A stretch of 64,000 bases of DNA, taken from assembly GCA_001462345.1 (NCBI GenBank), contig LIUM01000010.1, positions 1-64,000 on the forward strand, read 5' to 3'. The stretch is from Fibrobacteria bacterium AD312. GTDB taxonomy: Bacteria > Fibrobacterota > Fibrobacteria > Fibrobacterales > Fibrobacteraceae. This document shows positions 1 through 64,000 of this stretch, piece by piece. The position numbers and the translations under genes were made by a program. The notes below the pieces were generated by a model. That model had not been told where the DNA came from and ran no database searches. It was given only the letters and a program-made list of their open reading frames with translations. How positions within the stretch are numbered: the first letter of the stretch is position 1; each line of letters begins with the position of its first letter.

Positions 1-141
1 AGCTAAATTATGAACAGAAACTATCACTTCAAGTGTCCATCACTTGGGGGCATCTCACATATAGTTATTCATAAAAAAAAGAAAAAAACATTTCCGTCGT
101 TAATTTAATTAAAGCGAATAATTGCATAAAAGCTTTTTTTC

Positions 142-153
142 TATATTAAAATC
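142..153 (+). promoter_or_regulatory. -10-like hexamer abutting hemN start
   Basis: TATATT at 142-147 ends 6 nt before the hemN ATG at 154, and no purine-rich ribosome binding site lies in between. A transcript starting about 7 nt after this hexamer would begin at the start codon. The same TTTTCTATATTA string precedes der. TTGCAT at 122-127 is a possible but poorly spaced (14 nt) -35. Bases 1-121 otherwise show nothing I recognise. Confidence 0.45.
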
Positions 154-1500
154 ATGATTGAAACTCTTCTACACTATAATATCAATGCCCCTCGATATAC
201 AAGCTACCCACCAGCGAATCTTTTTAGAAAAGCAGAAAATGAATTAGAAGTAGAAGAATTATGGAAAGCATCTAATTCCTTAAATCCATCCAATTTAAGC
301 TTTTATTTTCATATCCCTTTTTGTTCTAAACGATGCCTTTTTTGTGGCTGTACTTCTGAGACGATAAAAGAAGATTCATATAGAGAAGAGTATATGAATT
401 CCATTGCTCTCGAAATGGAAAAAAAATTACCATGGATTGATTCGTCTAGAAAAGTCACGCAAGTGCATTTTGGTGGTGGGACTCCTACTAGTGTTCCTGT
501 GAGTGAATTGAAATCCATTTTAGATAGGCTAAAAGAAAGATTTACTTTTTCATCGAGAGCAGAAATTGCTATAGAATGTAATCCAGCTTCCGTGACAGAG
601 ACTCTTCTTTCGGATTTAGCTCTAGCAGGTTTTAATCGCATTAGTTACGGAATCCAAGATTTTAATTTAGAGACGCTTCGCCTCATTGGCCGAGATCCTT
701 CTTTAATTGATGTCCCGTCTCTTGTTTCTCTTTCCCATAAACTCGGCTTTCAAAGCGTTAATTTGGATTTGATTTATGGCTTACCAGGGCAAACACTCGA
801 AAGCTTTTCTGATAGCGTTTCAAAAGCAATTGCGGCTAATCCAGATCGAATTGCCCTTTTTAGTTATGCTCACGTCCCTTGGAAACGCCCAGAACAAAAG
901 CGATTAGAAGAATACCATATTCCTGATGCTTATCATAAAATGAGTTTTTTCCTAAAAGCTCGCGATATGTTTAAAGAAGCGGGTTATCAAAATATCGGAA
1001 TGGATCATTTTGTTAAATCTTCTGACTCCTTATTTTTTGCTTCCGAGCAAGGTCTTTTACATCGTAATTTTCAGGGCTATTGTACAAGAAGTACAACGGG
1101 GCAAGTCTATGCCTTTGGTTCTAGTGCCATTTCTCAGCTAGATAACGCTTATCTACAAAATACACATATCACTTCAGACTATATGGAAAAAGTAAAAAGG
1201 CAAGAAATGACTGAGGTGCGCGTTCATCCATTAACGGAAAATGAAAAAATTTGGCGAAATATGATTGAACGGTTAATGTGTAATAACGCGTTAAAAATCA
1301 ATGAAATAGAGAAAAAGGCACTCGGAGAAAGATGGAATCGTCTCTGTGCGCTAGAAAAAGAAGGACTTTTAACGAAAATAAATGACGATGAAATCCGCAC
1401 AACAACACTTGGTTCGCTTGTAATTCGTTATTTGGTCTCTGTAATAGACCCGTTACTTGAAAACCAAGAGTCTGAAGGCGTTTTTAGTAAGACTATTTGA
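154..1500 (+). CDS. hemN: Oxygen-independent coproporphyrinogen III dehydrogenase (HemN)
   Basis: Radical SAM enzyme that oxidatively decarboxylates coproporphyrinogen III to protoporphyrinogen IX in haem synthesis without oxygen; cytoplasmic. The 448 residues match the usual HemN length (about 450). The N-terminal RYTSYP motif (14-19) and the cluster-binding cysteines C57, C61, C64 with the extra C66 (CxxxCxxCxC) separate HemN from HemW, which lacks the last cysteine. The SAM-binding GGGTPT motif follows near residue 107, and the C-terminal HemN domain is complete. It has no Shine-Dalgarno; a -10-like TATATT lies just upstream. Its last 8 bases overlap the 3' end of the convergent argF gene, so neither gene has a separate terminator. 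Confidence 0.93.
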   Translation: MIETLLHYNINAPRYTSYPPANLFRKAENELEVEELWKASNSLNPSNLSFYFHIPFCSKRCLFCGCTSETIKEDSYREEYMNSIALEMEKKLPWIDSSRKVTQVHFGGGTPTSVPVSELKSILDRLKERFTFSSRAEIAIECNPASVTETLLSDLALAGFNRISYGIQDFNLETLRLIGRDPSLIDVPSLVSLSHKLGFQSVNLDLIYGLPGQTLESFSDSVSKAIAANPDRIALFSYAHVPWKRPEQKRLEEYHIPDAYHKMSFFLKARDMFKEAGYQNIGMDHFVKSSDSLFFASEQGLLHRNFQGYCTRSTTGQVYAFGSSAISQLDNAYLQNTHITSDYMEKVKRQEMTEVRVHPLTENEKIWRNMIERLMCNNALKINEIEKKALGERWNRLCALEKEGLLTKINDDEIRTTTLGSLVIRYLVSVIDPLLENQESEGVFSKTI

Positions 1501-2440
1501 TGCTTTTAGTGGCAGTCATCACTTGCCAAAGAATTGCTTTTTGGGCATGCAAGCGATTTTCAGCTTCTTCATAACTAAAGTTTTTAGATCCATCCATCAC
1601 AGAATCAGTGATTTCTTCGCCACGATGTGCTGGCAAACAGTGAGAAACCTTGCAATGTTCTGGAGCAAGAGTCAATAAGTGATCGCTAATTTGGAAAGGA
1701 AGGAAGTGACTTTGTTTTGATTCTTTTTCACCTTCTTGACCCATACTAACCCAAACATCACTATATAAGATATCGGCATCAACAACAGCTTCTTCTGGGG
1801 TATTGAATACGCGGTATTTACAGCCACGTTTTTTAAGAAGAGGAAGAGATTCTTCTACAATCCATTTCGGCTGTTCAAACCCTTTGGGACAAGCTAAAGT
1901 GAAGTTCATACCGAGCTTAGCACATAGCGTTAATAGAGAATTTGCCACATTATTCCCATCGCCAATAAATGCAACGGTTTTACCTTGGAAATCGCCCATT
2001 TGTTCACGAAGCATTTGAGCAAAAGAGACGGCTTGACATGGATGAAAATCGTCTGTTAAAGCATTAATAACAGGGATATCTCCATAAAGAGCGAGTTGTT
2101 CGACTAGTTCTTGCTTAAAGCAGCGAACTACAAGGGCATTGATCCATCGAGAAAGACAACGAGCAACATCTTTGATGCTTTCACGTTTTCCAAGCCCAAT
2201 AGAATCAGGGTCTAGAATAACTGGTAATCCACCAAATTGATGAATACCTACTTGAAAAGTGGTAATTGTTCGTAAAGAAGGTTTTTCGAAAAACATACCA
2301 AGAGACTGGCCTTTAAATCGGTCAGAATATTGCCCTGAATGTACCTCTGCTTTTAAGCGGCAAGCAATATCTACTGTTTCTAGAATTCTTTCTTCGCTCC
2401 AATCAGCGAGGCGAAGTAAATGCTTCTGACGATCAATCAT
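1493..2440 (-). CDS. argF: Ornithine carbamoyltransferase
   Basis: Transfers the carbamoyl group from carbamoyl phosphate to ornithine to give citrulline in arginine synthesis. At 315 residues it has the normal length. Carbamoyl-phosphate motif S55-L-R57-T, the HPCQ motif, the dinucleotide-like GDGNNVA stretch, DVWVSMG (ornithine binding) and HCLPAHRGEE near the C-terminus are all present; the DxxSMG and HCLP motifs favour ornithine over aspartate or acetylornithine carbamoyltransferases. The second arginine of the usual STRTR motif is isoleucine (I59); the main phosphate-binding R57 is kept. A GAGG lies 17 nt before the ATG, too far for an ideal ribosome binding site. It converges on hemN with an 8-base overlap. 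Confidence 0.9.
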   Translation of the reverse strand: MIDRQKHLLRLADWSEERILETVDIACRLKAEVHSGQYSDRFKGQSLGMFFEKPSLRTITTFQVGIHQFGGLPVILDPDSIGLGKRESIKDVARCLSRWINALVVRCFKQELVEQLALYGDIPVINALTDDFHPCQAVSFAQMLREQMGDFQGKTVAFIGDGNNVANSLLTLCAKLGMNFTLACPKGFEQPKWIVEESLPLLKKRGCKYRVFNTPEEAVVDADILYSDVWVSMGQEGEKESKQSHFLPFQISDHLLTLAPEHCKVSHCLPAHRGEEITDSVMDGSKNFSYEEAENRLHAQKAILWQVMTATKSIK

Positions 2441-2484
2441 GTTTGTTCTTTCAGACCTCTAAGTTAAAACTTAAAATGTTATTT

Positions 2485-2519
2485 AAAAAGAAAAAGGCTG
2501 TTTGAAATAATCAAACGCC
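2485..2519 (-). terminator. Rho-independent terminator of the aro operon
   Basis: On the minus strand, GGCGTTTGA / TCAAACAGCC pair around an ATTATT-type loop (one bulge) and are followed by a run CCTTTTTCTTTTT. It sits about 70 bp after the stop of the leftward sugar-nucleotide reductase gene and before argF. Confidence 0.7.
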
Positions 2520-2589
2520 ATTCTCAAGAGAGAGAAAGTACAATATATATTCTTTTTTTATAAAGGGAAGAAAAAAAAGAAAAAAATAA

Positions 2590-3576
2590 TTATGGAGTAG
2601 ACATTTTTTGTTCCGTTTGCATTTTTAGCTCTAAACGCCGTCTAATCACCATTTCATTGAATAAATCGGTTAAGCTGTCTTCTATGCTAATTAGAGGTTT
2701 CCAGCCAATACTCATTATTTTAGTGGGGTCACCAATTAATAAAGGAATATCATTTGTTCTTTCTAAGGCAGGATCGTATCTAAAATCGACACTTACACCT
2801 GCAATATCAATTAAAAATTCAGTAAGTTCTCTGAAAGTATATGATTTTCCACAGCAAATATTATAAATGGAGCCAGATTCACACCCATTAAGCACTTGAA
2901 TCATTCCTCTAGCAACATCTCGAACATCTACAACATCACGACTAATATCAAGACTTCCTGTAAATAAAACAGGTTCGGTTCCGTAGTGCTTGATTTTTAC
3001 GAGCTGGTAGGTGATGGATGGAATGGCAAAACGTCTGCTATGGTGAGGGCCTGTAAAATGGAATGGACGAACAAAAACGATATGCAATCCATAGGCATTT
3101 CTAAATTGGTTCCCAAGTATTTCCATACACGCTTTTGAGGAGGCATAAGGTGTTAATGGGTTAGGAAGACTAGATTCTTTATGTAATGTCGTTAAATGTT
3201 CTTCGGTACGACCATAAATTTCACTGGAGCTCAAAAGAAGAACTTTGGCTTTAGGGCAGGCTTGGCGCACTACCTCAAGCAAGTTTTGAGTTCCTAGAAG
3301 ATTAGTACTTAAGGTTTCAAATGGCTTTTTATAAGAAAGACCAACAGAAGATTGGCTAGCCAGATGGTAAATGTATTGAGGTTGTATCTTTTGAATAACT
3401 TCAAAAAGATCTTTAAAATTCAATAAATTACCTGTTAAATAATTAACGTCTGGTACTTTTTGCCATGGTTGTGGTTGTTCATCACTAAAACTAAACAATT
3501 TACGGCCAGAGCGCGTGACTCCAGATAAAATGTGAAACCCTAAGGCTCCTGTACCACCAGTGACAAGAATACTCAT
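2590..3576 (-). CDS. NAD-dependent epimerase/dehydratase, GDP-4-dehydro-6-deoxymannose reductase-like
   Basis: Extended short-chain dehydrogenase acting on a nucleotide sugar. The N-terminal TGGTGALG glycine-rich motif binds NAD(P), SSSEIYG contains the catalytic serine, and YASSK is the YxxxK catalytic pair. RPFHFTGP, the RDVVDVRDVA block and the late DIPLLIGD segment resemble Rmd-type reductases and GDP-mannose 4,6-dehydratases, so a role in making a deoxyhexose for surface polysaccharide is likely; the exact substrate cannot be fixed from sequence. Its ATG overlaps the stop of the aroK-aroB gene by 4 bases, making it the last gene of the leftward aro operon, an odd companion for shikimate genes. 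Confidence 0.8.
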   Translation of the reverse strand: MSILVTGGTGALGFHILSGVTRSGRKLFSFSDEQPQPWQKVPDVNYLTGNLLNFKDLFEVIQKIQPQYIYHLASQSSVGLSYKKPFETLSTNLLGTQNLLEVVRQACPKAKVLLLSSSEIYGRTEEHLTTLHKESSLPNPLTPYASSKACMEILGNQFRNAYGLHIVFVRPFHFTGPHHSRRFAIPSITYQLVKIKHYGTEPVLFTGSLDISRDVVDVRDVARGMIQVLNGCESGSIYNICCGKSYTFRELTEFLIDIAGVSVDFRYDPALERTNDIPLLIGDPTKIMSIGWKPLISIEDSLTDLFNEMVIRRRLELKMQTEQKMSTP

Positions 3577-5198
3577 AGTTCCTCTTTTGCCCGAATAGAA
3601 TCCCAGGCGTTGTTAATGATCTGTTCATCAATATTAGAATGCTTTTCTACAAAACCAATTTTATGTGGAAGAATATAATTTCTATTATTTTTATCCACTT
3701 TTTTATCAATACTCATTGCTTTCCAAGCTTCTTCGGCTGAAACATTAAAAGAAGTAGGAAATCCAAATCGATTCAATAGATTGTTTTGGCGCTCTTCATC
3801 TTGTGAAGTCCAGAGATTAAGAAGGGTAGCGACTCTACCAGCGACTCTCATCCCTAAACTAACAGCAATTCCATGAGAAAATTTTTGATAATTCGTCAGT
3901 TTTTCAATGGCGTGGCCAAAGGTATGTCCATAATTCAAAATAGCTCGAAGCCCTGTTTCTTTTTCATCTATTCCGACGACTTCTGCTTTAATTTCACAAC
4001 TGCGTTTAATGAGTTGTTTTAATATTTCAGGGTCTTTATTGAGAATGGATTCCACATGGTTCTCGATAAAATCAAAAAAGGCGGCATCGTAAATCACACC
4101 ATATTTTATGATTTCAGCGAGTCCAGCTAAAAATTCTTGGTGAGGAAGAGTGCTTAAAACCGAAATATCGCAAATCACGGCTTTTGGTTGATAGAAAGCT
4201 CCTATCATGTTTTTCCCTTCAATATGATTCACTGCCACTTTTCCACCAACAGAACTATCAACCATACTGAGTAGCGTTGTGGGAAGCTGAATAAAAGGGA
4301 TTCCACGTTGGTACGTGGCGGCACCAAAGCCAGCCATATCTCCAACAACACCGCCGCCAAATTGAAGTAGACAAGTTTTTCTACTAAAATGACGACGAAG
4401 CATAAAGGTGTATAGCTGATTTAAACTATTAAAGTTTTTATTTATTTCACCAGATCTGAATTTAAAAACAAGAGATTGAGAAGATTGATTTCTAAGTTGA
4501 GAAATTGCTTGACTTTGTGCTTTTGCAACGGCATTATCAGTACAAATTAAAAAGTCATGAGAAGGCATTAATTGAAGACCTTCTAGAAGAATTCCCATTC
4601 TGGATAACAAATGATTTCCAATAAAAATAGGGTAGCGATCACCAGAAGACGTTTCTACGTTTAATACATGATCTTCCCAAAAATGTAAAAGGCGAACCAC
4701 TCGTTCAGTGACGTGTTCTTCAGGGTATTCATTAGAACTTTCAACGCTAAAATCAGCTTTAGAATAGTAAACTTCTCTTTCTACTAGAAGTGTTTTTACT
4801 TTTTCTAGCCGTTGAGTATCGTCAAGACCAGCCATTAATGGACGATTGTTTTTTCTACTAATCCGTTCCGATAAAACTTCAGGTTCAGCCCATAGACGAA
4901 TTAAAACACCTGATTGACGAATGGCTTTGACAACAGAAGCTTGTGTTAAAGCGCCTCCACCTAGGGAGATGACTTTTGGCTCTGGGTCGGTAGCTAGTTT
5001 TTCAATGACTTCCAATTCCATTTTTCGAAAAGCGGCTTCACCGTCTTGTTCAAAAATTTCGGAAATGCTTTTGTTTGCTTGTTCTGCAATTAAAAAATCA
5101 GTATCAATAAATGGACGTTTTAAGCGTTCAGCAACATGACGACCAACTCGACTTTTACCACTCGCCATAAAACCAGTAAAATAAATATGCTTATACAT
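3573..5198 (-). CDS. aroKB: Bifunctional shikimate kinase / 3-dehydroquinate synthase (AroK-AroB fusion)
   Basis: One polypeptide joins two shikimate pathway enzymes. The N-terminal part (to about residue 165) is shikimate kinase: Walker A GFMASGKS (9-16), the DTD shikimate/Mg motif, the FRKMELE arginine region, SLGGGAL and the lid RPLM. The C-terminal part (about 180-541) is dehydroquinate synthase: FGGGVVGDMAG, PTTLLSMVDSSVGGK, KYGVI and NYGHTFGHAIE with metal-binding histidine. I start it at the ATG whose upstream GAGGGG lies 4-5 nt away; this gives 541 residues and overlaps the aroE stop by 8 bases. An in-frame upstream extension of 11 residues lacks family similarity. Fused AroKB proteins are known from some other bacteria. 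Confidence 0.92.
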   Translation of the reverse strand: MYKHIYFTGFMASGKSRVGRHVAERLKRPFIDTDFLIAEQANKSISEIFEQDGEAAFRKMELEVIEKLATDPEPKVISLGGGALTQASVVKAIRQSGVLIRLWAEPEVLSERISRKNNRPLMAGLDDTQRLEKVKTLLVEREVYYSKADFSVESSNEYPEEHVTERVVRLLHFWEDHVLNVETSSGDRYPIFIGNHLLSRMGILLEGLQLMPSHDFLICTDNAVAKAQSQAISQLRNQSSQSLVFKFRSGEINKNFNSLNQLYTFMLRRHFSRKTCLLQFGGGVVGDMAGFGAATYQRGIPFIQLPTTLLSMVDSSVGGKVAVNHIEGKNMIGAFYQPKAVICDISVLSTLPHQEFLAGLAEIIKYGVIYDAAFFDFIENHVESILNKDPEILKQLIKRSCEIKAEVVGIDEKETGLRAILNYGHTFGHAIEKLTNYQKFSHGIAVSLGMRVAGRVATLLNLWTSQDEERQNNLLNRFGFPTSFNVSAEEAWKAMSIDKKVDKNNRNYILPHKIGFVEKHSNIDEQIINNAWDSIRAKEEL

Positions 5199-6096
5199 GA
5201 GACCCCTCATCATTTTGAATAAGAACATCATTCATGAATAAGGCATTCGAAAGAATGTGATCTTTTTTAGAATACTCAGGAAACCATTTTGCAAAGCTAG
5301 CAGCCCCTTGAGCGGCAAGCATTCCTGTTCCTAGGATTACCTTACAGCCTATGGATTTTGCTTCTTGTAAAAGGCGAGTTTCTGGAGGGTTGTACACAAT
5401 ATCGTATACAATTTGTGAAGAACGTAATTGATTTTTTTGTAAGGGGGTTTCATCAATTGAAGGAGCCATCCCCACGGAAGTGGCGTTAATAATCAGATCG
5501 ATTGAATCTGTAATCGATTCAAAATTCTCAAATAAAATTGTTTTTTGTTTTGCCAGAGTGACTTCACTAAGATCGTGAATCAAAGCTTCGCCTTTCATTT
5601 GATTTCTGGAGACAATCGTAAGAGGAATCCCTTGTTTTGCTAAGACAAAAGCAATGGCTCTAGCGGCACCACCATTACCTAATAGAGCTACTTTTACAGA
5701 AGAGTCTAACTCAAAAGAAGGTCCCAACGCATTTTGTAAATTAAATAGGGCTCCATATGGATCCGTTGTTGTTCCCATCAATGTGGAACCAACGATACCA
5801 TCTTTCCAGTATAGCGTGTTCACGCTTCCTGTGAACTTTGACAATGAATCTAGTTCATCGACTAAAGAGATAATTTTTTCTTTAAAAGGGATTGTTACGT
5901 TAGCACCTATAAAACCAAAAGTACGAAACGCTTGAACAGCTTGTGGTAGTTGTTCAGGTAAAAATGTAAAGGGAAGATAAGTAGCATTGATATTTAAGCG
6001 ATTCAGTAATGCATTTTGCATCACTGGAGATCGTGAGTGTTCAATAGGATATCCAAAAACGCCAAGCAATTTTGTTTTGCCATTTATGTGCGTCAC
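5191..6096 (-). CDS. aroE: Shikimate dehydrogenase
   Basis: Reduces 3-dehydroshikimate to shikimate with NADPH. Shikimate-binding SRSP motif (in GYPIEHSRSP), catalytic lysine in NVTIPFKE, the TTDPYG aspartate motif, NADP-binding LGNGGAARA and the late GMLAAQGA block with its glutamine are all visible; 301 residues is a little longer than usual. The start is GTG with AGAGGA 4 nt upstream. First gene of the leftward aroE > aroKB > reductase operon; dehydroquinase (aroD/Q) is not in the window. Confidence 0.92.
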   Translation of the reverse strand: MTHINGKTKLLGVFGYPIEHSRSPVMQNALLNRLNINATYLPFTFLPEQLPQAVQAFRTFGFIGANVTIPFKEKIISLVDELDSLSKFTGSVNTLYWKDGIVGSTLMGTTTDPYGALFNLQNALGPSFELDSSVKVALLGNGGAARAIAFVLAKQGIPLTIVSRNQMKGEALIHDLSEVTLAKQKTILFENFESITDSIDLIINATSVGMAPSIDETPLQKNQLRSSQIVYDIVYNPPETRLLQEAKSIGCKVILGTGMLAAQGAASFAKWFPEYSKKDHILSNALFMNDVLIQNDEGSHV

Positions 6097-6691
6097 AAAG
6101 TCCTCTATTTTTATAGGAACTTCAATTTTTAAAGAATTCTCAAAATTTGATTTTCAAATTTTTTTTCAATAACATTTTGTGCATACAGGTCTATTTGCCA
6201 AAATAAGTGCAGCAGACATGCTTCATGAATACACTGCGTGTTGCACTTACAAGTGTCTAAATACTAAAATGGTAAAAACCATTCGTGTATGGACTCTTTG
6301 CAAAAATTTCCCCATAATTACTTGGTTATTAAAAAAATACCAAAGCAATTTTCAGAGAAGCCTTTTAGCGTTTTTAGCGCTAATTGGAAAGTTCCATGAT
6401 TTATTTCCTCATAAAAATACATATTTAAATGTATTATGATTCTCAAAAACACAATTGTTTCGCTTTTTTTACGTCATTTTAAGCAATGTTATCAAGTGAA
6501 CTATCCAGAAAACATTTCTTGGTTAAAAGCAAAACGTCTCTTTTTTGAGATTTTTAGTGGTCTGTTTTTACTTTTTTTAAAACTTTTTTCTGTTTTCTCT
6601 AAGATGTTTGTTTTTCCCATTTTTTAATACAATAAAACATAGAAACCTCTTATTTTTATACTCCAAATAACGCTTTTTCTAAATCCTTTTC
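6097..6691. other. Gene-free interval between aroE and der with several hairpins
   Basis: About 600 bases lie between the divergent aroE and der genes. Two short open frames here have no recognisable features and I do not accept them. Inverted repeats do stand out: TAAGTGCAGCA/TGTTGCACTTA (6204-6249, 11 bp with one G-U pair), CACTTacAAGTG (6244-6255, competing with the first), AATGGT/ACCATT (6268-6283), TTAGCG/CGCTAA (6365-6383) and AATACAT/ATGTATT (6416-6435). None is followed by a clean T-run. A structured small RNA is possible but unproven. Confidence 0.4.
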
Positions 6692-6703
6692 TATATTAGC
6701 GGC
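6692..6703 (+). promoter_or_regulatory. -10-like hexamer abutting der start
   Basis: TATATT at 6692-6697 ends 6 nt before a GTG (6704) and 9 nt before an in-frame ATG (6707). No Shine-Dalgarno is present. The arrangement copies that of hemN. Confidence 0.45.
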
Positions 6704-8146
6704 GTGATGAAATTACCTGTAGTATCTATCGTTGGACGCCCAAATGTGGGGAAGTCCTCTCTTTTTAACCGAATTTTAGGTCGCCGTGCTGCGGTGGTAT
6801 CTGATCGTGACGGTGTCACTCGGGATCGCCATTATCAAACCGCGAACTATAAAAATCGTGAGTTTATCATCATTGATACAGGTGGTTTTCTGCCTGATGA
6901 TACGATTGACGTATTAGCAGATAGCGTTCGAGTGCAGATTTTTAATGCCATACAAGATTCCGATTTAGTCTTATTTATGGTGGATGTTCGAGTTGGCATT
7001 ACTGAGTTGGATTTACAATTTTCCCGAATGATTAAGCGTTTAGACAAAAAAGTCATTTTAGTTGCCAATAAAAGCGAAAAAGAGTCGGATCGTACAGAAA
7101 GTTGGAACTTTTTACCTTTAGGTTTTGGGCCTCCTCATACTGTTAGCGCACTTACTGGATATGCTTGCTTATCTCTTTTAGATCAAGTCTTAGAACTTCT
7201 TCCAGGTGAAAAGTCTATTCGTAGACAAGAAGAACGTCCTATTCGTTTTGCCATTTTGGGCCGTCCAAATGCAGGCAAGAGCACGCTTTTAAATAAGATT
7301 TTGAACGAAGAACGAGCTGTAGTATCTGATGTTCCAGGAACAACTAGAGATTCTATTGATTGTCAATTTACCGTCGATGATGTTCCTTTTGTTGTAACAG
7401 ATACGGCAGGACTTCGTAAAAAAGCACGCGTTTCTGATGAAGTTGAAATTTTTAGTAATATGCGAACGATGGAAAGTATTCGTCGCTCGGATGTTTGCGT
7501 TTTAATGATTGATGTGACTCGTGGTTTAGAAGTTCAAGATTTTAGAATTATTACTGAGATTAGAAAAGCTGGAAAAGGCTTAATCATTCTTCTAAACAAA
7601 TGGGATATTTTAGAAAATAAGACTGAAAAATCATTTGACCATCTTGTAAAAGACATGGTCGAACGAGAAACCATGCTCGAATGGGTGCCAATTATTTCCA
7701 TTAGTGCTCTTGAAGGGCAGCGTGTGCATCGTTTAGTGGATGAAATAAAAAAGGTCTATTCCAATTGCCGCCGTGTACTTGGACGAGAACACTTGGCTGA
7801 GTTTTTTGCTGGTTTAACAATAAGAAATCCTCATCCACCACGCCAATCCAGAATTATTGTATTAAATAGAGCTTGCCAAACAATGGTAGAGCCGCCAGTG
7901 ATTACTATTGAAACAAGAACACCTGAACTTGTCGATGAAGCGTATAAGCGCTACTTACTGAAAAATTTTTATGAAGAATTTCAGTTACATGGCGCCCCTT
8001 TGAGATTAAATTTTGATCAGAAATTAACCCTTAGAAAGGATGAAGAACTTGAGCAGTTTACTGAGTCTTCCAATAGCGTATTTGTTGGGGTCGATCCCTT
8101 CAGCCGTATGGATCGCGAAAATCGTAAAAAAAATAGACATACGTGA
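6704..8146 (+). CDS. der: Ribosome biogenesis GTPase Der (EngA)
   Basis: Essential double GTPase that acts in 50S ribosomal subunit maturation. Two G domains are seen in tandem: GRPNVGKSSLFN (about 11-22), DTGG and NKSE in the first; GRPNAGKSTLLN, DTAG and NKWD in the second; a KH-like domain follows to about residue 445. The start is GTG 6704 or the adjacent ATG 6707. The last 35 residues (after the usual end near LRLNFDQK) are encoded in a 107-base stretch that is also the beginning of plsY, in another frame, so this tail is unlikely to be conserved outside close relatives. Confidence 0.93.
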   Translation: MMKLPVVSIVGRPNVGKSSLFNRILGRRAAVVSDRDGVTRDRHYQTANYKNREFIIIDTGGFLPDDTIDVLADSVRVQIFNAIQDSDLVLFMVDVRVGITELDLQFSRMIKRLDKKVILVANKSEKESDRTESWNFLPLGFGPPHTVSALTGYACLSLLDQVLELLPGEKSIRRQEERPIRFAILGRPNAGKSTLLNKILNEERAVVSDVPGTTRDSIDCQFTVDDVPFVVTDTAGLRKKARVSDEVEIFSNMRTMESIRRSDVCVLMIDVTRGLEVQDFRIITEIRKAGKGLIILLNKWDILENKTEKSFDHLVKDMVERETMLEWVPIISISALEGQRVHRLVDEIKKVYSNCRRVLGREHLAEFFAGLTIRNPHPPRQSRIIVLNRACQTMVEPPVITIETRTPELVDEAYKRYLLKNFYEEFQLHGAPLRLNFDQKLTLRKDEELEQFTESSNSVFVGVDPFSRMDRENRKKNRHT

Positions 8147-8723
8147 GCATGGTTCTAAAAACGCTGGCTTAACGAATGTCTTTAGAGTACTTGGGTGGAA
8201 ACCAGCTCTTCCTGTTGTACTGATTGATCTCTCAAAAGGCTTTTTAGCGCCATCCATTGCACTTTGGATGAATAATGCCTCCATTGCTAAAGGTGGTCCT
8301 GATTTATTTTGGTTGCCATTGGTCGCTGGTATGCTTGCTATTGTAGGCCATAGTTTTACTTGCTTTGCTGGCTTTAGAGGCGGAAAAGGGGTGCTTACTG
8401 CATTTGGTGTATTCTTAGCGTTAGCTCCATTAACTGCGATTATTTGTTTTTTGATATGGGTTTTATTAGTGGCTTTGACAAAGTATGTTTCTGTGGGTAG
8501 TATTGGTGCTTGCCTTGCTCTCGCATCTCTTTCTGGTACTAGTTTTTTATTAGGATTTCCTGATAAAAACATTCATGGCGGTATATTTTTATTGGCTTTT
8601 GTTGTTGCCGCTTTTGTGATTATCAAACACAGAACTAATATTGTTCGCTTGATGAATGGAACAGAAAATGGCTTTGGCTCTAAAAACAAATCAAAAATGA
8701 AATCTTCAGAAGAAAAGATATAG
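8040..8723 (+). CDS. plsY: Acyl-phosphate:glycerol-3-phosphate acyltransferase PlsY
   Basis: Inner-membrane enzyme that makes lysophosphatidic acid from acyl phosphate and glycerol 3-phosphate, the first step of phospholipid synthesis. Family motifs GSIPSA (17-22), DIREHGSKNAG with the acyl-phosphate loop, GHSFTCFAGFRGGKG and the late KHRTNIVRL are present, with about five hydrophobic segments in 227 residues. The start overlaps der by 107 bases; only this ATG leaves the first membrane segment whole, as known family members begin at about this point. gpsA, which makes its substrate, follows 40 bp later. Confidence 0.92.
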   Translation: MKNLSSLLSLPIAYLLGSIPSAVWIAKIVKKIDIREHGSKNAGLTNVFRVLGWKPALPVVLIDLSKGFLAPSIALWMNNASIAKGGPDLFWLPLVAGMLAIVGHSFTCFAGFRGGKGVLTAFGVFLALAPLTAIICFLIWVLLVALTKYVSVGSIGACLALASLSGTSFLLGFPDKNIHGGIFLLAFVVAAFVIIKHRTNIVRLMNGTENGFGSKNKSKMKSSEEKI

Positions 8724-8763
8724 ATTATAATATCATTATTGATGTTGAAGTGAGGTTTTACGT

Positions 8764-9774
8764 ATGAAAGTTGCTGTATTAGGTACAGGTGGTTGGGGAT
8801 TAACTTTAGGTCGTGTTTTATTTGAAAATGGAAATAAAGTTTCTTTTTGGACTCATTCTCAAGAAGAAGTCGATCTTTTAAATGAATTTCATGAGTATAA
8901 AGATAAACTTCCAGGCGTTGTGTTTCCTAAAGAATTCTTTTATACAACAAACATGGCTCTCGCTTTAGACGGAGCCGATATGGTTCTTATTGTTGTACCT
9001 TCTCAGTTTATGGATAGCGTTTCAAAGCAATTGGGTCGAGTCAACTTTTCAAATAAACAAAAAACTATTGTTGTTTGTGCGACAAAAGGTATTTTAGAAT
9101 CCACATTACAACGCATGAGTGAAGTTATTTTATCAAATGTCTCTTGGCTTACTCCAGATCGAATGGTTGCTTTTAGTGGGCCATCTCATGCAGAAGAAGT
9201 TTCTCGTCGAATTTATACAGCGATTGTCGCTGCTTGTCCTTCAGAAGAATCCGCTCAGTTTGTACAATCAGCGATGAGCTGCTCTTATTTAAGAGTTTAC
9301 ACCTCCACAGATATTATCGGTGTCGAATTATGTGGCTCTGTAAAAAATGTGATTGCTATTGCGAGTGGCGTTTTATATGGTATAAATGCTGGTGATAATA
9401 CTCGAGCCGCTCTTTTGACACGTGGGCAAGCTGAAATGTGTCGTTTAGGGGTCGCTTTAGGTGCAGATGCTCATACATTTGCTGGGCTTGCTGGCATGGG
9501 AGACCTTATTGTAACCTGTTTATCTTCACATAGTCGTAATCGTTTTGTTGGTGAACAAATTGGACAGGGAAAAACTTTGGATGAGATTCTTGCTCATATG
9601 AAAATGGTTGCAGAAGGGGTACCTACTTGTAGGAGTGCAAAAGCTTTGGCTGAAAAAGTGGGTGTTGAAATGCCTATCGTCAATGCCGTTTATGAAACGC
9701 TCTTTAATGGTAAAGCCCCAGAAAAATCAATTAATGAATTAATGAAACGAGAATTGAAGTCGGAAGTTTGGTAA
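8764..9774 (+). CDS. gpsA: Glycerol-3-phosphate dehydrogenase [NAD(P)+]
   Basis: Reduces dihydroxyacetone phosphate to sn-glycerol 3-phosphate for phospholipid synthesis. The N-terminal GTGGWGLTLG binds NAD(P)H, VVPSQF and the FSGPSHAEEV block follow, the catalytic lysine is in GSVKNVIAIA, and LTRGQAEM and GLAGMGDL lie in the C-terminal helical domain. Its 336 residues are typical. GAGG lies 9 nt before the ATG. It follows plsY and ends at a strong terminator, so der-plsY-gpsA is one unit. Confidence 0.95.
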   Translation: MKVAVLGTGGWGLTLGRVLFENGNKVSFWTHSQEEVDLLNEFHEYKDKLPGVVFPKEFFYTTNMALALDGADMVLIVVPSQFMDSVSKQLGRVNFSNKQKTIVVCATKGILESTLQRMSEVILSNVSWLTPDRMVAFSGPSHAEEVSRRIYTAIVAACPSEESAQFVQSAMSCSYLRVYTSTDIIGVELCGSVKNVIAIASGVLYGINAGDNTRAALLTRGQAEMCRLGVALGADAHTFAGLAGMGDLIVTCLSSHSRNRFVGEQIGQGKTLDEILAHMKMVAEGVPTCRSAKALAEKVGVEMPIVNAVYETLFNGKAPEKSINELMKRELKSEVW

Positions 9775-9800
9775 TAAAAAAAGATTCACTCATTTATGTT

Positions 9801-9829
9801 AAAACCTCATCAACCAGATGAGGTTTTTT
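9801..9829 (+). terminator. Rho-independent terminator after gpsA
   Basis: AAAACCTCAT / ATGAGGTTTT, a 10-bp perfect stem with a 7-nt loop, runs into TTTT. The leading A-run would let it also work for the convergent minus-strand gene. Confidence 0.9.
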
Positions 9830-9905
9830 GTATTTTAATACAAAATGATAGATTAGAACTAAAAAAATCCAAATATTGTTGTTTTTACTTAATAAAGATA
9901 ATTTT

Positions 9906-10847
9906 TTACGATTCTTTTTTAGGTAGCCTTACAAATACAACAGCTCCTTGAATAGCTTGAAATAACAAGGGAATATAGCCAATAAGAGTAGATGCTAAAA
10001 CAACATCTGCTGGAATACCAAGCAAAGTGGAGTAGAGACTAACCTGTACATTTTCTCTAATTCCAATACCATTAATTGAGATGGGGAGCATTGTTAGTGT
10101 AACAGTAATGGTTGTAAATACTGTGATTGTCCAAAGATCTATTGAATACCCAACCGCCTTAAAATAGGCGAAGTGAATTAAAATCGAGAAAACTTGAAGC
10201 CAAATGGAATCAAGTCCAGAAAGGAGAAATGCTTTTTTATGATGTCTATAAACGCTAAAGGCATTTTGTAATTTTGCAATAAAGGGTATTTTTTCTGCTA
10301 ATGCATCTGGTATTTTAATTTTATCTAAAAATAAAAACATGAATACGGATAATAGTGCTATTAAAGAGCATGCTATAATAAAAATCATGTAATAGTCAGG
10401 AATTGAAAAGCGAGATAAAACAATTGGAAGAGCTATAAAAAAACAAAGAAACATGGCAAGTAAACCCATGATTCTTGAAACAGCAACTGCTGCAACTGAT
10501 TGAGCTGTTTGGCTAAAACGTTTTCCAAAAGAAATAGTTTTAACGGCGTCACCACCAAAACCACCAGGCAGTAAATTATTGAAAAAATAACCTAAAGCAA
10601 TATAAGCATAAAATGTTCGGAATTTTACTTTTTTACCATCTTCCAGTAACAAGCCTCGCCAACGGTTGGCTTGAATTCCCATAGATAAAAAAGTCAAGAA
10701 AAGAATAAAAACGACCCAAGGAACCATATTCATGCTCCAATGAGTCATGGTTTCTTTTAAGGGGACTTTCCAAAAGATATAAATAAGACCACTACAGCTT
10801 ATAATCGCCTTGAAAATAGTGGATAATATTTTTTTATAAGGAATCAT
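9906..10847 (-). CDS. YbhN/UPF0104-type flippase-like membrane protein
   Basis: Polytopic inner-membrane protein of the lysylphosphatidylglycerol synthase transmembrane-region family. Some eight hydrophobic segments span 313 residues; family signatures NRWRGLL, NNLLPGGFGGDAVK (about 94-107) and ISINGIGIRE are clear. The family is often found beside glycosyltransferases and is thought to act in lipid or glycolipid translocation or regulation; no reaction can be assigned. The gene lies 18 bp after a glycosyltransferase gene on the same strand and probably shares its mRNA. It has no evident ribosome binding site. Confidence 0.8.
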   Translation of the reverse strand: MIPYKKILSTIFKAIISCSGLIYIFWKVPLKETMTHWSMNMVPWVVFILFLTFLSMGIQANRWRGLLLEDGKKVKFRTFYAYIALGYFFNNLLPGGFGGDAVKTISFGKRFSQTAQSVAAVAVSRIMGLLAMFLCFFIALPIVLSRFSIPDYYMIFIIACSLIALLSVFMFLFLDKIKIPDALAEKIPFIAKLQNAFSVYRHHKKAFLLSGLDSIWLQVFSILIHFAYFKAVGYSIDLWTITVFTTITVTLTMLPISINGIGIRENVQVSLYSTLLGIPADVVLASTLIGYIPLLFQAIQGAVVFVRLPKKES

Positions 10848-10865
10848 GAGGTAAATTTAGCTTTC

Positions 10866-11945
10866 TTATGATTTTTTAAAAACATCTTGAGCAATATTTA
10901 GAATTTGCTGACTTGTTTTTTCCCAAGAGAATTGTTGAATCCATTCTTTAATTGCTTCTTTTGAGGCCGTTTCTTTATTTAGACTTTCATATAAAGTATT
11001 TGCCATATCCTTAATAGACATAGGATCAAAATAATTCACAACATCTCCTCCTACTTCAGGTAGAGAAGATGTATTGGAACAGGCAACAGGAGTTCCACAA
11101 GCAAGAGCTTCTAAAACAGGAAGGCCAAAACCCTCATAAAGAGATGGTAAAACAAATAAATCAGCTAAATTGTATAAATGGACTAAATCTTCTTGATCTA
11201 CAATTCCCGTATGAATTGTTAGTTGCTCAATTCCGAATTTGATCTCTTCGTTACTTTTTGATCGTCCTTCAAACGCTTTGCCGACAAGGATTAAACGACA
11301 ATCTTCTTTCCCTTTCATTTCTGAAAAAGCTTCTAGCAGTCTGGATAAATTTTTATGTGGTAAGAAGTTTCCAACATATAATAAGATTTTTTTATCCTCT
11401 GGGATAGAAAATTTTTTATATAAATAAGAAATTTCTTCTTTAGACTTTTTATTAAATTCTTCACCATATGCTAAAGGAACGACTGAAATTTTATTACTGG
11501 AAACATTAAAAAAACGAAGAAGGTCATTTTTTGTGTTTTGAGAATCGGTAATAATACGGTCAGCTCGTTTACAAATAAACCAGAACATAAACTTAAAATA
11601 AAATTTAGCTAGTTTAATAGGAAGAAACTCAGGGTAAATTAGATGTGTTAAATCGTGTACGGTTACAATTAATTTACCGCGATAGAGTAAAGGAATATTA
11701 CAGTGAGGGATGTGTAAAATATCAGGTTTAGCGAGGCTCAATTTTCTGTAAGGAAAAGAAATTTGCTCTTTATAGCCATAGATTCCTGTATCGAAAGGAA
11801 TAATATGCTTTAAGTTTGAATCAAATTTTTCTAATTCTTCTTTATTTCCTAAGATGATATCATAATGAATATATTGAAGCCATTGACGTATGCAAGTTCC
11901 TATTCCAGATTTATTAATCATTCGGGCATCAATAGCTAATTTCAT
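10866..11945 (-). CDS. Glycosyltransferase family 4 (GT-B fold)
   Basis: Retaining glycosyltransferase of the GT4 family, cytoplasmic or membrane-associated. The N-terminal domain shows GIGTCIRQW and the HDLTHL segment; the C-terminal donor-binding domain shows LYVGNFLPHKNL, LFVLPSLYEGFGLPVLEALACGTPV with the E-x7-E type motif, and SSLPEVGG. The 359 residues form a complete enzyme. Donor and acceptor cannot be told from sequence; polysaccharide or glycolipid assembly is likely from the co-directional flippase-like gene. AAGGA sits 10 nt before the ATG. Confidence 0.85.
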   Translation of the reverse strand: MKLAIDARMINKSGIGTCIRQWLQYIHYDIILGNKEELEKFDSNLKHIIPFDTGIYGYKEQISFPYRKLSLAKPDILHIPHCNIPLLYRGKLIVTVHDLTHLIYPEFLPIKLAKFYFKFMFWFICKRADRIITDSQNTKNDLLRFFNVSSNKISVVPLAYGEEFNKKSKEEISYLYKKFSIPEDKKILLYVGNFLPHKNLSRLLEAFSEMKGKEDCRLILVGKAFEGRSKSNEEIKFGIEQLTIHTGIVDQEDLVHLYNLADLFVLPSLYEGFGLPVLEALACGTPVACSNTSSLPEVGGDVVNYFDPMSIKDMANTLYESLNKETASKEAIKEWIQQFSWEKTSQQILNIAQDVFKKS

Positions 11946-12039
11946 TTTTCGAAATGTCCTTTTTTAACAATAATAGTATTAATTTTTATAACCAAAGAAT
12001 CCAAATAGCTATAAAAAGGATGAATAAACTTAAATAGAC

Positions 12040-12066
12040 TTGCGTCAACAAAAAAAAAGTTATATT
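12040..12066 (+). promoter_or_regulatory. Putative promoter of first LamG lipoprotein
   Basis: TTGCGT (12040-12045) and TATATT (12061-12066) with a 15-nt A-rich spacer, matching the better-spaced pair before the second copy. Assigned by similarity to sigma70-type promoters. Confidence 0.4.
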
Positions 12067-12097
12067 TCTAAATATTAAAAAGGTTTATGGAAGTACA

Positions 12098-12769
12098 ATG
12101 TCGTTAAAAATTTTAGCCCCTGTTTTTGCTATTGAAGCTTTGTTTTTATTTGGCTGTGGTATGCTAGGGTCAGATTCAGAATCCTCTCGTGCTTTAGTTT
12201 TTGATCAAGCCACTTTATATATGGCTGAATTGGACGAAGTTCCGGTAGAAGGCGTTTTAGTTCCTGGTGTTTCAGGGAAAGGACTTTCTCTTTCAGAAGG
12301 TCAAAGTGCTTCTCTTGATATAGTGTTAAACGATTCTATACCTGTAGGTACAGTTGAATTTTGGTTTAAGCCAGGGGAAGATTTCTTTGATGGAGCTCCT
12401 AGAACTCTCCTCGGAAATGATGGCTCAAGAATTCATTTCTTTGTAAAAAATGATGAATTAATCTTCCAAAAAAATCATACTGGTGTTCATTATTTTGTAA
12501 AAGGGTTGTTGGATTTAGATTCTGGTTGGAATTTAATTGCAGGGCAATGGGGTAATGATTCACTTAGTTTGGCTGTTAATGGAAAGGTAATAGCTTCGAT
12601 TCCTCATTCTTTTGGATATGTTCCATCAACACGTTTTACTGATGATTCTAATCGCATTCTGATTGGTATAAAATCGAGTTGTTGCATGGAAGCCTTATTA
12701 CAGTATGAAAGTCTGAGTACTTCAGGTGCATTTGATCAGGTTCGTGTTTCTAATAAAGTTCGTTATTGA
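12098..12769 (+). CDS. LamG-like lipoprotein (short paralogue)
   Basis: Secreted lipoprotein of 223 residues. A signal peptide ends in the lipobox LFGC (C20-21), so the mature protein should be anchored to a membrane. The rest is a concanavalin A-like/LamG beta-sandwich: VEFWFKP, LLGNDGSR, GWNLIAGQWGND and the closing SGAFDQVRVSNK strand are typical. LamG domains bind glycans or proteins; no catalytic motif is visible. GGAAG precedes the ATG. The gene is a close paralogue of the one downstream but stops right after the LamG domain. Confidence 0.75.
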   Translation: MSLKILAPVFAIEALFLFGCGMLGSDSESSRALVFDQATLYMAELDEVPVEGVLVPGVSGKGLSLSEGQSASLDIVLNDSIPVGTVEFWFKPGEDFFDGAPRTLLGNDGSRIHFFVKNDELIFQKNHTGVHYFVKGLLDLDSGWNLIAGQWGNDSLSLAVNGKVIASIPHSFGYVPSTRFTDDSNRILIGIKSSCCMEALLQYESLSTSGAFDQVRVSNKVRY

Positions 12770-12976
12770 ATATTAAAGACAGAACCTATTTCTATTTGTA
12801 AGGTAAAAGACGCTTTAATTAATTTTGGCTTTTCTCTTGTTAGCTAATTTTATGCAACGTTACGAATGTTTATCTAATGTGGTCACTTAAATGTGTTTAG
12901 TTTCATATTGTCAACCAGCATTAACGGTCTATTACGATTTTTTTATTATTGAAATGGATGAAAAAACAAAAAAGAC

Positions 12977-13005
12977 TTGCTTTAACACAAAAAAAAAATT
13001 ACATT
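12977..13005 (+). promoter_or_regulatory. Putative promoter of second LamG lipoprotein
   Basis: TTGCTT (12977-12982), a 17-nt spacer rich in A, and TACATT (13000-13005); a start site near 13012 leaves a 25-nt leader with GGAGG. Confidence 0.5.
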
Positions 13006-13036
13006 GGTCATTATCAAAAAGAATTATGGAGGCGCA

Positions 13037-14617
13037 ATGTCATTAAAAATTTTAGGCCCTGTTTTTGTTTTCTCAGCATTATTTTTATTTGGCTGTGATC
13101 AAGAAAAAACAGTTCAAGCATCAGATTCAGAATCTTTATTTGCTAAGAGCAATCAAGTCAGAGATCAAAAATCTTTAGATAGTTTAGCTAATGATACCTT
13201 ACTATTGGATACTTTGACTAAAGACACTACATCTACAGATTCCTTAGAAAATGATTCCTTAAAAAAAGATACATTAGTACTGGATTCTATAATTAATGAT
13301 ACGAATTTTATTGATAATCTTTATTGTTCTGCTCCCGCTTTAGTTGTAGATGAATCTACTTTGTATATGCAAGAATTGGAAGGAACTCCTGTTGAGGGAA
13401 TTTTAGTTCCAGGAGTTTGTGGAAATGGACTTCTTCTTTCAGAAGGAGAAAGCACTTCCCTTAACATTTTGTTAAAAGATTCTATGCCTGTAGGTACAGT
13501 TGAATTTTGGTTTAAGCCAAGTGAAAATTTCTTTGATGGAGCACCAAAAACACTTCTTGGAAATGACGAGTCCAGAGTTCATTTTTTTGTAAAAGATGGA
13601 GAGTTAATCTTCCAAAAGAATCATGCAGATATTCATTACTTCGTAAAAGGTTTGTTGGATTTAGATTCTGGTTGGAATTTAATTGCTGGTCAATGGGGTA
13701 ATGATTCACTTAGCTTAGCTGTCAACGGGAAAATAATAGCTTCGATTCCTCATTCATATGGGTATGTTCCTTCTACACGTTTCTCTGAAAATTCTAACCG
13801 TATAGTGATTGGTGAAAAGTCAAGTTGTTGCATGGAAGCTTTATCACAGTATGAAAGCATGAGTACATCAGGTGCTTTTGATCAGGTTCGAGTTTCTGAT
13901 AAGGCTCGTTATACTGTTAATCTTGATAAAATTGTTACATTCGATTCTCTTGATGTTAAAAATGTAAAAGATGCTCAAATCAATTTTGGACTTTTAAGTG
14001 ATAGCAGCTTTTATGCTACATCTCAGAGTTCCTTAAATTTAGGCGCATTGGTCTGTTTAACAGCATCTGCTTATGATAACAATACGTTAATGCGTTCTTT
14101 ATATCAGTTTAGTATTGATACTCTTCCTGAAGGTGCTGTTATAGATTCAGCTATTTTCATTTTAAGTATTGATTCTTGGAAACAAAAACGTGTTTCTACT
14201 GATGAAACATTTGTCATTCATAAAATCCTTTCATCTTGGAATGAAGGCACAGGCACTTCTTCTGGTTGTAGTGAGCTTGGTACAGATCGCAACTCTGCTT
14301 CCATCAATGGTGTAACTGCCGTAGAACGTTTTTATGGTACAGAATGGAATGAAGTGGGCTTAGGCTTAAATGATTCTGATGCTTCTGCAAAGATTTATTC
14401 TTCAGTTGTTATACCAAATTATTCTAAGGATCAAGTCGTTTTCACTGTGACTGAACTTGTGAATGAATGGGTAAAAAATCCTTCCTCTAATAATGGTATG
14501 TTATTACGTAATCTTTCTGAAACTTCAGGTCGATTCCCTAATATTCCTCTTTTTGTATCTGGAAACAGTGCAAATGAAGATGGTCAACCTGTTTTGAAAT
14601 TGTATTATCATTATTAA
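13037..14617 (+). CDS. LamG plus DNRLRE-domain lipoprotein
   Basis: Surface lipoprotein of 526 residues from the ATG preceded by GGAGG (a TTG-started 11-residue extension has no support). Order: signal peptide with lipobox LFGC; a low-complexity Asp/Thr/Ser/Leu linker built of LxxD(T/S) repeats (about 25-100); a LamG-like domain nearly identical to that of the upstream paralogue (about 105-300); and a C-terminal DNRLRE-type beta-sandwich (about 310-526) with the RSLYQFSID, LPEGAVIDSA, WNEGTGTSS and VNEWVKNPSSNNGMLL stretches. Both domains are associated with carbohydrate binding or surface architecture; no enzyme motif is seen. A strong terminator follows. Confidence 0.78.
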   Translation: MSLKILGPVFVFSALFLFGCDQEKTVQASDSESLFAKSNQVRDQKSLDSLANDTLLLDTLTKDTTSTDSLENDSLKKDTLVLDSIINDTNFIDNLYCSAPALVVDESTLYMQELEGTPVEGILVPGVCGNGLLLSEGESTSLNILLKDSMPVGTVEFWFKPSENFFDGAPKTLLGNDESRVHFFVKDGELIFQKNHADIHYFVKGLLDLDSGWNLIAGQWGNDSLSLAVNGKIIASIPHSYGYVPSTRFSENSNRIVIGEKSSCCMEALSQYESMSTSGAFDQVRVSDKARYTVNLDKIVTFDSLDVKNVKDAQINFGLLSDSSFYATSQSSLNLGALVCLTASAYDNNTLMRSLYQFSIDTLPEGAVIDSAIFILSIDSWKQKRVSTDETFVIHKILSSWNEGTGTSSGCSELGTDRNSASINGVTAVERFYGTEWNEVGLGLNDSDASAKIYSSVVIPNYSKDQVVFTVTELVNEWVKNPSSNNGMLLRNLSETSGRFPNIPLFVSGNSANEDGQPVLKLYYHY

Positions 14618-14641
14618 TAGTTCGTTTTTGAAACATTTTTA

Positions 14642-14670
14642 AAGCCGCTTTTTCTAGCGGCTTTTTTTTT
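14642..14670 (+). terminator. Rho-independent terminator after the lipoprotein pair
   Basis: AAGCCGCT / AGCGGCTT stem with a 6-nt loop followed by nine Ts. Confidence 0.92.
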
Positions 14671-14757
14671 AAGAAAGTTATTTTGAATTAAAAAATTGTT
14701 GGTGTAATATCATTTTTATTAGTTTCTTTTGAACGGTCGATTCAAAAAGGAGATTTT

Positions 14758-15432
14758 ATGATAGAAAAAGAAGATTTTACGATAGGCCCTAAACCAACAG
14801 AAATTCATCCGATGAAGGGATTTGATCAAGTTTGTTATTTGAAAAACGTAATCAAAAATCCAAATATCATCGTTGGAGACTATTCTTATTATGATGATCC
14901 TATGGATTCAGAGGGCTTTGAACGAAATGTTCTTTATCATTACCCTTTTATGAATGATAAATTAATTATAGGTAAGTTTTGTGCTATTGCTCGTGATGTG
15001 AAATTTATGATGAATGGGGCAAATCACAAAATAGATGCTTTTTCATCTTATCCATTTTCCATTTTTAGGAATGGTTGGGAACGAGTGACTCCTACGCTTG
15101 AAGATTTGCCTTTCAAAGGGGATACGATTATCGGTAATGATGTTTGGATTGGCTATGATGCTTTGATTATGCCTGGGGTAAAAATAGGCGATGGAGCGAT
15201 TATTGCCTCTAAATCGGTGGTGGTGAAAGATGTGCCTGCATACACGATTGTCGGGGGAAATCCTGCAAATGAAATCAGGAGACGCTTTAGCGAAGATGTT
15301 ATTGCTCTTCTTGAATCGGCTCAATGGTGGAATTGGTCTGCTCAAAAAATAACGGATTCTCTAGAAATTTTAACCTCAAATGATGAGGATGCTCTTCGCA
15401 ATTTGTTTTATACCGATAGAGATTTTTCTTAA
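14758..15432 (+). CDS. Vat/CatB-type xenobiotic acetyltransferase
   Basis: Left-handed beta-helix (hexapeptide) acyltransferase of the family that includes streptogramin A acetyltransferases (Vat) and type B chloramphenicol acetyltransferases. The motifs GDYSYYD (40-46), LYHYP (59-63), LIIGKFC, MNGANHK with the presumed catalytic H90, GNDVWIG, MPGVKIGDGAI and GGNPANEIR follow Vat proteins closely in order and wording. Length 224 against about 210 usual. GGAG lies 4-5 nt before the ATG. Whether it gives antibiotic resistance cannot be judged; many chromosomal relatives have no known substrate. It opens an accessory block ending in a broken uvrA paralogue. Confidence 0.85.
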   Translation: MIEKEDFTIGPKPTEIHPMKGFDQVCYLKNVIKNPNIIVGDYSYYDDPMDSEGFERNVLYHYPFMNDKLIIGKFCAIARDVKFMMNGANHKIDAFSSYPFSIFRNGWERVTPTLEDLPFKGDTIIGNDVWIGYDALIMPGVKIGDGAIIASKSVVVKDVPAYTIVGGNPANEIRRRFSEDVIALLESAQWWNWSAQKITDSLEILTSNDEDALRNLFYTDRDFS

Positions 15433-15458
15433 AAAACTGTTGTTTTTTAATGCTTGAT

Positions 15459-16400
15459 TTAGAGAATCACTAGTAAACTAATAGTAGCGATGGCTGCCCA
15501 TAAGATGACGCCTTGAATCAGTGGCTTAGAACCACAGGATTTAAGGGTGTTCCATGAGAGGCCTGTACCGATTAAAAATAAGGTGATGGCAAATCCTCGT
15601 TTGGCGATAAACACAATATCTTTACTGATGGTGTCTGGAATACCTAATACAGGAAAAAGGTATGTGTTGATGACCATCGCAATGGCAAATAAGATGATGA
15701 ACCAAGGGATGACATTTAATTTGCCTTTACTTTTCTTCTTGGGAAATAAGATCATCGTGATAATTGCTAGAGGAAAGATCCAAAGTGCTCGGGTACACTT
15801 GATTAGTGCAGCTATTTGTAGAGATTCGTCGCTATAAGCGGCTGCAGCTCCTACGACAGAACTAGTGTCATGAATGGCTATCGCTGCCCATTCTCCAAAT
15901 TGTTGGTTAGAAAGATCGAAAAAATGGCCTAGGGGAGGGAAAATGAGGAGGGCTAGAGCATTTAATAAGAAAATGGTTCCTAGAGAAACACTCATTTGTT
16001 TATCATCTGCATCCACGACGGGGGCGACGGCTGCAATAGCAGAACCGCCACAAATGGCGGTACCAGAAGATATCAAATAAGATGTTTTTGTATCTACCTT
16101 GATTAATTTCCCAACAATAAAGCCTAAAATCATCACTGTAACAACGGAAACGATGGTAAAAAGCATGCCATCTTTTCCAGAGGCGAGCGCCATATGCAAG
16201 TTCATTCCAAAGCCTAGCCCAACAACGCATCCTTGGAGAAGGTATTTCTGAGTCTTTTTAGCAAATTTTGGAAAAGCAGGGCCGCCAAAAATAAAAGCGT
16301 AAGTAATTCCTGCTAATAAAGCCATCCAAGAGGATATTTGTGGGAAACAGGCGAGTATTATTAATAAGATAAATAATATTTTAGCTAATTTTTGTTTCAT
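15459..16400 (-). CDS. YeiH/UPF0324 family putative sulfate exporter
   Basis: Polytopic membrane protein of 313 residues with about ten hydrophobic segments. The family signatures GTAICGGSAIAAVAP (about 112-126) and AAIAIHDTSSVVGAAA are intact. The family is annotated as putative sulfate exporter; substrate is not established. AGAAG precedes the ATG. It lies between the convergent Vat-like gene and the divergent rsgA gene and appears to be transcribed alone. Confidence 0.82.
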   Translation of the reverse strand: MKQKLAKILFILLIILACFPQISSWMALLAGITYAFIFGGPAFPKFAKKTQKYLLQGCVVGLGFGMNLHMALASGKDGMLFTIVSVVTVMILGFIVGKLIKVDTKTSYLISSGTAICGGSAIAAVAPVVDADDKQMSVSLGTIFLLNALALLIFPPLGHFFDLSNQQFGEWAAIAIHDTSSVVGAAAAYSDESLQIAALIKCTRALWIFPLAIITMILFPKKKSKGKLNVIPWFIILFAIAMVINTYLFPVLGIPDTISKDIVFIAKRGFAITLFLIGTGLSWNTLKSCGSKPLIQGVILWAAIATISLLVIL

Positions 16401-16496
16401 TGTTCTTCTCTATTTTTTGACACAATAATAGCATTTTAATTTTTCATTTCTATGGCTATTGGGAGAGAGGGCATGACTTTCTCGTTCGGGAGTATT

Positions 16497-17570
16497 ATGA
16501 GTTTGAAACTAGAAGATTTAGGGTGTGATGAAAAAATTGATCAATTAAGAATTGAAAATAATCTCCAAAATTATGAAATTGGACGAGTCATATTAGAACA
16601 TAAAGAAAGATATATCGTCAGAACAGATACAGGGGAATTTGAAGCTGAAATCACTGGTAGTTTTCGATTTTCAGCCGCTCACCGGGAAGATTATCCCGCT
16701 GTTGGTGATTGGGTCGCAATAACATGTTGTGATTCTTCATTTGCGATTATTCATAAAATTCTGCCTCGATTTTCTATGATATCAAGGCAAGCCGTCGGCC
16801 AATTTGGGGAGTCTCAAGTCATTGCCACAAACATTGATTATGCTTTGATTGTGCAAGGTGTTGGACATAATTTTAATATGAATCGATTAGAGAGGTACTT
16901 GGTCATATGTAATTCATCAAAGGTGAAGCCAATTGTTATTCTTACGAAAACGGATTTAATAGATGAGGACGAAAAAGAGAAATGTCTCGAAATGATTCGA
17001 GAACGAATGAGTGATGTTCCTGTTTATGCGATTAGTAATGAAACGCAAGAGGGTTATGAGTTTCTAAAAGAGGTGATTCAAAAGGGTAAAACCTACTGCA
17101 TGCTTGGCTCTTCAGGCGTTGGAAAATCTTCGTTATTAAATAATCTCTCTGGAAAGTCCATAATGAAAACGGGAAAAATTAGTGAAAGTACAAATAAAGG
17201 GCGTCATATTACGAGCCATAGAGAATTATTTGTACTAGAAAATGGCGGGATTCTTATTGATAACCCAGGGATGAGAGAAGTTGGAATTAGTGACTGTTCA
17301 GATGGTTTAGAAACAACATTTGATGTTATTTATAATTTATCATTAAGCTGTAAATTTAAGGATTGTACTCATACCACAGAAATGGGGTGCTGCGTTATCG
17401 AGTCTTTGAATAATGGGGAACTTAGTAAAGCTGTTTATGACCATTACCAGAAGATGCAAAAAGAAAAAGAGTATTTTGAAACGTCTGTGGTGGAAAAAAG
17501 AAAAAAAGAAAAAGCTTTTGGAAAAATGATCAAAAACTATCATAAAATGAATGTTAAAAATGATATTTAA
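16497..17570 (+). CDS. rsgA: Ribosome small-subunit-dependent GTPase RsgA
   Basis: Circularly permuted GTPase that acts in late 30S subunit maturation. An N-terminal OB fold is followed by G4 (TKTD), then G1 (GSSGVGKSS) and G3 (DNPGMRE), the permuted order typical of the family, and a zinc-binding C-terminus with CKFKDCTH and a later cysteine. I chose the ATG with GGGAG 5 nt upstream, which begins MSLKLEDLG as in many relatives (357 residues); two earlier in-frame ATGs at 16452 and 16473 would add 15 or 8 residues. The C-terminus ends in a Lys/Glu-rich tail. A different, core rsgA may exist elsewhere. Confidence 0.88.
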   Translation: MSLKLEDLGCDEKIDQLRIENNLQNYEIGRVILEHKERYIVRTDTGEFEAEITGSFRFSAAHREDYPAVGDWVAITCCDSSFAIIHKILPRFSMISRQAVGQFGESQVIATNIDYALIVQGVGHNFNMNRLERYLVICNSSKVKPIVILTKTDLIDEDEKEKCLEMIRERMSDVPVYAISNETQEGYEFLKEVIQKGKTYCMLGSSGVGKSSLLNNLSGKSIMKTGKISESTNKGRHITSHRELFVLENGGILIDNPGMREVGISDCSDGLETTFDVIYNLSLSCKFKDCTHTTEMGCCVIESLNNGELSKAVYDHYQKMQKEKEYFETSVVEKRKKEKAFGKMIKNYHKMNVKNDI

Positions 17571-17781
17571 TTATACTCTTTAATGCTTTATTTGTCATCG
17601 GTTGTTTTAAAAATGGAAAACTTTATATTGTATCTGAATAAAGAACAGTTTGTATTTTTATTTTTTTTTGACGGCAAAAAAGAAGAATGTATGGGGTATA
17701 TTTTCGAAACAGACAGAAAATTAGTTGTATATTAAGTTTTGCTAGATTGAATGATTTTCAGGAAAAAAGGAAAACAACGAG

Positions 17782-18816
17782 ATGTTTAAGAAAAAAAGAC
17801 CACAAGAACCAAAAAGACCTTTTTCTTATATTGAAAAAGAAGTTTCTTTTACAAATAGCATTGATGGCACCGTATTAAAAGGGACATTGACTTTACCCGA
17901 TACTCAAAAAAAATACCCTGCGGTGATTCTTGTTACTGGCTCTGGAGCACAGAATAGAGATGAAGAAATTCTTGGTCATAAACCTTTTTTAGTCATTGCA
18001 GATCATTTGACAAAAGCAGGAATTGCTGTTCTACGCTATGATGATCGTCATTTTAAGATGCCAATAAAAAAGGGGTGGAGTTATACCACGAAGGATTTTG
18101 CAAACGATGCAAAAGCAGCGGTCGATTTTCTTGAACAGCAAGAAAATATAGATTCCTCTTTTATTGGTATTGCTGGCCATAGTGAAGGCGGAGTGATCGC
18201 TCCTATTGTAGCTTCTACGGATTCCAGAGTCGCTTTTATAATCACTCTTGCAGGAACGGGCTTGAGCGGCAGAGAAATCGCAGTGAAGCAAAATCAATAT
18301 TTTTCGGAAAATAAAAAAGATGCTGCATTTGCAAAAATAGCGCATGAAATTATTCTCAATGAACCCGATTTTTTATTAAGAAAGAAAAAGATTTGGCAAG
18401 CTGTGAATGATTTTTATGGAAGGTTTAATCTTCTGATGAAAATACAGTTTTTGTTTGCAATGAATATCACTGCTTCTGAATGGAACCGTTTTTTTATTAT
18501 GTATGACCCTGCAGAAGCTCTAGAAAAGGTAACGTGCCCTGTGCTAGCCTTAAATGGAGAATACGATATTCAAGTTTTACCTCAAGATAATTTAGCGGCA
18601 ATAGAAGAAGCCTTAAAAAAAGCTAAGAATACGGATTATACAACGATGGTTATTCCTAAAGCGAATCATCTATTTCAAATTGTAGAATCTGGTGGGCCAA
18701 AACCATATTCGAAACTTGTTAAAGAATATGCAACAACAGAACAAACGATTACTCCTGAAGTCTTAGAAATAATGACGGAATGGATTATAAAAAGATATCT
18801 TATCGCCAAGAAATAA
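17782..18816 (+). CDS. Alpha/beta hydrolase (serine aminopeptidase S33-like)
   Basis: Cytoplasmic alpha/beta-hydrolase of 344 residues; no signal peptide. A short N-terminal beta sheet (GTVLKGTLTLP) precedes the fold; the oxyanion stretch is VTGSGAQNRDE, the nucleophile is S134 in GHSEGG, and D262 (NGEYD) and H296 (ANHLF) complete the triad. This layout resembles DUF1749/YuxL- and S33-type acyl hydrolases active on small esters or peptides. AAGG lies about 11 nt before the ATG. The uvrA-like pseudogene starts 14 bp downstream in the same direction. The 211 bases upstream hold no gene. Confidence 0.8.
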   Translation: MFKKKRPQEPKRPFSYIEKEVSFTNSIDGTVLKGTLTLPDTQKKYPAVILVTGSGAQNRDEEILGHKPFLVIADHLTKAGIAVLRYDDRHFKMPIKKGWSYTTKDFANDAKAAVDFLEQQENIDSSFIGIAGHSEGGVIAPIVASTDSRVAFIITLAGTGLSGREIAVKQNQYFSENKKDAAFAKIAHEIILNEPDFLLRKKKIWQAVNDFYGRFNLLMKIQFLFAMNITASEWNRFFIMYDPAEALEKVTCPVLALNGEYDIQVLPQDNLAAIEEALKKAKNTDYTTMVIPKANHLFQIVESGGPKPYSKLVKEYATTEQTITPEVLEIMTEWIIKRYLIAKK

Positions 18817-18830
18817 AAAAAGGTTTAGAG

Positions 18831-20480
18831 ATGGATCGAAGCCAAATTATTATTAGGAATGCTCACACCAACAATTTAAAAAACATTGATATTGAAATTC
18901 CAAAACATAAATTAGTCGTTTTTACAGGGGTTTCTGGGTCTGGTAAATCTTCACTACTTTTTGATACCATTTATACCGAGGCTCAAAGGCAATTAGTAGA
19001 GACTTTTTCCACATTTGCACGCACTCGAATGCCAAAGTTATCAAGGCCAGATGTAGATGAAATTCTCAATTTATCTACGTCGATTGTGATAGATCAAAAG
19101 CGAATGGGAAAGAATTTACGGAGCACAGTAGGAACAGCGACAGAGATCAATACTTATTTACGCTTGTTGTTCTCTCGAATGGGACAGCCCTTTATAGGCC
19201 CTTCTTTTTATTTTTCTTTTAACCATCCAGAGGGAATGTGCCCTCATTGTCATGGACTAGGAAAGCAAATTAAGATTAACCTAGATCTTTTCTTAGATAA
19301 AGAAAAAACAGTTCGAGAAGGTGCTATTACTCACCCTCATTATAAGGTTGGTGGGTATCTATGGAGCGAGCTAGAAACGTGAAGCTGAATGGCTTGAGCA
19401 TGGCCGATATTTGTCGGTTAGAATTAGTCGATGTACTTTCTTTTTTATTAAAAATTAATGATGAGGTTTCAAAACCGATTTTACGGAAAGCTCAATTTAT
19501 ACTTCAACAATTGATAGAAATTGGCGTTGGTTATTTGTCTTTAGAGCGTTCTGTAGGGACTCTTTCTGGAGGGGAATCCCAACGAGTGAAGATGAGTAAG
19601 CAGAAGGATTGTGATTTAGTCGATATGCTTTATGTATTAGACGAGCCATCTATAGGATTACACCCAAGAGATACAGAAAATTTGATGAAAATATTATCTC
19701 GACTAAAAGAAAAAGGAAATTCTGTTTTTGTGGTGGAGCATGATCCTGATATCATTCGCGCGGCAGAATGGATTGTCGATATAGGCCCAAAAGCAGGGCA
19801 GTATGGTGGTCGAGTTATTTATAATGGGGAGCCAGAAGGCCTAAAAAATACGGATAGTATAACTGGGAAATACCTACAAATACAAGAAAAACCCATTTAT
19901 AAAAGAAAACAAGCCACGTCTTTTTTTGAAATTAAAAATGCAACAGCCAATAACTTAAAAAACGTATCGGTTAAAATTCCAAAAGGGGTATTAACGTGCG
20001 TTACAGGCGTTGCTGGCAGTGGAAAGAGTAGTTTAATTCATGAGTGTTTCTCAAGCATTAGAATTTTTTGAATCCTCTAAAATCAAAAATCTTTTATCAC
20101 TTTTAGAAGAAGTCGGTTTAGGGTACTTAAAATTAGGGCAGTCTCTAAGCACGTTATCGGGCGGAGAATCTCAGCGTCTAAAAATTGCCACTGAACTTAA
20201 AAAGAAGGGTAATATTTATATTATGGATGAGCCAACGACAGGGCTTCACATGTCTGATGTGAATCACTTTTATCAGATTATAAAGACTTTAGTAAAAAAC
20301 GATAATACCGTAATTATTATAGAACATAATCTTGATATTATAAAATATGCAGACTGGATTATTGATATGGGCCCAGAAGGTGGAAAAAAAGGCGGCGAGT
20401 TGCTTTTTGAAGGCTTACCAGAAGATCTTTTGAAATGCGAACGTTCTTTGACAGGGAAGTATTTAAAACCATTGCTATAA
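18831..20480 (+). pseudogene. UvrA-like ABC ATPase, broken by two internal deletions
   Basis: Three in-order pieces of a short UvrA paralogue lie here. Piece 1 (to about 19373) has the first Walker A (GVSGSGKSS) and the first half of a zinc module (CPHCHGLG). Piece 2 (about 19370-20045, another frame) has the first ABC signature TLSGGESQR, Walker B YVLDEP and the second Walker A GVAGSGKSS. Piece 3 (about 20040-20480, frame of piece 1) has the second signature TLSGGESQR, Walker B YIMDEP and the EHNLD switch. At each junction, more than a frameshift is missing: compared with family knowledge, the second half of zinc module 1 and the whole zinc/insertion region of half 2 are gone. A full-length protein cannot be made. 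AGG precedes the first ATG. Assembly error is the alternative. Confidence 0.85.
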
Positions 20481-20683
20481 ACGTTTTGGTTTTTTATTAT
20501 GTAAGAAATTATAGCTTACATCTAGAGAATTTTCTTATAAATTAATTTGTAAATAAATATTTATCTTGCTTAAATATTACAACAAAAAACAATAATATTT
20601 TTTAAAAATTCGAAAATAGCATTAGAGAATTCTTGTTTTTATTTACATTATTTTTATGTGAAAATACCTTCTTGGAGACTTCA

Positions 20684-22564
20684 ATGCGAATACGGTTTTT
20701 TGTAGTAATCCTTTCTTTTATTTTATGTTCGTTAGTCTATAGCCAAGATAATTACACTTTAGAATTGAGTGGCTTAAGTTCTACACATAATTCATTAGAA
20801 ATGGTTTATGTTCAGGGCGGATCCTATCAAAGAGGTTGTTCTGATGGCGATACACAATGCGAAGCACAAGAAAAGCCAGCTCATCGTGTGACGTTAAGTG
20901 ATTATTACATCTCCAAATATGAACTTACGAATGCCCAATGGCAAGCAGTCATGGCTGATAATACAACGAAGGATAATAAACCAAAAACAAGTGTAACATG
21001 GTATGATGCCATTTCTTTTACTTGTAAGTTGAGCGAACAAACAGGAAAAAAATATCGATTATCTACAGATGCAGAATTTGAATTTGCTGCACGTGGAGGG
21101 AATAAAAGTAAAGAAACGCTTTATTCTGGGAGCAATAATGCCGATGACGTCGCTTGGTATTCTGGTAATATAAAAGAGACTTGTTTTGGAGATTTTTGTT
21201 TTAAAAGTGCTCAAGATGTGGGAACAAAAGCACCCAATGAGCTTGGTATTTACGATATGAGTGGAAACGTCTATGAATGGATGTATGATAGTTATGGTAC
21301 ATTCAGTGAAGCAGATTTAACAAATCCTACAGGGCCAGCAACTTTACATACACAAAAGGTACGTCGAGGAGGAAGCTACGATCAACCTGCTTCAGAATCA
21401 AGAGTTTCAGCCAGAAAGATTCGTTCTATAGAAGGTAAAGATGGTTCCATTGGCATTCGTTTAGCTATTTCTGTAACCGATTCTCGTCCAGAAGGAATGT
21501 TAGATCCTTGTGATATTCAAAAACCACCTCCTACAGGTGGTATGCCAGGGTTTTATGATAATCGTTTAATCAATGCTGATGGAGAAGCTTGGGTGAACGA
21601 ATTAATGGAGAATTACATTAATGTTTTGATTATCAAAGAGAATGCGGCGATCTATGCCTCTGTTTATAATAACACGTATGTTACAGAAGATGCAAAAGGG
21701 CAGTGGTATACGCTAAACAGCTTTTCTCTTAATATCGTTCCTAATTCAGGAGCTCAGAAAAAGTATATCTATTATTTAGTAGATAGTGATAATCTATCGC
21801 TGATGCCAGAAGGGGGAATGCCTGGAAGGTATCAAAGACGAAATATTGCAGATGTGGTAGGAGCATCTAAAGTAACTCTTCCCTCTATTACTAATCCAAA
21901 AACACCAGAAGAATTAGCTCCTGCTGGTTATTCCATTGATATGAAAAATCCACCGACGGATGGACGAGATTCTCGTTTAATAGAAGGGCCAAATAATGCT
22001 TGGCTTCAAGATAATGTGGCTCTTGGTGCAGGTGGCACACATCGGTATAGGTTTGATTTTGATAATGATGATTATACTCGTTTTTTTGTGTATGACCCTC
22101 CTTCTTTTACCTCTCTTGCTAAAGGTACTTGGTACACCGTAGATAATACTTTTTTAAGAATTTTTGATGATAATGGTTATGCTTATGACTATCTATATAC
22201 GGTATCTGAAGACGGTAATACTTATTATCATATCTCTTTTCAGAGTTATGAAGTAGGGGATTTTAGGCTTTTTGAGAAAGTTTCAGCAAGTGCTGTTCCT
22301 AGTTGGGTAGAGCCATCATCTTCTGTAAATACATTCTATCAAGGAGCTTCCACTTATATCCCTCCTTCAGAAGACAATATTATTTCTATAAAAAAGGATA
22401 AAGCTCTATTAAAAGATGTATCCAATGTTCTTGATTATAATTCAAATCTTCTTTATTATGATTTGAAGGGAAAGCCTCTTGGAAAAATTAAACCAAGAGA
22501 ATCAGGAGTCTATATTGCAAAAAGCCAAAAAACAGGAAAAGTTTGGAGAGTTTTTGTGAAGTAA
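20684..22564 (+). CDS. Secreted FGE-sulfatase (SUMF1-like) domain protein with repeated C-terminal domain and sorting tail
   Basis: Exported protein of 626 residues. A signal peptide (1-20, ending VYS-Q) is followed by a formylglycine-generating-enzyme-like domain (about 40-265): MVYVQGG, YYISKYELTNAQW, RLSTDAEFEFAARGG, SGNVYEW and RRGGSYD. The copper-binding cysteine pair of true FGEs is not evident, so I infer a structural or binding role. Two copies of an unknown domain follow (about 290-385 and 420-530) sharing RLI...AW and KGxWYT...L.I...YxYxY patterns. The last 60 residues (YYDLKGKPLG, GVYIAK) resemble type IX secretion sorting tails. The start is the ATG with GGAG 7 nt upstream; an upstream in-frame extension would bury the signal peptide. 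Confidence 0.78.
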   Translation: MRIRFFVVILSFILCSLVYSQDNYTLELSGLSSTHNSLEMVYVQGGSYQRGCSDGDTQCEAQEKPAHRVTLSDYYISKYELTNAQWQAVMADNTTKDNKPKTSVTWYDAISFTCKLSEQTGKKYRLSTDAEFEFAARGGNKSKETLYSGSNNADDVAWYSGNIKETCFGDFCFKSAQDVGTKAPNELGIYDMSGNVYEWMYDSYGTFSEADLTNPTGPATLHTQKVRRGGSYDQPASESRVSARKIRSIEGKDGSIGIRLAISVTDSRPEGMLDPCDIQKPPPTGGMPGFYDNRLINADGEAWVNELMENYINVLIIKENAAIYASVYNNTYVTEDAKGQWYTLNSFSLNIVPNSGAQKKYIYYLVDSDNLSLMPEGGMPGRYQRRNIADVVGASKVTLPSITNPKTPEELAPAGYSIDMKNPPTDGRDSRLIEGPNNAWLQDNVALGAGGTHRYRFDFDNDDYTRFFVYDPPSFTSLAKGTWYTVDNTFLRIFDDNGYAYDYLYTVSEDGNTYYHISFQSYEVGDFRLFEKVSASAVPSWVEPSSSVNTFYQGASTYIPPSEDNIISIKKDKALLKDVSNVLDYNSNLLYYDLKGKPLGKIKPRESGVYIAKSQKTGKVWRVFVK

Positions 22565-22621
22565 GGAAAATGTTATAATTTATATTTAGTGATACCTAAA
22601 ACTTCTTTACTTTGGATAAAA

Positions 22622-22963
22622 ATGAATTTCAAAATTATATTCTGCTTAGCTATTACTTTGATTTTTATCGCCTGTGATGAAAATTCGCCTACTAATAGCA
22701 AGCCTGAACAAGAAAATAGCAGTAGCTCAGAGATTCCTATGAATAGTAGTTCTAGTGAAGTTATTTTTTCGAGTTCATCTGTTTCATGCGTTGAAAGTGT
22801 GGACGATGTGCAAGCGAATATCTATACTACCAATATTGAAAACTTTAATATCTCTTGTGGTGTAGAAAATGAGGGGTTACGTATTTTTGATAAGGATCAA
22901 TCTATTCTAATGACTTGTGTTGAAGGAGAATTAGTAGAGTCCTATGTGGAGATCTGCAATTAA
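22622..22963 (+). CDS. Small serine-rich lipoprotein
   Basis: Hypothetical lipoprotein of 113 residues. A signal peptide with lipobox FIAC is followed by a Ser/Asn/Glu-rich linker (NSSSSE type, about 20-55), common in secreted Fibrobacter proteins, and a compact C-terminal part with four cysteines that could form two disulfides. No family recognised. It follows the FGE-like gene by about 60 bp with only a weak GGATAAAA before the ATG; a GTG 33 bases upstream in frame would destroy the signal peptide. Confidence 0.6.
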   Translation: MNFKIIFCLAITLIFIACDENSPTNSKPEQENSSSSEIPMNSSSSEVIFSSSSVSCVESVDDVQANIYTTNIENFNISCGVENEGLRIFDKDQSILMTCVEGELVESYVEICN

Positions 22964-23190
22964 AATTCAAGTAATAGTTTTGCGAAATGACTGAAACGGC
23001 ATTTTTTTTGGGAATAGAGTCTAGTGTTAAGCGTGTTTGGAATTTAAATGCACAAAAGACATTAACACAAAAAAATCAACATGATGTCTATTCTTCTTTT
23101 TCAATAAGGTGTGTGAAAAATTAAATCTTTTTTATGATGAAATAAGAATTATGTTGTGATCATTCTTTTTTTGAATTTTATATAAGTAAA

Positions 23191-23224
23191 AAAGCCACCA
23201 GAAAAATCTGATGGCCTTTTTTTT
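23191..23224. terminator. Bidirectional terminator between convergent genes
   Basis: GCCACCAGA / TCTGATGGC (one mismatch, AAAA loop) flanked by an A-run on the left and eight Ts on the right. It can serve the rightward lipoprotein gene and the leftward endoglucanase gene. The rest of 22964-23190 shows nothing recognisable. Confidence 0.88.
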
Positions 23225-23241
23225 CTCTCAATTGTTTTTAA

Positions 23242-24564
23242 TTATCGTTTTTGAAAAGTGATGGTTTGTGTTTGCTTGCCTGTTCTAGCTCTTACGAGAT
23301 ATTTTCCTGCTTTGATTTTTTCAAGAGGAAGTATGTAGGAGCCTTGATTAAAGTATTCCTTTGCAGAGAATACGCTTTGGCCTAACATATCAAATACATC
23401 AATTTCAACGAGTCCGCTTTTGCTTGTAGAAAGACGAATTCCTTCTGAAACAGCGGTTATTTTCATTTCAGAAGATGGACGTTTAACTTCGGTACTCACC
23501 TTTTCTGGGCAGGTGGTGTAAGAAGACGGATTGCTGCTTAAGTAATCCTTAATCATGTTTCCAGAGGTTGAAAATTGAAGATTGGTAGGGGATGCTCCAG
23601 AAGAAAATGCGGCGGATCCTTCAGGAATTTTTGATGCAGACCAGTTGGCCCATGATAATTTATGGGTGTTCATCCAATTTTGCCAGCCTGTATTATCGCC
23701 CATTGGGTCTCCGCCTCCGTTTGCATTCGTAGTGCCCCATTCGCTGACAAAAACGGAAAGGCCTGCATTCATGGCATCTACTGCATTTTGGCCTTCACAG
23801 CTTCCGCCCCAAGATGTTTGTCCTGAGAAGCAATGGCTGCCAGCATAGTAATGGAATGCATAGGCTACATTATTTTCTGGGTCTGTGACTTCGTTATTCA
23901 CAGCGGCATTGGTTTTTTGATCCCATTCAGGTGTTCCTACAATGATTAAATTATCAGAATGATTTCTAATAGTTGCAATCACCTGATTGGCATAATCTTT
24001 GATTTGAGACCATGTAATCTTTTCAGGTTCGTTATAGAGTTCAAAAATTACGTTATCATATTCGCCATATAGTTCAGCCATTTCTGAAAAGAAGCTTTTG
24101 GCTAATTCGGTTTGATTATGAGCATTGTGAGAATGCCAATCAATAATGACATAGATGTCGTTTTTAATGGCAGCTTCTACTACCTTTTTGACATAGTTCT
24201 TTTGAGTATTTGGGTCTGCAGTATAGCCTTTATATTTACCATCGCTCCAGTCTTCTGTTCCAGTAGCCATGGCAGCTCTAACAATTTGAATTTTCATAGT
24301 GTTCACCATGGATGTAACGCCTTCTTCGGACCAAAAATCTAGGGCATTGTCTAAAAGACTCCAATAAAGACTCATTCCCCTGACTTGAACCTCTTTTCCG
24401 TTGGCAACACTATCACAAGTGCCATAGATTTGACCTTTGCCAGACGAATTTTTACCAGTAATTAGCTCTCCGTATTGACTAACAGGGCCAACTCTTATGG
24501 GTGTTATTTGAGCATAAGAAGTGAAAAATAGTCCTAGTAAGGAAAGAATGAATATTTTTTTCAT
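23242..24564 (-). CDS. GH5 endoglucanase with C-terminal sorting domain
   Basis: Secreted endo-beta-1,4-glucanase acting on cellulose or related glucans. Signal peptide 1-18 (TSYA-Q); GH5 catalytic barrel about 35-345 with the substrate-site DWHSH, acid/base E179 in LYNEP and nucleophile E275 in SEWGT, as in subfamily GH5_2-type enzymes. No carbohydrate-binding module is seen. The last 75 residues (VFDMLGQSVF, KIKAGKYLVRA) form a type IX-like sorting/adhesion tail, so the enzyme is probably exported across the outer membrane or held at the surface. GAGG lies 5 nt before the ATG. Transcribed alone, divergent from the TolB-like gene. Confidence 0.93.
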   Translation of the reverse strand: MKKIFILSLLGLFFTSYAQITPIRVGPVSQYGELITGKNSSGKGQIYGTCDSVANGKEVQVRGMSLYWSLLDNALDFWSEEGVTSMVNTMKIQIVRAAMATGTEDWSDGKYKGYTADPNTQKNYVKKVVEAAIKNDIYVIIDWHSHNAHNQTELAKSFFSEMAELYGEYDNVIFELYNEPEKITWSQIKDYANQVIATIRNHSDNLIIVGTPEWDQKTNAAVNNEVTDPENNVAYAFHYYAGSHCFSGQTSWGGSCEGQNAVDAMNAGLSVFVSEWGTTNANGGGDPMGDNTGWQNWMNTHKLSWANWSASKIPEGSAAFSSGASPTNLQFSTSGNMIKDYLSSNPSSYTTCPEKVSTEVKRPSSEMKITAVSEGIRLSTSKSGLVEIDVFDMLGQSVFSAKEYFNQGSYILPLEKIKAGKYLVRARTGKQTQTITFQKR

Positions 24565-24710
24565 AAGGGCCTCGTTTCTAAATCAATCCATTTTAAACAT
24601 AAATCGAAAAAACAAAATGGAGCTAATAACAGGTATTTTTGTTGTATACAGATGTGTAATGTTATCTTAGGTCAACATTTTTGCTAAATTAGACGTACAA
24701 TGGAGATTTT

Positions 24711-26276
24711 ATGATTAGATTGGCTTGTTTTTTGTTATTAGTCGGCTCTTTATGGGCTCAAGAGGCTCCCACAGGTATTCCAGTTGATCCTTCTACAGAA
24801 GAACAACAGGCCTTAAAACACATTTCTGGCCAAATTCAAGGGAAAATTGTCTGGTCTACGAGTCGTGCGAATTCAAAACATGATATTTGGATTATGAATG
24901 CCGATGGCACAGGTGCAAAAGCTTTAACAAAAAGTAATCAAGTGGATTGGTTTCCACGCTTTTCTCCAGATGGTTCTAAAGTGATTTTTAACCGTTCTAA
25001 AAGCGGATGGGTCCCTGAAAATGACGCCAATTACCCAGAAAAATGGGATATATGGCAGATTGATTCCGATGGCACAGACGAACAAAAAATCATTTCGAAT
25101 GCCACATGGGCTACATATAGACCAGATGGAAAGGCCATTATTTTTTCAAGAGCAGCTCAAGTCTTTTCTTTTGATACTACCACAAAAAAAGAAACTTTAC
25201 TCATTGATGGGGAAGTGATTTTTAACAAAAAAGGTGTGATCTTACAAGAACCTAATATGTCTCCCGATGGTAAACACATTGCGATTACACTTCGCGGCTC
25301 CATGAGAGAAACAGGCGTTTGGGATTTAGAGAAAAAAGTTTGGACAAAATCAGGAGATGGCTGCCAGATTGATTGGTTTGCCGATGGCTCTAGATTATAT
25401 CGTGTGAATCCTACAGGTAATGGAGGCACCGCTGCTCCAAGTGAAATTCTTTGGTTTACAGTGAAAGACGGAAAGCCAGTCGAGAAAATTGGCTTCTTTG
25501 GTGTTCCTCAAGCGGTTCGTTTGATGGATCTTCCTGGGCGTCGTTCGCATGAGTATTTCCCAAGAGTGTCTTCTGATGGCAAGTGGCTTGTTTGGGGGGC
25601 TACCGATAAAGGCCATGATCATGATATTTATGATTATGAATTATACATTTGGAAGATTGGTTCTCCAGTCAATGAAGCTACTCGAATCACTTACCACACA
25701 GGTAATGACCGCTGGCCAGATATTTGGTTAGGGACATTAAAGGCTAAAAAGGAAGAACCGAAAAAAGAAACTTCTAAAACAGTAGCTAAAACAGAAAACG
25801 CTCCTGCTAAAAATATAGAAGTGCAAGTTAAAGAATTCCGTATTAATAACGGGCAAAGCATTTTTGTCGAAGAATCTTTTGAAAAAGAATCTTCATTGCG
25901 TTCCCTTCGCGTTTATACGCGCAGAGCCAAATTAGACGTTTCTATAGCCTTAGAAACCGATAAAGTCTCGAATATTCTTTTAGAAGACTTAACGGGAGAT
26001 GGTTTAGAAGACTTGGTCTTGATCACTGAAAGTGCAGCAGAAGGTGGCTTTAAGGATGTGTATGCGTTTGTGCCTCAAGAAAAAGGACCGCTTGCCGTAG
26101 TGCCTCTTTTCTCTTGGGATAATTCAACGCTCCCATCAGATTATAAATACAAAGGAAACGATCAATTTAGCATAGAGAAAGGCCTATTAGTTCGCACACT
26201 TCCAGGCTTAGCTCCGTTAAAGTATCGTTTGCTGCTAAAAGAAAATGGCTTTCAGTTCACTCAAGAACAGAAGTAA
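24711..26276 (+). CDS. Exported TolB-like beta-propeller (PD40) protein
   Basis: Periplasmic or secreted protein of 521 residues. Signal peptide 1-16 (SLWA-Q); then WD40-like PD40 propeller repeats (about 45-345) with repeated DIW.MNADGTG, W.PRFSPDGSKV and similar blades; a Lys/Glu/Ala-rich linker (about 346-370); and a C-terminal part (about 375-521) including a DLTGDGLEDLVLI strand like FG-GAP/VCBS calcium-binding loops. Probably a binding protein; no enzyme motif. It is not tolB itself because no Pal or TolQRA genes are near. GGAG 5 nt before the ATG. Confidence 0.72.
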   Translation: MIRLACFLLLVGSLWAQEAPTGIPVDPSTEEQQALKHISGQIQGKIVWSTSRANSKHDIWIMNADGTGAKALTKSNQVDWFPRFSPDGSKVIFNRSKSGWVPENDANYPEKWDIWQIDSDGTDEQKIISNATWATYRPDGKAIIFSRAAQVFSFDTTTKKETLLIDGEVIFNKKGVILQEPNMSPDGKHIAITLRGSMRETGVWDLEKKVWTKSGDGCQIDWFADGSRLYRVNPTGNGGTAAPSEILWFTVKDGKPVEKIGFFGVPQAVRLMDLPGRRSHEYFPRVSSDGKWLVWGATDKGHDHDIYDYELYIWKIGSPVNEATRITYHTGNDRWPDIWLGTLKAKKEEPKKETSKTVAKTENAPAKNIEVQVKEFRINNGQSIFVEESFEKESSLRSLRVYTRRAKLDVSIALETDKVSNILLEDLTGDGLEDLVLITESAAEGGFKDVYAFVPQEKGPLAVVPLFSWDNSTLPSDYKYKGNDQFSIEKGLLVRTLPGLAPLKYRLLLKENGFQFTQEQK

Positions 26277-26280
26277 CTCT

Positions 26281-26700
26281 CTATTCGCTACAGTTGCCTA
26301 TTTTTTCTAATAGGCTCCCTTTATATTCGTCTTCAAATTGAAACGTAATTCTTTTTGTGGATGGCAGCCTACAGTTTTCTGGGCCTGCCATCTCTACATC
26401 TACAGTAACCGTCTCTGATTGTAAGCCATTATAAAAAGCCCAAACTTGGTATTCGCCAGCTTGAAAACCTACAATGTTATCAAAATTATCTTCTGAAGAT
26501 AAAACAATCGTTTCGATTTCACCATTGTTGAAGATGTATTGAATTGAATCCAATGAAATAGTAGTACTATCTTTTCCAATAGCATTTACTTCTAATGCTA
26601 TGGACATGCAATTACATCCTGCGGTTATTTTTTCTTCTGAACATGAAAGAATGAAAATGATTCCTACTGCAAATAATAAGTTCAAGATAATGCTCTTCAT
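26281..26700 (-). CDS. Hypothetical lipoprotein
   Basis: Lipoprotein of 139 residues with signal peptide and lipobox ILSC (C20). The mature part holds a CNC motif and a beta-rich segment (EYQVWAFYNG) reminiscent of an immunoglobulin-like or carboxypeptidase-regulatory fold; no family assigned. GGAG 5 nt before the ATG. It converges on the TolB-like gene with a 4-base gap. Confidence 0.62.
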   Translation of the reverse strand: MKSIILNLLFAVGIIFILSCSEEKITAGCNCMSIALEVNAIGKDSTTISLDSIQYIFNNGEIETIVLSSEDNFDNIVGFQAGEYQVWAFYNGLQSETVTVDVEMAGPENCRLPSTKRITFQFEDEYKGSLLEKIGNCSE

Positions 26701-26828
26701 ATGGACTCCTTAAAATTACTCCTTCAACAATTTACTTTTATTACTCCATGTAGCGGCATCCATTTGATTTTTTTGTCACTATATACAAGATTTTACGCTT
26801 TTAAAATCTTGATAAATCAGTAATTCAA

Positions 26829-28829
<2,001 letters not shown>

Positions 28830-28908
28830 TTAAAAACGGTTGGGGCTACTTTTGAATGTTTTTATAAAAAGAATTTTTGATAGAATTCATAAAATATTTA
28901 TAACATTC

Positions 28909-29457
28909 TTAAAATAGCATTTTAATGCCAATAAAAATTAAAATAAGACCACCTAGGGTTTCTGGGATCTTATTTTCAAATTTTTTCCCTGTAAAGCAAC
29001 CTAGAAAAGCTCCAAAAAAGCTCATCACAAAAGAAGTGAGCCCAATAATTAAAGAGGCTTTTAGAATAGGCGTTTTAATGATTGCTAAAGAAATGCCTAT
29101 GGCAAAGGCGTCAATACTCGTGGCGAGAGAAAGAATGAGTACATGTCGGAGTGAAAGTACAGGTAAACAGGAATCATCAGCGTTACAAAAAAAGGCATTG
29201 TAAATCATTCGGAGGCCAAGTAAAATTAAGATTCCACAGGCAATATATAGACTTATAGAACTAAATGTACTTTCGGCGACGTTGCCAATTAAGCTTCCCA
29301 AAAGAGTCATGCCACCTTGAAATAGCCCAAAAGAAATAGCCATCCCAATCAAATTCTTTTGGGCAAGTGTTTTTTGACAAAGGCCTGTAGAAATAGAAAC
29401 GGCCAAGCAATCCATGCCTAAGCTGATTGAAATCCATAAAATCGCAAGAAAACTCAT
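28909..29457 (-). CDS. mntP: Manganese efflux pump MntP
   Basis: Six-helix inner-membrane exporter that lowers toxic Mn2+. 182 residues; the two half-repeats each carry the acidic motif (SLGMDCLAVS near 12-21 and ATSIDAFAIG near 111-120) that forms the metal path. AGGG precedes the ATG. I looked for a yybP-ykoY manganese riboswitch in the short upstream gap and saw none. Confidence 0.88.
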   Translation of the reverse strand: MSFLAILWISISLGMDCLAVSISTGLCQKTLAQKNLIGMAISFGLFQGGMTLLGSLIGNVAESTFSSISLYIACGILILLGLRMIYNAFFCNADDSCLPVLSLRHVLILSLATSIDAFAIGISLAIIKTPILKASLIIGLTSFVMSFFGAFLGCFTGKKFENKIPETLGGLILIFIGIKMLF

Positions 29458-29530
29458 AAAAGCCCTAATTAAAGCATTCGGAAAATATAGAAAAATTCAT
29501 AATAGAATTTTTTATGGGACATCACCAGTA

Positions 29531-29677
29531 TCAACAAACACTTTTTAAGTCATTGTCATATAAAGCAAATAAATCATCATAATCTAAATATTTATTAACC
29601 CTATTTTCTTGTTGATCGCCTAATAATAATAGGTCTAAGAAACGCAGCTTATTATCTTTAATTAATTCGATTCGCAT
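29531..29677 (-). pseudogene. Truncated copy of GNAT acetyltransferase gene
   Basis: The first 48 codons of this fragment match the start of the intact GNAT gene at 32852-33304 ([28 protein letters not shown]), then it stops at TGA directly after KSVC. The remaining two thirds, with the acetyl-CoA motif, are missing. The reading frame continues upstream to 29722 but this part has no similarity. Probably a relic of a duplication or recombination; it sits about 3 kb from its full copy, on the same strand. Confidence 0.75.
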
Positions 29678-29834
29678 TATATCTTTGGGCTGATTCGTTT
29701 GGTTTTTATATAAAATAGCCATGTTTTTTTAACAAAAAAAACCATGTAAAATTATAAATTTACATGGTTGATTATTATCTGAGATAAAAATATTTGAATA
29801 GTTTCTTAAAAACTGAGTAAATGATTAAATCATT

Positions 29835-30857
29835 TTAGAAAGAACGAATAGCACGTACTAGGAATTCACTACTTTTAGGAACTTCCAATTGGTTTAAGTG
29901 ACCAAAGTATTGTGCATAAGCATACTCATTATCATATTCAGTAGAACTCCAATACCAACCATTAGTAAAGGCAACACCTCCATTAGCTATTGACACCGAA
30001 TCAATAATTTCTTTTTTTTCGAACATTATGTTTAATTCTGCCTTTGAAGGTAGATACCAGTCTCCATAATTTGTGCTCATACTATAAAAAGCGAAGTCAT
30101 TGCAAATGCTTGCTGCATAAGGCACTCCATCATCACCAATCAGCATTTGAGAGGTAATAATTAATAACGTATTTGTTTTGCCTGCATAGATACCATCTCC
30201 TTTAGCTCTTGTATTGCCATTGGCACCAGCATACCACTTTGCACTTACGCTTTGATCTTTTTTCATAGCAACAAGGCCGTGTTGCCCAGTTTTATCAACC
30301 CAAAATATAACACCGCCTTGAGCATAGTCGCCTACAGAATATGTTTTTACAGTTGAATTTACAATATAAGGTTTTTCTGTAGTTCCTTCTCCTGATACAC
30401 TTACATTGGTTCCAGCTTGAATTTTTGTTTCAGATCCACTGATTCCACCTACAAGTGAATCGGCTGTTTTTGAGTGAAAAGCGTAAGGTACGCTCAGTAA
30501 TTGACTTGTAGCGGAGATGGTATAATTTGTAGCACCTGTACGATCTATTTCAGTTTTAATGAAATAAGGGCCGTTTGCCCAATCGATAGAGGAAAAATTA
30601 TCTTCAGAAGTTCCTTTTCCGATTTCAAGACTGACTAAGCCATTTATGTTTGTGGTTGGTTTATGCTCTTCTACATAAACAGCAGTTCCTGTTGCAGAAC
30701 CCTGCAATAGACTAACTCGCATAGTGATGTTAGTTTTGGTGATTAAATTACCATCTATATCTCTTAATACAGCTTGATAGCTTATTTTTTCGGGTGTATT
30801 AGCAAATACATTTGCTGTTAATAATAGTGTAGCTAAAATAATTAATAAATTTTTCAT
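29835..30857 (-). CDS. Exported protein with DUF1566 (Lcl-like) domain, Fibrobacter/Bacteroidota type
   Basis: Signal peptide (1-19, VFA-N) followed by a beta-rich N-terminal module common in FCB-group surface proteins (ISYQAVLRD, TNINGLVSLEIG, GPYFIKTEID, LLSVPYAFHSKTA; about 24-130). After a Ser/Thr/Gly linker, the C-terminal domain (about 178-340) is DUF1566/Lcl-like: GGVIFWVD, NDF, DWYLPSKAELN and WYWSSTEY...VRAIRSF. The family is abundant in Fibrobacter ('major paralogous' proteins) and C-type-lectin-like in fold, but its function is not known. AAGGA lies 8 nt before the ATG; it is 12 bp behind the sorting-tail gene and likely co-transcribed. Confidence 0.82.
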   Translation of the reverse strand: MKNLLIILATLLLTANVFANTPEKISYQAVLRDIDGNLITKTNITMRVSLLQGSATGTAVYVEEHKPTTNINGLVSLEIGKGTSEDNFSSIDWANGPYFIKTEIDRTGATNYTISATSQLLSVPYAFHSKTADSLVGGISGSETKIQAGTNVSVSGEGTTEKPYIVNSTVKTYSVGDYAQGGVIFWVDKTGQHGLVAMKKDQSVSAKWYAGANGNTRAKGDGIYAGKTNTLLIITSQMLIGDDGVPYAASICNDFAFYSMSTNYGDWYLPSKAELNIMFEKKEIIDSVSIANGGVAFTNGWYWSSTEYDNEYAYAQYFGHLNQLEVPKSSEFLVRAIRSF

Positions 30858-30869
30858 TCGTTGTGGTCC

Positions 30870-31358
30870 TTAGTTTTTGTTTATTTTAAAAGTTTTTATT
30901 TCTTTTTGACCTTCAGTTACTTTTATGAAATAAACAGAAGGAACAAGATGGCTCATGATAATATTTGTTTTTGGCTCTGTGATTTTATGGCTTTGTAAGA
31001 GCTTGCCTTGAATATTGTATAATTGATAGTTTAGATTTGATAAATCAGACTTTTTTACTTCTAGTGTAAGAATATCGATTGTTGGATTTGGATACGCTGA
31101 AAAAGTAAGATTGATTCCTTTTACTTTTTCTATTTGAGTGACTACGAGGATTTCGTAAGGTTGCTGTACTCCTTCTGTTATAGAAGTATTTGTTCTGGAA
31201 TGGGTTTGGTAAAATACTTGTCCAATGGAATAGCTGGCTGACCCTCCACTTCCCCAAGCGTTTCCACCTATGGTATTCACGCTTGTTTGTGCCTGTAGTC
31301 CTGTTAGTCCTAATCCTAACAAAAAAATGGCATTGATTTTTAATCGCCTAAGTCTCAT
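30870..31358 (-). CDS. Small secreted protein with type IX-type sorting domain
   Basis: 162 residues: signal peptide (about 1-23), a short Gly/Ser region with SYSIGQVFYQT and EGVQQPYEI typical of FCB-group surface proteins, then a type A sorting domain (about 85-162) with the FSAYPNPT..ILTLEV start, LYNIQGKLL centre and YFIKV...KTFKI end. It has little besides export signal and tail, so it may be a small surface partner of the DUF1566 protein that follows. AAGGA 5 nt before the ATG. Confidence 0.8.
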   Translation of the reverse strand: MRLRRLKINAIFLLGLGLTGLQAQTSVNTIGGNAWGSGGSASYSIGQVFYQTHSRTNTSITEGVQQPYEILVVTQIEKVKGINLTFSAYPNPTIDILTLEVKKSDLSNLNYQLYNIQGKLLQSHKITEPKTNIIMSHLVPSVYFIKVTEGQKEIKTFKINKN

Positions 31359-31689
31359 TTGTGTCCTTTGTTTTTGAATAACATTTTCTATACAACAAAA
31401 GCAAGAAAATACTCCTAATACTCCATTTTCGAAAAATAAAGATAACGTACAATAAGAAAAAAATCCTATTGCTAGTTTTTATTATTTCTTTATATTTCAG
31501 TTATAATTCGCTTTTTTTTGCTATTTTTTTTGCGTGAATTTAGTTTATTTTTTTTTACAATCAAGGTAAAGTTAAAAAAAATTAAAAAAAGAATAAAAAT
31601 ATTTATTGAATAAGCGAGATGTGATGTCGTCTATTATAAATTTGCATGACACTGAGATCTACAATTTTGTTATGCCTTTCAAATGTTTT
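31359..31689. other. AT-rich gene-free interval
   Basis: 331 bases, extremely rich in A- and T-tracts, downstream of the beta-barrel gene and upstream of the sorting-tail gene, both leftward. It should hold a terminator for the former and a promoter for the latter, but I see no convincing stem-loop with T-run and no open frame worth calling. Confidence 0.5.
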
Positions 31690-32436
31690 TTATTTTCCAA
31701 AAGAGTAAGATAATCCAAGGACTGCATAATGAAATAATGAAAAGGTATATACTTCATCATTATCTGCACCACCTTCAAGCATTCGATATCCGCCGCGTAT
31801 TTTTAATTGATCTGTGATTTTGTAGGTCAAAGCCAAGAGAACATCTTCTGCTCTTCCTTGTGGAGCGGCTAGAGCGTCTCCTTCAAATAAAAGTCCAAAT
31901 TGATTGTTGATATTCCATAATAGGCTAAAATTAATGATAGGGACAAAACCAACATTTGTTTTTTCTGCATCTAAAGTCTCAGAGGATAATGCGATTAGAG
32001 CCTCTCTAATCTTTGCTGTAAGTCCTAAACCAAACTCAATCTTTTCTTTTTTTACAATGCCATATCGATAAGTTAAGCGATATGAATTGAATTTGTAATC
32101 TCCAGTTATTTCTGTATTGGCAGGAAAAAGAACATTTTCAAATTGGATATTTTTTGATATACGACCAGTTGATTGTGTATGCAGTGGTGCATATAGTAAA
32201 GAAATGGTATGACGATTTTTAATGGTATAGTTTAATCGGACTCTATAAAAAAGGGATGTTTCAGACTCTAAATCGTCACTAAAAGAAAAACGCGTGCCGT
32301 CATCTCCTGGAATGCGAACATCATTATATCCAGTAAAGACAGCACCTGCTTCTAGATCAATGAGAGCTTGAGCATTTGCTACAGATACAATAAAAAATAG
32401 AAGTATGACACTCAGTTTGAAGAATGGTATTTTCAT
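31690..32436 (-). CDS. Putative outer-membrane beta-barrel protein
   Basis: 248 residues with a signal peptide (1-22, ANA-Q). The remainder consists of alternating amphipathic strands (RVRLNYTIKNRHTISLLYAP, then SYRLTYRYGIV, FGLGLTAKI, LKIRGGYRM) and ends in a strand with aromatic residues (YAVLGLSYSFGK), as in small outer-membrane barrels. No specific family recognised. GGAAA lies 7 nt before the ATG. Monocistronic, leftward. Confidence 0.68.
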   Translation of the reverse strand: MKIPFFKLSVILLFFIVSVANAQALIDLEAGAVFTGYNDVRIPGDDGTRFSFSDDLESETSLFYRVRLNYTIKNRHTISLLYAPLHTQSTGRISKNIQFENVLFPANTEITGDYKFNSYRLTYRYGIVKKEKIEFGLGLTAKIREALIALSSETLDAEKTNVGFVPIINFSLLWNINNQFGLLFEGDALAAPQGRAEDVLLALTYKITDQLKIRGGYRMLEGGADNDEVYTFSLFHYAVLGLSYSFGK

Positions 32437-32851
32437 TTTTTTTCCATTTTTAATGAGATTTTTTGTGTATTTCTATCTAAAAAATAGTTTTTATTATATC
32501 ATCATGTGTATCTTAAATATCGTTTTTTTTAATTAATTCTTATTTATAAAAAAGTTTAGGTATGTATCGTTCACTAAAGAGAATAAAATTATGGGAATCT
32601 CTAAAAATTGCTTTGCACAAGGTGCAACCTGTGACGGCTCGGTCATGATAAAACAAGTTTTGCCGCGACGCTCGCCTTAAGCCGGTTTGGTAAAATGATT
32701 TGTTCAAAAAACAAGCGATGTAAGGAATGAAAAGTGGACACAATTCCGTATGCCGAATATCGCGATCAAGTTTACTTGAACATGATTGATGTCAAGAATT
32801 AGCACGATGTGTTATTGAACAAATCATAAAAATGAATTTTTAGAGGTGACC
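32437..32851. other. Gene-free interval with a less AT-rich structured core
   Basis: 415 bases between the beta-barrel and GNAT genes. The core (about 32613-32690) is visibly richer in G and C than its surroundings and forms small stems: TTGCA/TGCAA (32613-32627) and TGAC/GTCA (32632-32645). A 13-bp perfect inverted repeat lies at 32695-32707 and 32815-32827. A 68-codon open frame on the minus strand has no protein-like features. Possible small RNA or relic of a mobile element. Confidence 0.4.
32695..32827. repeat. 13-bp perfect inverted repeat
   Basis: ATGATTTGTTCAA at 32695-32707 and its exact reverse complement at 32815-32827, 107 bp apart. Between them TCAAGTttACTTGA (32766-32779) forms a further palindrome. 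No transposase is associated. Confidence 0.7.
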
Positions 32852-33304
32852 TTATGATTCCAATAAATCTTTTTTTAGATAAATCATATCTATAAGCTGA
32901 ATATTTTCTTCAAACATCGGATGGTCATAATGATCAATAAAAAAGTTTTTTATCCGATGTGATTCTTCAAACCCGAAACGTTTATAAAAAGATAAAATAG
33001 AGGGAATTTCGCCAGTACCTACAAGCATTGTTTTATATTCATTTTTATAGAAGTTTAAAATGAAATGGATCAATGCAGTGCCGTACCCTTTGCCCTGTTC
33101 TTTTTCCTCTGTGGCGATATTTTTTAATTCACATGTGTTTTTATCAATGCCTAAAATGACGCAAATACTTTTTAGATCATTATCGTATAATGCAAATAAA
33201 TCCCCATTTGGCAAATATTGATCAATCATGCTTTCTTGCTCGTCTCCTAATAATAAGAGGCTAAGAAATTGCTTTTTATTATCATTGATTTTTTCTATTC
33301 GCAT
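32852..33304 (-). CDS. GNAT family N-acetyltransferase
   Basis: 150-residue acetyltransferase using acetyl-CoA. Motif A with the pyrophosphate-binding loop [14 protein letters not shown] (about 67-80) is intact, preceded by the ELKNIAT strand and followed by [12 protein letters not shown] (motif B). Substrate unknown. It starts 18 bp after the HAD phosphatase gene on the same strand and is likely co-transcribed with it. A truncated copy lies at 29531-29677. Confidence 0.83.
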
Positions 33305-33322
33305 GTCTTATTGATAATTTTC

Positions 33323-33928
33323 TTAGGAGAGATACGAAACCATTTCTTTTGGAGAATTCACTAAGAAATCAGGATTTAGTTGACGTAGTTTATTTTTAGA
33401 GTTATAGCCCCAAGAAACGGCTATGTTTTTTATTTTCGCTTTTTTTGCTGCAACAATATCTCTATCTTCATCACCTACATAGATGACTTCAGAATGATGT
33501 ATTTGATGTTTTTTACACATCTTTTTAAGCACTTTATCTTTTCCAAAAAGAGAACTTTGAGAAAAAATAAAATCAAATAGGTGATGAACATTGTGTTTTT
33601 TTAAATTATCAAAGATGTTTTTTTCTGAGTTGCTAGAAACGATACCAAGTTTATAAGATTGACTCAGGACTAATAATGAATCTATAACTTCTGGGAATAA
33701 ATTTATACCTTGAACATTGGTCATTCTTGATGTTAATTTTAAAACTGTTTTGGGCAAATTCCAAAAGCGAATTTTTCTTTCTTTAATTAAAGCTCCAACA
33801 CCTTCTTCTCTTAAAACATCAAAATCATGATCTGAAACATTTTCAAATTCTTCATAAGCGATTTCTTTTATAAAGCTTAATGTATCTGCAAGAGTGCCAT
33901 CAAAATCAAAAACAATGTATTTAATCAT
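33323..33928 (-). CDS. HAD-superfamily phosphatase (phosphoglycolate phosphatase-like)
   Basis: 201 residues with all four HAD motifs: nucleophile and acid in DFDGTLAD (8-15), VSSNSEK (motif II), the lysine in KDKVLKK, and VGDEDRDIVAAKKA (motif IV). The small helical cap between motifs I and II puts it in subfamily I near Gph/PGP phosphatases; the substrate is not determined. No clear ribosome binding site is seen before the ATG. GNAT gene follows. Confidence 0.85.
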   Translation of the reverse strand: MIKYIVFDFDGTLADTLSFIKEIAYEEFENVSDHDFDVLREEGVGALIKERKIRFWNLPKTVLKLTSRMTNVQGINLFPEVIDSLLVLSQSYKLGIVSSNSEKNIFDNLKKHNVHHLFDFIFSQSSLFGKDKVLKKMCKKHQIHHSEVIYVGDEDRDIVAAKKAKIKNIAVSWGYNSKNKLRQLNPDFLVNSPKEMVSYLS

Positions 33929-34008
33929 ATTTTATTCGTTTTAAAAAAGACTGCAATATAGTAATATTATACACAATAGTTATTTCTTTAAAAATAAATT
34001 CATCATTT

Positions 34009-34032
34009 CTTTCCCTTTCTTAGAAAGGAAAG
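34009..34032 (-). terminator. Possible terminator hairpin
   Basis: CTTTCcCTTTC / GAAAGGAAAG with a TTA loop (one bulged C) directly downstream of the leftward gene ending at 34034. The following T-run is weak, so this is tentative. Confidence 0.35.
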
Positions 34033-34033
34033 G

Positions 34034-34618
34034 CTATAACTCTTTAAAAGAGATGTTGAATTCTTGATCGCAATTACCTGTCGGAAATTCGGTGAAAAAA
34101 ATGATTCCTACCGTATCTACCCTTACTTTTAATTGAGTATTCTCATTATACAAATCTATGCAGTTATTATCTATCCAGGACTGCCAAGATTTCATGTCAA
34201 TTTTTTCACCCGTGGATAGATCAAATGTTCTAAAGTGACTATCATACTGATTATGATTTAATCCTTTATAAAACCAGCTATGTGCTTCACGCACTACAAG
34301 AAACTGGCCAAGCCACCGTTCTGGAATTTGAACCATATGGTCTTCTTCAACATCATTATCAAATTGGTTAAAGTAATTATCGTTTATTTGATCCGATGGA
34401 TATTGTCCATTCAAGGCTATATTGATTTTTTTATCTGCTTCTCGTTCTCCAAGAAGTTCAAACCGCTTCACAGTAATATTTACTTCTCCTATTTCGAATG
34501 TTCGATAATAATAAAGGTCGTTTATTTTAATCGTATCAATCGTTGGCTTTCCATTTTCAGAGAATGTAATGGAGCAAAATAATAGGAGAATAAGAATGAA
34601 GTTCAATGGCCGATTCAT
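34034..34618 (-). CDS. Hypothetical exported protein
   Basis: 194 residues from the ATG with AAGGTG 7 nt upstream; this start exposes a clean signal peptide (LILLLFCSITFS), whereas the longer reading frame up to 34819 would overlap the cyclase gene. The mature part has an RTFEIGEVNITV strand, a conserved-looking WFYKGLNHNQYDSHFRTFDLSTGEKIDMKSW-like region (shown here in parts: SWFYKG, FDLSTGEKI) and an aromatic FFTEFP strand. The FDLSTGEKI pattern recalls the DUF3298/RsiV-type fold, but I cannot confirm it. Follows the cyclase gene by about 150 bp. Confidence 0.6.
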   Translation of the reverse strand: MNRPLNFILILLLFCSITFSENGKPTIDTIKINDLYYYRTFEIGEVNITVKRFELLGEREADKKINIALNGQYPSDQINDNYFNQFDNDVEEDHMVQIPERWLGQFLVVREAHSWFYKGLNHNQYDSHFRTFDLSTGEKIDMKSWQSWIDNNCIDLYNENTQLKVRVDTVGIIFFTEFPTGNCDQEFNISFKEL

Positions 34619-34692
34619 TTTAGAACACCTTAAAAAATGGCTTTGATGAAATGTATTTGTAAAAAAATCAAGCAAAAACAGGAACGAAAATT

Positions 34693-34727
34693 GCCTAATA
34701 CAGATTGTATTGGGCGGTTTTGCCCAA
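34693..34727. promoter_or_regulatory. Two mutually exclusive hairpins after the cyclase gene
   Basis: GCCTAATACA/TGTATTGGGC (34693-34715, 10 bp, one G-U) and TTGGGC/GCCCAA (34710-34727) share the GGGC block. They lie between the cyclase stop (34770) and the next leftward gene (34618). On the minus strand the last stem is followed by AATTTTC, a weak terminator-like run. Confidence 0.5.
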
Positions 34728-34769
34728 CTTTTGCGATGCTTTTTTGATAATTTCATAAATATGAATCTT

Positions 34770-37700
34770 TTACTTATGAGTCGCGTTGTAAACCTTATCC
34801 CAAATTTCACCATTAGCAACAGGTGGATTCTTTTGGTATTCCATGCATCGCTCTATGTACACATGAGAAGGCGTTGTTAAAGAGCCTGAGTCTACATCTG
34901 GATGGTGGGGCTCTTCTTTTAAGGTCTCTGTGAAAATTGAAATTGCTTTTTCCCACTCTTGATTTTCGTAAGCGAGACGGCCTTCTTCCCAAAGAGAAAC
35001 CCATGTTTTTAGCTCATGGGCGTTTGGACGATTCGATTTACAAATGATTTCGTATGTTTTAACAGATTCACTTTTTCCTACGACACGAATATTATCTATG
35101 GAACGAACAATAAAAGCTTTTTTATCGATTAGGTTATAGGTGGTTTCTGTAATAAAAATATAGACACCATAGGATTTGGCAAGACTTTCTAATCGAGCGG
35201 CTAAGTTCACCGCGTCTCCCATCATTGTATAGTTTTTACGCATCGAAGAACCCATATTTCCAGTGACGATATCACCAGAATTAATGCCTATTCTCATGTG
35301 CATTTCAGAAACTACTTTGGGCCATTTGTTTTTTTCTGATGCCCATTTTTTGCGAAGTTTTTTTAGCTGCTCTTGCATGGCTAAAGCGGTTTCACAAGCA
35401 CTTTGCGCATGGTTTGGAAGTGGCATAGGAGCGCCAAAGAACGCGATAATGGCATCGCCTTCATATTTATCTAATGTCCCTTGATGTTTCAAAAGAGCAT
35501 CTGTCATCGCTGTGAGGTATTCATTAAGTAGATCGACTAATTTAGACGGGTCTCCAATTTGTTCTGAGAAAGTAGAGAAGCTTGCGATATCAGTAAAATA
35601 AGCTGAAATAAAAGACTTTTCGCCGCCAAGGGTAGGCATAATCTCATTATTGAGCATTTCATCAATGAGCTCTGGAGAAATATATTGTTTAAAGGCGTTA
35701 TTTAAGAAGCGTTTCTCTTTGGATTCAAAATAAAAACGGACTAACATGGAGGTAATCGATGTTAATAAGATAACAATAAAAGGTTTTGCAAGCCCAAGGT
35801 AAACGCCTTTATCAAAAAAGTAATACCCAATGCCAGAGTAGGTCCCCATTAACAGAAACATCGTTGTGACACTGATATAGCTATTGGTAAAAACACCAAT
35901 AAGCATACAAATTAAAGCAAGCAAGAGAGCAATTAATTGTTGCTGATTTGATTTTAAGTTGATGATATAATCGTCATTTAAAATATTTTGGATCACTGTC
36001 GCGTGGATTAATACAGCAGGGAAGTTTTCTTCGTGTGGGGCACTCACAAAGTCGAATAAAGCGGTAGCAGCAGAACCTAAAATAAAAATCTTACCTTGGT
36101 ATTGTGCTGGGTCTAATCGATTTTTGGTGACGTCGTAATAGGAAAGATGCTGGAATGTACGTAGGTTTGGGTTAATGTAGTGTTTGCTTTTATAGGCAAT
36201 TTGGTATCTACCAAATTCATCAATAGGTACGTGTTTTTCTTTACCAAAACGCAGTTCTTTACCAATAGCAAGATTATGAATGGTTTCCATTTTGGTGGTA
36301 TTTAATTCCATTAGAATGGAGTGGTTTAGAATAATAAAATTAGAGGAGAATTTATTTGTTTTTTGATCGTATCTTAAATCTAAATCGGTCGATAAGTGTT
36401 TAGAAGAATTGGGAGGAAGATTATTTATTTGTTCAGAAAAATAATGAATCGTTTTTATAGTATAGGGGTTGATGGAAAGTTCTTCTCCTTCAAGAAGGTC
36501 TTCAATAGTAAAACGATCGCTTTCTTTATTCCGTTTGATAATAAAATCATTTTCTAGAGTGAGGCTAGAATCGATTTTTTCTAGTTCGTCTAGCTTGAGA
36601 TTTTGCAAGAGTTTAGAAAGACGAGGTGTGGCGTATTGCCCTTCAAATAATTCAAACGAAAGTTCTCCAGAGTTATCTTTCTGGGCAATAATTTTTCCCG
36701 CGATTTCAAAAAATTGATTTTGACTTTTTTCTTTAACTTGTTTTTGAATAGAAGGCCATTTTTCAAATAAAGCTTCAAACATCGGGAAGCTGAATTGTGG
36801 GAAAGTGGTGTTGAGGCCGCTAGAATCTCTATAAACACCAAAAGGTTTGCCTAAATTGATATACTGGCCCATCTTCACTTGAACATTTTTAGGGTCTTGG
36901 TGGAACAAGTGTAATAGTGTACTCAAAGACATTGTATAGTGTACAAGGCTTTTTTCGTTAGGGTATAATTCTGGGTTAGGAAATTGATACATCATGGAAA
37001 CATGACGAACAACGCCATCGGGATCTGGAAAAGCATTGATTGTCCCTTGATGAGGAGATGCTTTTGCTAATTCAGGGAATAGGTTGTCTAATAAATCCTT
37101 GGGCTCCACGTTTTCTATTTTATCCACTTGAGATAAATTAAAGGTGGAATAAGTGCCTAGAGAAAGCTGACGTTTTTTGTCGCTTAATGGCCTCCATTGA
37201 GATTCGTGCTTATAGGCGTCTTTATCATCAAAAGAATAACAGAGAATCACGTTTTTGTTTCTTTGGATTCGTTCAATAAGAATAGAATCGTCGTTATACT
37301 TATTTTTAATCGATGAAAATTGAGTGTCCCAATCTTCTTCGGGTAAGACTTCTTTTAATACTTTAACGGTTTGATTGGCTTTTGTTTTTCCAAAATCCGC
37401 ATTCTTAAATAAAATATCAAATCCAATAGCCGATGCTCCGCCTTTAGAGAGATTTTCAATCACATCAGCGTGGATTTTGCGCTGCCATTCATTATAGTTC
37501 CCAAGCTTACTTAAAGAAGGTTCGTCAATATCGACAATAAAAATATGAGGGTCATAATTTTCAGTTAAGGTGATATTTTCACCTGTTGATTCAGTGCTTT
37601 GATCTACATCTGTTTTCAACTTAAAAAAAGAATCGTAAAAGATATTTTCAAGACTTTGAACCCAAGAAGTAATGAAGTTCGTGTTATAGCTTTCAGAAGA

Positions 37701-37838
37701 GCCCAATAGTAAAATTCCAAAATAAATAATAGATGTTAAAACGAGTGCAACGACCGTTTTCTTTACTTTTTTGGATTGCATTAAAGACATATGGAAAACA
37801 TAGTAAAAGATCAGCTTTACATAAAAAGTCTTTTTCAT
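34770..37838 (-). CDS. CHASE2-domain adenylate/guanylate cyclase
   Basis: Membrane-bound class III nucleotide cyclase of about 1022 residues. One N-terminal membrane segment is followed by an extracytoplasmic CHASE2 sensor (from about residue 80: FIVDIDEPSL, GFDILF, then PDPDGVVRHV and, near 590, KIFILGSAA), two to three membrane segments (about 630-705) and a cytoplasmic catalytic domain (about 735-910). Both metal-binding aspartates are present (FTDIASFS and YEGDAIIAFFG), as is the GINSGDIVTGNMG and GDAVNLAARLE region, so it should be active; ATP or GTP preference is open. The C-terminus has a TPR-like helical stretch. The start is uncertain: ATGs at 37838, 37790 and 37781 and a TTG at 37871 all lack a ribosome binding site. 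Confidence 0.88.
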   Translation of the reverse strand: MKKTFYVKLIFYYVFHMSLMQSKKVKKTVVALVLTSIIYFGILLLGSSESYNTNFITSWVQSLENIFYDSFFKLKTDVDQSTESTGENITLTENYDPHIFIVDIDEPSLSKLGNYNEWQRKIHADVIENLSKGGASAIGFDILFKNADFGKTKANQTVKVLKEVLPEEDWDTQFSSIKNKYNDDSILIERIQRNKNVILCYSFDDKDAYKHESQWRPLSDKKRQLSLGTYSTFNLSQVDKIENVEPKDLLDNLFPELAKASPHQGTINAFPDPDGVVRHVSMMYQFPNPELYPNEKSLVHYTMSLSTLLHLFHQDPKNVQVKMGQYINLGKPFGVYRDSSGLNTTFPQFSFPMFEALFEKWPSIQKQVKEKSQNQFFEIAGKIIAQKDNSGELSFELFEGQYATPRLSKLLQNLKLDELEKIDSSLTLENDFIIKRNKESDRFTIEDLLEGEELSINPYTIKTIHYFSEQINNLPPNSSKHLSTDLDLRYDQKTNKFSSNFIILNHSILMELNTTKMETIHNLAIGKELRFGKEKHVPIDEFGRYQIAYKSKHYINPNLRTFQHLSYYDVTKNRLDPAQYQGKIFILGSAATALFDFVSAPHEENFPAVLIHATVIQNILNDDYIINLKSNQQQLIALLLALICMLIGVFTNSYISVTTMFLLMGTYSGIGYYFFDKGVYLGLAKPFIVILLTSITSMLVRFYFESKEKRFLNNAFKQYISPELIDEMLNNEIMPTLGGEKSFISAYFTDIASFSTFSEQIGDPSKLVDLLNEYLTAMTDALLKHQGTLDKYEGDAIIAFFGAPMPLPNHAQSACETALAMQEQLKKLRKKWASEKNKWPKVVSEMHMRIGINSGDIVTGNMGSSMRKNYTMMGDAVNLAARLESLAKSYGVYIFITETTYNLIDKKAFIVRSIDNIRVVGKSESVKTYEIICKSNRPNAHELKTWVSLWEEGRLAYENQEWEKAISIFTETLKEEPHHPDVDSGSLTTPSHVYIERCMEYQKNPPVANGEIWDKVYNATHK

Positions 37839-37995
37839 GAATTTGTCAATAATCTGTTTAGAAATCCACAAAGTAAATCCATTAATGGTTCGTTTTAGGA
37901 TGAGATTTTTAGGCTGAATTTTCGTTCAGACATTTTTTTTTATAAATTCAATAATGGAAAAGAAATTTAGAAGAACCCTAAATTGGAGTTTTTAA

Positions 37996-40614
37996 TTGGC
38001 TGTAACAACTAAAAAACGCAAGTCGACAAAGAAGAAAGAAAATGGACAAAGTCTTTGGAGTATCATCACAGGATGGTCTCTTATATTTTTTGGCTCTCTT
38101 CTTTTACTATCGGCAATGACTGTCCGTTATTCAGGTGGTAATGAAAACTGGCTTGGCCCTTATCTTGGATCTTTATTTCCAGAAGCGATGACTTTTGTTT
38201 TTGGTCAAGTTTCAGTTCTTATTTTTGCTCTTGCCTCTATCGTTTGGGGCCTTTGGTTTGTCTTGAACATGAAGCATTTTCGTTTGTTTCGGCTCGCAGG
38301 TGGCGTTTTAGCTCTTTCTTTAACGACTTCTTTTTTGCTTTCTTTGCGTGTTTACGAAGTGATTCACCCTACAAAGTCTATTCTATTTGAAAACGGTGGG
38401 CTAGTGGGGAGCTTTTTTGCTCAAGATATAGCACGCCCTGTTTTTGGAAGTTCCCCTTTGGCTCCTCTCATGATAGGTCTATTTCTTTTAATTCTAATCG
38501 CTGTTTTTGCTTTTGGTTTGCGTTTCCGTCATTTTCATTTTTTGAAAGTCTTATGGGATAAACTAGTGCTTTGGTACAAAGTACGTCAAGAAAAAAAGAG
38601 GCTATTACAAGAGTCTAAAGAAGCAGAAGCGGAAAAAGAAGAAAAGGCTTTCTTATTAGATGACTTTACTATTGTGAAAACAGGCAAAGCAAAACCTTTC
38701 AAACCATCTGATTCTTGGTGCGATTCTTTTGTAAATACAACGAAAGCAGATGTTGCCAGTGAAACTAATCTTGATACAAAAGTGGATGACTTTGATGATA
38801 AAGAAGACGAAATTGCTAGAAAAGAACGTTACTTATTAGAAAATGAAGACCGTTTAGGGCTTCGAGAAAAACGTACGCTTCGAGATGAAATCGCTGAATT
38901 GCGTCGTATTCAGGAACAAAATAAATGGGAAGATATGCGTAGAGAGCGCCCTGCGATTGAGGGTTTTGTACGTCGTGAAATGGATTCTCGTCAAGATGAA
39001 AAAACGATTCCTATAAATCAAGAAAAACTGGATTTAGATGAAGAAACGATTGTTCCTACTTCTGAAGCGCGTGAGATAGAATTAGAGACTCTAAATGAAA
39101 CAGAACTATCGTCACAAAAGCCAGAAGAAGAGCCTACTATTTATGACGAATATAAAATTCCTGTGATTTCTGATATTTTACCTCCAACTCCAGATCAAAC
39201 CGCAGACTATTCAGAAGAAGAATTACAGCAAACGGCAGAAATGTTAGAGTTTCAGCTTGAAAACTTTAAGGTGAAAGGAAAGGTTGTTGGCATTTCTACT
39301 GGGCCTTTAGTAACACGTTTTGAAGTGGAACCTGGCCCAGGCGTAAAAGTCTCTCGTTTTTCTGCACTACAAGAAGATTTGGCTCTTGCCTTAAAAGCCA
39401 TGTCGATCCGCATTTTAGCTCCAATACCAGGGAAATCGGTCGTTGGAATAGAAATTCCGAATCGAAAAATGCATACGGTATACTCTCGAGATATTTTAGA
39501 AAGCCCTCTTTTTGCACCTAAGCCAGAAAAGATTCTGATTGTTCTTGGAAAAGATATTATGGGAAATCCATTCACTATGGATTTAGCAAAAGCTCCTCAT
39601 ATTTTGATTGCTGGGCAAACGGGTTCTGGAAAATCAGTTTGTATTAACGTTTTAATGGCAAGTCTTTTGTTTAGCAAAACACCAGATGAACTTCGCTTGA
39701 TTTTAGTGGATCCTAAAGTGGTGGAATTAAAATTATACGAAAAAATTCCTCACTTACTTCACCCTGTGATTACTCAACCAGAAGTCGCTGTTCAAGCCTT
39801 AAAGTGGGCTTGTATTGAAATGGACAGGCGATATGAAGTCTTAGCAAAAGCTCGTGTGCGTAATATTGCTGGTTTCAATGCAAAAGTTGACGCCAAGGAA
39901 CTTGATGAAGACTTCCCTGAAGATGAAAATAAGAGAATGCCATTTCTTGTCATTGTGATTGATGAATTAGCGGACTTGATGATGGTTGCAGGGAAAGAAG
40001 TAGAAACTTCTATTGCTCGTATTGCTCAAAAAGCGCGTGCTGTTGGTATTCACTTGGTCTTAGCGACTCAAAGGCCTTCTGTCAATGTCATCACGGGCTT
40101 AATTAAGGCGAATTTGCCAACGCGTATCAGCTTTAAGGTGGCTTCTCAGATTGATGCTCGTACTGTAATGGATAAAGCAGGTGCTGAAAAATTACTTGGT
40201 CGTGGAGATATGCTTTTCCGTGCGACAGAAGATCCTGAACCGCATCGTGTGCATGGTGCATTCCTTTCAGATGCAGAAGCGGAAAAATTAGCTGATGAAT
40301 GCTCTAATCAAAATGTGTATTACCCTCAAATAGAATCTTTTGATGTGGAATCTAATGAGGATGGAGAAGGCCCTCAAGATAACATGAAATTAGATAGCCG
40401 AATTGGCGAAGTCATTGCTTGGTGCATCAATGTAAAAGGCGTTTCTGTTTCTGCTGTACAGCGTTCTTTTAGCGTTGGATTTAGTCGAGCAGGGAAGCTT
40501 GTAGATCAGTTAGAATATCTAGGTGTTTGTGGTAAAAGTAAAGGAAATTCAAAGCCTAGAGATATTTTAATGACAGAAGAAGAACTATTAAATTTAATGA
40601 GAACGTTGCCATGA
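37996..40614 (+). CDS. ftsK: DNA translocase FtsK
   Basis: Membrane-anchored ATPase that pumps chromosome dimers or termini through the closing septum. Start codon is TTG with GGAG 7-8 nt upstream. Four membrane segments (about 20-180), an acidic and Glu-rich linker (about 195-400), and the motor: FtsK alpha/beta parts, Walker A GQTGSGKS (near 538), Walker B VIVIDELADL (near 652) and TQRPSVNVITG; a winged-helix gamma domain closes the protein (about 800-872), used to read polar guide sequences. The linker is shorter than in E. coli. ispE follows with a 4-base overlap. Confidence 0.95.
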   Translation: MAVTTKKRKSTKKKENGQSLWSIITGWSLIFFGSLLLLSAMTVRYSGGNENWLGPYLGSLFPEAMTFVFGQVSVLIFALASIVWGLWFVLNMKHFRLFRLAGGVLALSLTTSFLLSLRVYEVIHPTKSILFENGGLVGSFFAQDIARPVFGSSPLAPLMIGLFLLILIAVFAFGLRFRHFHFLKVLWDKLVLWYKVRQEKKRLLQESKEAEAEKEEKAFLLDDFTIVKTGKAKPFKPSDSWCDSFVNTTKADVASETNLDTKVDDFDDKEDEIARKERYLLENEDRLGLREKRTLRDEIAELRRIQEQNKWEDMRRERPAIEGFVRREMDSRQDEKTIPINQEKLDLDEETIVPTSEAREIELETLNETELSSQKPEEEPTIYDEYKIPVISDILPPTPDQTADYSEEELQQTAEMLEFQLENFKVKGKVVGISTGPLVTRFEVEPGPGVKVSRFSALQEDLALALKAMSIRILAPIPGKSVVGIEIPNRKMHTVYSRDILESPLFAPKPEKILIVLGKDIMGNPFTMDLAKAPHILIAGQTGSGKSVCINVLMASLLFSKTPDELRLILVDPKVVELKLYEKIPHLLHPVITQPEVAVQALKWACIEMDRRYEVLAKARVRNIAGFNAKVDAKELDEDFPEDENKRMPFLVIVIDELADLMMVAGKEVETSIARIAQKARAVGIHLVLATQRPSVNVITGLIKANLPTRISFKVASQIDARTVMDKAGAEKLLGRGDMLFRATEDPEPHRVHGAFLSDAEAEKLADECSNQNVYYPQIESFDVESNEDGEGPQDNMKLDSRIGEVIAWCINVKGVSVSAVQRSFSVGFSRAGKLVDQLEYLGVCGKSKGNSKPRDILMTEEELLNLMRTLP

Positions 40615-41459
40615 CCGATAAAGAATACGCTCCAGCGAAGATCAACTTATTTTTAGACATTTTACGTAAACGCCCCGATGGGTACCATGATTTAGGAACT
40701 GCTTTTCAAACCATTGACGCAGGGGATACATTAGAAGCATCACTTCGAAAAGATACTTCTATTACTCTTTCCTATAATGCAAAACAAGATTATCCTGTTG
40801 AGTCTGATTTAGTCTATAAGGCAGCTCATTTACTTCAAAGTACTTATGACGTAAAAATGGGTGTGGATTTATACCTTACTAAAACGATGCCTATTGGAGC
40901 TGGCCTTGGTGGTGGCAGTGCCGATGCGGCGGCTGCACTACGTCTTTTAAATCGGCTCTGGGGGCTTTCATTATCTGCAAAAGAACTTGAATCTTTAGGT
41001 CTGCATCTCGGTGCCGATGTTCCTTTTTTAGTGGAAGGTGGGCTTTCTTTTGCGGAAGGTATTGGTGAAAGATTAACACCTATGCCTCCTCTTACACTTT
41101 CTAATTCGCTTATTCTCTTAATTGCGACTCCTCAGTGTGCAGTACCAACTAAAGCCGCCTATGCAGGCGTAAAGCTTTCTGGAGAGGATCGTTGGAATCA
41201 ATGGAAAAGCAACTATGTTTCAACGGCAATACCAGAACTATACAATAAGTTTGAAGAATCTGTTTTACCTCAATTTCCATTGATTGCCGATATGAAAAAG
41301 GACTTTTTAGCCTATGGGGCTATCGCTTCATTGATGTCAGGCTCTGGGTCCTCTGTTTTTGGCTTTTTCGAAAACCGTCGAGAGGCCGATTTAGCCCTCT
41401 CCAAATTGGGAAACCGAGCTCGTTGGGCTGCAGTGACCACTTTTTTTGAAAAAAAGTGA
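40611..41459 (+). CDS. ispE: 4-diphosphocytidyl-2-C-methyl-D-erythritol kinase
   Basis: GHMP kinase of the methylerythritol phosphate route to isoprenoids, phosphorylating CDP-ME. AKINLFLDILRKRPDGYH at the N-terminus contains the substrate lysine, the ATP loop is PIGAGLGGGSADAAA (about 93-107) and the C-terminal MSGSGSSVFG motif closes the site. 282 residues, normal length. ATGA overlap with ftsK indicates translational coupling. tRNA-Gln follows about 60 bp later. Confidence 0.94.
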   Translation: MTDKEYAPAKINLFLDILRKRPDGYHDLGTAFQTIDAGDTLEASLRKDTSITLSYNAKQDYPVESDLVYKAAHLLQSTYDVKMGVDLYLTKTMPIGAGLGGGSADAAAALRLLNRLWGLSLSAKELESLGLHLGADVPFLVEGGLSFAEGIGERLTPMPPLTLSNSLILLIATPQCAVPTKAAYAGVKLSGEDRWNQWKSNYVSTAIPELYNKFEESVLPQFPLIADMKKDFLAYGAIASLMSGSGSSVFGFFENRREADLALSKLGNRARWAAVTTFFEKK

Positions 41460-41519
41460 AAAAAGCGTAGAAAATCCCTTTAAATTTATTTTGAATTCTA
41501 TTATCTTTGGGTCTCCCTA

Positions 41520-41591
41520 TGGGGTATCGTCAAGTGGTAAGACAACGGATTTTGATTCCGTTATTCGTTGGTTCGAATCCAGCTACCCCAA
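41520..41591 (+). tRNA. tRNA-Gln (anticodon TTG)
   Basis: 72 nt without encoded CCA. Acceptor stem TGGGGTA/TACCCCA is perfect; D arm GTCAAGTGGTAAGAC, anticodon stem ACGGA/TCCGT with loop TTTTGAT (anticodon TTG at 41552-41554), and T arm GTTGG-TTCGAAT-CCAGC are all standard and close to E. coli tRNA-Gln(UUG). Flanking bases pair further (CCTA at 41516-41519 with TAGG at 41592-41595) and eight Ts follow at 41597-41604, 13 nt before the rplY start. Confidence 0.97.
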
Positions 41592-41616
41592 TAGGCTTTT
41601 TTTTACTGGAGTTATT

Positions 41617-42195
41617 ATGGAATTCACTTCGCTCAAAACAACCTCGAGAGTATTAGGCGCAGGCCGCGAAACAAATCGCTTGCGCAAGTCCGGTCAGGTT
41701 CCGGCTGTCTATTATGGTAAGGGTCAGGAGCCAGTGCATCTTAGCGTTAGTGCTATTGATGTACGCAAGGTCCTAGCCCCTGGCAAGCGTTATACGCTTT
41801 TGGATCTTGAAATTGACGGTAAGTCAGGTAATCCTGCACTTGTTTATGTCTACCAAAAAGATTCCATTTCTCAAGAAATTACACACATTGACTTTTTAAG
41901 AATTGATGAAAATACATCAGTTCCTGTGCGTATTCCTGTGCGTATTTCTGGCATGCCTATTGGTGTTAAGTCAGAAGGTGGTATGCTTTCTCAAGAAAAC
42001 TACTATATTAAGTTATCAGCTCCTGTTGCTAAAATTCCTTCATCAATCGAAATCGATATTTCTGATTTCCATGCAGGAACAACATTCTATGCTGAAAATT
42101 TAAAATTAGAGGATGGAGTTTCTTTAGTTTCTAAACCTCGCACCGTGATTTTTGCGATTTCAAAAGCACGTGCAAAAGAAGCCGCTTCAAAATAA
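41617..42195 (+). CDS. rplY: Ribosomal protein bL25 (Ctc/TL5 form)
   Basis: Binds 5S rRNA in the 50S subunit. The 192 residues include the L25-like N-terminal domain (about 5-95; GRETNRLRKSGQVPAVYYGK, HIDFLRI) and the longer C-terminal Ctc/TL5 beta domain (about 100-190). The start is the ATG with GGAG 5-6 nt upstream; the open frame reaches back through the tRNA gene, which is not coding. It lies directly behind tRNA-Gln and in front of pth, a translation-related cluster. Confidence 0.93.
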   Translation: MEFTSLKTTSRVLGAGRETNRLRKSGQVPAVYYGKGQEPVHLSVSAIDVRKVLAPGKRYTLLDLEIDGKSGNPALVYVYQKDSISQEITHIDFLRIDENTSVPVRIPVRISGMPIGVKSEGGMLSQENYYIKLSAPVAKIPSSIEIDISDFHAGTTFYAENLKLEDGVSLVSKPRTVIFAISKARAKEAASK

Positions 42196-42220
42196 GCAAG
42201 GATTTTGAAGAATTTTGATG

Positions 42221-42244
42221 AAGGCTCGCCTTGCGGTGAGCCTT
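42221..42244 (+). terminator. Hairpin between rplY and pth
   Basis: AAGGCTCGCC / GGTGAGCCTT, a 10-bp stem (one G-U) with a TTGC loop. The sequence after it, CTCTTGT, is a poor T-run, so it may be a leaky terminator, an mRNA stabiliser or a processing site. Confidence 0.5.
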
Positions 42245-42266
42245 CTCTTGTATTAAGAGGATTTTG

Positions 42267-44336
<2,070 letters not shown>

Positions 44337-44337
<1 letters not shown>

Positions 44338-44945
44338 TGGCTTTTAAGAATAATCTATTATTAATCACAAGTCCAGAAGACTTTGCTGACGAACATGTTC
44401 TTATAGAAAGAATGTTTGAGCAAGGTTTATCTAGGCTTCATGTTCGAAAACCAGGTCGTTCTAAAAGAGATTTAGATTATTGGTTATTAGGTTTGGGGTA
44501 TGATTATCGAGAACGTTGTGTTTTGCATAGTGATCTCGGAACTGCTTTAGATCTTGAAGTAGGGGGCGTGCACACCAAACCTCTATTACCTACCGATTCC
44601 ATTTTACTTCAGAAACCAGAATCATTTTCTTATAGCTGTTCTTGCCATTCATTAAAAGAATTAAATGAATTGCCTTCTTATATCGATTATGCTTTTTTAA
44701 GTCCTATTTATGATTCTATTTCAAAAGTCGATTATAAATCCGCTTTTTCTATTGATGAATTAAAATCATTTTTTTCTGGCGTTGCAGAAAAAAAATCTAT
44801 TCCAGTTTATGCTTTAGGCGGAGTGGATAAAGATAATCTCGAAGAATTAGAACAAATAGGTTTTGCAGGAGCTGCTTTACTTGGGGGCATTTGGCATTAT
44901 GCTGATCCACTTCAAGCATGGGTTGAAATTATTAGATCAAAATAA
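44337..44945 (+). CDS. Thiamine phosphate synthase / TenI-like protein
   Basis: 202-residue TIM barrel of the ThiE/TenI family. LHVRKPGRSKRD (about 34-45), VLHSD, GGVHTK, SCHSLKELNE and the YAFLSPIYDSISK and YALGGVDKDN blocks follow the family order. ThiE joins the pyrimidine and thiazole halves of thiamine; the neighbouring thiD supports that role, though TenI-like relatives without synthase activity exist and the sequence is shorter than classic ThiE. TAATG overlap couples it to guaB. No TPP riboswitch precedes it. Confidence 0.75.
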
Positions 44946-44983
44946 AAGTATTTATTTAAAAAAATAATACTATTTTCTTCTTT

Positions 44984-45736
44984 GTGGATATCAATAATAA
45001 AATGCCTTTTGCATTGACTGTGGCAGGGTTTGATGGCTCTGGTGGTGCAGGAATTCTCGCCGATATTAAAGCTTTTGAATCTTTTGGCGTTTATGGGCAA
45101 GCGGTCTCTACAGCAAATACAATTCAAAATGAATCTGAATTTATGGAACCTGGTTTTTTGCCATGGAACACCATTTTAGCTCAGTTAGAAGCCTTATATC
45201 GCAAGCGTTCTTTTGATTTTGTCAAAATAGGCCTTATTCCTTCTGCAGAAATTTTGAAAAATGTAGTGGAGTACATTCGAAAACATTCTCCAAAAGCTTT
45301 TATTATCTGGGATCCTATTCTTTCTGCTAGTGCTGGTTATAAATTCTTTACTCCTCAAGAAGTCGATTCTTTTTTACCTTGGCTAAATCAAATGGATCTT
45401 ATTACACCTAATCAAAACGAATTTACGTTTCTTGGGCTTGGGCTTGCAGCTTCTAGGGGTGAAGTAAAAATTGGATCTGATTTTGCCGTTTTATTAAAAG
45501 GCGGGCATCAAAAGGGAGACATGTCCACTGATACTTTATGGCTTGAAGATAAACAATTTAAGTTTTCTTCTAAACGTATCCCTGGACAAGGTAAACATGG
45601 TACTGGCTGTACGCTGTCGGCAGCGATTCTAGCCAATTTAACTTTAGGGCATTCTTTAGTAGAATCCTGCCAAATTGCTAAAAACTATTTGGATCAATTC
45701 CTAAAAGGCGGTGAAGGCCTTTTAGGAAGAGTCTAA
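44984..45736 (+). CDS. thiD: Hydroxymethylpyrimidine / phosphomethylpyrimidine kinase
   Basis: Phosphorylates HMP and HMP-P in thiamine synthesis. Ribokinase-fold signatures ALTVAGFDGSGGAGILADIK at the N-terminus, WDPILSASAG, TPNQNEF and the ATP/anion-hole motif KHGTGCTLSAAI near residue 205 are clear; 250 residues. Two starts are possible: GTG 44984, 7 nt after a TATTTT, or ATG 45002; neither has a Shine-Dalgarno. The 3' end of the gene contains a 12-bp hairpin and the stop lies 2 bases from the convergent typA stop. Confidence 0.9.
   Translation: MDINNKMPFALTVAGFDGSGGAGILADIKAFESFGVYGQAVSTANTIQNESEFMEPGFLPWNTILAQLEALYRKRSFDFVKIGLIPSAEILKNVVEYIRKHSPKAFIIWDPILSASAGYKFFTPQEVDSFLPWLNQMDLITPNQNEFTFLGLGLAASRGEVKIGSDFAVLLKGGHQKGDMSTDTLWLEDKQFKFSSKRIPGQGKHGTGCTLSAAILANLTLGHSLVESCQIAKNYLDQFLKGGEGLLGRV
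45698..45728. terminator. Hairpin inside the thiD 3' end, shared with convergent typA
   Basis: TTCCTAAAAGG / CCTTTTAGGAA, an 11-bp perfect stem (12 with C45709-G45717) encoded within the last codons of thiD and immediately after the typA stop on the other strand. No strong T-run on either side. Confidence 0.5.
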
Positions 45737-45738
45737 TC

Positions 45739-47571
45739 TTATTCTTCTTCAGTTTGTACTTTAGATTCTTGCTTGCGTTTATGAGGATCCAAAGTGGCTT
45801 TACGAATACGAAGTATTTCAGGAGTGACTTCAATACATTCATCATCATTGATAAACGTGACGCATTCTTCTAGAGTGAGCCTACGATATGGAGTCAATTG
45901 AATGTTATCATCGGAGCCCGAAGCTCGCATGTTGGTTAGATGCTTGCCTTTAGTGACATTCACAATGATATCGACATTGCGGTTATGTTCGCCAACTATC
46001 ATACCTGGATACACTTCTGCTCCTGGTGGAATAATCATGTAGCCACGGTCTTCTAATTTAGATAACGCATAGCTTGCGGCATCTCCAGAATCTTTTGCAA
46101 TCATCACGCCATTGACTCGAGCAGGAATTTCCCCTTTATAAGCTTGATATTCTAAGAAAATGGATTGAGAAACAGCATACCCTTTAGAAAGAGAAAGGAG
46201 AACAGGACGAAGACCAATTAAACCACGGCTAGGAATGGTATATTCCAAGAATACGCGATTGTTATCATCTTGAACCATGTTCTGCATTTCGCCTTTGCGC
46301 TTGCCAAGTTCTTCAATAACAGCTCCACTATATTCTGCAGGTAATTCCACTTTAAAGGATTCTATAGGTTCTAAAAGTTTACCAGAAGAATCTTTTTGGA
46401 AAATGACTTGAGGACTACCAATTGTAAATTCGTAAGCCTCACGACGCATGTTTTCTACAAGAATTGTTAAATGAAGAATACCACGACCAGAAACCTTAAA
46501 TGTACTTGCTCCATCTACTTTTTCAACTAAAAGAGCAGGGTCTGACATGTGTGCTCTTTCTAAGCGTTCTAATAAATGGTTTCCTGTTAAAAACTTTCCA
46601 CCGTACTTGCCAGCAAGAGGTGATGTATTCACTGTGAAAAGCATAGATATGGTAGGTGGATCTATGTGAATACGAGGAAGATGAACTGGATTTGCTACTG
46701 AAGAAAGAGTGTCTCCAATATCAAATTTATCTAACCCAGCAATAAGAATAATATCTCCAGGGCCCGCTTCTTCTACTGGCTTAGGAGTAACTCCTTCGTA
46801 GCGGAGTATTTTTTGAATTCGGATAGAGCGAACAGTACCATCATCTAAAGATTGTGCTACTGTTAGATTAGGCTTAAATGTACCCTCTTTAACACGACCA
46901 ACAGCGAGACGCCCTAAAAAGCCAGAATACTCTAAAGAGGCAATCTGTAGTAGGGGAGCTGCTTTTGGATCACCCTTAGGAGCAGGGATGCGTTCTAAGA
47001 TAAGATCCATTAGAATTCTAAAATCGCCATCTTCATCGCCGAGTTCACGACGGCAAATGCCTTTACGACCACTTCCGAAGACATGAGCAAAATCGAGTTG
47101 TTCTTCGTTTGCATTTAGTTCACAAAATAAATCAAATACTTTATCTAGAGCTAAATGTGGATTACATCCATCACGGTCAATTTTGTTAACGACAACAATA
47201 GGAATTAAGCCAAGTTCTAGAGCTTTCTGTGTGACAAAACGGGTTTGAGCCATAGGCCCTTCAAAAGCGTCAACAACAAGAAGAACTCCGTCAACAGTAC
47301 CAAGCACTCGTTCCACTTGACCACCAAAGTCAGCATGCCCTGGTGTATCGACAATATTAACGCTATAGCCCTTGTAATTTACATGAGCGTTTTTTGATAA
47401 AATGGTGATGCCGCGTTCTCTTTCGAGATTGTCAGAGTCCATAACGCGTTCTTGTACTTCTTCATTTTCATGAAAAGAGCCGCATTGTTTTAGGAGTTGG
47501 TCGACCAAAGTTGTTTTACCGTGGTCTACGTGAGCGATGATCGCTATATTTCTAATGTTTGATGTATCCAT
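45739..47571 (-). CDS. typA: Ribosome-associated GTPase TypA/BipA
   Basis: Translational GTPase of the EF-G type acting in ribosome assembly and stress adaptation. 610 residues: G1 [10 protein letters not shown] (13-22), G2 region [11 protein letters not shown]3 [11 protein letters not shown]4 NKIDRDG; then domain II, domains III and V and the BipA-specific C-terminal domain with RGLIGLRP and [13 protein letters not shown]. Normal length. No clear ribosome binding site. It is transcribed alone and shares its terminator region with thiD. Confidence 0.95.
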
Positions 47572-47649
47572 AATTCGCTTTTGATAAAAGAGCTAAGTAA
47601 AATCTATAGCCGCGCGAAATTTAGAAATAACAAAACTATTTTGCAATTT

Positions 47650-47662
47650 TATATTTGTTTCT
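47650..47662 (+). promoter_or_regulatory. -10-like hexamer abutting ruvX start
   Basis: TATATT at 47650-47655 ends 7 nt before the ATG at 47663, with no Shine-Dalgarno, as for hemN and der. Confidence 0.4.
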
Positions 47663-48073
47663 ATGAAATATTTAGGCATTGATTTTGGCGAAAGACGCGT
47701 TGGACTTGCTGTGGGCGACTCAGAACTACGTTTTGCTTTTCCTAGAGAGACTATTGATACCCGATTACAAGATCTATGGATAAGGCTTGATGAGATTGTT
47801 TTGAATGAAAAAATAGACCATTTTGTAGTAGGAATGCCTTTTCATCCAGATGGGCGAAAAGATGGCAAAAACAAGGTCGTAGAGGTCTTTATTGACGAAT
47901 TAAAGGAGCATTTCCCTGAAATCCCTATTTTTACTCAAGATGAATCGTATTCTAGTGTCCAAGCTTTACAACAGACTTCTTATATGAGTCGAAAAAAAAA
48001 GAAGGATAAAGGAATTGTAGATAGAGCAGCAGCGACAATTATTTTACAAAACTGGTTAGACGGAAATATTTAA
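47663..48073 (+). CDS. yqgF: Putative pre-16S rRNA nuclease / Holliday junction resolvase-like YqgF (RuvX)
   Basis: RNase H-fold nuclease of 136 residues. First catalytic aspartate in LGIDFGERRVGLA (position 6), glutamate region VVGMPFHPDG, DESYSS and the final aspartate in DRAAATIILQNWL are intact. In E. coli the family member processes the 5' end of 16S rRNA; a recombination role has also been proposed. The receiver-like gene follows 22 bp later and is probably co-transcribed. Confidence 0.92.
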   Translation: MKYLGIDFGERRVGLAVGDSELRFAFPRETIDTRLQDLWIRLDEIVLNEKIDHFVVGMPFHPDGRKDGKNKVVEVFIDELKEHFPEIPIFTQDESYSSVQALQQTSYMSRKKKKDKGIVDRAAATIILQNWLDGNI

Positions 48074-48094
48074 GTTATTATATTTGAGTGCATT

Positions 48095-48565
48095 ATGACA
48101 AAAATTCTTGATGATGAAATAGACGATTTAGATGAACCTCTTTCTTTAGAAGACGATAATGATGAAGTTGGTGAATCCTCTTCTTCAGATCAAACCCCAG
48201 TTGTTCGTGATTATACCACTAGACGTGTTTTAGTTTGGGAAGAAGATGACGAACGTTGTGGCATTACGGTTGAAGTTCTCTCTGATTTGTTAGTGGGAGC
48301 TTATGTAAAAGGTGTTAAAACAGAATCTGAAGCTCTTGCTTTATTAGAAGCTGACGAATGGGATACTTTTGTTGTTGATTTTTATACCGAAGGTGTTTCT
48401 GTTAGTGAGTTTATCAAACGAGTAAACAACTACCCAGATGCTATTTTAGTAGCAATTGCCATGAGTCCGTTAAAACTGTTAGAAGAACGCGAACCAGCTA
48501 AGCTCGAATCTCTTCGTCGGTTATTTGATTTTGAAAAAAATTCAAATGCCCCTATTCGAGGGTAA
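48095..48565 (+). CDS. Acidic protein with degenerate receiver-like (CheY) domain
   Basis: 156 residues. The first 35 are Asp/Glu/Ser-rich and probably disordered. The rest follows the order of a response regulator receiver: strand RRVLVWEEDDE (43-53, acidic pocket), helix, ALALLEADEWDTFVVDF with D95 where the phospho-acceptor should be, EFIKRVNNYPDAILVAI, and a final helix. The usual threonine and lysine positions (VAIAMSP, PLKLL) are not standard, so phosphorylation is doubtful. No DNA-binding domain. It follows ruvX and ends at a strong terminator. The assignment is by pattern only. Confidence 0.55.
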   Translation: MTKILDDEIDDLDEPLSLEDDNDEVGESSSSDQTPVVRDYTTRRVLVWEEDDERCGITVEVLSDLLVGAYVKGVKTESEALALLEADEWDTFVVDFYTEGVSVSEFIKRVNNYPDAILVAIAMSPLKLLEEREPAKLESLRRLFDFEKNSNAPIRG

Positions 48566-48600
48566 TTTTTATAATATTAATTTTGATGCGTTTATAAAAA

Positions 48601-48630
48601 AACAGACCTTTTTTTGGTCTGTTTTTTTTT
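48601..48630. terminator. Bidirectional terminator between convergent genes
   Basis: AACAGACC / GGTCTGTT stem, 7-T loop, A-run before and nine Ts after. Confidence 0.93.
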
Positions 48631-48650
48631 AAGAGTAGTATAAATGAATC

Positions 48651-49310
48651 TTACTTTTCGTGCCAAAGACGAATTAAGCTCTTATTTTTTCTAAGCATTA
48701 ACCAGAAATTGGGGCCAATTAACACCAAATCACGGATTAAAGAAGTCCATGTTTCATTTTTATCTTGAGCACCTTCAATTTGAAAGCAGCCGCAGGTAAT
48801 TCCAAGGTCGTGAAATAAGGCCCAAGAAAGTGCAATAATAAAAGAAATAAACATTAAGAAAATGACTAAAGCCGATTCTCTTGTATAAGGACTAAATATT
48901 AGCGCAAGCCCAAACCAAAACTCAAATTGTGGATAAGCTAATGCAAAAAAGTTGTTAATAAATTCTGGTAAAAACTGATATTGAGCGACTAACGTAGCAA
49001 ATGCAAGTGGGTCTTGAATTTTAAAGATACTCGCTGCAATAAACATACCGCCTAAACCTAGTCTAAGCAACGTTTCAAGGGCTTTTTCAGAAAAACGTTT
49101 GTCAGATTTCCAAGCAGGAATGATCAAAAGTGCTGCAATAATAATAGCGGAGACACCAATATAAATATTGTATTTCCACGCCGTAGGGAATATTTCCAAG
49201 AACCAATCTTTGTCTGTAATTGTTAAAAAAGTTTCTGGAAAGGAAATTTCAGCGACACCAAAGGCAGTGAGTAGCGTTGCTATAGATAAAGAGATAATGG
49301 CTATAATCAT
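48651..49310 (-). CDS. MauE/DoxX-like integral membrane protein
   Basis: 219 residues from the ATG with GGAG 5-6 nt upstream (an earlier in-frame start would run into the preceding gene). One membrane segment at the N-terminus and a second near 45-60 precede a four-helix MauE/DoxX-type domain (about 75-205) marked by LLRLGLGGMFIAASIFKI, YQFLPEF and DLGITCGCF. The CGC motif fits MauE-like proteins that help handle thiol redox or disulfide formation in the envelope; the role here is unknown. It immediately follows a small membrane protein gene and is likely co-transcribed with it. Confidence 0.72.
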   Translation of the reverse strand: MIIAIISLSIATLLTAFGVAEISFPETFLTITDKDWFLEIFPTAWKYNIYIGVSAIIIAALLIIPAWKSDKRFSEKALETLLRLGLGGMFIAASIFKIQDPLAFATLVAQYQFLPEFINNFFALAYPQFEFWFGLALIFSPYTRESALVIFLMFISFIIALSWALFHDLGITCGCFQIEGAQDKNETWTSLIRDLVLIGPNFWLMLRKNKSLIRLWHEK

Positions 49311-49312
49311 AC

Positions 49313-49498
49313 TTACTCCGGTACTTCTAAAACAGGTTGAGAGCCTATCCATTCTACAGACTTAGAATCATCAACAAAAATATTGTTTAGGATTGCTAAA
49401 ACAACACAAAAAACGCCTAAAATAATGAGCATTTTCCAGTTCAAGCTTTTGATGTATTGAAAAACAATTGTTTTTATTTTGCAGATGTTTTTTTTCAT
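49313..49498 (-). CDS. Small single-pass membrane protein
   Basis: 61 residues: positively charged N-terminus, one membrane helix (MLIILGVFCVVLAILNN) and a 20-residue periplasmic tail (VEWIGSQPVLEVPE). The ribosome binding site of the MauE-like gene lies in its last codons and its stop is 2 bases before that gene's ATG, which argues for a real translated gene. The start is uncertain; ATGs at 49498 and 49534 lack a Shine-Dalgarno. The tail ends where a rhodanese-like domain might be expected, so it could be a truncated protein. Confidence 0.45.
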   Translation of the reverse strand: MKKNICKIKTIVFQYIKSLNWKMLIILGVFCVVLAILNNIFVDDSKSVEWIGSQPVLEVPE

Positions 49499-49730
49499 AT
49501 ACACAAAATAACAAATTGATTTTATGAAAACCATATTTTGAAAAATAATCGCCCAATAAAAAATCTCAATAGGGCACTTTCTCGAATGGATCAAGTAATT
49601 GTAGGTGTGAATGAATTTTTTGAGGAACCCAACACTTCATTTGCCATTTAATAGAAGTGCTTACGTTTTTTTTCTTATCGAATCAAGAAAAACGGCTTCA
49701 TTTTTTTCTGTTTTCACATACAGATTCAAA

Positions 49731-49764
49731 TAAAAAAAGAGCAAAAAATTTATTTTTTTTGCTC
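49731..49764 (-). terminator. Terminator of metG
   Basis: On the minus strand GAGCAAAAAA / TTTTTTGCTC form a stem followed by TTTTTTTATTT, 27 bp after the metG stop. The rest of 49499-49730 shows no gene. Confidence 0.75.
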
Positions 49765-49790
49765 CTAAGTAATAATATTGAATTCAGATT

Positions 49791-51842
49791 TTAGTGGACA
49801 GAGGCTTCGTCTTTGACATCGCAAGAAACTGGTGTCCCATTAAATTCAAGACGATTATCGTTACAGAAAATAGTATTGTCTTTAACGTAAAGAGATATTT
49901 TGTCGAAGTCTTTTATTTTTAATTCTCTGCTTTCAGAAGGTGTAATTCCTTTAAATAAAGCTCTAGCACCAATTTTTGTATTGGCTGGTGGAGCTACCAG
50001 AACGGCTTTCCCTTCTTCACCATCTCCAGCGAGGAGCATTCCCATGCTCATAATCCCGCGAAGCGGTGCTGGTTTTAAATTGGAAAAAAGTAAAATTAGG
50101 CGGTCTTGAAGTTCATCTTTAGAATAGCTTTTTTTAAGCCCAGAACAAATCGTCCGAACTTCACTTTCGCCTGCATCGACTTTTAATACGTAAAGACTTT
50201 CGGCGTCAGGATGATCTTCTACAGAAATGATTTTGGCGCATCTAAGATCTAATAAGGAAGGTACATCTGTTGCAAGTATTGGTTTATTTTGTTCTTTTGT
50301 TTTTGGTGGTGGAGGTGGAGCTTTTTCCACTTCAATTCTTGGGAATAAAGGATTCCCTTCTCCAAAGGATTCTCCACCTTGGAATTTGCCCCAGTGAAGA
50401 TCTTTTTCACCTTCACAAGTAGTACCGAGCATGGCTAAGCCTTCTATAGTTTTAGTAGGCATAACAGGCCATAAAAAGCATAATGATAAACGAACGGCTT
50501 CGGCAGCAGTAAATAGAACAGTGGCGAGTTCGTCTTTGGCTGAATCATCCTTCGCTAGTTTCCATGGAGCTTTAATTTCGAGATAGCGATTGATTCCTCG
50601 AACAAGACTCATAATATCTTCAATCACTTGAGACAACTTGACTTGAGTAATCCCTGAAAAAACTTGTTCTTTAACTTGATTAGCAAGAGTGATTAATTCT
50701 TGAGCAGGTGCATCTATTTGAGTTGCCTTTGGAAGCTTGCCTTCAAAGTTCGTTAGAACTAAACGATGGACTCGGTTCAATACATTACCCAAATCATTAG
50801 CTAAATCACTGTTGATTCGACGCTTAAAAGCATCATCACTAAAAGTACAATCTTGACCCACCACCATTTCTCTTGCAAGAAAATAGCGAAATGCGTCAAC
50901 TCCAAATTGTTCCATGTAATCCATTGGATTTACGCCTGTGCCGCTGGATTTACTCATTTTTGACCCACCAGTCAACCACCAACCATGTGCTAAAACATGC
51001 TTTGGTAAAGGGATTTCAAGAGCCATAAGCATGGTTGGCCAGTAGACGCAATGCGTCGTAAGAATATCTTTCCCTATTAAATGATAAGAAGCAGGCCAAA
51101 TAGGTTCTCCATTCTCATAAGTTCTATCTCTAACGCCACTAACATAGTTGATTAGAGCATCAAACCAAACGTAGGTCACATATTCATCATCAAATGGAAG
51201 GGGAATTCCCCAGTTTAAACGAGATTTAGGGCGGCTAATGCAAAGATCATTAAGCGGTTGTTTTAAGAATCCTAAAATTTCGTTTCTACGATAATCAGGA
51301 AGAATCCAATCAGGATTTTCTTCAAGATGAGTAATCAATCGTTGTTGATACATTCCCATTTTAAAGAAATAATTTTTTTCTTTTAACCATTCGACAGGGC
51401 GTCCACTGATGGGGTCCTTGCTATCGACAAGTTCTTCTTCACTAAAAAAACGTTCTTCACCGACAGAATACCAACCTTCGTATTCTTTGGAGTAAATTTC
51501 ACCTTTATCCCAAAGCTTTTGTAAGCATTCTCTGACAAATTGCTTGTGGTCTGCATCTGTTGTTCGAATAAAATAGTCATAATTAATATCCATTTTATTC
51601 CAGAGATTTTTAAACCGAAGATTGTACTCATCAACATGGGTTTGTGGGTCTACTTGTCTTTTAGCGGCCGCTTGCTGCACTTTTTGTCCATGTTCATCTG
51701 TACCAGTTAGAAAAAAGGTTTGATAACCGATTAGTTTATGAAAACGTGTTAAAATATCGGCTAAAACAGTAGTATAAGAATGCCCAATATGAGGGGCGTC
51801 ATTAACGTAATAAATTGGGGTAGTGATGTAAAAGTTTTTCAT
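49791..51842 (-). CDS. metG: Methionyl-tRNA synthetase
   Basis: Charges tRNA-Met. 683 residues: class I Rossmann domain with TTPIYYVNDAPHIGH (HIGH at 18-21), GTDEHGQKV, KMSKS near 296, anticodon-binding helical domain, a proline-rich linker (PPPPPK near 532) and a C-terminal tRNA-binding EMAP-II/Trbp111-like domain (about 560-660; DLRCAKI, HPDAESLYVLKVD). A zinc knuckle in the connective peptide is not evident (SVGEERFFSEEELVD), as in zinc-free forms. No Shine-Dalgarno; TACATT ends 6 nt before the ATG. Confidence 0.95.
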   Translation of the reverse strand: MKNFYITTPIYYVNDAPHIGHSYTTVLADILTRFHKLIGYQTFFLTGTDEHGQKVQQAAAKRQVDPQTHVDEYNLRFKNLWNKMDINYDYFIRTTDADHKQFVRECLQKLWDKGEIYSKEYEGWYSVGEERFFSEEELVDSKDPISGRPVEWLKEKNYFFKMGMYQQRLITHLEENPDWILPDYRRNEILGFLKQPLNDLCISRPKSRLNWGIPLPFDDEYVTYVWFDALINYVSGVRDRTYENGEPIWPASYHLIGKDILTTHCVYWPTMLMALEIPLPKHVLAHGWWLTGGSKMSKSSGTGVNPMDYMEQFGVDAFRYFLAREMVVGQDCTFSDDAFKRRINSDLANDLGNVLNRVHRLVLTNFEGKLPKATQIDAPAQELITLANQVKEQVFSGITQVKLSQVIEDIMSLVRGINRYLEIKAPWKLAKDDSAKDELATVLFTAAEAVRLSLCFLWPVMPTKTIEGLAMLGTTCEGEKDLHWGKFQGGESFGEGNPLFPRIEVEKAPPPPPKTKEQNKPILATDVPSLLDLRCAKIISVEDHPDAESLYVLKVDAGESEVRTICSGLKKSYSKDELQDRLILLFSNLKPAPLRGIMSMGMLLAGDGEEGKAVLVAPPANTKIGARALFKGITPSESRELKIKDFDKISLYVKDNTIFCNDNRLEFNGTPVSCDVKDEASVH

Positions 51843-51854
51843 AGTGCAAATGTA
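51843..51854 (-). promoter_or_regulatory. -10-like hexamer abutting metG start
   Basis: TACATT (plus-strand 51849-51854) ends 6 nt before the metG ATG on the minus strand. A -35 element would have to fall inside the terminator hairpin of the upstream gene. Confidence 0.4.
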
Positions 51855-51856
51855 GA

Positions 51857-51889
51857 AAAAGAAAAAGCTTCCTGCAAAAGGAAGCTTTT
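51857..51889 (-). terminator. Terminator of the porin-like gene
   Basis: AAAAGCTTCC / GGAAGCTTTT, 10-bp perfect stem with a 7-nt loop, followed on the minus strand by TTTTTCTTTTTC. It ends only a few bases before the presumed metG -10. Confidence 0.85.
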
Positions 51890-51922
51890 AAATGATTTAT
51901 ATAAAAAGTCTTATTTGATTAT

Positions 51923-53446
51923 TTAGTTAATACGACCAATCAAATTACCATTGATGACCCAGTCTTTTGAACTTCCAAAACTATGGCAACCAGCAGATAG
52001 GGTGAAACGATTTGTAAGATCTTTTTCGATATAGAAGGCGCCAAGAACGTCTTTAACGTGTTTTGAATTCGTTTGGTATTTTGTATCTATACGATCGGAA
52101 ATGTATTCTGCTTCCAGAATGATTCTGTCTACAGCAGTATTTTTAAGCATTAGACCACCAGTTACAGGCATTTTCCAATCGACAACCACATCTCTTTCTC
52201 TGGTAATATTCTGATCATTTTTATAAAGTTCTGTGGAATCTCCACCTAAACCAAGCATAGCAACTTCACCAAATAAGAATAATTTGTCTTCAATGATAGG
52301 AATGTTTACTTTTAGAGAAACATTGGTGCGAACATCACTATTATGGTCTTTAACTTTATCAAAAATATTTGTACGTAAAGCAAGATCAATATCCAGAGCT
52401 TCAATAGAAGATAATTCACGGAAATGAGCTACGAAACGAAGATCGCCTGTATTTAAGTACGGGCCAGTGCTAATTAAAGCTAGGTCTATAGAGAGATTTT
52501 CTGTAGGAGTAAATCCAAATTGGAACATGTTTTCTGAGGCAAAAGTAGATTTGAATCCATTTAAATAACCATCAACATAGCCACCAAAATAATCTCCGTT
52601 TTTACTTGTATTTTCCCAACGGCCTAATTTGAAATTAAAATATTTTGTACGTTGCCATGCCCATGCTTCTTTGAGCTCAATCACATCGATTACTTCTGTT
52701 TTGCTTGTATAATTTTCATCTGTTTTATTGTCAATTAAATCGCCAGGATAAACAGATAAGGCTACTTTACCATCAAAGTTTTCTGATTGAGTGAAAAAAG
52801 AAAGGTTGGCACGACCAGTCCATTCTTCAAAGTTGTTTTTACTAGTGTCTTTTTCTGATGCCCAAAGCACTTTCCCTGCTTGAATTTCAAAATCAGAATT
52901 CATGTCAAACTTGAAAGCACCTGCTGTAATAAGAGGAGCTTTTTTAGCTTTTATTTTTTTAACCTTTTTAGCTTTCTTCTTTTTTTGAGTTGTGGCTTTT
53001 GCAGCGGTGTCAATAGCAGCGGTTTCGATTGCAGGTGTTGCTTTGGCAGTAGAGTCAACAGTAGCCGTTTCAGTGGCAGGAGTGGCTTCTGCATTTGCTG
53101 TTGTATCTACAGTTGTGGTATCAGTTACAGGAGCTGCTTCGGCTTGCTTAGTAGAGTCGACAGCAACAGGTTTAGCAGCAGGAGCTGCTTCGGCTTGCTT
53201 AGTAGAGTCGACAGCAACAGGTTTAGCAGCAGGAGCTGCTTCGGCTTGCTTAGTAGAGTCCACAGCAACAGGTTTAGCAGCAGGTGCAGGTGTTGCGGTT
53301 TTTGCAGCAGGAGCAGGTGTTGCGGTTTTTGCAGCAGGAGCTACAGTCGTGGTTTTTGTGGTTGAAGTTTCTTTAACTGGAGTTGCTGGTTCTGCAGCTA
53401 GAGCAAATGTGGTTAATAATAGGGAAATAAAAAGTGTTTTTTTCAT
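51923..53446 (-). CDS. Porin-like outer-membrane protein with Ala/Pro-rich repeats
   Basis: 507 residues. Signal peptide (1-17, ALA-A), then a long low-complexity region (about 18-150) of Ala/Pro/Thr/Val: two 9-residue units (TATPAPAAK) and three 17-residue units (AAPAAKPVAVDSTKQAE), followed by degenerate copies and a Lys-rich patch (KKKKAKKVKKIKAKK, about 152-168). The remaining 330 residues are alternating amphipathic strands (FKLGRWENTS, GFTPTENLSIDLALIS, RFTLSAGCHSFG) as in a porin or alginate-export-like barrel. The basic repeat region may bind peptidoglycan or polysaccharide. GGAG 7 nt before the ATG; monocistronic. Confidence 0.72.
   Translation of the reverse strand: MKKTLFISLLLTTFALAAEPATPVKETSTTKTTTVAPAAKTATPAPAAKTATPAPAAKPVAVDSTKQAEAAPAAKPVAVDSTKQAEAAPAAKPVAVDSTKQAEAAPVTDTTTVDTTANAEATPATETATVDSTAKATPAIETAAIDTAAKATTQKKKKAKKVKKIKAKKAPLITAGAFKFDMNSDFEIQAGKVLWASEKDTSKNNFEEWTGRANLSFFTQSENFDGKVALSVYPGDLIDNKTDENYTSKTEVIDVIELKEAWAWQRTKYFNFKLGRWENTSKNGDYFGGYVDGYLNGFKSTFASENMFQFGFTPTENLSIDLALISTGPYLNTGDLRFVAHFRELSSIEALDIDLALRTNIFDKVKDHNSDVRTNVSLKVNIPIIEDKLFLFGEVAMLGLGGDSTELYKNDQNITRERDVVVDWKMPVTGGLMLKNTAVDRIILEAEYISDRIDTKYQTNSKHVKDVLGAFYIEKDLTNRFTLSAGCHSFGSSKDWVINGNLIGRIN
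53130..53336 (-). repeat. In-gene tandem repeats: 3 x 51 bp and 2 x 27 bp
   Basis: Near-identical 51-bp units start at 53130, 53181 and 53232 (a GTCGAC to GTCCAC change marks the third), followed by two 27-bp units at 53283 and 53310. All keep the reading frame of the porin-like gene. The nearly perfect DNA identity suggests recent expansion or ongoing copy-number change. Confidence 0.92.
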
Positions 53447-53547
53447 ATTTGGTCTCCTTAGTAAAGCATAATGTAAATTTTAGTAAAAAAAAGGTTTTTT
53501 TATTTATATGAAAGATTAAAAAGACTCTAAAATATTATGTTCTTGTT

Positions 53548-54555
53548 ATGATTCTTAAAAAAATACTTTTGTTTATTTGTTTTATAACGGTTTTTAGTTT
53601 TTCTCAGAATTTGAATGTTTATCGTAAATCTACAGATTCATCGGCTGTTTTAGGGGTGCTAAATCATTCTGATTGGGTTAAAGAACAGCCTATTCCTGTA
53701 AAAAAAATCAAGAAAACATATTATGTTAAGGATAAAAAAGGCCGTAAAACAAAAAAAGTGAAGTATGAAACAGTGACTTCTAACGAGCCTCCTCGTTTTG
53801 TTCCTGTAAAATGTAAGTATGGTTCAGGCTATGTCAATAGGGCTGATCTCGCTCGTTTTTTTGAACGAACGATGGACATCAGTGGAACTTATTCTTCAGA
53901 AACGGGGTCTGCTGTTTTACGAAAATCTCCAAATTCACCAGGTAAATTTTCTTTAGTTATCTTAAATGGATCCGATAGAGAACGTGCTGAATTTGAGGTA
54001 GGTAATTTGGAGGTGAAAGAAGCTAATGGCCATAGTCGCTTTCGTTTTCAAGAACCAGATTGCCGTTTAGATATTGATTTATTTCAGAGAAAACTAAAAA
54101 TTTTGCAAACGGGTTGCGAAGCTTATTCTACAAGTAATTATAAGCTTGCTGGAGAGTATAATAACTATACAGAGACAATTCGTCGAGCGGAGACATTTCA
54201 ATTCCCAGAGACTAAATTCACTTTCAAAAAATTTTTATGGTGTCCAGAGGGCCCTGATTCTTGTGAAAAGACTAAGGATGAAAATGGTAATGTGGAGATT
54301 GTTTGGAGCGTCAATGGGGAGGGCATGATCGAACGTCGTAGTGGAGATCAAATTCATACATATCGTCCTTATGAACGAATGATTCCTAATAGGAACGATT
54401 TTTATGATGGAGAAAAGCCAATTGCGCTTAAAACAAAGCGTACGGATATGTCTAGTGAATGGATGCTTTGGCTATATTTCCCAAAAGCAGAGCGGTTTAA
54501 AATGGTTCGCATGGGAACAAGAGCCGATGCTGCTTACACTGAAATTTACGAGTAA
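53548..54555 (+). CDS. Exported protein with bacterial SH3-like domain
   Basis: 335 residues: signal peptide (1-19, FSFS-Q), then an SH3b-like domain (about 20-105; LNVYRKSTDSSAVLGVLNHSDW and GYVNRADLARFF) interrupted by a Lys-rich loop, and a larger beta-rich C-terminal part (about 110-335) that I do not recognise. SH3b domains bind peptidoglycan or proteins in the envelope. There is no clear Shine-Dalgarno. The PIN-like gene starts 2 bases after its stop. Confidence 0.6.
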   Translation: MILKKILLFICFITVFSFSQNLNVYRKSTDSSAVLGVLNHSDWVKEQPIPVKKIKKTYYVKDKKGRKTKKVKYETVTSNEPPRFVPVKCKYGSGYVNRADLARFFERTMDISGTYSSETGSAVLRKSPNSPGKFSLVILNGSDRERAEFEVGNLEVKEANGHSRFRFQEPDCRLDIDLFQRKLKILQTGCEAYSTSNYKLAGEYNNYTETIRRAETFQFPETKFTFKKFLWCPEGPDSCEKTKDENGNVEIVWSVNGEGMIERRSGDQIHTYRPYERMIPNRNDFYDGEKPIALKTKRTDMSSEWMLWLYFPKAERFKMVRMGTRADAAYTEIYE

Positions 54556-54557
54556 AA

Positions 54558-55001
54558 ATGAAACAGATAGAAAAAGTCAGGCATTTATTTATTGACGTAT
54601 CTCCAATTGAGAGGCTCTTGGAATTTAGTACTCCTTATTACCCAGTAGTCTCTGAAGTTCTTGATATCGTGTATGAAAAAAAAATAAAAATGATTGTTTC
54701 TTCTATGACTTTACATCGAGTGGCCTTTAAGGCTTTCTCCACCCAAAATGATGTTTTAGTTCGTCAATATAGAGAATTTTTTACTCGATCTGATTTGCTT
54801 TATCTTCGAGAAGTAGACTCTGATATTGCTTTAAAAGCGGCAGAATTTCAAGCAAAGTTTTCTTTAGATGTGGAAGAATCTATTCAGCTCGCAACTGCAT
54901 TTTGGAGCGGTGCTGATGGGGTTCTTACAGAAAAACAAGAATGGAAAAATTACTTAGACGTTTCTGTCATTACATTACAAGATTTGCTTGCTTCGAATTA
55001 A
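54558..55001 (+). CDS. PIN-like domain protein with altered active site
   Basis: 147 residues resembling the PIN nuclease fold: LFIDVSPIERLL with D13 in the first acidic position, SSMTLHRVAFKAF where a glutamate is usual (here H53/R54), ESIQLATAFWSGAD in place of DAIHLATA, and LTEKQEW where LTND is usual. At least two acidic metal ligands are replaced, so catalytic activity is doubtful. No antitoxin-like gene adjoins; the upstream partner is the exported SH3b protein. Confidence 0.6.
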   Translation: MKQIEKVRHLFIDVSPIERLLEFSTPYYPVVSEVLDIVYEKKIKMIVSSMTLHRVAFKAFSTQNDVLVRQYREFFTRSDLLYLREVDSDIALKAAEFQAKFSLDVEESIQLATAFWSGADGVLTEKQEWKNYLDVSVITLQDLLASN

Positions 55002-55192
55002 GTTCATTATACTCAATTCATTTGAAATTATATCGTTCTAAAAGCCTTATAAGTACGCTGAATTTATTCCTAAATCTTTTTTTAAAGCTTTCTTTCTAAT
55101 TTCTTTTCAAAATAGATTGTTGATTGTATCTATAGTAGAAATTCTATCCATTTTTTTCTTTTGATTACTAAACTTCTATAAAATTTTTAATG

Positions 55193-55205
55193 TACATTAC
55201 GGGGT
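55193..55205 (+). promoter_or_regulatory. -10-like hexamer abutting gamma-carbonic anhydrase start
   Basis: TACATT at 55193-55198 ends 7 nt before the ATG at 55206. A GGGG stands only 1 nt from the ATG and is too close for a normal ribosome binding site. The 190 bases upstream show no gene. Confidence 0.4.
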
Positions 55206-55727
55206 ATGAGTTTTTCTTTAATCAGTTTCAACGGTAAAGTCCCAAAATTGGGTAAAAAGGTCTATTTAGCCGATGGCGTTCGTTTAATTGGTGATATTGA
55301 AATTGGTGACGATTCGTCTGTTTTTTTTAATGCTGTTTTACGGGCAGATATTTCTTCCATTCGTATAGGTTCTCGTACTAATATTCAAGATAATGTTACT
55401 ATACACCTTTCTCACATCAAAGGCATAGAAATTGGAAATGATGTGACTATTGGTCATAACGCTATCTTACATGCTTGTACTATTCAAGATCATTGTTTAA
55501 TTGGAATGGGTGCTATTGTTATGGATGGAGCAATCATCAGAAAAAATTCTGTGGTTGCTGCTGGTGCCTTAGTCACTCCAGATAAGGAATATCCCGAAGG
55601 CTCATTAATCATTGGTGCTCCTGCTCGAATCGGGCGTTCATTAACAGTGGAAGAAATGGAAATGAATGCGAGAGATGCAGCTAATTACGTTATAGTTAAA
55701 GATGAATTGCTTCAAGGATCTGAATGA
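55206..55727 (+). CDS. Gamma-carbonic anhydrase family protein
   Basis: 173-residue left-handed beta-helix of hexapeptide repeats. The family signature RADISSIRIGSRTNIQDN and the three zinc-binding histidines H67, H84 and H89 are in place (TIHLS, IGHNAILH), so a metal site is likely. Family members (YrdA, CaiE, Cam) vary from active carbonic anhydrase to unknown. It couples to the diacylglycerol kinase-like gene by an ATGA overlap. Confidence 0.88.
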   Translation: MSFSLISFNGKVPKLGKKVYLADGVRLIGDIEIGDDSSVFFNAVLRADISSIRIGSRTNIQDNVTIHLSHIKGIEIGNDVTIGHNAILHACTIQDHCLIGMGAIVMDGAIIRKNSVVAAGALVTPDKEYPEGSLIIGAPARIGRSLTVEEMEMNARDAANYVIVKDELLQGSE

Positions 55728-56686
55728 TGTTAAAGTTTATTTTCTTGATTAATCCTATAAGTGGTGGTGGGCAAGGTAAGCTTATCTATAAGTATTTGCC
55801 TGAGATTATGGAGTCTATGGGGTTTCAAGAAGAGGAATGGCGTGCTGAATTTACTCGATCTGAAGATCTTGTTTCTCAAATTGACCACGCCTTAAAGTCT
55901 ACAGAAACTTTAATTGCTGTAGGTGGAGATGGTACTGTTTCGGCTGTTTTTTCAGTTCTGTTAGATTCTTGCGTATCTACTTCTGTAAAAATAGGAGTGA
56001 TTCCTCTTGGTACAGGTAATGATTTAGCTCGAGTTCTTAATCTTTACAAACCTTTTGTAAATAAAGGTCTTCTGTTTCTAGTTCGTAGTTTATTAATGGC
56101 AAACACTCAGCCTTTCGATGTTTGGAAAGTCAATGGAAAACAGGCACTAGCAAATTACTTTTCAAGTGGGATTGATGCTCGAATTGCTCATGACTTTAAT
56201 AAGGCCCGCAGCCAAGGTGAAATTTCTGGCCGTTCTGTTTTAGCTAATAAAATTCATTATGTGAAACGATTTTTTACTGATCGTGATTATTTTTTGTCAA
56301 AAGGTTCTGTTTCGGTTGTTAATTCTAATGGAACAAGTAAAATTTATAATGTTTCTGGCTACAGAACGGTGATTATAGGGAACATTCCTAGTTTTGCAAG
56401 TGGAGCAAATCCGTTTTTAAATTCAAAAATGTCAGACCAGTTGTTAGAAGTAGTATTTGTTCCAAATTTATTTGCTTTTTTAGGAGCTATTCTTTTAGGC
56501 AATATTCCTATTATTGGTTTTTTATACAAGACATATTTTCTAAAAAGCGTAAAAGCTAAATCGATTCTTTTAGAATTAAATCCTTCAGAGTTTCATCAAT
56601 TAGATGGCGAAGATTTAACCCATAAACTCGGCTCAAAAATCACTATAGAATATGGGATGCAAGTACAAATATTATCTTTGAGATAA
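55724..56686 (+). CDS. Diacylglycerol/lipid kinase (YegS/DgkB family)
   Basis: 320 residues with the catalytic-domain motifs LINPISGGGQGK (6-17), VGGDGTVSAVFSVLL (about 66-80), PLGTGNDLARVL and the C-terminal LDGEDL. These lipid kinases phosphorylate diacylglycerol or similar lipids; placed upstream of lipid A genes it fits membrane lipid recycling. A GNAT-like membrane anchor is absent. Two adjacent ATGs (55724, 55727) are possible starts. Confidence 0.85.
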   Translation: MMLKFIFLINPISGGGQGKLIYKYLPEIMESMGFQEEEWRAEFTRSEDLVSQIDHALKSTETLIAVGGDGTVSAVFSVLLDSCVSTSVKIGVIPLGTGNDLARVLNLYKPFVNKGLLFLVRSLLMANTQPFDVWKVNGKQALANYFSSGIDARIAHDFNKARSQGEISGRSVLANKIHYVKRFFTDRDYFLSKGSVSVVNSNGTSKIYNVSGYRTVIIGNIPSFASGANPFLNSKMSDQLLEVVFVPNLFAFLGAILLGNIPIIGFLYKTYFLKSVKAKSILLELNPSEFHQLDGEDLTHKLGSKITIEYGMQVQILSLR

Positions 56687-56743
56687 GAGTTTTTGATAAA
56701 ATCAATATCCGAAGCCGTATTATTAGTATAAGGTCCCATAACG

Positions 56744-57709
56744 ATGAAACCAGTATCTTTATCTGAAATAGAATCTTTTTTTGGTGTAGTTGCAGAAAAA
56801 AAAGAACCTGATTTTATTTTAGAGGGTTTTGCATCTATTGAAAAAGTAACTCCTTCCGATGTTTCTTTTTTTAATTCATCTATTGTTTCTTCTTCACTTA
56901 AATCCTTAAAAGCTGGACTTTTATTTGTTCCTAAAAACTACGAAGATACGTCTGTTCTTGCGAGAGCATTTATGAGAGTAGATAATCCTTATCAATCCAT
57001 GATTTCTTTTATAGAACATTTTCATATTCCTTTTATTTCTTTCCCTTCCTCTAAAATGGCGTCTACTGCGGTGATTCATCCTTCGGCAATCGTGGAAGGC
57101 GTTGTAGGGGAACATTGTCAAATTGGTCCTGGTTGTGTTGTTTCAAAAGGTGCTTTTATTGGAGATAAAACCATATTAGAAGCCAATGTTACTGTTTACC
57201 CCAATGTGATCATTGGTTCGGATTGTATTATTCAAGCGGGTGTAGTTATCGGAAGTCGTGGCTTTGGTTTTTATGAATTTAAGAATGAACGTTTTCCTGT
57301 TCCTCACGTTTCAGGTGTTCGTATAGGTAATTCTTGTGAATTTGGGGCGAACATGGTTGTAGCTTCTGGCTTTTTATCGCCGACAGTCATTGGAAACGAA
57401 TGTCATTTTGATTCTTTTGTACAAATAGGGCATAATTGTACATTAGGAAATCGCATTTATATGGCTTCTCAATCGGGGCTAGGAGGCTCTACGATAGTAG
57501 AAGATGATGTGGAACTTGCTGGTGGTGCTCAAGTGGCAGGACATCTAACGATTGGTAAAGGGGCTCGTGTTGCAGCAAAAGCAGGCGTAACAAAAAATGT
57601 AGCGACAGGTGCAACGGTTGCTGGTTTTCCTGCTATAGACATTGATATTTGGCGAAGAGAAGTGATTGCCATTCGTCAAAAAGCGATGCATAAGAAAAGT
57701 GAGATTTAA
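56744..57709 (+). CDS. lpxD: UDP-3-O-acylglucosamine N-acyltransferase
   Basis: Adds the N-linked acyl chain in lipid A synthesis. N-terminal uridine-binding domain (about 1-100; LKAGLLFVP), then hexapeptide left-handed helix with the catalytic histidine in QIGHNCTLG, the GVVIGSRGFGF loop typical of LpxD, and a C-terminal helix. 321 residues, slightly short. First of lpxD-lpxC-fabZ; spacing to lpxC is 5 bp. Confidence 0.93.
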   Translation: MKPVSLSEIESFFGVVAEKKEPDFILEGFASIEKVTPSDVSFFNSSIVSSSLKSLKAGLLFVPKNYEDTSVLARAFMRVDNPYQSMISFIEHFHIPFISFPSSKMASTAVIHPSAIVEGVVGEHCQIGPGCVVSKGAFIGDKTILEANVTVYPNVIIGSDCIIQAGVVIGSRGFGFYEFKNERFPVPHVSGVRIGNSCEFGANMVVASGFLSPTVIGNECHFDSFVQIGHNCTLGNRIYMASQSGLGGSTIVEDDVELAGGAQVAGHLTIGKGARVAAKAGVTKNVATGATVAGFPAIDIDIWRREVIAIRQKAMHKKSEI

Positions 57710-57714
57710 TCACT

Positions 57715-58533
57715 ATGTTGTCATTAGAATCTCCTTCCTTATCTTATAAAAATACTTGTGTATCTATAGAGCATATTAGAAGACATGAACCTTGTGTATC
57801 TTGGTTTGTCAATGGAAAATGTCTTTGGCGTTCTGGAGATTTTAAAACATTTCAATCGTTAAAAAAAGAAGTATGTAGAACAACATTAATAAGTTCTCCA
57901 TTTCAAACGATTGCTTCTCCAGAACATTTAGCTCCCGTTTTTTTATTGTGGAATCAAGAATCATTTAATGTGCATGTGAAAAACTTAGAAGTTCCTTTAA
58001 TGGACGGAAGCGCCTTGCCCTGGTTTTATGCTTTACGTCATTTAGCAAAAGTGCCTCAAGCCCTTTCCTTTTATGATTTCCCTATTAAAGAAGAATGGTC
58101 TTTTCCAAATGGCTTTGTTAAAATCGCCCCAGCGGAAACATTTGAAGTAGAGTATTCTCTTTCTAGAGATCATTATTCGGATTCGGCATTTGTTAGTATT
58201 TATGATGGTACCGATTTATTACCTATTTTATCTGCAAGAACTTTTATCTTTGAAGAAGATTTTTATAATGTTCGAAAGAATGGTTTATTAGCTGGAGTCG
58301 ATGAGAAAACAGGGTTGTTAGTGAAAACAAATTCATTAGGTGGGCTGGAAATCCTTTCTGGTGGCCCTTGGCGTCATCCTCAAGAGCCAATACTTCATAA
58401 AATTTTGGATTTGATTGGTGATTTAACCCTCCATTATCCTTTTTTACCTAAATTACGGATAACAATTCACAACGGTGGTCATATTGTCCATCATCAAATT
58501 TTAGAGAGGTTATTAGCTTATGTCATTGCTTGA
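57715..58533 (+). CDS. lpxC: UDP-3-O-acyl-N-acetylglucosamine deacetylase
   Basis: Zinc deacetylase for the committed step of lipid A synthesis. Diverged and shorter (272 residues against about 305) but with the active-site set: E70-H71 (SPEHL), MDGSA, H228 and D232 (LHKILD) as zinc ligands and H256 in NGGHIVHH. The GDL helix after D232 also matches. Overlaps fabZ by 14 bases; in Bacteroidota these two are one fused protein. Confidence 0.9.
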   Translation: MLSLESPSLSYKNTCVSIEHIRRHEPCVSWFVNGKCLWRSGDFKTFQSLKKEVCRTTLISSPFQTIASPEHLAPVFLLWNQESFNVHVKNLEVPLMDGSALPWFYALRHLAKVPQALSFYDFPIKEEWSFPNGFVKIAPAETFEVEYSLSRDHYSDSAFVSIYDGTDLLPILSARTFIFEEDFYNVRKNGLLAGVDEKTGLLVKTNSLGGLEILSGGPWRHPQEPILHKILDLIGDLTLHYPFLPKLRITIHNGGHIVHHQILERLLAYVIA

Positions 58534-59002
58534 AACGCTCCCCAAATCAAATACACCAGGTGTTTTATATGATGAATCTGTCGTCATGCAAATTTTACCT
58601 CAGAGAGATCCTTTTCGTTTTATTTCTTATGTAAAAGAAATTTCATTAGAGGGTGAGTTTCCTCAAATTGTTGCCGTTCGTGAAGTAAAGGCCGATGAAT
58701 ATTATTTTAAGGGTCATTTCCCTCAAGAACCAATTATGCCTGGCGTTTTGCAAATCGAAACGATGGCTCAAGCGGGGTGTATTATCGGTTTATTAGCTCA
58801 TGAAAAAGAAGTTGAAGGCAAAAGACCTGCTTTTATGGGTGTTCAAGAATGTCGTTTTAGAAAACCTGTTGTGCCAGGTGATATTTTAACTGTTAAAGTG
58901 CAGTTAAATAAGTTCAGAAAGGGAATTATGTTCTTTGAAGGCGCAATTTATCGCGGTGAAGAATTAGTTTCTAATGCCACTTTAACAGCAGCGATGGTCT
59001 GA
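58520..59002 (+). CDS. fabZ: 3-hydroxyacyl-[ACP] dehydratase FabZ
   Basis: Dehydrates beta-hydroxyacyl-ACP in fatty acid synthesis, competing with LpxA for hydroxyacyl chains. Hot-dog fold of 160 residues; catalytic H66 in GHFPQEPIMPGVL and E80 in QIETMAQAG are present, ahead of the PFRFISYV strand order typical of FabZ. AGAGG is 11 nt before the ATG, within lpxC. No lpxA follows; a strong terminator ends the operon. Confidence 0.95.
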   Translation: MSLLETLPKSNTPGVLYDESVVMQILPQRDPFRFISYVKEISLEGEFPQIVAVREVKADEYYFKGHFPQEPIMPGVLQIETMAQAGCIIGLLAHEKEVEGKRPAFMGVQECRFRKPVVPGDILTVKVQLNKFRKGIMFFEGAIYRGEELVSNATLTAAMV

Positions 59003-59043
59003 TTTAATAAATGAATTAATAGACATCGTGTAAGTATGTTATT

Positions 59044-59087
59044 CAAAAGAGGTCAATACTCTGAGTATTGGCCTCTTTTGTTGTTTT
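59044..59087 (+). terminator. Strong terminator after fabZ
   Basis: A 17-bp stem (CAAAAGAGGTCAATACT with its partner at 59064-59080, one G-U) closed by a CTG loop and followed by TTGTTTTT. Confidence 0.9.
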
Positions 59088-59169
59088 TGGCTACAACGAG
59101 TAAAAATTTTTTACATCAGAGACCTAACTTTTCTTAATAATTTATTGGTTATTATAGGAGTGGTTTAAT

Positions 59170-60297
59170 ATGAAAAAATATTATTCTTTGGTGTTGATTT
59201 TCTTTCTTGCTAGTTTTACAAATGCATTTGCCGAATGGAGTATCTTTTTACTTATAGGCCAGTCTAATATGGCTGGAATGGCAGCAACACCCTCGTCTAT
59301 TGATCTTGAAGAATTACAACAAGTTCGAGTATTAGGCTTTAAGGATTGTTCTAATCCTTCTCGAGTTTATAATGAATGGGATATTGCGTCACCTCCTCTT
59401 CATAATTGTACAGAAGGGGTAGGCCCTGGGGATTGGTTTGCAAAAACGCTAGTTCAAGAAGGGTATCCTGATACGATTGGATTAGTTCCTGTCGCTATTT
59501 CTGGAGCTGGTATTGATTTATTTCGTAAAGGGATTTCTTATTCTTACAATTATACCCCTTTTGAAAATAATAGATCCGGAGCTGGTTATGATTGGATGCT
59601 TACGAAATTAAGAAAAGCTCTTGAAAAAGGAAATTTGAAAGGAATTCTTTTCCATCAAGGAGAGTCAGATTGTTCGGGCTGGGGAGGTAATCCAACGACT
59701 TGGGTTTCTCGTGTAGAAGATGTAATTTCTGATATTAAAGCAGATTTAAATATCGACTATGATTTGCCTTTTATTGCAGGGCATTTATCTGATACAGAGA
59801 ATAATTTTAAGCAAATGAATCCCTATATAGATCAGCTTCCATCAGTGATTCCAAATACTTTAGTGGTTTCTTCACAAGGCTTGTTGAGAGGAGGTGATAA
59901 TATTCATTTCACTACTGAATCGCAAAGAACTTTTGGAAAACGTTATGCAGAAGCTTTTTTGAATTGGCAGAAGGAAAATAGCTCTTCATCAACCTCTATA
60001 TCTTCTTCGGTCACCGAATCCTCTTCTTCAGAGAGTATAAGTAGTTCTTCAACAGAAATGATGTTTGTCAGATCAATGGATCTTGAATCCTCTATGTGGA
60101 ATGCTTATGTGAATGAATCTAGTCTACAAATCGAAAATATTTCAATTGGTTCTACAATACAAATCATGGACATTCAAGGAAATGTTTTATTAAAAACAAA
60201 AGCCTCTTCGAAAGAGTATTCTTTTTTAATGAATCGTTCAGGTTCTTTTTTATTAAAAGTGGGTAATAAAATCCAACGTTTTAATATCAATAAATAA
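59170..60297 (+). CDS. Secreted CE6/SASA-type carbohydrate esterase with sorting tail
   Basis: Serine esterase probably removing acetyl groups from xylan or similar plant polymers. Signal peptide 1-21 (AFA-E); catalytic domain about 22-275 with nucleophile S32 in GQSNMAG, the FHQGESD block and the Asp-His pair in GGDNIHFTTESQ. A Ser-rich linker (about 278-300) and an 70-residue C-terminal tail (MDIQGNVLLK, GSFLLKVG) like type IX sorting domains follow. Substrate is inferred from family; Fibrobacter CE6 acetyl xylan esterases have this layout. GGAGTGG lies about 7 nt before the ATG. Confidence 0.85.
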   Translation: MKKYYSLVLIFFLASFTNAFAEWSIFLLIGQSNMAGMAATPSSIDLEELQQVRVLGFKDCSNPSRVYNEWDIASPPLHNCTEGVGPGDWFAKTLVQEGYPDTIGLVPVAISGAGIDLFRKGISYSYNYTPFENNRSGAGYDWMLTKLRKALEKGNLKGILFHQGESDCSGWGGNPTTWVSRVEDVISDIKADLNIDYDLPFIAGHLSDTENNFKQMNPYIDQLPSVIPNTLVVSSQGLLRGGDNIHFTTESQRTFGKRYAEAFLNWQKENSSSSTSISSSVTESSSSESISSSSTEMMFVRSMDLESSMWNAYVNESSLQIENISIGSTIQIMDIQGNVLLKTKASSKEYSFLMNRSGSFLLKVGNKIQRFNINK

Positions 60298-60344
60298 ATT
60301 CTTCAAAAAAAAAGAATTCTTTATTTTCATTTTGCTCTCTCCAT

Positions 60345-60383
60345 AAAAAAACGCTTTCCTCAAAAAGGAAAGCGTTTTCTTTG
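60345..60383. terminator. Bidirectional terminator between CE6 and ilvN
   Basis: AAAACGCTTTCCT / AGGAAAGCGTTTT, 13-bp perfect stem, loop CAAAA, with A-run before and T-rich tail after. Confidence 0.93.
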
Positions 60384-60396
60384 AATTATAAAGGCT

Positions 60397-60900
60397 TTAA
60401 GTTTTATCTTCTCCACGAAGCATAATGACTTTACCTGTTCTAATATATTCAATGATTTCAAATTTTTGACTTAAGCTTTTCATCGCGTCAATCTTATCTG
60501 TATTACCAGTAATTTGAATAATCATAGACGTTTCAGTCATATCAACAGTCACTGCCTTAAAGTGGTCGCAAAGTTGGAGCATTTCGGTGCGTTGTTCTGG
60601 AGAACACTTCACTTTAATTAAGGCAAGCTCTTTTTCAACTACATTCATATTAGTATGATCTTTTGCTTGAACCACATCCACTAACTTTTCGAGCTGTTTA
60701 ATGATTTGCTCTAAAATAGTAGGATTGCCTCGAGCCACAATATTCATACGGCTGAAATTTGGATCTAAAGTAGGAGAAACCACTAGAGAATCGATATTAT
60801 ATCCTCGGCGAGAAAATACAAGAGATATACGTACAAGTACACCTGGTCTATTTGCCACCATAAGACTTATGGAATGAGCTCTTTCTTGTATAGGATTCAT
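60397..60900 (-). CDS. ilvN: Acetolactate synthase small (regulatory) subunit
   Basis: Regulates IlvB and confers feedback control by branched-chain amino acids. 167 residues: ACT domain (about 8-80; SLMVANRPGVLVRISLVFSRRGYNIDSL) and the C-terminal IlvH/N domain (ELALIKV, FKAVTVDMTETS, RTGKVIMLRG). The ATG at 60900 has GGGAG 8 nt upstream and starts one base after the ilvB stop; a start nine codons earlier would overlap ilvB. Confidence 0.93.
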   Translation of the reverse strand: MNPIQERAHSISLMVANRPGVLVRISLVFSRRGYNIDSLVVSPTLDPNFSRMNIVARGNPTILEQIIKQLEKLVDVVQAKDHTNMNVVEKELALIKVKCSPEQRTEMLQLCDHFKAVTVDMTETSMIIQITGNTDKIDAMKSLSQKFEIIEYIRTGKVIMLRGEDKT

Positions 60901-60901
60901 A

Positions 60902-62629
60902 TCAGGTACTCCCTGTAGGCTTTTCAAGTTTTGTTTTTGGCGTTTCTGTAATCATAGAAGTAATCGGAGCTCCTGCTGGAATCATAGGGAACACATTATC
61001 TTCTTTTTCACATTCACAATGGATTAAAATAGGACCATCATTATAGTCGAGAGCTTTTTGAATTATACGTTCTGCATCAGCACTTCTTTTTAAGCGAAGT
61101 CCTGGAATTCCATAGGCTTCTGCTAATTTTACAAAATCAGGATTTCCAACAAGATCTACGCTTGAATAACGTTTGTCATAGAACATATCTTGCCATTGAC
61201 GTACCATACCTAGATATTTGTTATCAAGGACAAAGATTTTAATAGGCAATTTATGAATAGCTGCTGTCGCTAATTCAGATAGAGTCATTTGAAAGCCGCC
61301 ATCTCCAGCGATACAACAAACTGGCCAGCCTGTGGTGTTTCCAAAGGAAGCGCCAATAGAACTAGGGAATCCAAAGCCCATTGTTCCAGCTCCACCAGAA
61401 TTATGAAGTTGGCGAGGGTAATTGGCTCTAAAGAATTGAGCTGCCCACATTTGGTGTTGGCCTACATCTACATTCAGAATTGCTTTACCTTTGGTTAGTT
61501 CGCATAAAGTATGAATCACATGCTGCATACGTAACCCACCTTGTTTTGGGTAGGTTAAAGGATATCTCTTTTTCCAAGTCTGCACCGTTTTTACCCAGTC
61601 GGAGGAATCTAAACGAGTCACCATAGGAAGCAATTGTTCTAAAACAAGCTTAACATCTCCGCATAAAAAGACATCGGGTTGTAGTACTTTTCCTTGTTCC
61701 GCAGGGTCAATATCTAAATGAATGATTTTTGCATTCTTGCAAAATTCATCAAGTTTTCCAGTTATGCGATCATCAAAACGAGATCCAATACTAAAAATCA
61801 AATCGCAATCCAGAACGGCTTTATTTGCATATACTGTCCCATGCATGCCAAGCATTCCAAGAGATAGCTCATGATCCGCTGGAAATACACCTAAGCCAAG
61901 AAGAGTACTTGTAACAGGAGCGTTTAATTTTTCTGCTAGTTCTTTCACTTGCCTTGAGGCGTTAGAAATCATGGCTCCATGACCCACTAACAATAAAGGC
62001 TTTTTAGATGTTTTTAATAATTCTGCTGTTTGTTCCACAGCCGACGTATCTGCATAGGTTGGTATTTTATAACCAGGTAAATCCATTTCGTCAGAAAAAG
62101 AAGCGGTGCATACTCCTGCAAGGACATCTTTAGGTAAGTCGATTAACACAGGGCCTGGGCGACCTGTTCTAGCCACATGAAAGGCTTCTTTTAAAACACG
62201 AGGAAGATCGTTTGACTTTTTTACCAAATAAGAATGTTTTACAGCAGCAAAAGTCATTCCGCTAGTATCGCATTCTTGGAATGCGTCTTTCCCTAAATTT
62301 GGAGTTGTTGTTTGTGCTGTAAGAACAACGATAGGAATAGAATCCATTAATGCGGTATAAATACCTGTAAATGTATTGGTAGCGCCAGGGCCGCTAGTGA
62401 CAAGAGCAACGCCCACTTTTCCAGTTTGACGAGCGTAACCGTCTGCCATGTGAGTGGCTCCTTGTTCATGCCTTGATAAAACGACCTTCATATTAGAGTC
62501 GTATAAAGCATCAAATAAAGGAATAGCTGATCCACCAGGATAGCCGAAAATAATTTCAACGCCTTCTCGCTTTAAACATTCGAGAGTCACTTCGGCGCCA
62601 TTAAGTTTTTTTGTTTTTGTTTCGTTCAT
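60902..62629 (-). CDS. ilvB: Acetolactate synthase large (catalytic) subunit
   Basis: Condenses pyruvate units (or pyruvate with 2-oxobutyrate) in valine, leucine and isoleucine synthesis; needs ThDP, Mg and FAD. 575 residues: E55 in SRHEQGATHMADGYA activates ThDP, GPGATN, FQECDTSG, FAD region, and the ThDP/Mg motif GDGGFQM...DNKYLGMVRQW. First gene of the leftward ilvBN operon; no leader peptide or T-box is visible upstream. Confidence 0.95.
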   Translation of the reverse strand: MNETKTKKLNGAEVTLECLKREGVEIIFGYPGGSAIPLFDALYDSNMKVVLSRHEQGATHMADGYARQTGKVGVALVTSGPGATNTFTGIYTALMDSIPIVVLTAQTTTPNLGKDAFQECDTSGMTFAAVKHSYLVKKSNDLPRVLKEAFHVARTGRPGPVLIDLPKDVLAGVCTASFSDEMDLPGYKIPTYADTSAVEQTAELLKTSKKPLLLVGHGAMISNASRQVKELAEKLNAPVTSTLLGLGVFPADHELSLGMLGMHGTVYANKAVLDCDLIFSIGSRFDDRITGKLDEFCKNAKIIHLDIDPAEQGKVLQPDVFLCGDVKLVLEQLLPMVTRLDSSDWVKTVQTWKKRYPLTYPKQGGLRMQHVIHTLCELTKGKAILNVDVGQHQMWAAQFFRANYPRQLHNSGGAGTMGFGFPSSIGASFGNTTGWPVCCIAGDGGFQMTLSELATAAIHKLPIKIFVLDNKYLGMVRQWQDMFYDKRYSSVDLVGNPDFVKLAEAYGIPGLRLKRSADAERIIQKALDYNDGPILIHCECEKEDNVFPMIPAGAPITSMITETPKTKLEKPTGST

Positions 62630-62994
62630 TTTAAACTCTTTTCAGAAGATTTGTATTAAATATAGCAAAGAATTATATGTTTTTAAAAAATAAAAATAAA
62701 AATGTTTTAATTTTGTATTGTTTTATACTGTTTTTGAAAAAATATAGTTTTGGATTTGTTAATAAAATTTAAAAATTAGTTATTTTTACTGAAAAGCTAT
62801 CGATTCTTATTTATTGATTTTGAAAAGTCCTATATTTTTAATATAAAAGTAATTATATTAAGGTTTTATATCTTTAAATACTTGTAAATCTATGTTAAAG
62901 TTGAGCTAATATTTGTTTTTTCTTTTAAAAAGCAATAAAAGCTTTTTTTCTTCTTCTTAATACGTTTAAACATAAAAGTAACAAGGAGATCAAT
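62630..62994. other. AT-rich divergent promoter region between ilvB and radC
   Basis: 365 bases almost without G or C. On the minus strand TATATT lies about 30 nt before the ilvB ATG (reverse complement at 62657-62662). On the plus strand TTGTAA (62883-62888) and TAATAT (62908-62913), 19 nt apart, are a possible promoter for radC. Short A/T inverted repeats occur, but no riboswitch or gene. Confidence 0.4.
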
Positions 62995-63648
62995 ATGAAT
63001 ACAGAACTAAAGCCACGAGAAAAAATGAAAATGTATGGGACTTCAGTCCTTTCAACAAAAGAGTTAATTGCTTTAATATTAGGGAAGGGGAGTAAAACCA
63101 AGAACGTGTTTTTTTTAGCAGAAGAGTTAGCGGATTACATTTCTGTGCAGCCTAAAGTCCCTAAATTAGAAGATTTATTAAAAATAAAAGGGCTTGGTCC
63201 TGTTAAAGCATCGCAAGTACTTGCTTGTTTAGAGTTGTCGGGTCGTTTTTTACTATCTGGGATTCGTCAGGAAATTAATTCCCCTGAACAAGCCATTCAA
63301 TCTTTGTCATTTTTAAAAAACGCTCTTCAAGAGAATTTTGTTGTTATTTCGTTAAATTCAGCAAATAATATTATTGAAACTCATACATTGACTGTTGGGC
63401 TTGCTAATCAAACTCAAGTGCATCCTAGAGAAGCTTTTACAAAAGCCATTGAAAATAGAGCTGTAGCCGTTATTTTTGCACATAACCACCCCTCTGGCAA
63501 TTTAGATCCAAGTTCTGATGATCTAAATATTACTCGAACGCTTTGTAAAGCAGGGCAATTGCTTTCGATTCCTGTTTTAGATCATATAATAGTCAGTGCT
63601 TCTGGATTTCTTAGTATAAAAAGGGAACATCCTTCTCTTTTTGAATAA
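62995..63648 (+). CDS. radC: RadC/MPN (JAMM) domain protein
   Basis: 217 residues with an N-terminal helix-hairpin-helix (about 10-75; LLKIKGLGPVKASQV) and a C-terminal MPN domain whose JAMM metal motif HNHPSG-x3-PS-x2-D is intact. The family has no proven role in repair despite its name. AAGGAG lies 7 nt before the ATG. Slightly shorter at the N-terminus than E. coli-type RadC. Confidence 0.9.
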   Translation: MNTELKPREKMKMYGTSVLSTKELIALILGKGSKTKNVFFLAEELADYISVQPKVPKLEDLLKIKGLGPVKASQVLACLELSGRFLLSGIRQEINSPEQAIQSLSFLKNALQENFVVISLNSANNIIETHTLTVGLANQTQVHPREAFTKAIENRAVAVIFAHNHPSGNLDPSSDDLNITRTLCKAGQLLSIPVLDHIIVSASGFLSIKREHPSLFE

Positions 63649-63776
63649 AAATAGATGATTTTTTGATCATAGTAATAGGTTTTATTTTCAAAAATCTTTG
63701 AAATTTTAGATTTTGGAACTAGATTAAGAGAAATAAGATTTATTTCTGTTTAGCTATCTGTATCAAAGGAGATTGT

Positions 63777-64000
63777 ATGAAACGATTATACTTGTCTTTA
63801 TTGCTTTTTGCAATAACAAGTGTTTATGCATCGGACACCAAAACGATTAATAAATATGGTTTTGCTGGTGTGAATAAAACTCAATCAGCCCAAACACTAG
63901 GGCATTCCAAATTTTCTTTTTCAGCTCTTGGAAACGTGACGAACGATTTTTCAATGATTGAAAATAGAGGTGGTGACTCTCGTGATTTTACACAAATTGT
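63777..64000 (+). CDS. Exported protein, N-terminal part (runs off window)
   Basis: 74 codons are visible. AAAGGAG lies 5 nt before the ATG; a signal peptide (about 1-18, VYA-S) is followed by YGFAGVNKTQSAQTLGHSKF and a beta-like stretch. Such starts occur in large outer-membrane or OmpA-like proteins of the FCB group, but the function cannot be told from this part. Confidence 0.65.
   Translation, partial: MKRLYLSLLLFAITSVYASDTKTINKYGFAGVNKTQSAQTLGHSKFSFSALGNVTNDFSMIENRGGDSRDFTQI

Follow-up and report, generated by a model that had tools for sequence, protein, structure and literature searches.

Many genes of Fibrobacteria bacterium AD312, a relative of the rumen bacterium Fibrobacter, carry a TAHHTT-type hexamer (the box) a few nucleotides before a start codon that lacks a Shine-Dalgarno (SD) sequence. 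Judging from the DNA sequence, this hexamer is very probably the −10 element of a promoter, and the mRNA would start at the start codon or within about 3 nt of it, with no leader for the ribosome. The first-pass annotation had suggested such leaderless mRNAs for six genes. This reading is the best supported, based on the fixed spacing, the restriction of the box to SD-less genes heading a transcription unit (heads) and the conservation of the box, with the transcription start positions being predicted ones. In the proposed mechanism, a −10 element of the TAHHTT(T)(G) type belongs to the gene's own promoter. With the box at 6 nt, RNA polymerase would begin transcription exactly at the start codon; with the box at 7–9 nt, it would begin as much as about 3 nt earlier. 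The resulting mRNA would have neither an SD site nor space for one, and the ribosome would directly recognise the 5′-terminal start codon. Direct initiation on a 5′-terminal start codon is established for leaderless mRNAs elsewhere.

The distance between the box and the start codon was counted in 750 kb of the AD312 genome (about 26% of the total), where start codons were assigned by simple rules and the ORF caller picks the longest ORF. TAnnTT shows a sharp peak 6 nt before starts, where 42 genes have it over a background of about 8 per position. The enrichment of the 6–7 nt spacing over shuffled upstream regions, which had been predicted, is clearly observed in SD-less heads: 57 of 266 bear TAnnTT there, compared with 10.4 ± 3.1 and a maximum of 21 in 200 dinucleotide shuffles. 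The box and the SD are mutually exclusive among heads, since only one of the 164 SD-bearing heads has the hexamer at this distance (4.5 expected). None of the 171 genes overlapping an upstream gene has it (2.8 expected). Likewise, a PWM score above 4 is reached by 73 of the 266 SD-less heads but by 1 of 89 overlapping SD-less genes. The EM motif of the SD-less heads is TAHHTT(t), whose occurrence peaks at 6 and 7 nt with a shoulder at 8–9 nt. In E. coli, used as a control, no TAnnTT peak is found at that spacing.

Features outside the box should also be noted. ATG is the start codon in 89% of the leaderless class, compared with 64% of the remaining SD-less genes. The base at −1 is a pyrimidine in 77/97 versus 202/348 (P = 1.3e-4), a transcription-start preference that is independent of the search criteria. 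Several divergent pairs whose starts are only 25–60 nt apart bear the box. The leaderless pattern fits 73 of the 601 sampled genes directly and 17 more via a downstream in-frame start (decoy count, 7). The excess over decoys is 59 genes, and some of the 73 candidates are thus chance matches. About 12–14% of the genes in the 750-kb sample, roughly one in eight, therefore appear to be leaderless, and the rest rely on an SD or on some other form of leadered initiation. The fraction is probably underestimated, because longest-ORF calling yields TTG starts in 28% of the remaining SD-less genes.

The window, i.e., the whole 64,000-nt stretch of DNA analysed, contains the six proposed genes. All six hexamer-to-start spacings proved exact when the sequence was read again, and an SD-like tetramer is missing from the usual place in 6/6 starts. 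When the gene names were tested against NCBIfam curated cut-offs, hemN, der, ruvX and metG scored above and thiD and the carbonic anhydrase below, although the best family of these two was the right one. On the forward strand, TATATT at 142..147 stands 6 nt before the ATG (154) of hemN (oxygen-independent coproporphyrinogen III oxidase, 154..1500, TIGR00538), which has no SD and is predicted to be leaderless. The same prediction applies to ruvX/yqgF (47663..48073, + strand, TIGR00250), a divergent gene with its neighbour 91 nt away, whose TATATT box (TATATTTG) at 47650..47655 is located 7 nt before the ATG (47663). The thiD-like kinase gene (44984..45736, + strand; best family TIGR00097) has TATTTT at 44971..44976, 7 nt before its GTG (44984). 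It is probably leaderless but may also be read from upstream, because a co-directional gene lies only 38 nt away. In the gamma-carbonic anhydrase family gene (55206..55727, + strand; best family NF050158), also a putative leaderless gene, TACATT at 55193..55198 is 7 nt before the ATG (55206). A GGGG sequence ends 1 nt before this ATG, and the nearest relatives do not have it. The PWM score of this box is 3.5, and individual weak boxes such as this one may be chance matches. A seventh box overlooked in the first-pass annotation, TAAATT at 10854..10859 on the minus strand, is 6 nt before the ATG at 10847 and has a PWM score of 8.6 and no SD.

The start codon of der (ribosome biogenesis GTPase, 6704..8146, + strand, TIGR03594) had been taken to be the GTG at 6704. 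The gene is divergent from its neighbour, with 607 nt between them. The TATATT box at 6692..6697 is indeed 6 nt from the GTG. However, the sequence reads GTGATG, and GTG as the true start is unproven, since it is the ATG (6707), 9 nt from the box, that is conserved as the start in Fibrobacter. There, the conserved ATG lies 8 nt after the box instead of 9 nt as in AD312, and the motif tttCTATATTTaCA is found at 8 nt in the examined Fibrobacter loci despite differing upstream DNA.

The strongest candidate for a leaderless gene is metG (methionine–tRNA ligase, 49791..51842, minus strand, NF008900). Its TACATT box (TACATTTG) at 51849..51854 on the minus strand is 6 nt before the ATG (51842). According to a terminator scan, the co-directional gene upstream has an intrinsic terminator at 51863..51889 on the same strand, with an 11 bp stem and a T-rich tail (fold, −13.4 kcal/mol; z, −4.07). 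The T tail extends up to the −10 box, and this abutment leaves hardly any room for a metG leader. No canonical sigma70 promoter was detected when metG was scanned for one. Similar hairpins adjoin the box by eye at L255, L264 and L269.

The same peak is found in four more Fibrobacteria genomes of 37–60% GC (26 vs 5.6, 12 vs 1.8, 9 vs 1.1 and 12 vs 0.9 expected), and the box persists in the genomes of 53–60% GC. Orthologs of the window genes hold the box at 6–8 nt while the upstream DNA diverges; P values for these ortholog counts take no account of shared ancestry. For metG, class-wide and with GC-rich genomes included, 17 of 20 orthologs have the box at 6–8 nt (0.9 expected), as do 22 of 26 further family loci. 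The corresponding numbers are 8/10 for hemN at 6–7 nt, all eight in the same family (0.8 expected), 12/20 for der at 6–8 nt (1.0 expected), 9/20 for ruvX at 6–8 nt (0.7 expected) and 7/15 for TAnnTT at 6–8 nt in the gamma-carbonic anhydrase gene (0.6 expected). The thiD box occurs in 7/15 orthologs (0.8 expected) and at 6–7 nt in both same-genus genomes. Eight of the 11 ruvX orthologs without the box have an SD-like sequence. In small random samples of reciprocal-best pairs, LL-LL pairs number 7 (4.3 expected) and LL-SD pairs 7 (13.1 expected); the leaderless state is thus only modestly conserved there, in samples too small for proof. Starting genes without a leader, from a −10 of Bacteroidota type, might be an old, selected trait of the class Fibrobacteria, with housekeeping genes, metG foremost, staying leaderless through changes of GC content and neighbourhood out of a need for SD-independent translation, e.g., when initiation factors or ribosomes change. 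We consider this idea rather doubtful.

The box had been compared with a sigma70-type −10 from which transcription starts about 7 nt on. The predicted start position agrees with this, but the identity with the E. coli TATAAT does not hold, since the box is TAHHTT. Among SD-less heads with TAnnnT at 6–7 nt, positions 5–6 are TT in 100 of 127 (background, 48%), and G at positions 3–4 accounts for only 1–2%. The resulting TA(not G)(not G)TT is like the −7 element of Bacteroidota and unlike TATAAT. The Bacteroidota element is TAHHTTTG and in F. johnsoniae spans −12 to −5, with G at −5 (PMC6847099). Given this span, TAnnTTTG-4-ATG would put +1 on the A of ATG. The TTTG extension is enriched (9 vs 0.6), though present in a minority of boxes. 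No −35 element is visible upstream of the boxes, and neither is the Bacteroidota −33 element TTTG.

Could the hexamer be a ribosome-binding signal of leadered mRNAs, such as a U-rich S1 site or an AT-rich RBS, with no promoter function? Non-canonical AT-rich RBSs are described for the FCB group (GeneMarkS-2, cited in PMC9581028), and most mRNAs of Bacteroidota have a leader but no SD (PMC6847099; PMC9723704). However, SD-less overlapping genes, where an RBS is equally needed, essentially lack the signal. In its letters the signal corresponds to a −10 element (TAHHTT, G being excluded from positions 3–4), it is kept at 53–60% GC, the metG signal directly follows a terminator and the −1 position is pyrimidine-rich. 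The AT-rich RBS reading is very unlikely, and we reject it on the overlapping genes, the −10-like letters, the metG terminator and the −1 pyrimidine.

There is likewise only a slim probability that the box, though a genuine promoter, plays a minor or alternative part, with the bulk of the mRNA being leadered and coming from promoters further upstream. A second upstream promoter may exist for individual genes, above all thiD, which is located, as are 14 of the 73 candidates, less than 60 nt from a co-directional upstream gene. Nevertheless, selection would not hold the box at one distance from the start codon if the short transcript were unimportant, and there is no space for such a promoter after the metG terminator, or in divergent pairs 25–60 nt apart unless it lies inside the neighbour. 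Chance occurrence of TAnnTT at any distance in AT-rich upstream regions has almost no likelihood. With a genome of about 63% AT, some 10 matches at 6–7 nt are expected among the 266 SD-less heads, but the 57 observed exceed every shuffle, and the peak is position-specific, present in GC-rich relatives and conserved. Chance is thus rejected for the class.

Leaderless genes are a known kind in some other bacteria, and no earlier report was found for Fibrobacterota. TA-led genes occur in Actinobacteria and Deinococcus-Thermus (Zheng et al. 2011, PMC3160421), and in Deinococcus a −10 motif adjoins ORFs (PMC12340547); the motif in those groups is TANNNT/TATAAT, whereas the AD312 box is TAHHTT. Fibrobacteres are not among the bacterial groups with leaderless genes found in 953 genomes (PMC3160421), and Fibrobacter is unmentioned in PMC3160421 and PMC12340547. 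The likeness to Bacteroidota lies in the −10/−7 element TAHHTT(TG). Bacteroidota have no SD and are mostly leadered, with leaderless mRNAs at 5.5% in F. psychrophilum (PMC9723704) and 87% of leaders longer than 10 nt in F. johnsoniae (PMC6847099), whereas AD312 uses SD and has predicted leaderless starts frequently. The FCB AT-rich RBS class (GeneMarkS-2, cited in PMC9581028) is likewise an AT-rich signal just before starts in the same broad group, but for at least part of the Fibrobacterota signal a promoter −10 is the better reading.

If the leaderless reading is correct, Fibrobacterota is one more phylum with frequent leaderless genes. Its position in the tree is close to Bacteroidota, which have lost SD and in which leaderless mRNA is rare. 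SD-dependent and leaderless starts would occur in it together with a −10 like that of Bacteroidota, a combination well suited to studying how the SD was lost in Bacteroidota. On this reading, software that looks for an SD will place Fibrobacter gene starts wrongly. For expression work in these cellulose degraders, a promoter of about 25 bp could be joined directly to the ATG.

For Bacteroidota promoters (TTTG / TAnnTTTG), the sigma factor is sigma-ABfr, a protein without region 1.1. No canonical RpoD exceeds the NCBIfam cut-off in any of 21 genomes; the best match in AD312 (292 aa) scores 190 bits against a cut-off of 354. AD312 has only short sigma-70 family factors, four in number, which may be a likeness to Bacteroidota, and one of them probably reads the box. 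Among the relatives, G012 and G020 do possess a longer protein resembling RpoD. When EM was run on leadered SD genes to look for the same −10, poly-T and poly-A were the only motifs to emerge. The 16S gene was not found in the AD312 assembly; the anti-SD CCTCC was read from the 16S of two relatives. In the relative G003, a TTGACA-16-TATAAT-like sequence is seen by eye before the 16S gene.

Leaderless-type starts in this Fibrobacter relative are well supported as real. The window covers the first 64 kb of a contig 89.5 kb long, which belongs to a genome of 2.83 Mb (99% complete, about 37% GC). The closest public relatives of the window's der gene come from Fibrobacter: it matches an anaerobic Fibrobacter MAG at 95% identity and rumen Fibrobacter at 75–77%. 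The spacings of 6–7 nt between a −10-like hexamer and the start codon that the first-pass annotation claimed for hemN, der, ruvX, metG, the gamma-carbonic anhydrase gene, and (tentatively) thiD each match a letter-by-letter reading of the sequence, and the identities of the six genes were checked. A seventh such start, absent from that list, is TAAATT-6-ATG (10845–10859, minus strand), belonging to the gene starting at 10847.

ORFs in 750 kb of the AD312 genome were called by a simple coding score and classified by SD-like sequence and upstream gene. TAnnTT forms one sharp peak 6 nt 5' of the start codon (42 genes), while neighboring positions, except the one abutting the start, have 4–19 genes. 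In the comparison proposed by the first-pass annotation, the 6–7 nt spacing is enriched in SD-less non-overlapping genes (57/266 versus 10.4 in dinucleotide shuffles), as against 1/164 SD-bearing genes able to head a transcription unit and 0/171 genes overlapping the upstream gene. No peak is seen outside the SD-less genes without such overlap. A position weight matrix obtained by EM has the consensus (C/T)-T-A-H-H-T-T-t; its sites lie mostly 6 or 7 nt from the start codon, with a shoulder at 8–9 nt. In all, 73 of the 601 genes fit it, versus approximately 14 at decoy positions (excess approximately 59). Allowing downstream in-frame starts adds 17 genes (out-of-frame decoy, 7). The identical pipeline finds no peak in 200 kb from E. 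coli K-12; in 200 kb from each of four relatives with GC contents of 54, 53, 37, and 60%, it finds 12, 9, 26, and 12 genes versus 1.8, 1.1, 5.6, and 0.9 expected, respectively. Simple AT-richness as the source of the peak is ruled out, because the peak is present in GC-rich genomes.

Three independent signs point to transcription starting at the start codon. The −1 base is a pyrimidine in 77/97 genes of the leaderless set versus 202/348 other SD-less genes (P = 1.3e-4; versus SD genes, P = 0.024). The terminator of the gene upstream of metG (stem, 51889–51863) has a T tail reaching into the TACATT box, so that a metG transcript begun past it has a leader of at most about 20 nt; a promoter at the box would leave metG without a leader. 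In several divergent gene pairs, just 25–60 nt separates the two start codons, and one side or both carry a box. At one locus (G000 C4, +9701), the start codons of a divergent pair are separated by 26 nt and each gene has a TAnnnT box on its own side; two opposed leaderless promoters would therefore overlap. Terminator-like hairpins of the upstream gene also lie directly 5' of the metG −10 box at three loci (L255, L264, and L269) of other Fibrobacter relatives.

For metG, TAnnTT is found at 6–8 nt in 17/20 genomes across the class, mostly as TAnATTTG-nnnn-ATG, with TAGATTTGGGCCC-ATG among the variants in GC-rich genomes. At further loci of the family, the box is at 6–7 nt in 22/26, and the remaining four have a similar box slightly more distant. 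For der, CTATATTTACATACG-ATG is retained in Fibrobacter while the farther-upstream DNA is unrelated, and in several relatives from termite guts an SD leader takes the place of the box. Orthologs of hemN (8/10), ruvX (9/20), carbonic anhydrase (7/15), and thiD (7/15) retain it as well. The ortholog P values assume independent sequences though orthologs share ancestry, and the divergence of the upstream DNA is the better argument for conservation. Comparison of random samples shows turnover of the leaderless state between genomes (leaderless in both, 7 pairs versus 4.3 expected; leaderless/SD, 7 versus 13.1).

In TAnnnT boxes, positions 5–6 are TT in 100/127 (background, 48%), and positions 3–4 almost never hold G. 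The box resembles the Bacteroidota −7 element TAHHTTTG, which covers −12 to −5 (PMC6847099), so that TAnnTTTG-4-ATG puts +1 on the A of ATG; unlike in that element, TG follows TAHHTT in only some genes here. Upstream of the boxes, neither a −35 nor a −33 element can be seen. No canonical RpoD was found in the AD312 genome, which has four short sigma-70 family proteins of 292, 285, 255, and 270 residues (loci L218, L216, L217, and L003:9962–10774), and none of 21 relatives has RpoD above the NCBIfam cut-off. Two more distant genomes retain a longer RpoD-like protein. Region 2.3–2.4 of the 292-residue factor reads FISYAVWWIRQSI where SigA/RpoD have FSTYATWWIRQAI. We infer that one of the four short factors reads the box. 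In the relative G003, a TTGACA-16-TATAAT-like sequence 5' of the 16S rRNA (L066, about 1–60) differs from the TAHHTT boxes of protein genes.

RNA polymerase would initiate at the start codon or within 3 nt of it, and, lacking a leader, the ribosome would have to engage a 5'-terminal start codon. This ribosome step is proposed here because such engagement is established for leaderless mRNAs of E. coli, mycobacteria, and Deinococcus.

These starts belong to an ordinary kind and seem to be new for this phylum. Of 953 bacterial genomes, 207, mainly from Actinobacteria and Deinococcus-Thermus, have been described as having leaderless genes preceded by a TANNNT box some 12 bp upstream, and Fibrobacteres are absent from the groups named (PMC3160421). 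Our literature search, with thin coverage of subscription journals, found neither leaderless genes nor mapped starts described for Fibrobacter. Flavobacterium has few leaderless mRNAs (5.5%; PMC9723704), and non-canonical AT-rich ribosome binding sites have been inferred in the FCB group (PMC9581028). The SD logos of Fibrobacteres have been reported to be weak but detectable (PMC3155529), which fits a genome mixing SD and leaderless genes.

The TTG start of a weak ORF at 41446–42195 is probably wrong, because a tRNA-Gln(ttg) predicted by ARAGORN (41520–41591, plus strand) falls within it.

Follow-up and report, generated by a model that had tools for sequence, protein, structure and literature searches.

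A tRNA-Gln gene as a possible leaky intrinsic terminator upstream of rplY in a family of Fibrobacterota

Introduction

On contig LIUM01000010.1 of Fibrobacteria bacterium AD312 (GCA_001462345.1; a 2.83-Mb genome in 50 contigs), a tRNA-Gln(UUG) gene lies directly upstream of rplY, the gene for ribosomal protein bL25, and a run of eight Ts stands between the two. The question raised by this locus is whether the tRNA is only a tRNA or whether, before it is processed, it also stops part of the transcription that would enter rplY. The stretch analysed here, called the window, comprises the first 64,000 nucleotides of the contig on the forward strand. A sequence-only reading of it had proposed that the unprocessed tRNA resembles an intrinsic terminator, that tRNA folding or processing could control readthrough into rplY and pth, and that bL25 might exert feedback on the locus.

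Dicistronic operons of a tRNA and an mRNA are known from Escherichia coli (e.g., thrU-tyrU-glyT-thrT-tufB and metY-rimP-nusA-infB), where transcription from the tRNA promoter continues into a translation gene and tRNA processing releases the mRNA. The tRNA and mRNA of metY-nusA are separated by a terminator. The present locus differs in that there is no separate hairpin, and the tRNA acceptor helix together with pairs between leader and trailer would serve in its place. Sequence comparison leads us to favour, at slightly better than even chances, a tRNA-mRNA operon whose pre-tRNA is a leaky intrinsic terminator that sets the ratio of tRNA to rplY. If this is true, the gene of a mature RNA also serves to terminate its own operon, which would be a compact way of obtaining tRNA and mRNA in unequal amounts from a single promoter, and such terminators would be missed by finders that demand small loops. 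The individual parts are known; their combination, with the tRNA body as a terminator hairpin kept in several genera, we did not find in print. Within a literature search that lay outside most subscription journals, no title or abstract described a pre-tRNA that acts as an intrinsic terminator on its own transcript upstream of a protein gene.

Organisation of the locus

The genes around the element are ordered ispE, tRNA-Gln(UUG), rplY and pth, all on the + strand. The upstream gene (40611-41459) is an open reading frame with GHMP kinase N and C domains, which we take from its sequence and gene order to be ispE (4-diphosphocytidyl-2-C-methyl-D-erythritol kinase). It is followed by a putative promoter of the tRNA-Gln-rplY unit at 41479-41507, made up of TTTAAA (41479-41484), 17 nt and TATCTT (41502-41507). 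The tRNA-Gln (anticodon ttg in the DNA) occupies 41520-41591, as identified by ARAGORN and by Rfam RF00005 with 64.8 bits; the 5' strand of its acceptor stem begins at T41520, and CCA is not encoded. Direct reading and folding place the two strands of an acceptor-helix extension on either side, CCTA at 41516-41519 and TAGG at 41592-41595. A single C (41596) separates TAGG from T8 (41597-41604), also read directly, which is the U-tract of the proposed terminator and belongs to a T-run kept in eight genera. The T-run ends 12 nt before the ATG of rplY (41617-42195), which has the Shine-Dalgarno sequence GGAG at 41608-41611 and encodes a two-domain bL25 of the CTC/TL5 type (PF01386 and PF14693). 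Further downstream, pth (42267-42827; PF01195) encodes peptidyl-tRNA hydrolase. A terminator-like hairpin of 11 bp with a weak U-tail (42220-42245) in the gap between rplY and pth may set pth apart from the unit.

With CCTA and TAGG, the acceptor helix reaches 11 bp, interrupted by a single bulge at the discriminator base A73 (A41591), and has a foot of two C-G pairs, followed by C and T8. Direct reading and ARAGORN confirmed every letter that had been described here earlier, namely the flanking CCTA and TAGG, the bulged A, and the C and eight Ts before rplY. The extended helix is part of the minimum-energy RNA fold, whose -28.2 kcal/mol (z -2.4 relative to 200 shuffles) comes mostly from the tRNA itself. 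Flank pairing in one sequence alone is weak evidence, because 14% of random leaders with the C-rich composition of the family match the pairing of the real leader with the window trailer. Runs of T8 or longer are not rare in the 64-kb window either (19 T runs and 16 A runs); among its 32 open reading frames with a Shine-Dalgarno start, rplY is the only one with a T8 located 12-30 nt upstream.

In common with canonical Rho-independent terminators, the element combines a stable helix, G-C pairs at its foot and a following U-tract, here U8. It departs from them in that the helix closes a tRNA cloverleaf and not a small loop, and in that a protein gene begins 12 nt further on. A consensus terminator scan with loops of 3-8 does not pick up the element.

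Conservation within the family

Of 111 compared genomes of the window's own family, 107 yielded rplY, and the upstream region was read in 102 of these 107 as 30 loci and 72 stretches (G091, G103, G111, G112 and G123 were left out). tRNA-Gln directly precedes rplY in all 102, in 101 by pattern and in one (L150) by eye, the latter sequence ending inside the tRNA with its 3' half and T-run visible. ARAGORN, applied to 30 of the 102 loci, failed on L017, where a stretch inside the tRNA is masked, and on L030 (G006), which has an altered anticodon arm. This altered arm may reflect a sequencing error or decay.

In eight genera (g1, g2, g3, g4, g6, g7, g9 and g10), 76 of 88 genomes carry a T-run of at least five no more than 14 nt from the tRNA, compared with 0 of 13 in g5 and g11, and at a threshold of at least four the counts are 87/88 versus 2/13. 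Pairing of leader and trailer beyond the acceptor stem reaches -4 kcal/mol or better in 83/88 versus 1/13. Within g2, 11 of 72 genomes are without a run of at least five, ten having four Ts and one having three. Pairing is weak despite long T-runs in g3 and g4 (both -1.6 kcal/mol) and in g6 (-0.3 kcal/mol), and an A-rich linker takes the place of the T-run in g5. In genera with a T-run, it starts mostly 0-3 nt past the last pair, with exceptions.

The paired bases vary by genus: CCTA/TAGG with a bulged A73 in g1, g7 and g9, CCT/AGG with a bulged trailer T in g10, and CAT/ATG without a bulge in g2; CCTA/TAGG over an A-A mismatch was seen by eye in L180. When leaders and trailers of ten representatives were exchanged, mean pairing fell from -3.8 for own combinations to -3.0 for exchanged ones (p about 0.01, a value that ignores kinship). 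The co-occurrence of pairing and T-run represents few independent events, because 72 of the 101 rows are g2 and the order of genera is unsettled. The rplY tree does not settle the basal branching, so the number of gains and losses cannot be told from it; an ispE tree, dominated by long branches and based on a pattern that had failed to match 13 of 32 rows, was discarded. Flank pairing and T-run occur together in most of the eight genera, and both are lacking in g5 and g11. A search for relatives with the tRNA elsewhere and no flank pairing gave a divided answer, in that no family locus read has the tRNA in another place, while pairing and T-run are missing from these two genera.

Comparison with other tRNA genes of the genome

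tRNA-Gln(UUG) ranks first of the 44 tRNAs of its own genome both in T-run length (8; next 5) and in flank pairing (-4.4 kcal/mol). Our own scan assigned a separate hairpin-plus-T terminator to 31 of the 44, and in no case among these 31 does a run of T5 or more lie within 14 nt of the tRNA. The 13 others include three in tRNA clusters (Thr-tgt, Tyr and Val-tac), Ser-tga, which lies near the end of the stretch read and was left unclassified, and nine that run into protein genes. These junctions are Gln-ttg to rplY, Leu-tag to tig, Ser-gga to an rpoZ-like ORF, Thr-ggt to tuf and Trp to a secE-like ORF, by gene names that we presume to be correct, and Leu-taa, Leu-caa, Met and Gln-ctg, which lead into other ORFs. 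T5 or more occurs directly 3' of the tRNA in four of the nine, or five if tRNA-Met is read from the discriminator. A pattern scan of 38 genomes for tRNA ends followed by T7 was noisy, with T-loop-like matches inside genes, and was used solely to direct attention to the tRNA-Met, Gln-ctg and Leu junctions.

In all 30 loci read across the phylum, from among 34 genomes with a match, tRNA-Leu(UAG) lies directly 5' of tig, another old pair of tRNA and mRNA. The T-run at this junction is inconsistent among loci.

Co-transcription and proposed mechanism

Of 101 family rows, 100 have a TANNNT element 9-14 nt upstream of the tRNA, and the gap from tRNA to ATG measures 11-40 nt (median 26). A window scan revealed no sigma-70-like site on the + strand between tRNA and rplY and no other terminator in this interval. 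Because the gap is so short, a separate rplY promoter with its leader does not fit into it; for the same reason, and because no such site was seen there, rplY would be reached through the tRNA, from the tRNA promoter or from ispE. The tRNA is on the same strand, directly upstream and conserved there, with no room for a promoter, as in a dicistronic operon, and tRNA-Gln is likely co-transcribed with rplY. The predicted leader of the pre-tRNA has only a few bases, nearly all of which fall within the helix extension.

We propose that one promoter just 5' of tRNA-Gln(UUG) drives tRNA and rplY as a single unit. The very short 5' leader would pair with the first bases of the trailer to prolong the acceptor stem, so that the nascent pre-tRNA replaces a terminator hairpin, and the U-tract would occupy the RNA-DNA hybrid as the foot of the helix exits the polymerase. 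This arrangement matches the geometry of an intrinsic terminator, because the acceptor helix can form only once its 3' strand leaves the polymerase, which is then on or past the T-run. The majority of transcripts would stop at the T-run and mature to tRNA-Gln. A minority would read through, and 3' processing after A73, by RNase Z or another nuclease, would release an mRNA for rplY, and perhaps pth, whose leader is short and whose Shine-Dalgarno sequence is open. Termination, if real, must leak, because full termination would presumably silence rplY. Such an element would fix a high tRNA to low mRNA ratio and sense no signal.

The chief rival to the leaky terminator, which we hold to be possible but rather unlikely, is that the T-run is a U-rich unstructured linker that keeps the Shine-Dalgarno sequence open, aids ribosome binding or lets in the nuclease that cuts the mRNA from the tRNA, with no termination and only incidental pairing. 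The A-rich linker of g5, the variable T-runs at the tRNA-Leu/tig junction and the three genera that combine T-runs with little pairing are all consistent with it, as is the start region of rplY, which once released folds weakly and into no unusually stable structure (z 0.7). Against it stand the presence of T8 upstream of only one of the 32 Shine-Dalgarno ORFs in the window, a T-run that starts at the helix foot, and the joint absence of T-run and pairing from g5 and g11. A U-rich untranslated leader could account for part of the U-tract signal.

Regulation and gene order beyond the family

In place of the fixed ratio set by a leaky terminator, the locus might be a regulated attenuator, in which readthrough into rplY and pth would be switched by folding, maturation or occupancy of the tRNA, with bL25, by way of a GlnRS-like fold, as a possible occupant. 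In a version of this, correct folding of the nascent tRNA-Gln would be the termination decision, and a misfolded or factor-bound pre-tRNA would let the polymerase into both genes. If true, this would tie the supply for 50S and 5S assembly to tRNA-Gln quality across a bacterial family, and we regard both the general form and this version as very unlikely. In favour of regulation are the linkage of tRNA-Gln and rplY (102/102 family loci and 33/34 elsewhere in the phylum), the presence of a GlnRS gene in the genome and the presumed resemblance of the bL25 fold to GlnRS. Against it, the two genera g5 and g11 retain the gene pair without the terminator, and no competing antiterminator was stable in folds of the longer transcript or the processed mRNA, the longer transcript overall folding no better than shuffles (z 0.1). 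An Rfam scan of 41300-42400 gave the tRNA alone above the cut-off, with no leader match at E up to 1 and no T-box riboswitch above the cut-off. Of the earlier proposal, the likeness of the unprocessed tRNA to a terminator gains from the co-occurrence of U-tract and flank pairing across genera and from the lack of another terminator or promoter in the interval; for the regulated readthrough, no competing antiterminator turned up in the folds made.

The review PMC10931766 reports autogenous control of rplY only where bL25 is short, with one domain, and the Shine-Dalgarno sequence is a weak GAGA, and describes no such features for two-domain bL25 with a good Shine-Dalgarno sequence. The present element resembles the L25 leader of E. 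coli and relatives described there in its position just upstream of rplY, and is unlike it in that no operator hairpin was seen before the Shine-Dalgarno sequence, which is GGAG, and in its two-domain bL25.

Gene order also bears on this point. In other families of the phylum, tRNA-Gln(UUG) lies upstream of rplY in 33 of 34 loci (the exception being G052), a set that leaves aside G134, G143, G146, G042, G045, G046, G048-G050 and genomes without a match. A gammaproteobacterial sample was taken from the class of Paraferrimonas haliotis (G156) as the best-scoring 30 of 93 genomes with two-domain bL25. In these best 30, tRNA-Gln(UUG) is near rplY in 27; it lies in the first flank in 13, and of the remaining 17 another 14 have it further upstream. 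A prs-like frame, by a loose motif, is present in 28 of the 30 loci, and such a frame lies between tRNA-Gln and rplY there. Judged from these sequences, the tRNA-Gln/rplY neighbourhood is an old gene order, and in the gammaproteobacteria sampled the tRNA is not specifically attached to rplY. The adjacency of tRNA-Gln(UUG) to rplY, with or without prs, is a very old linkage, found in the phylum of the window as well as in gammaproteobacteria. Feedback by bL25 through its likeness to GlnRS was rejected as the main reading and is not supported, given the two-domain bL25, GGAG, the missing L25 leader in Rfam and an old gene order with an intervening prs-like frame.

That an AT-rich spacer has by chance acquired a T-run and four complementary bases is highly improbable and largely refuted by conservation, since eight genera carry the features with differing sequences and none of the other 43 tRNAs of the genome equals tRNA-Gln(UUG) in either respect, even if long T-runs are common in the window and 14% of random C-rich leaders pair equally well.

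Outside the family, the spacer between tRNA-Gln and rplY is longer or the paired T-run is absent. In some genomes of f9 and f12, a T-run directly follows an encoded CCA of tRNA-Gln. In the outside loci L238, L241 and L229, T-runs in this position come with no leader pairing visible by eye. Five outside loci scanned with Rfam (L187, L189, L190, L192 and L239) gave the tRNA alone above the cut-off. GC-rich hairpins without a T-run were seen by eye between tRNA-Gln and rplY in f3 and f8, and the GC-rich hairpins at this junction in L187, L189, L190, L192 and L195 are possible rplY leaders or processing signals.
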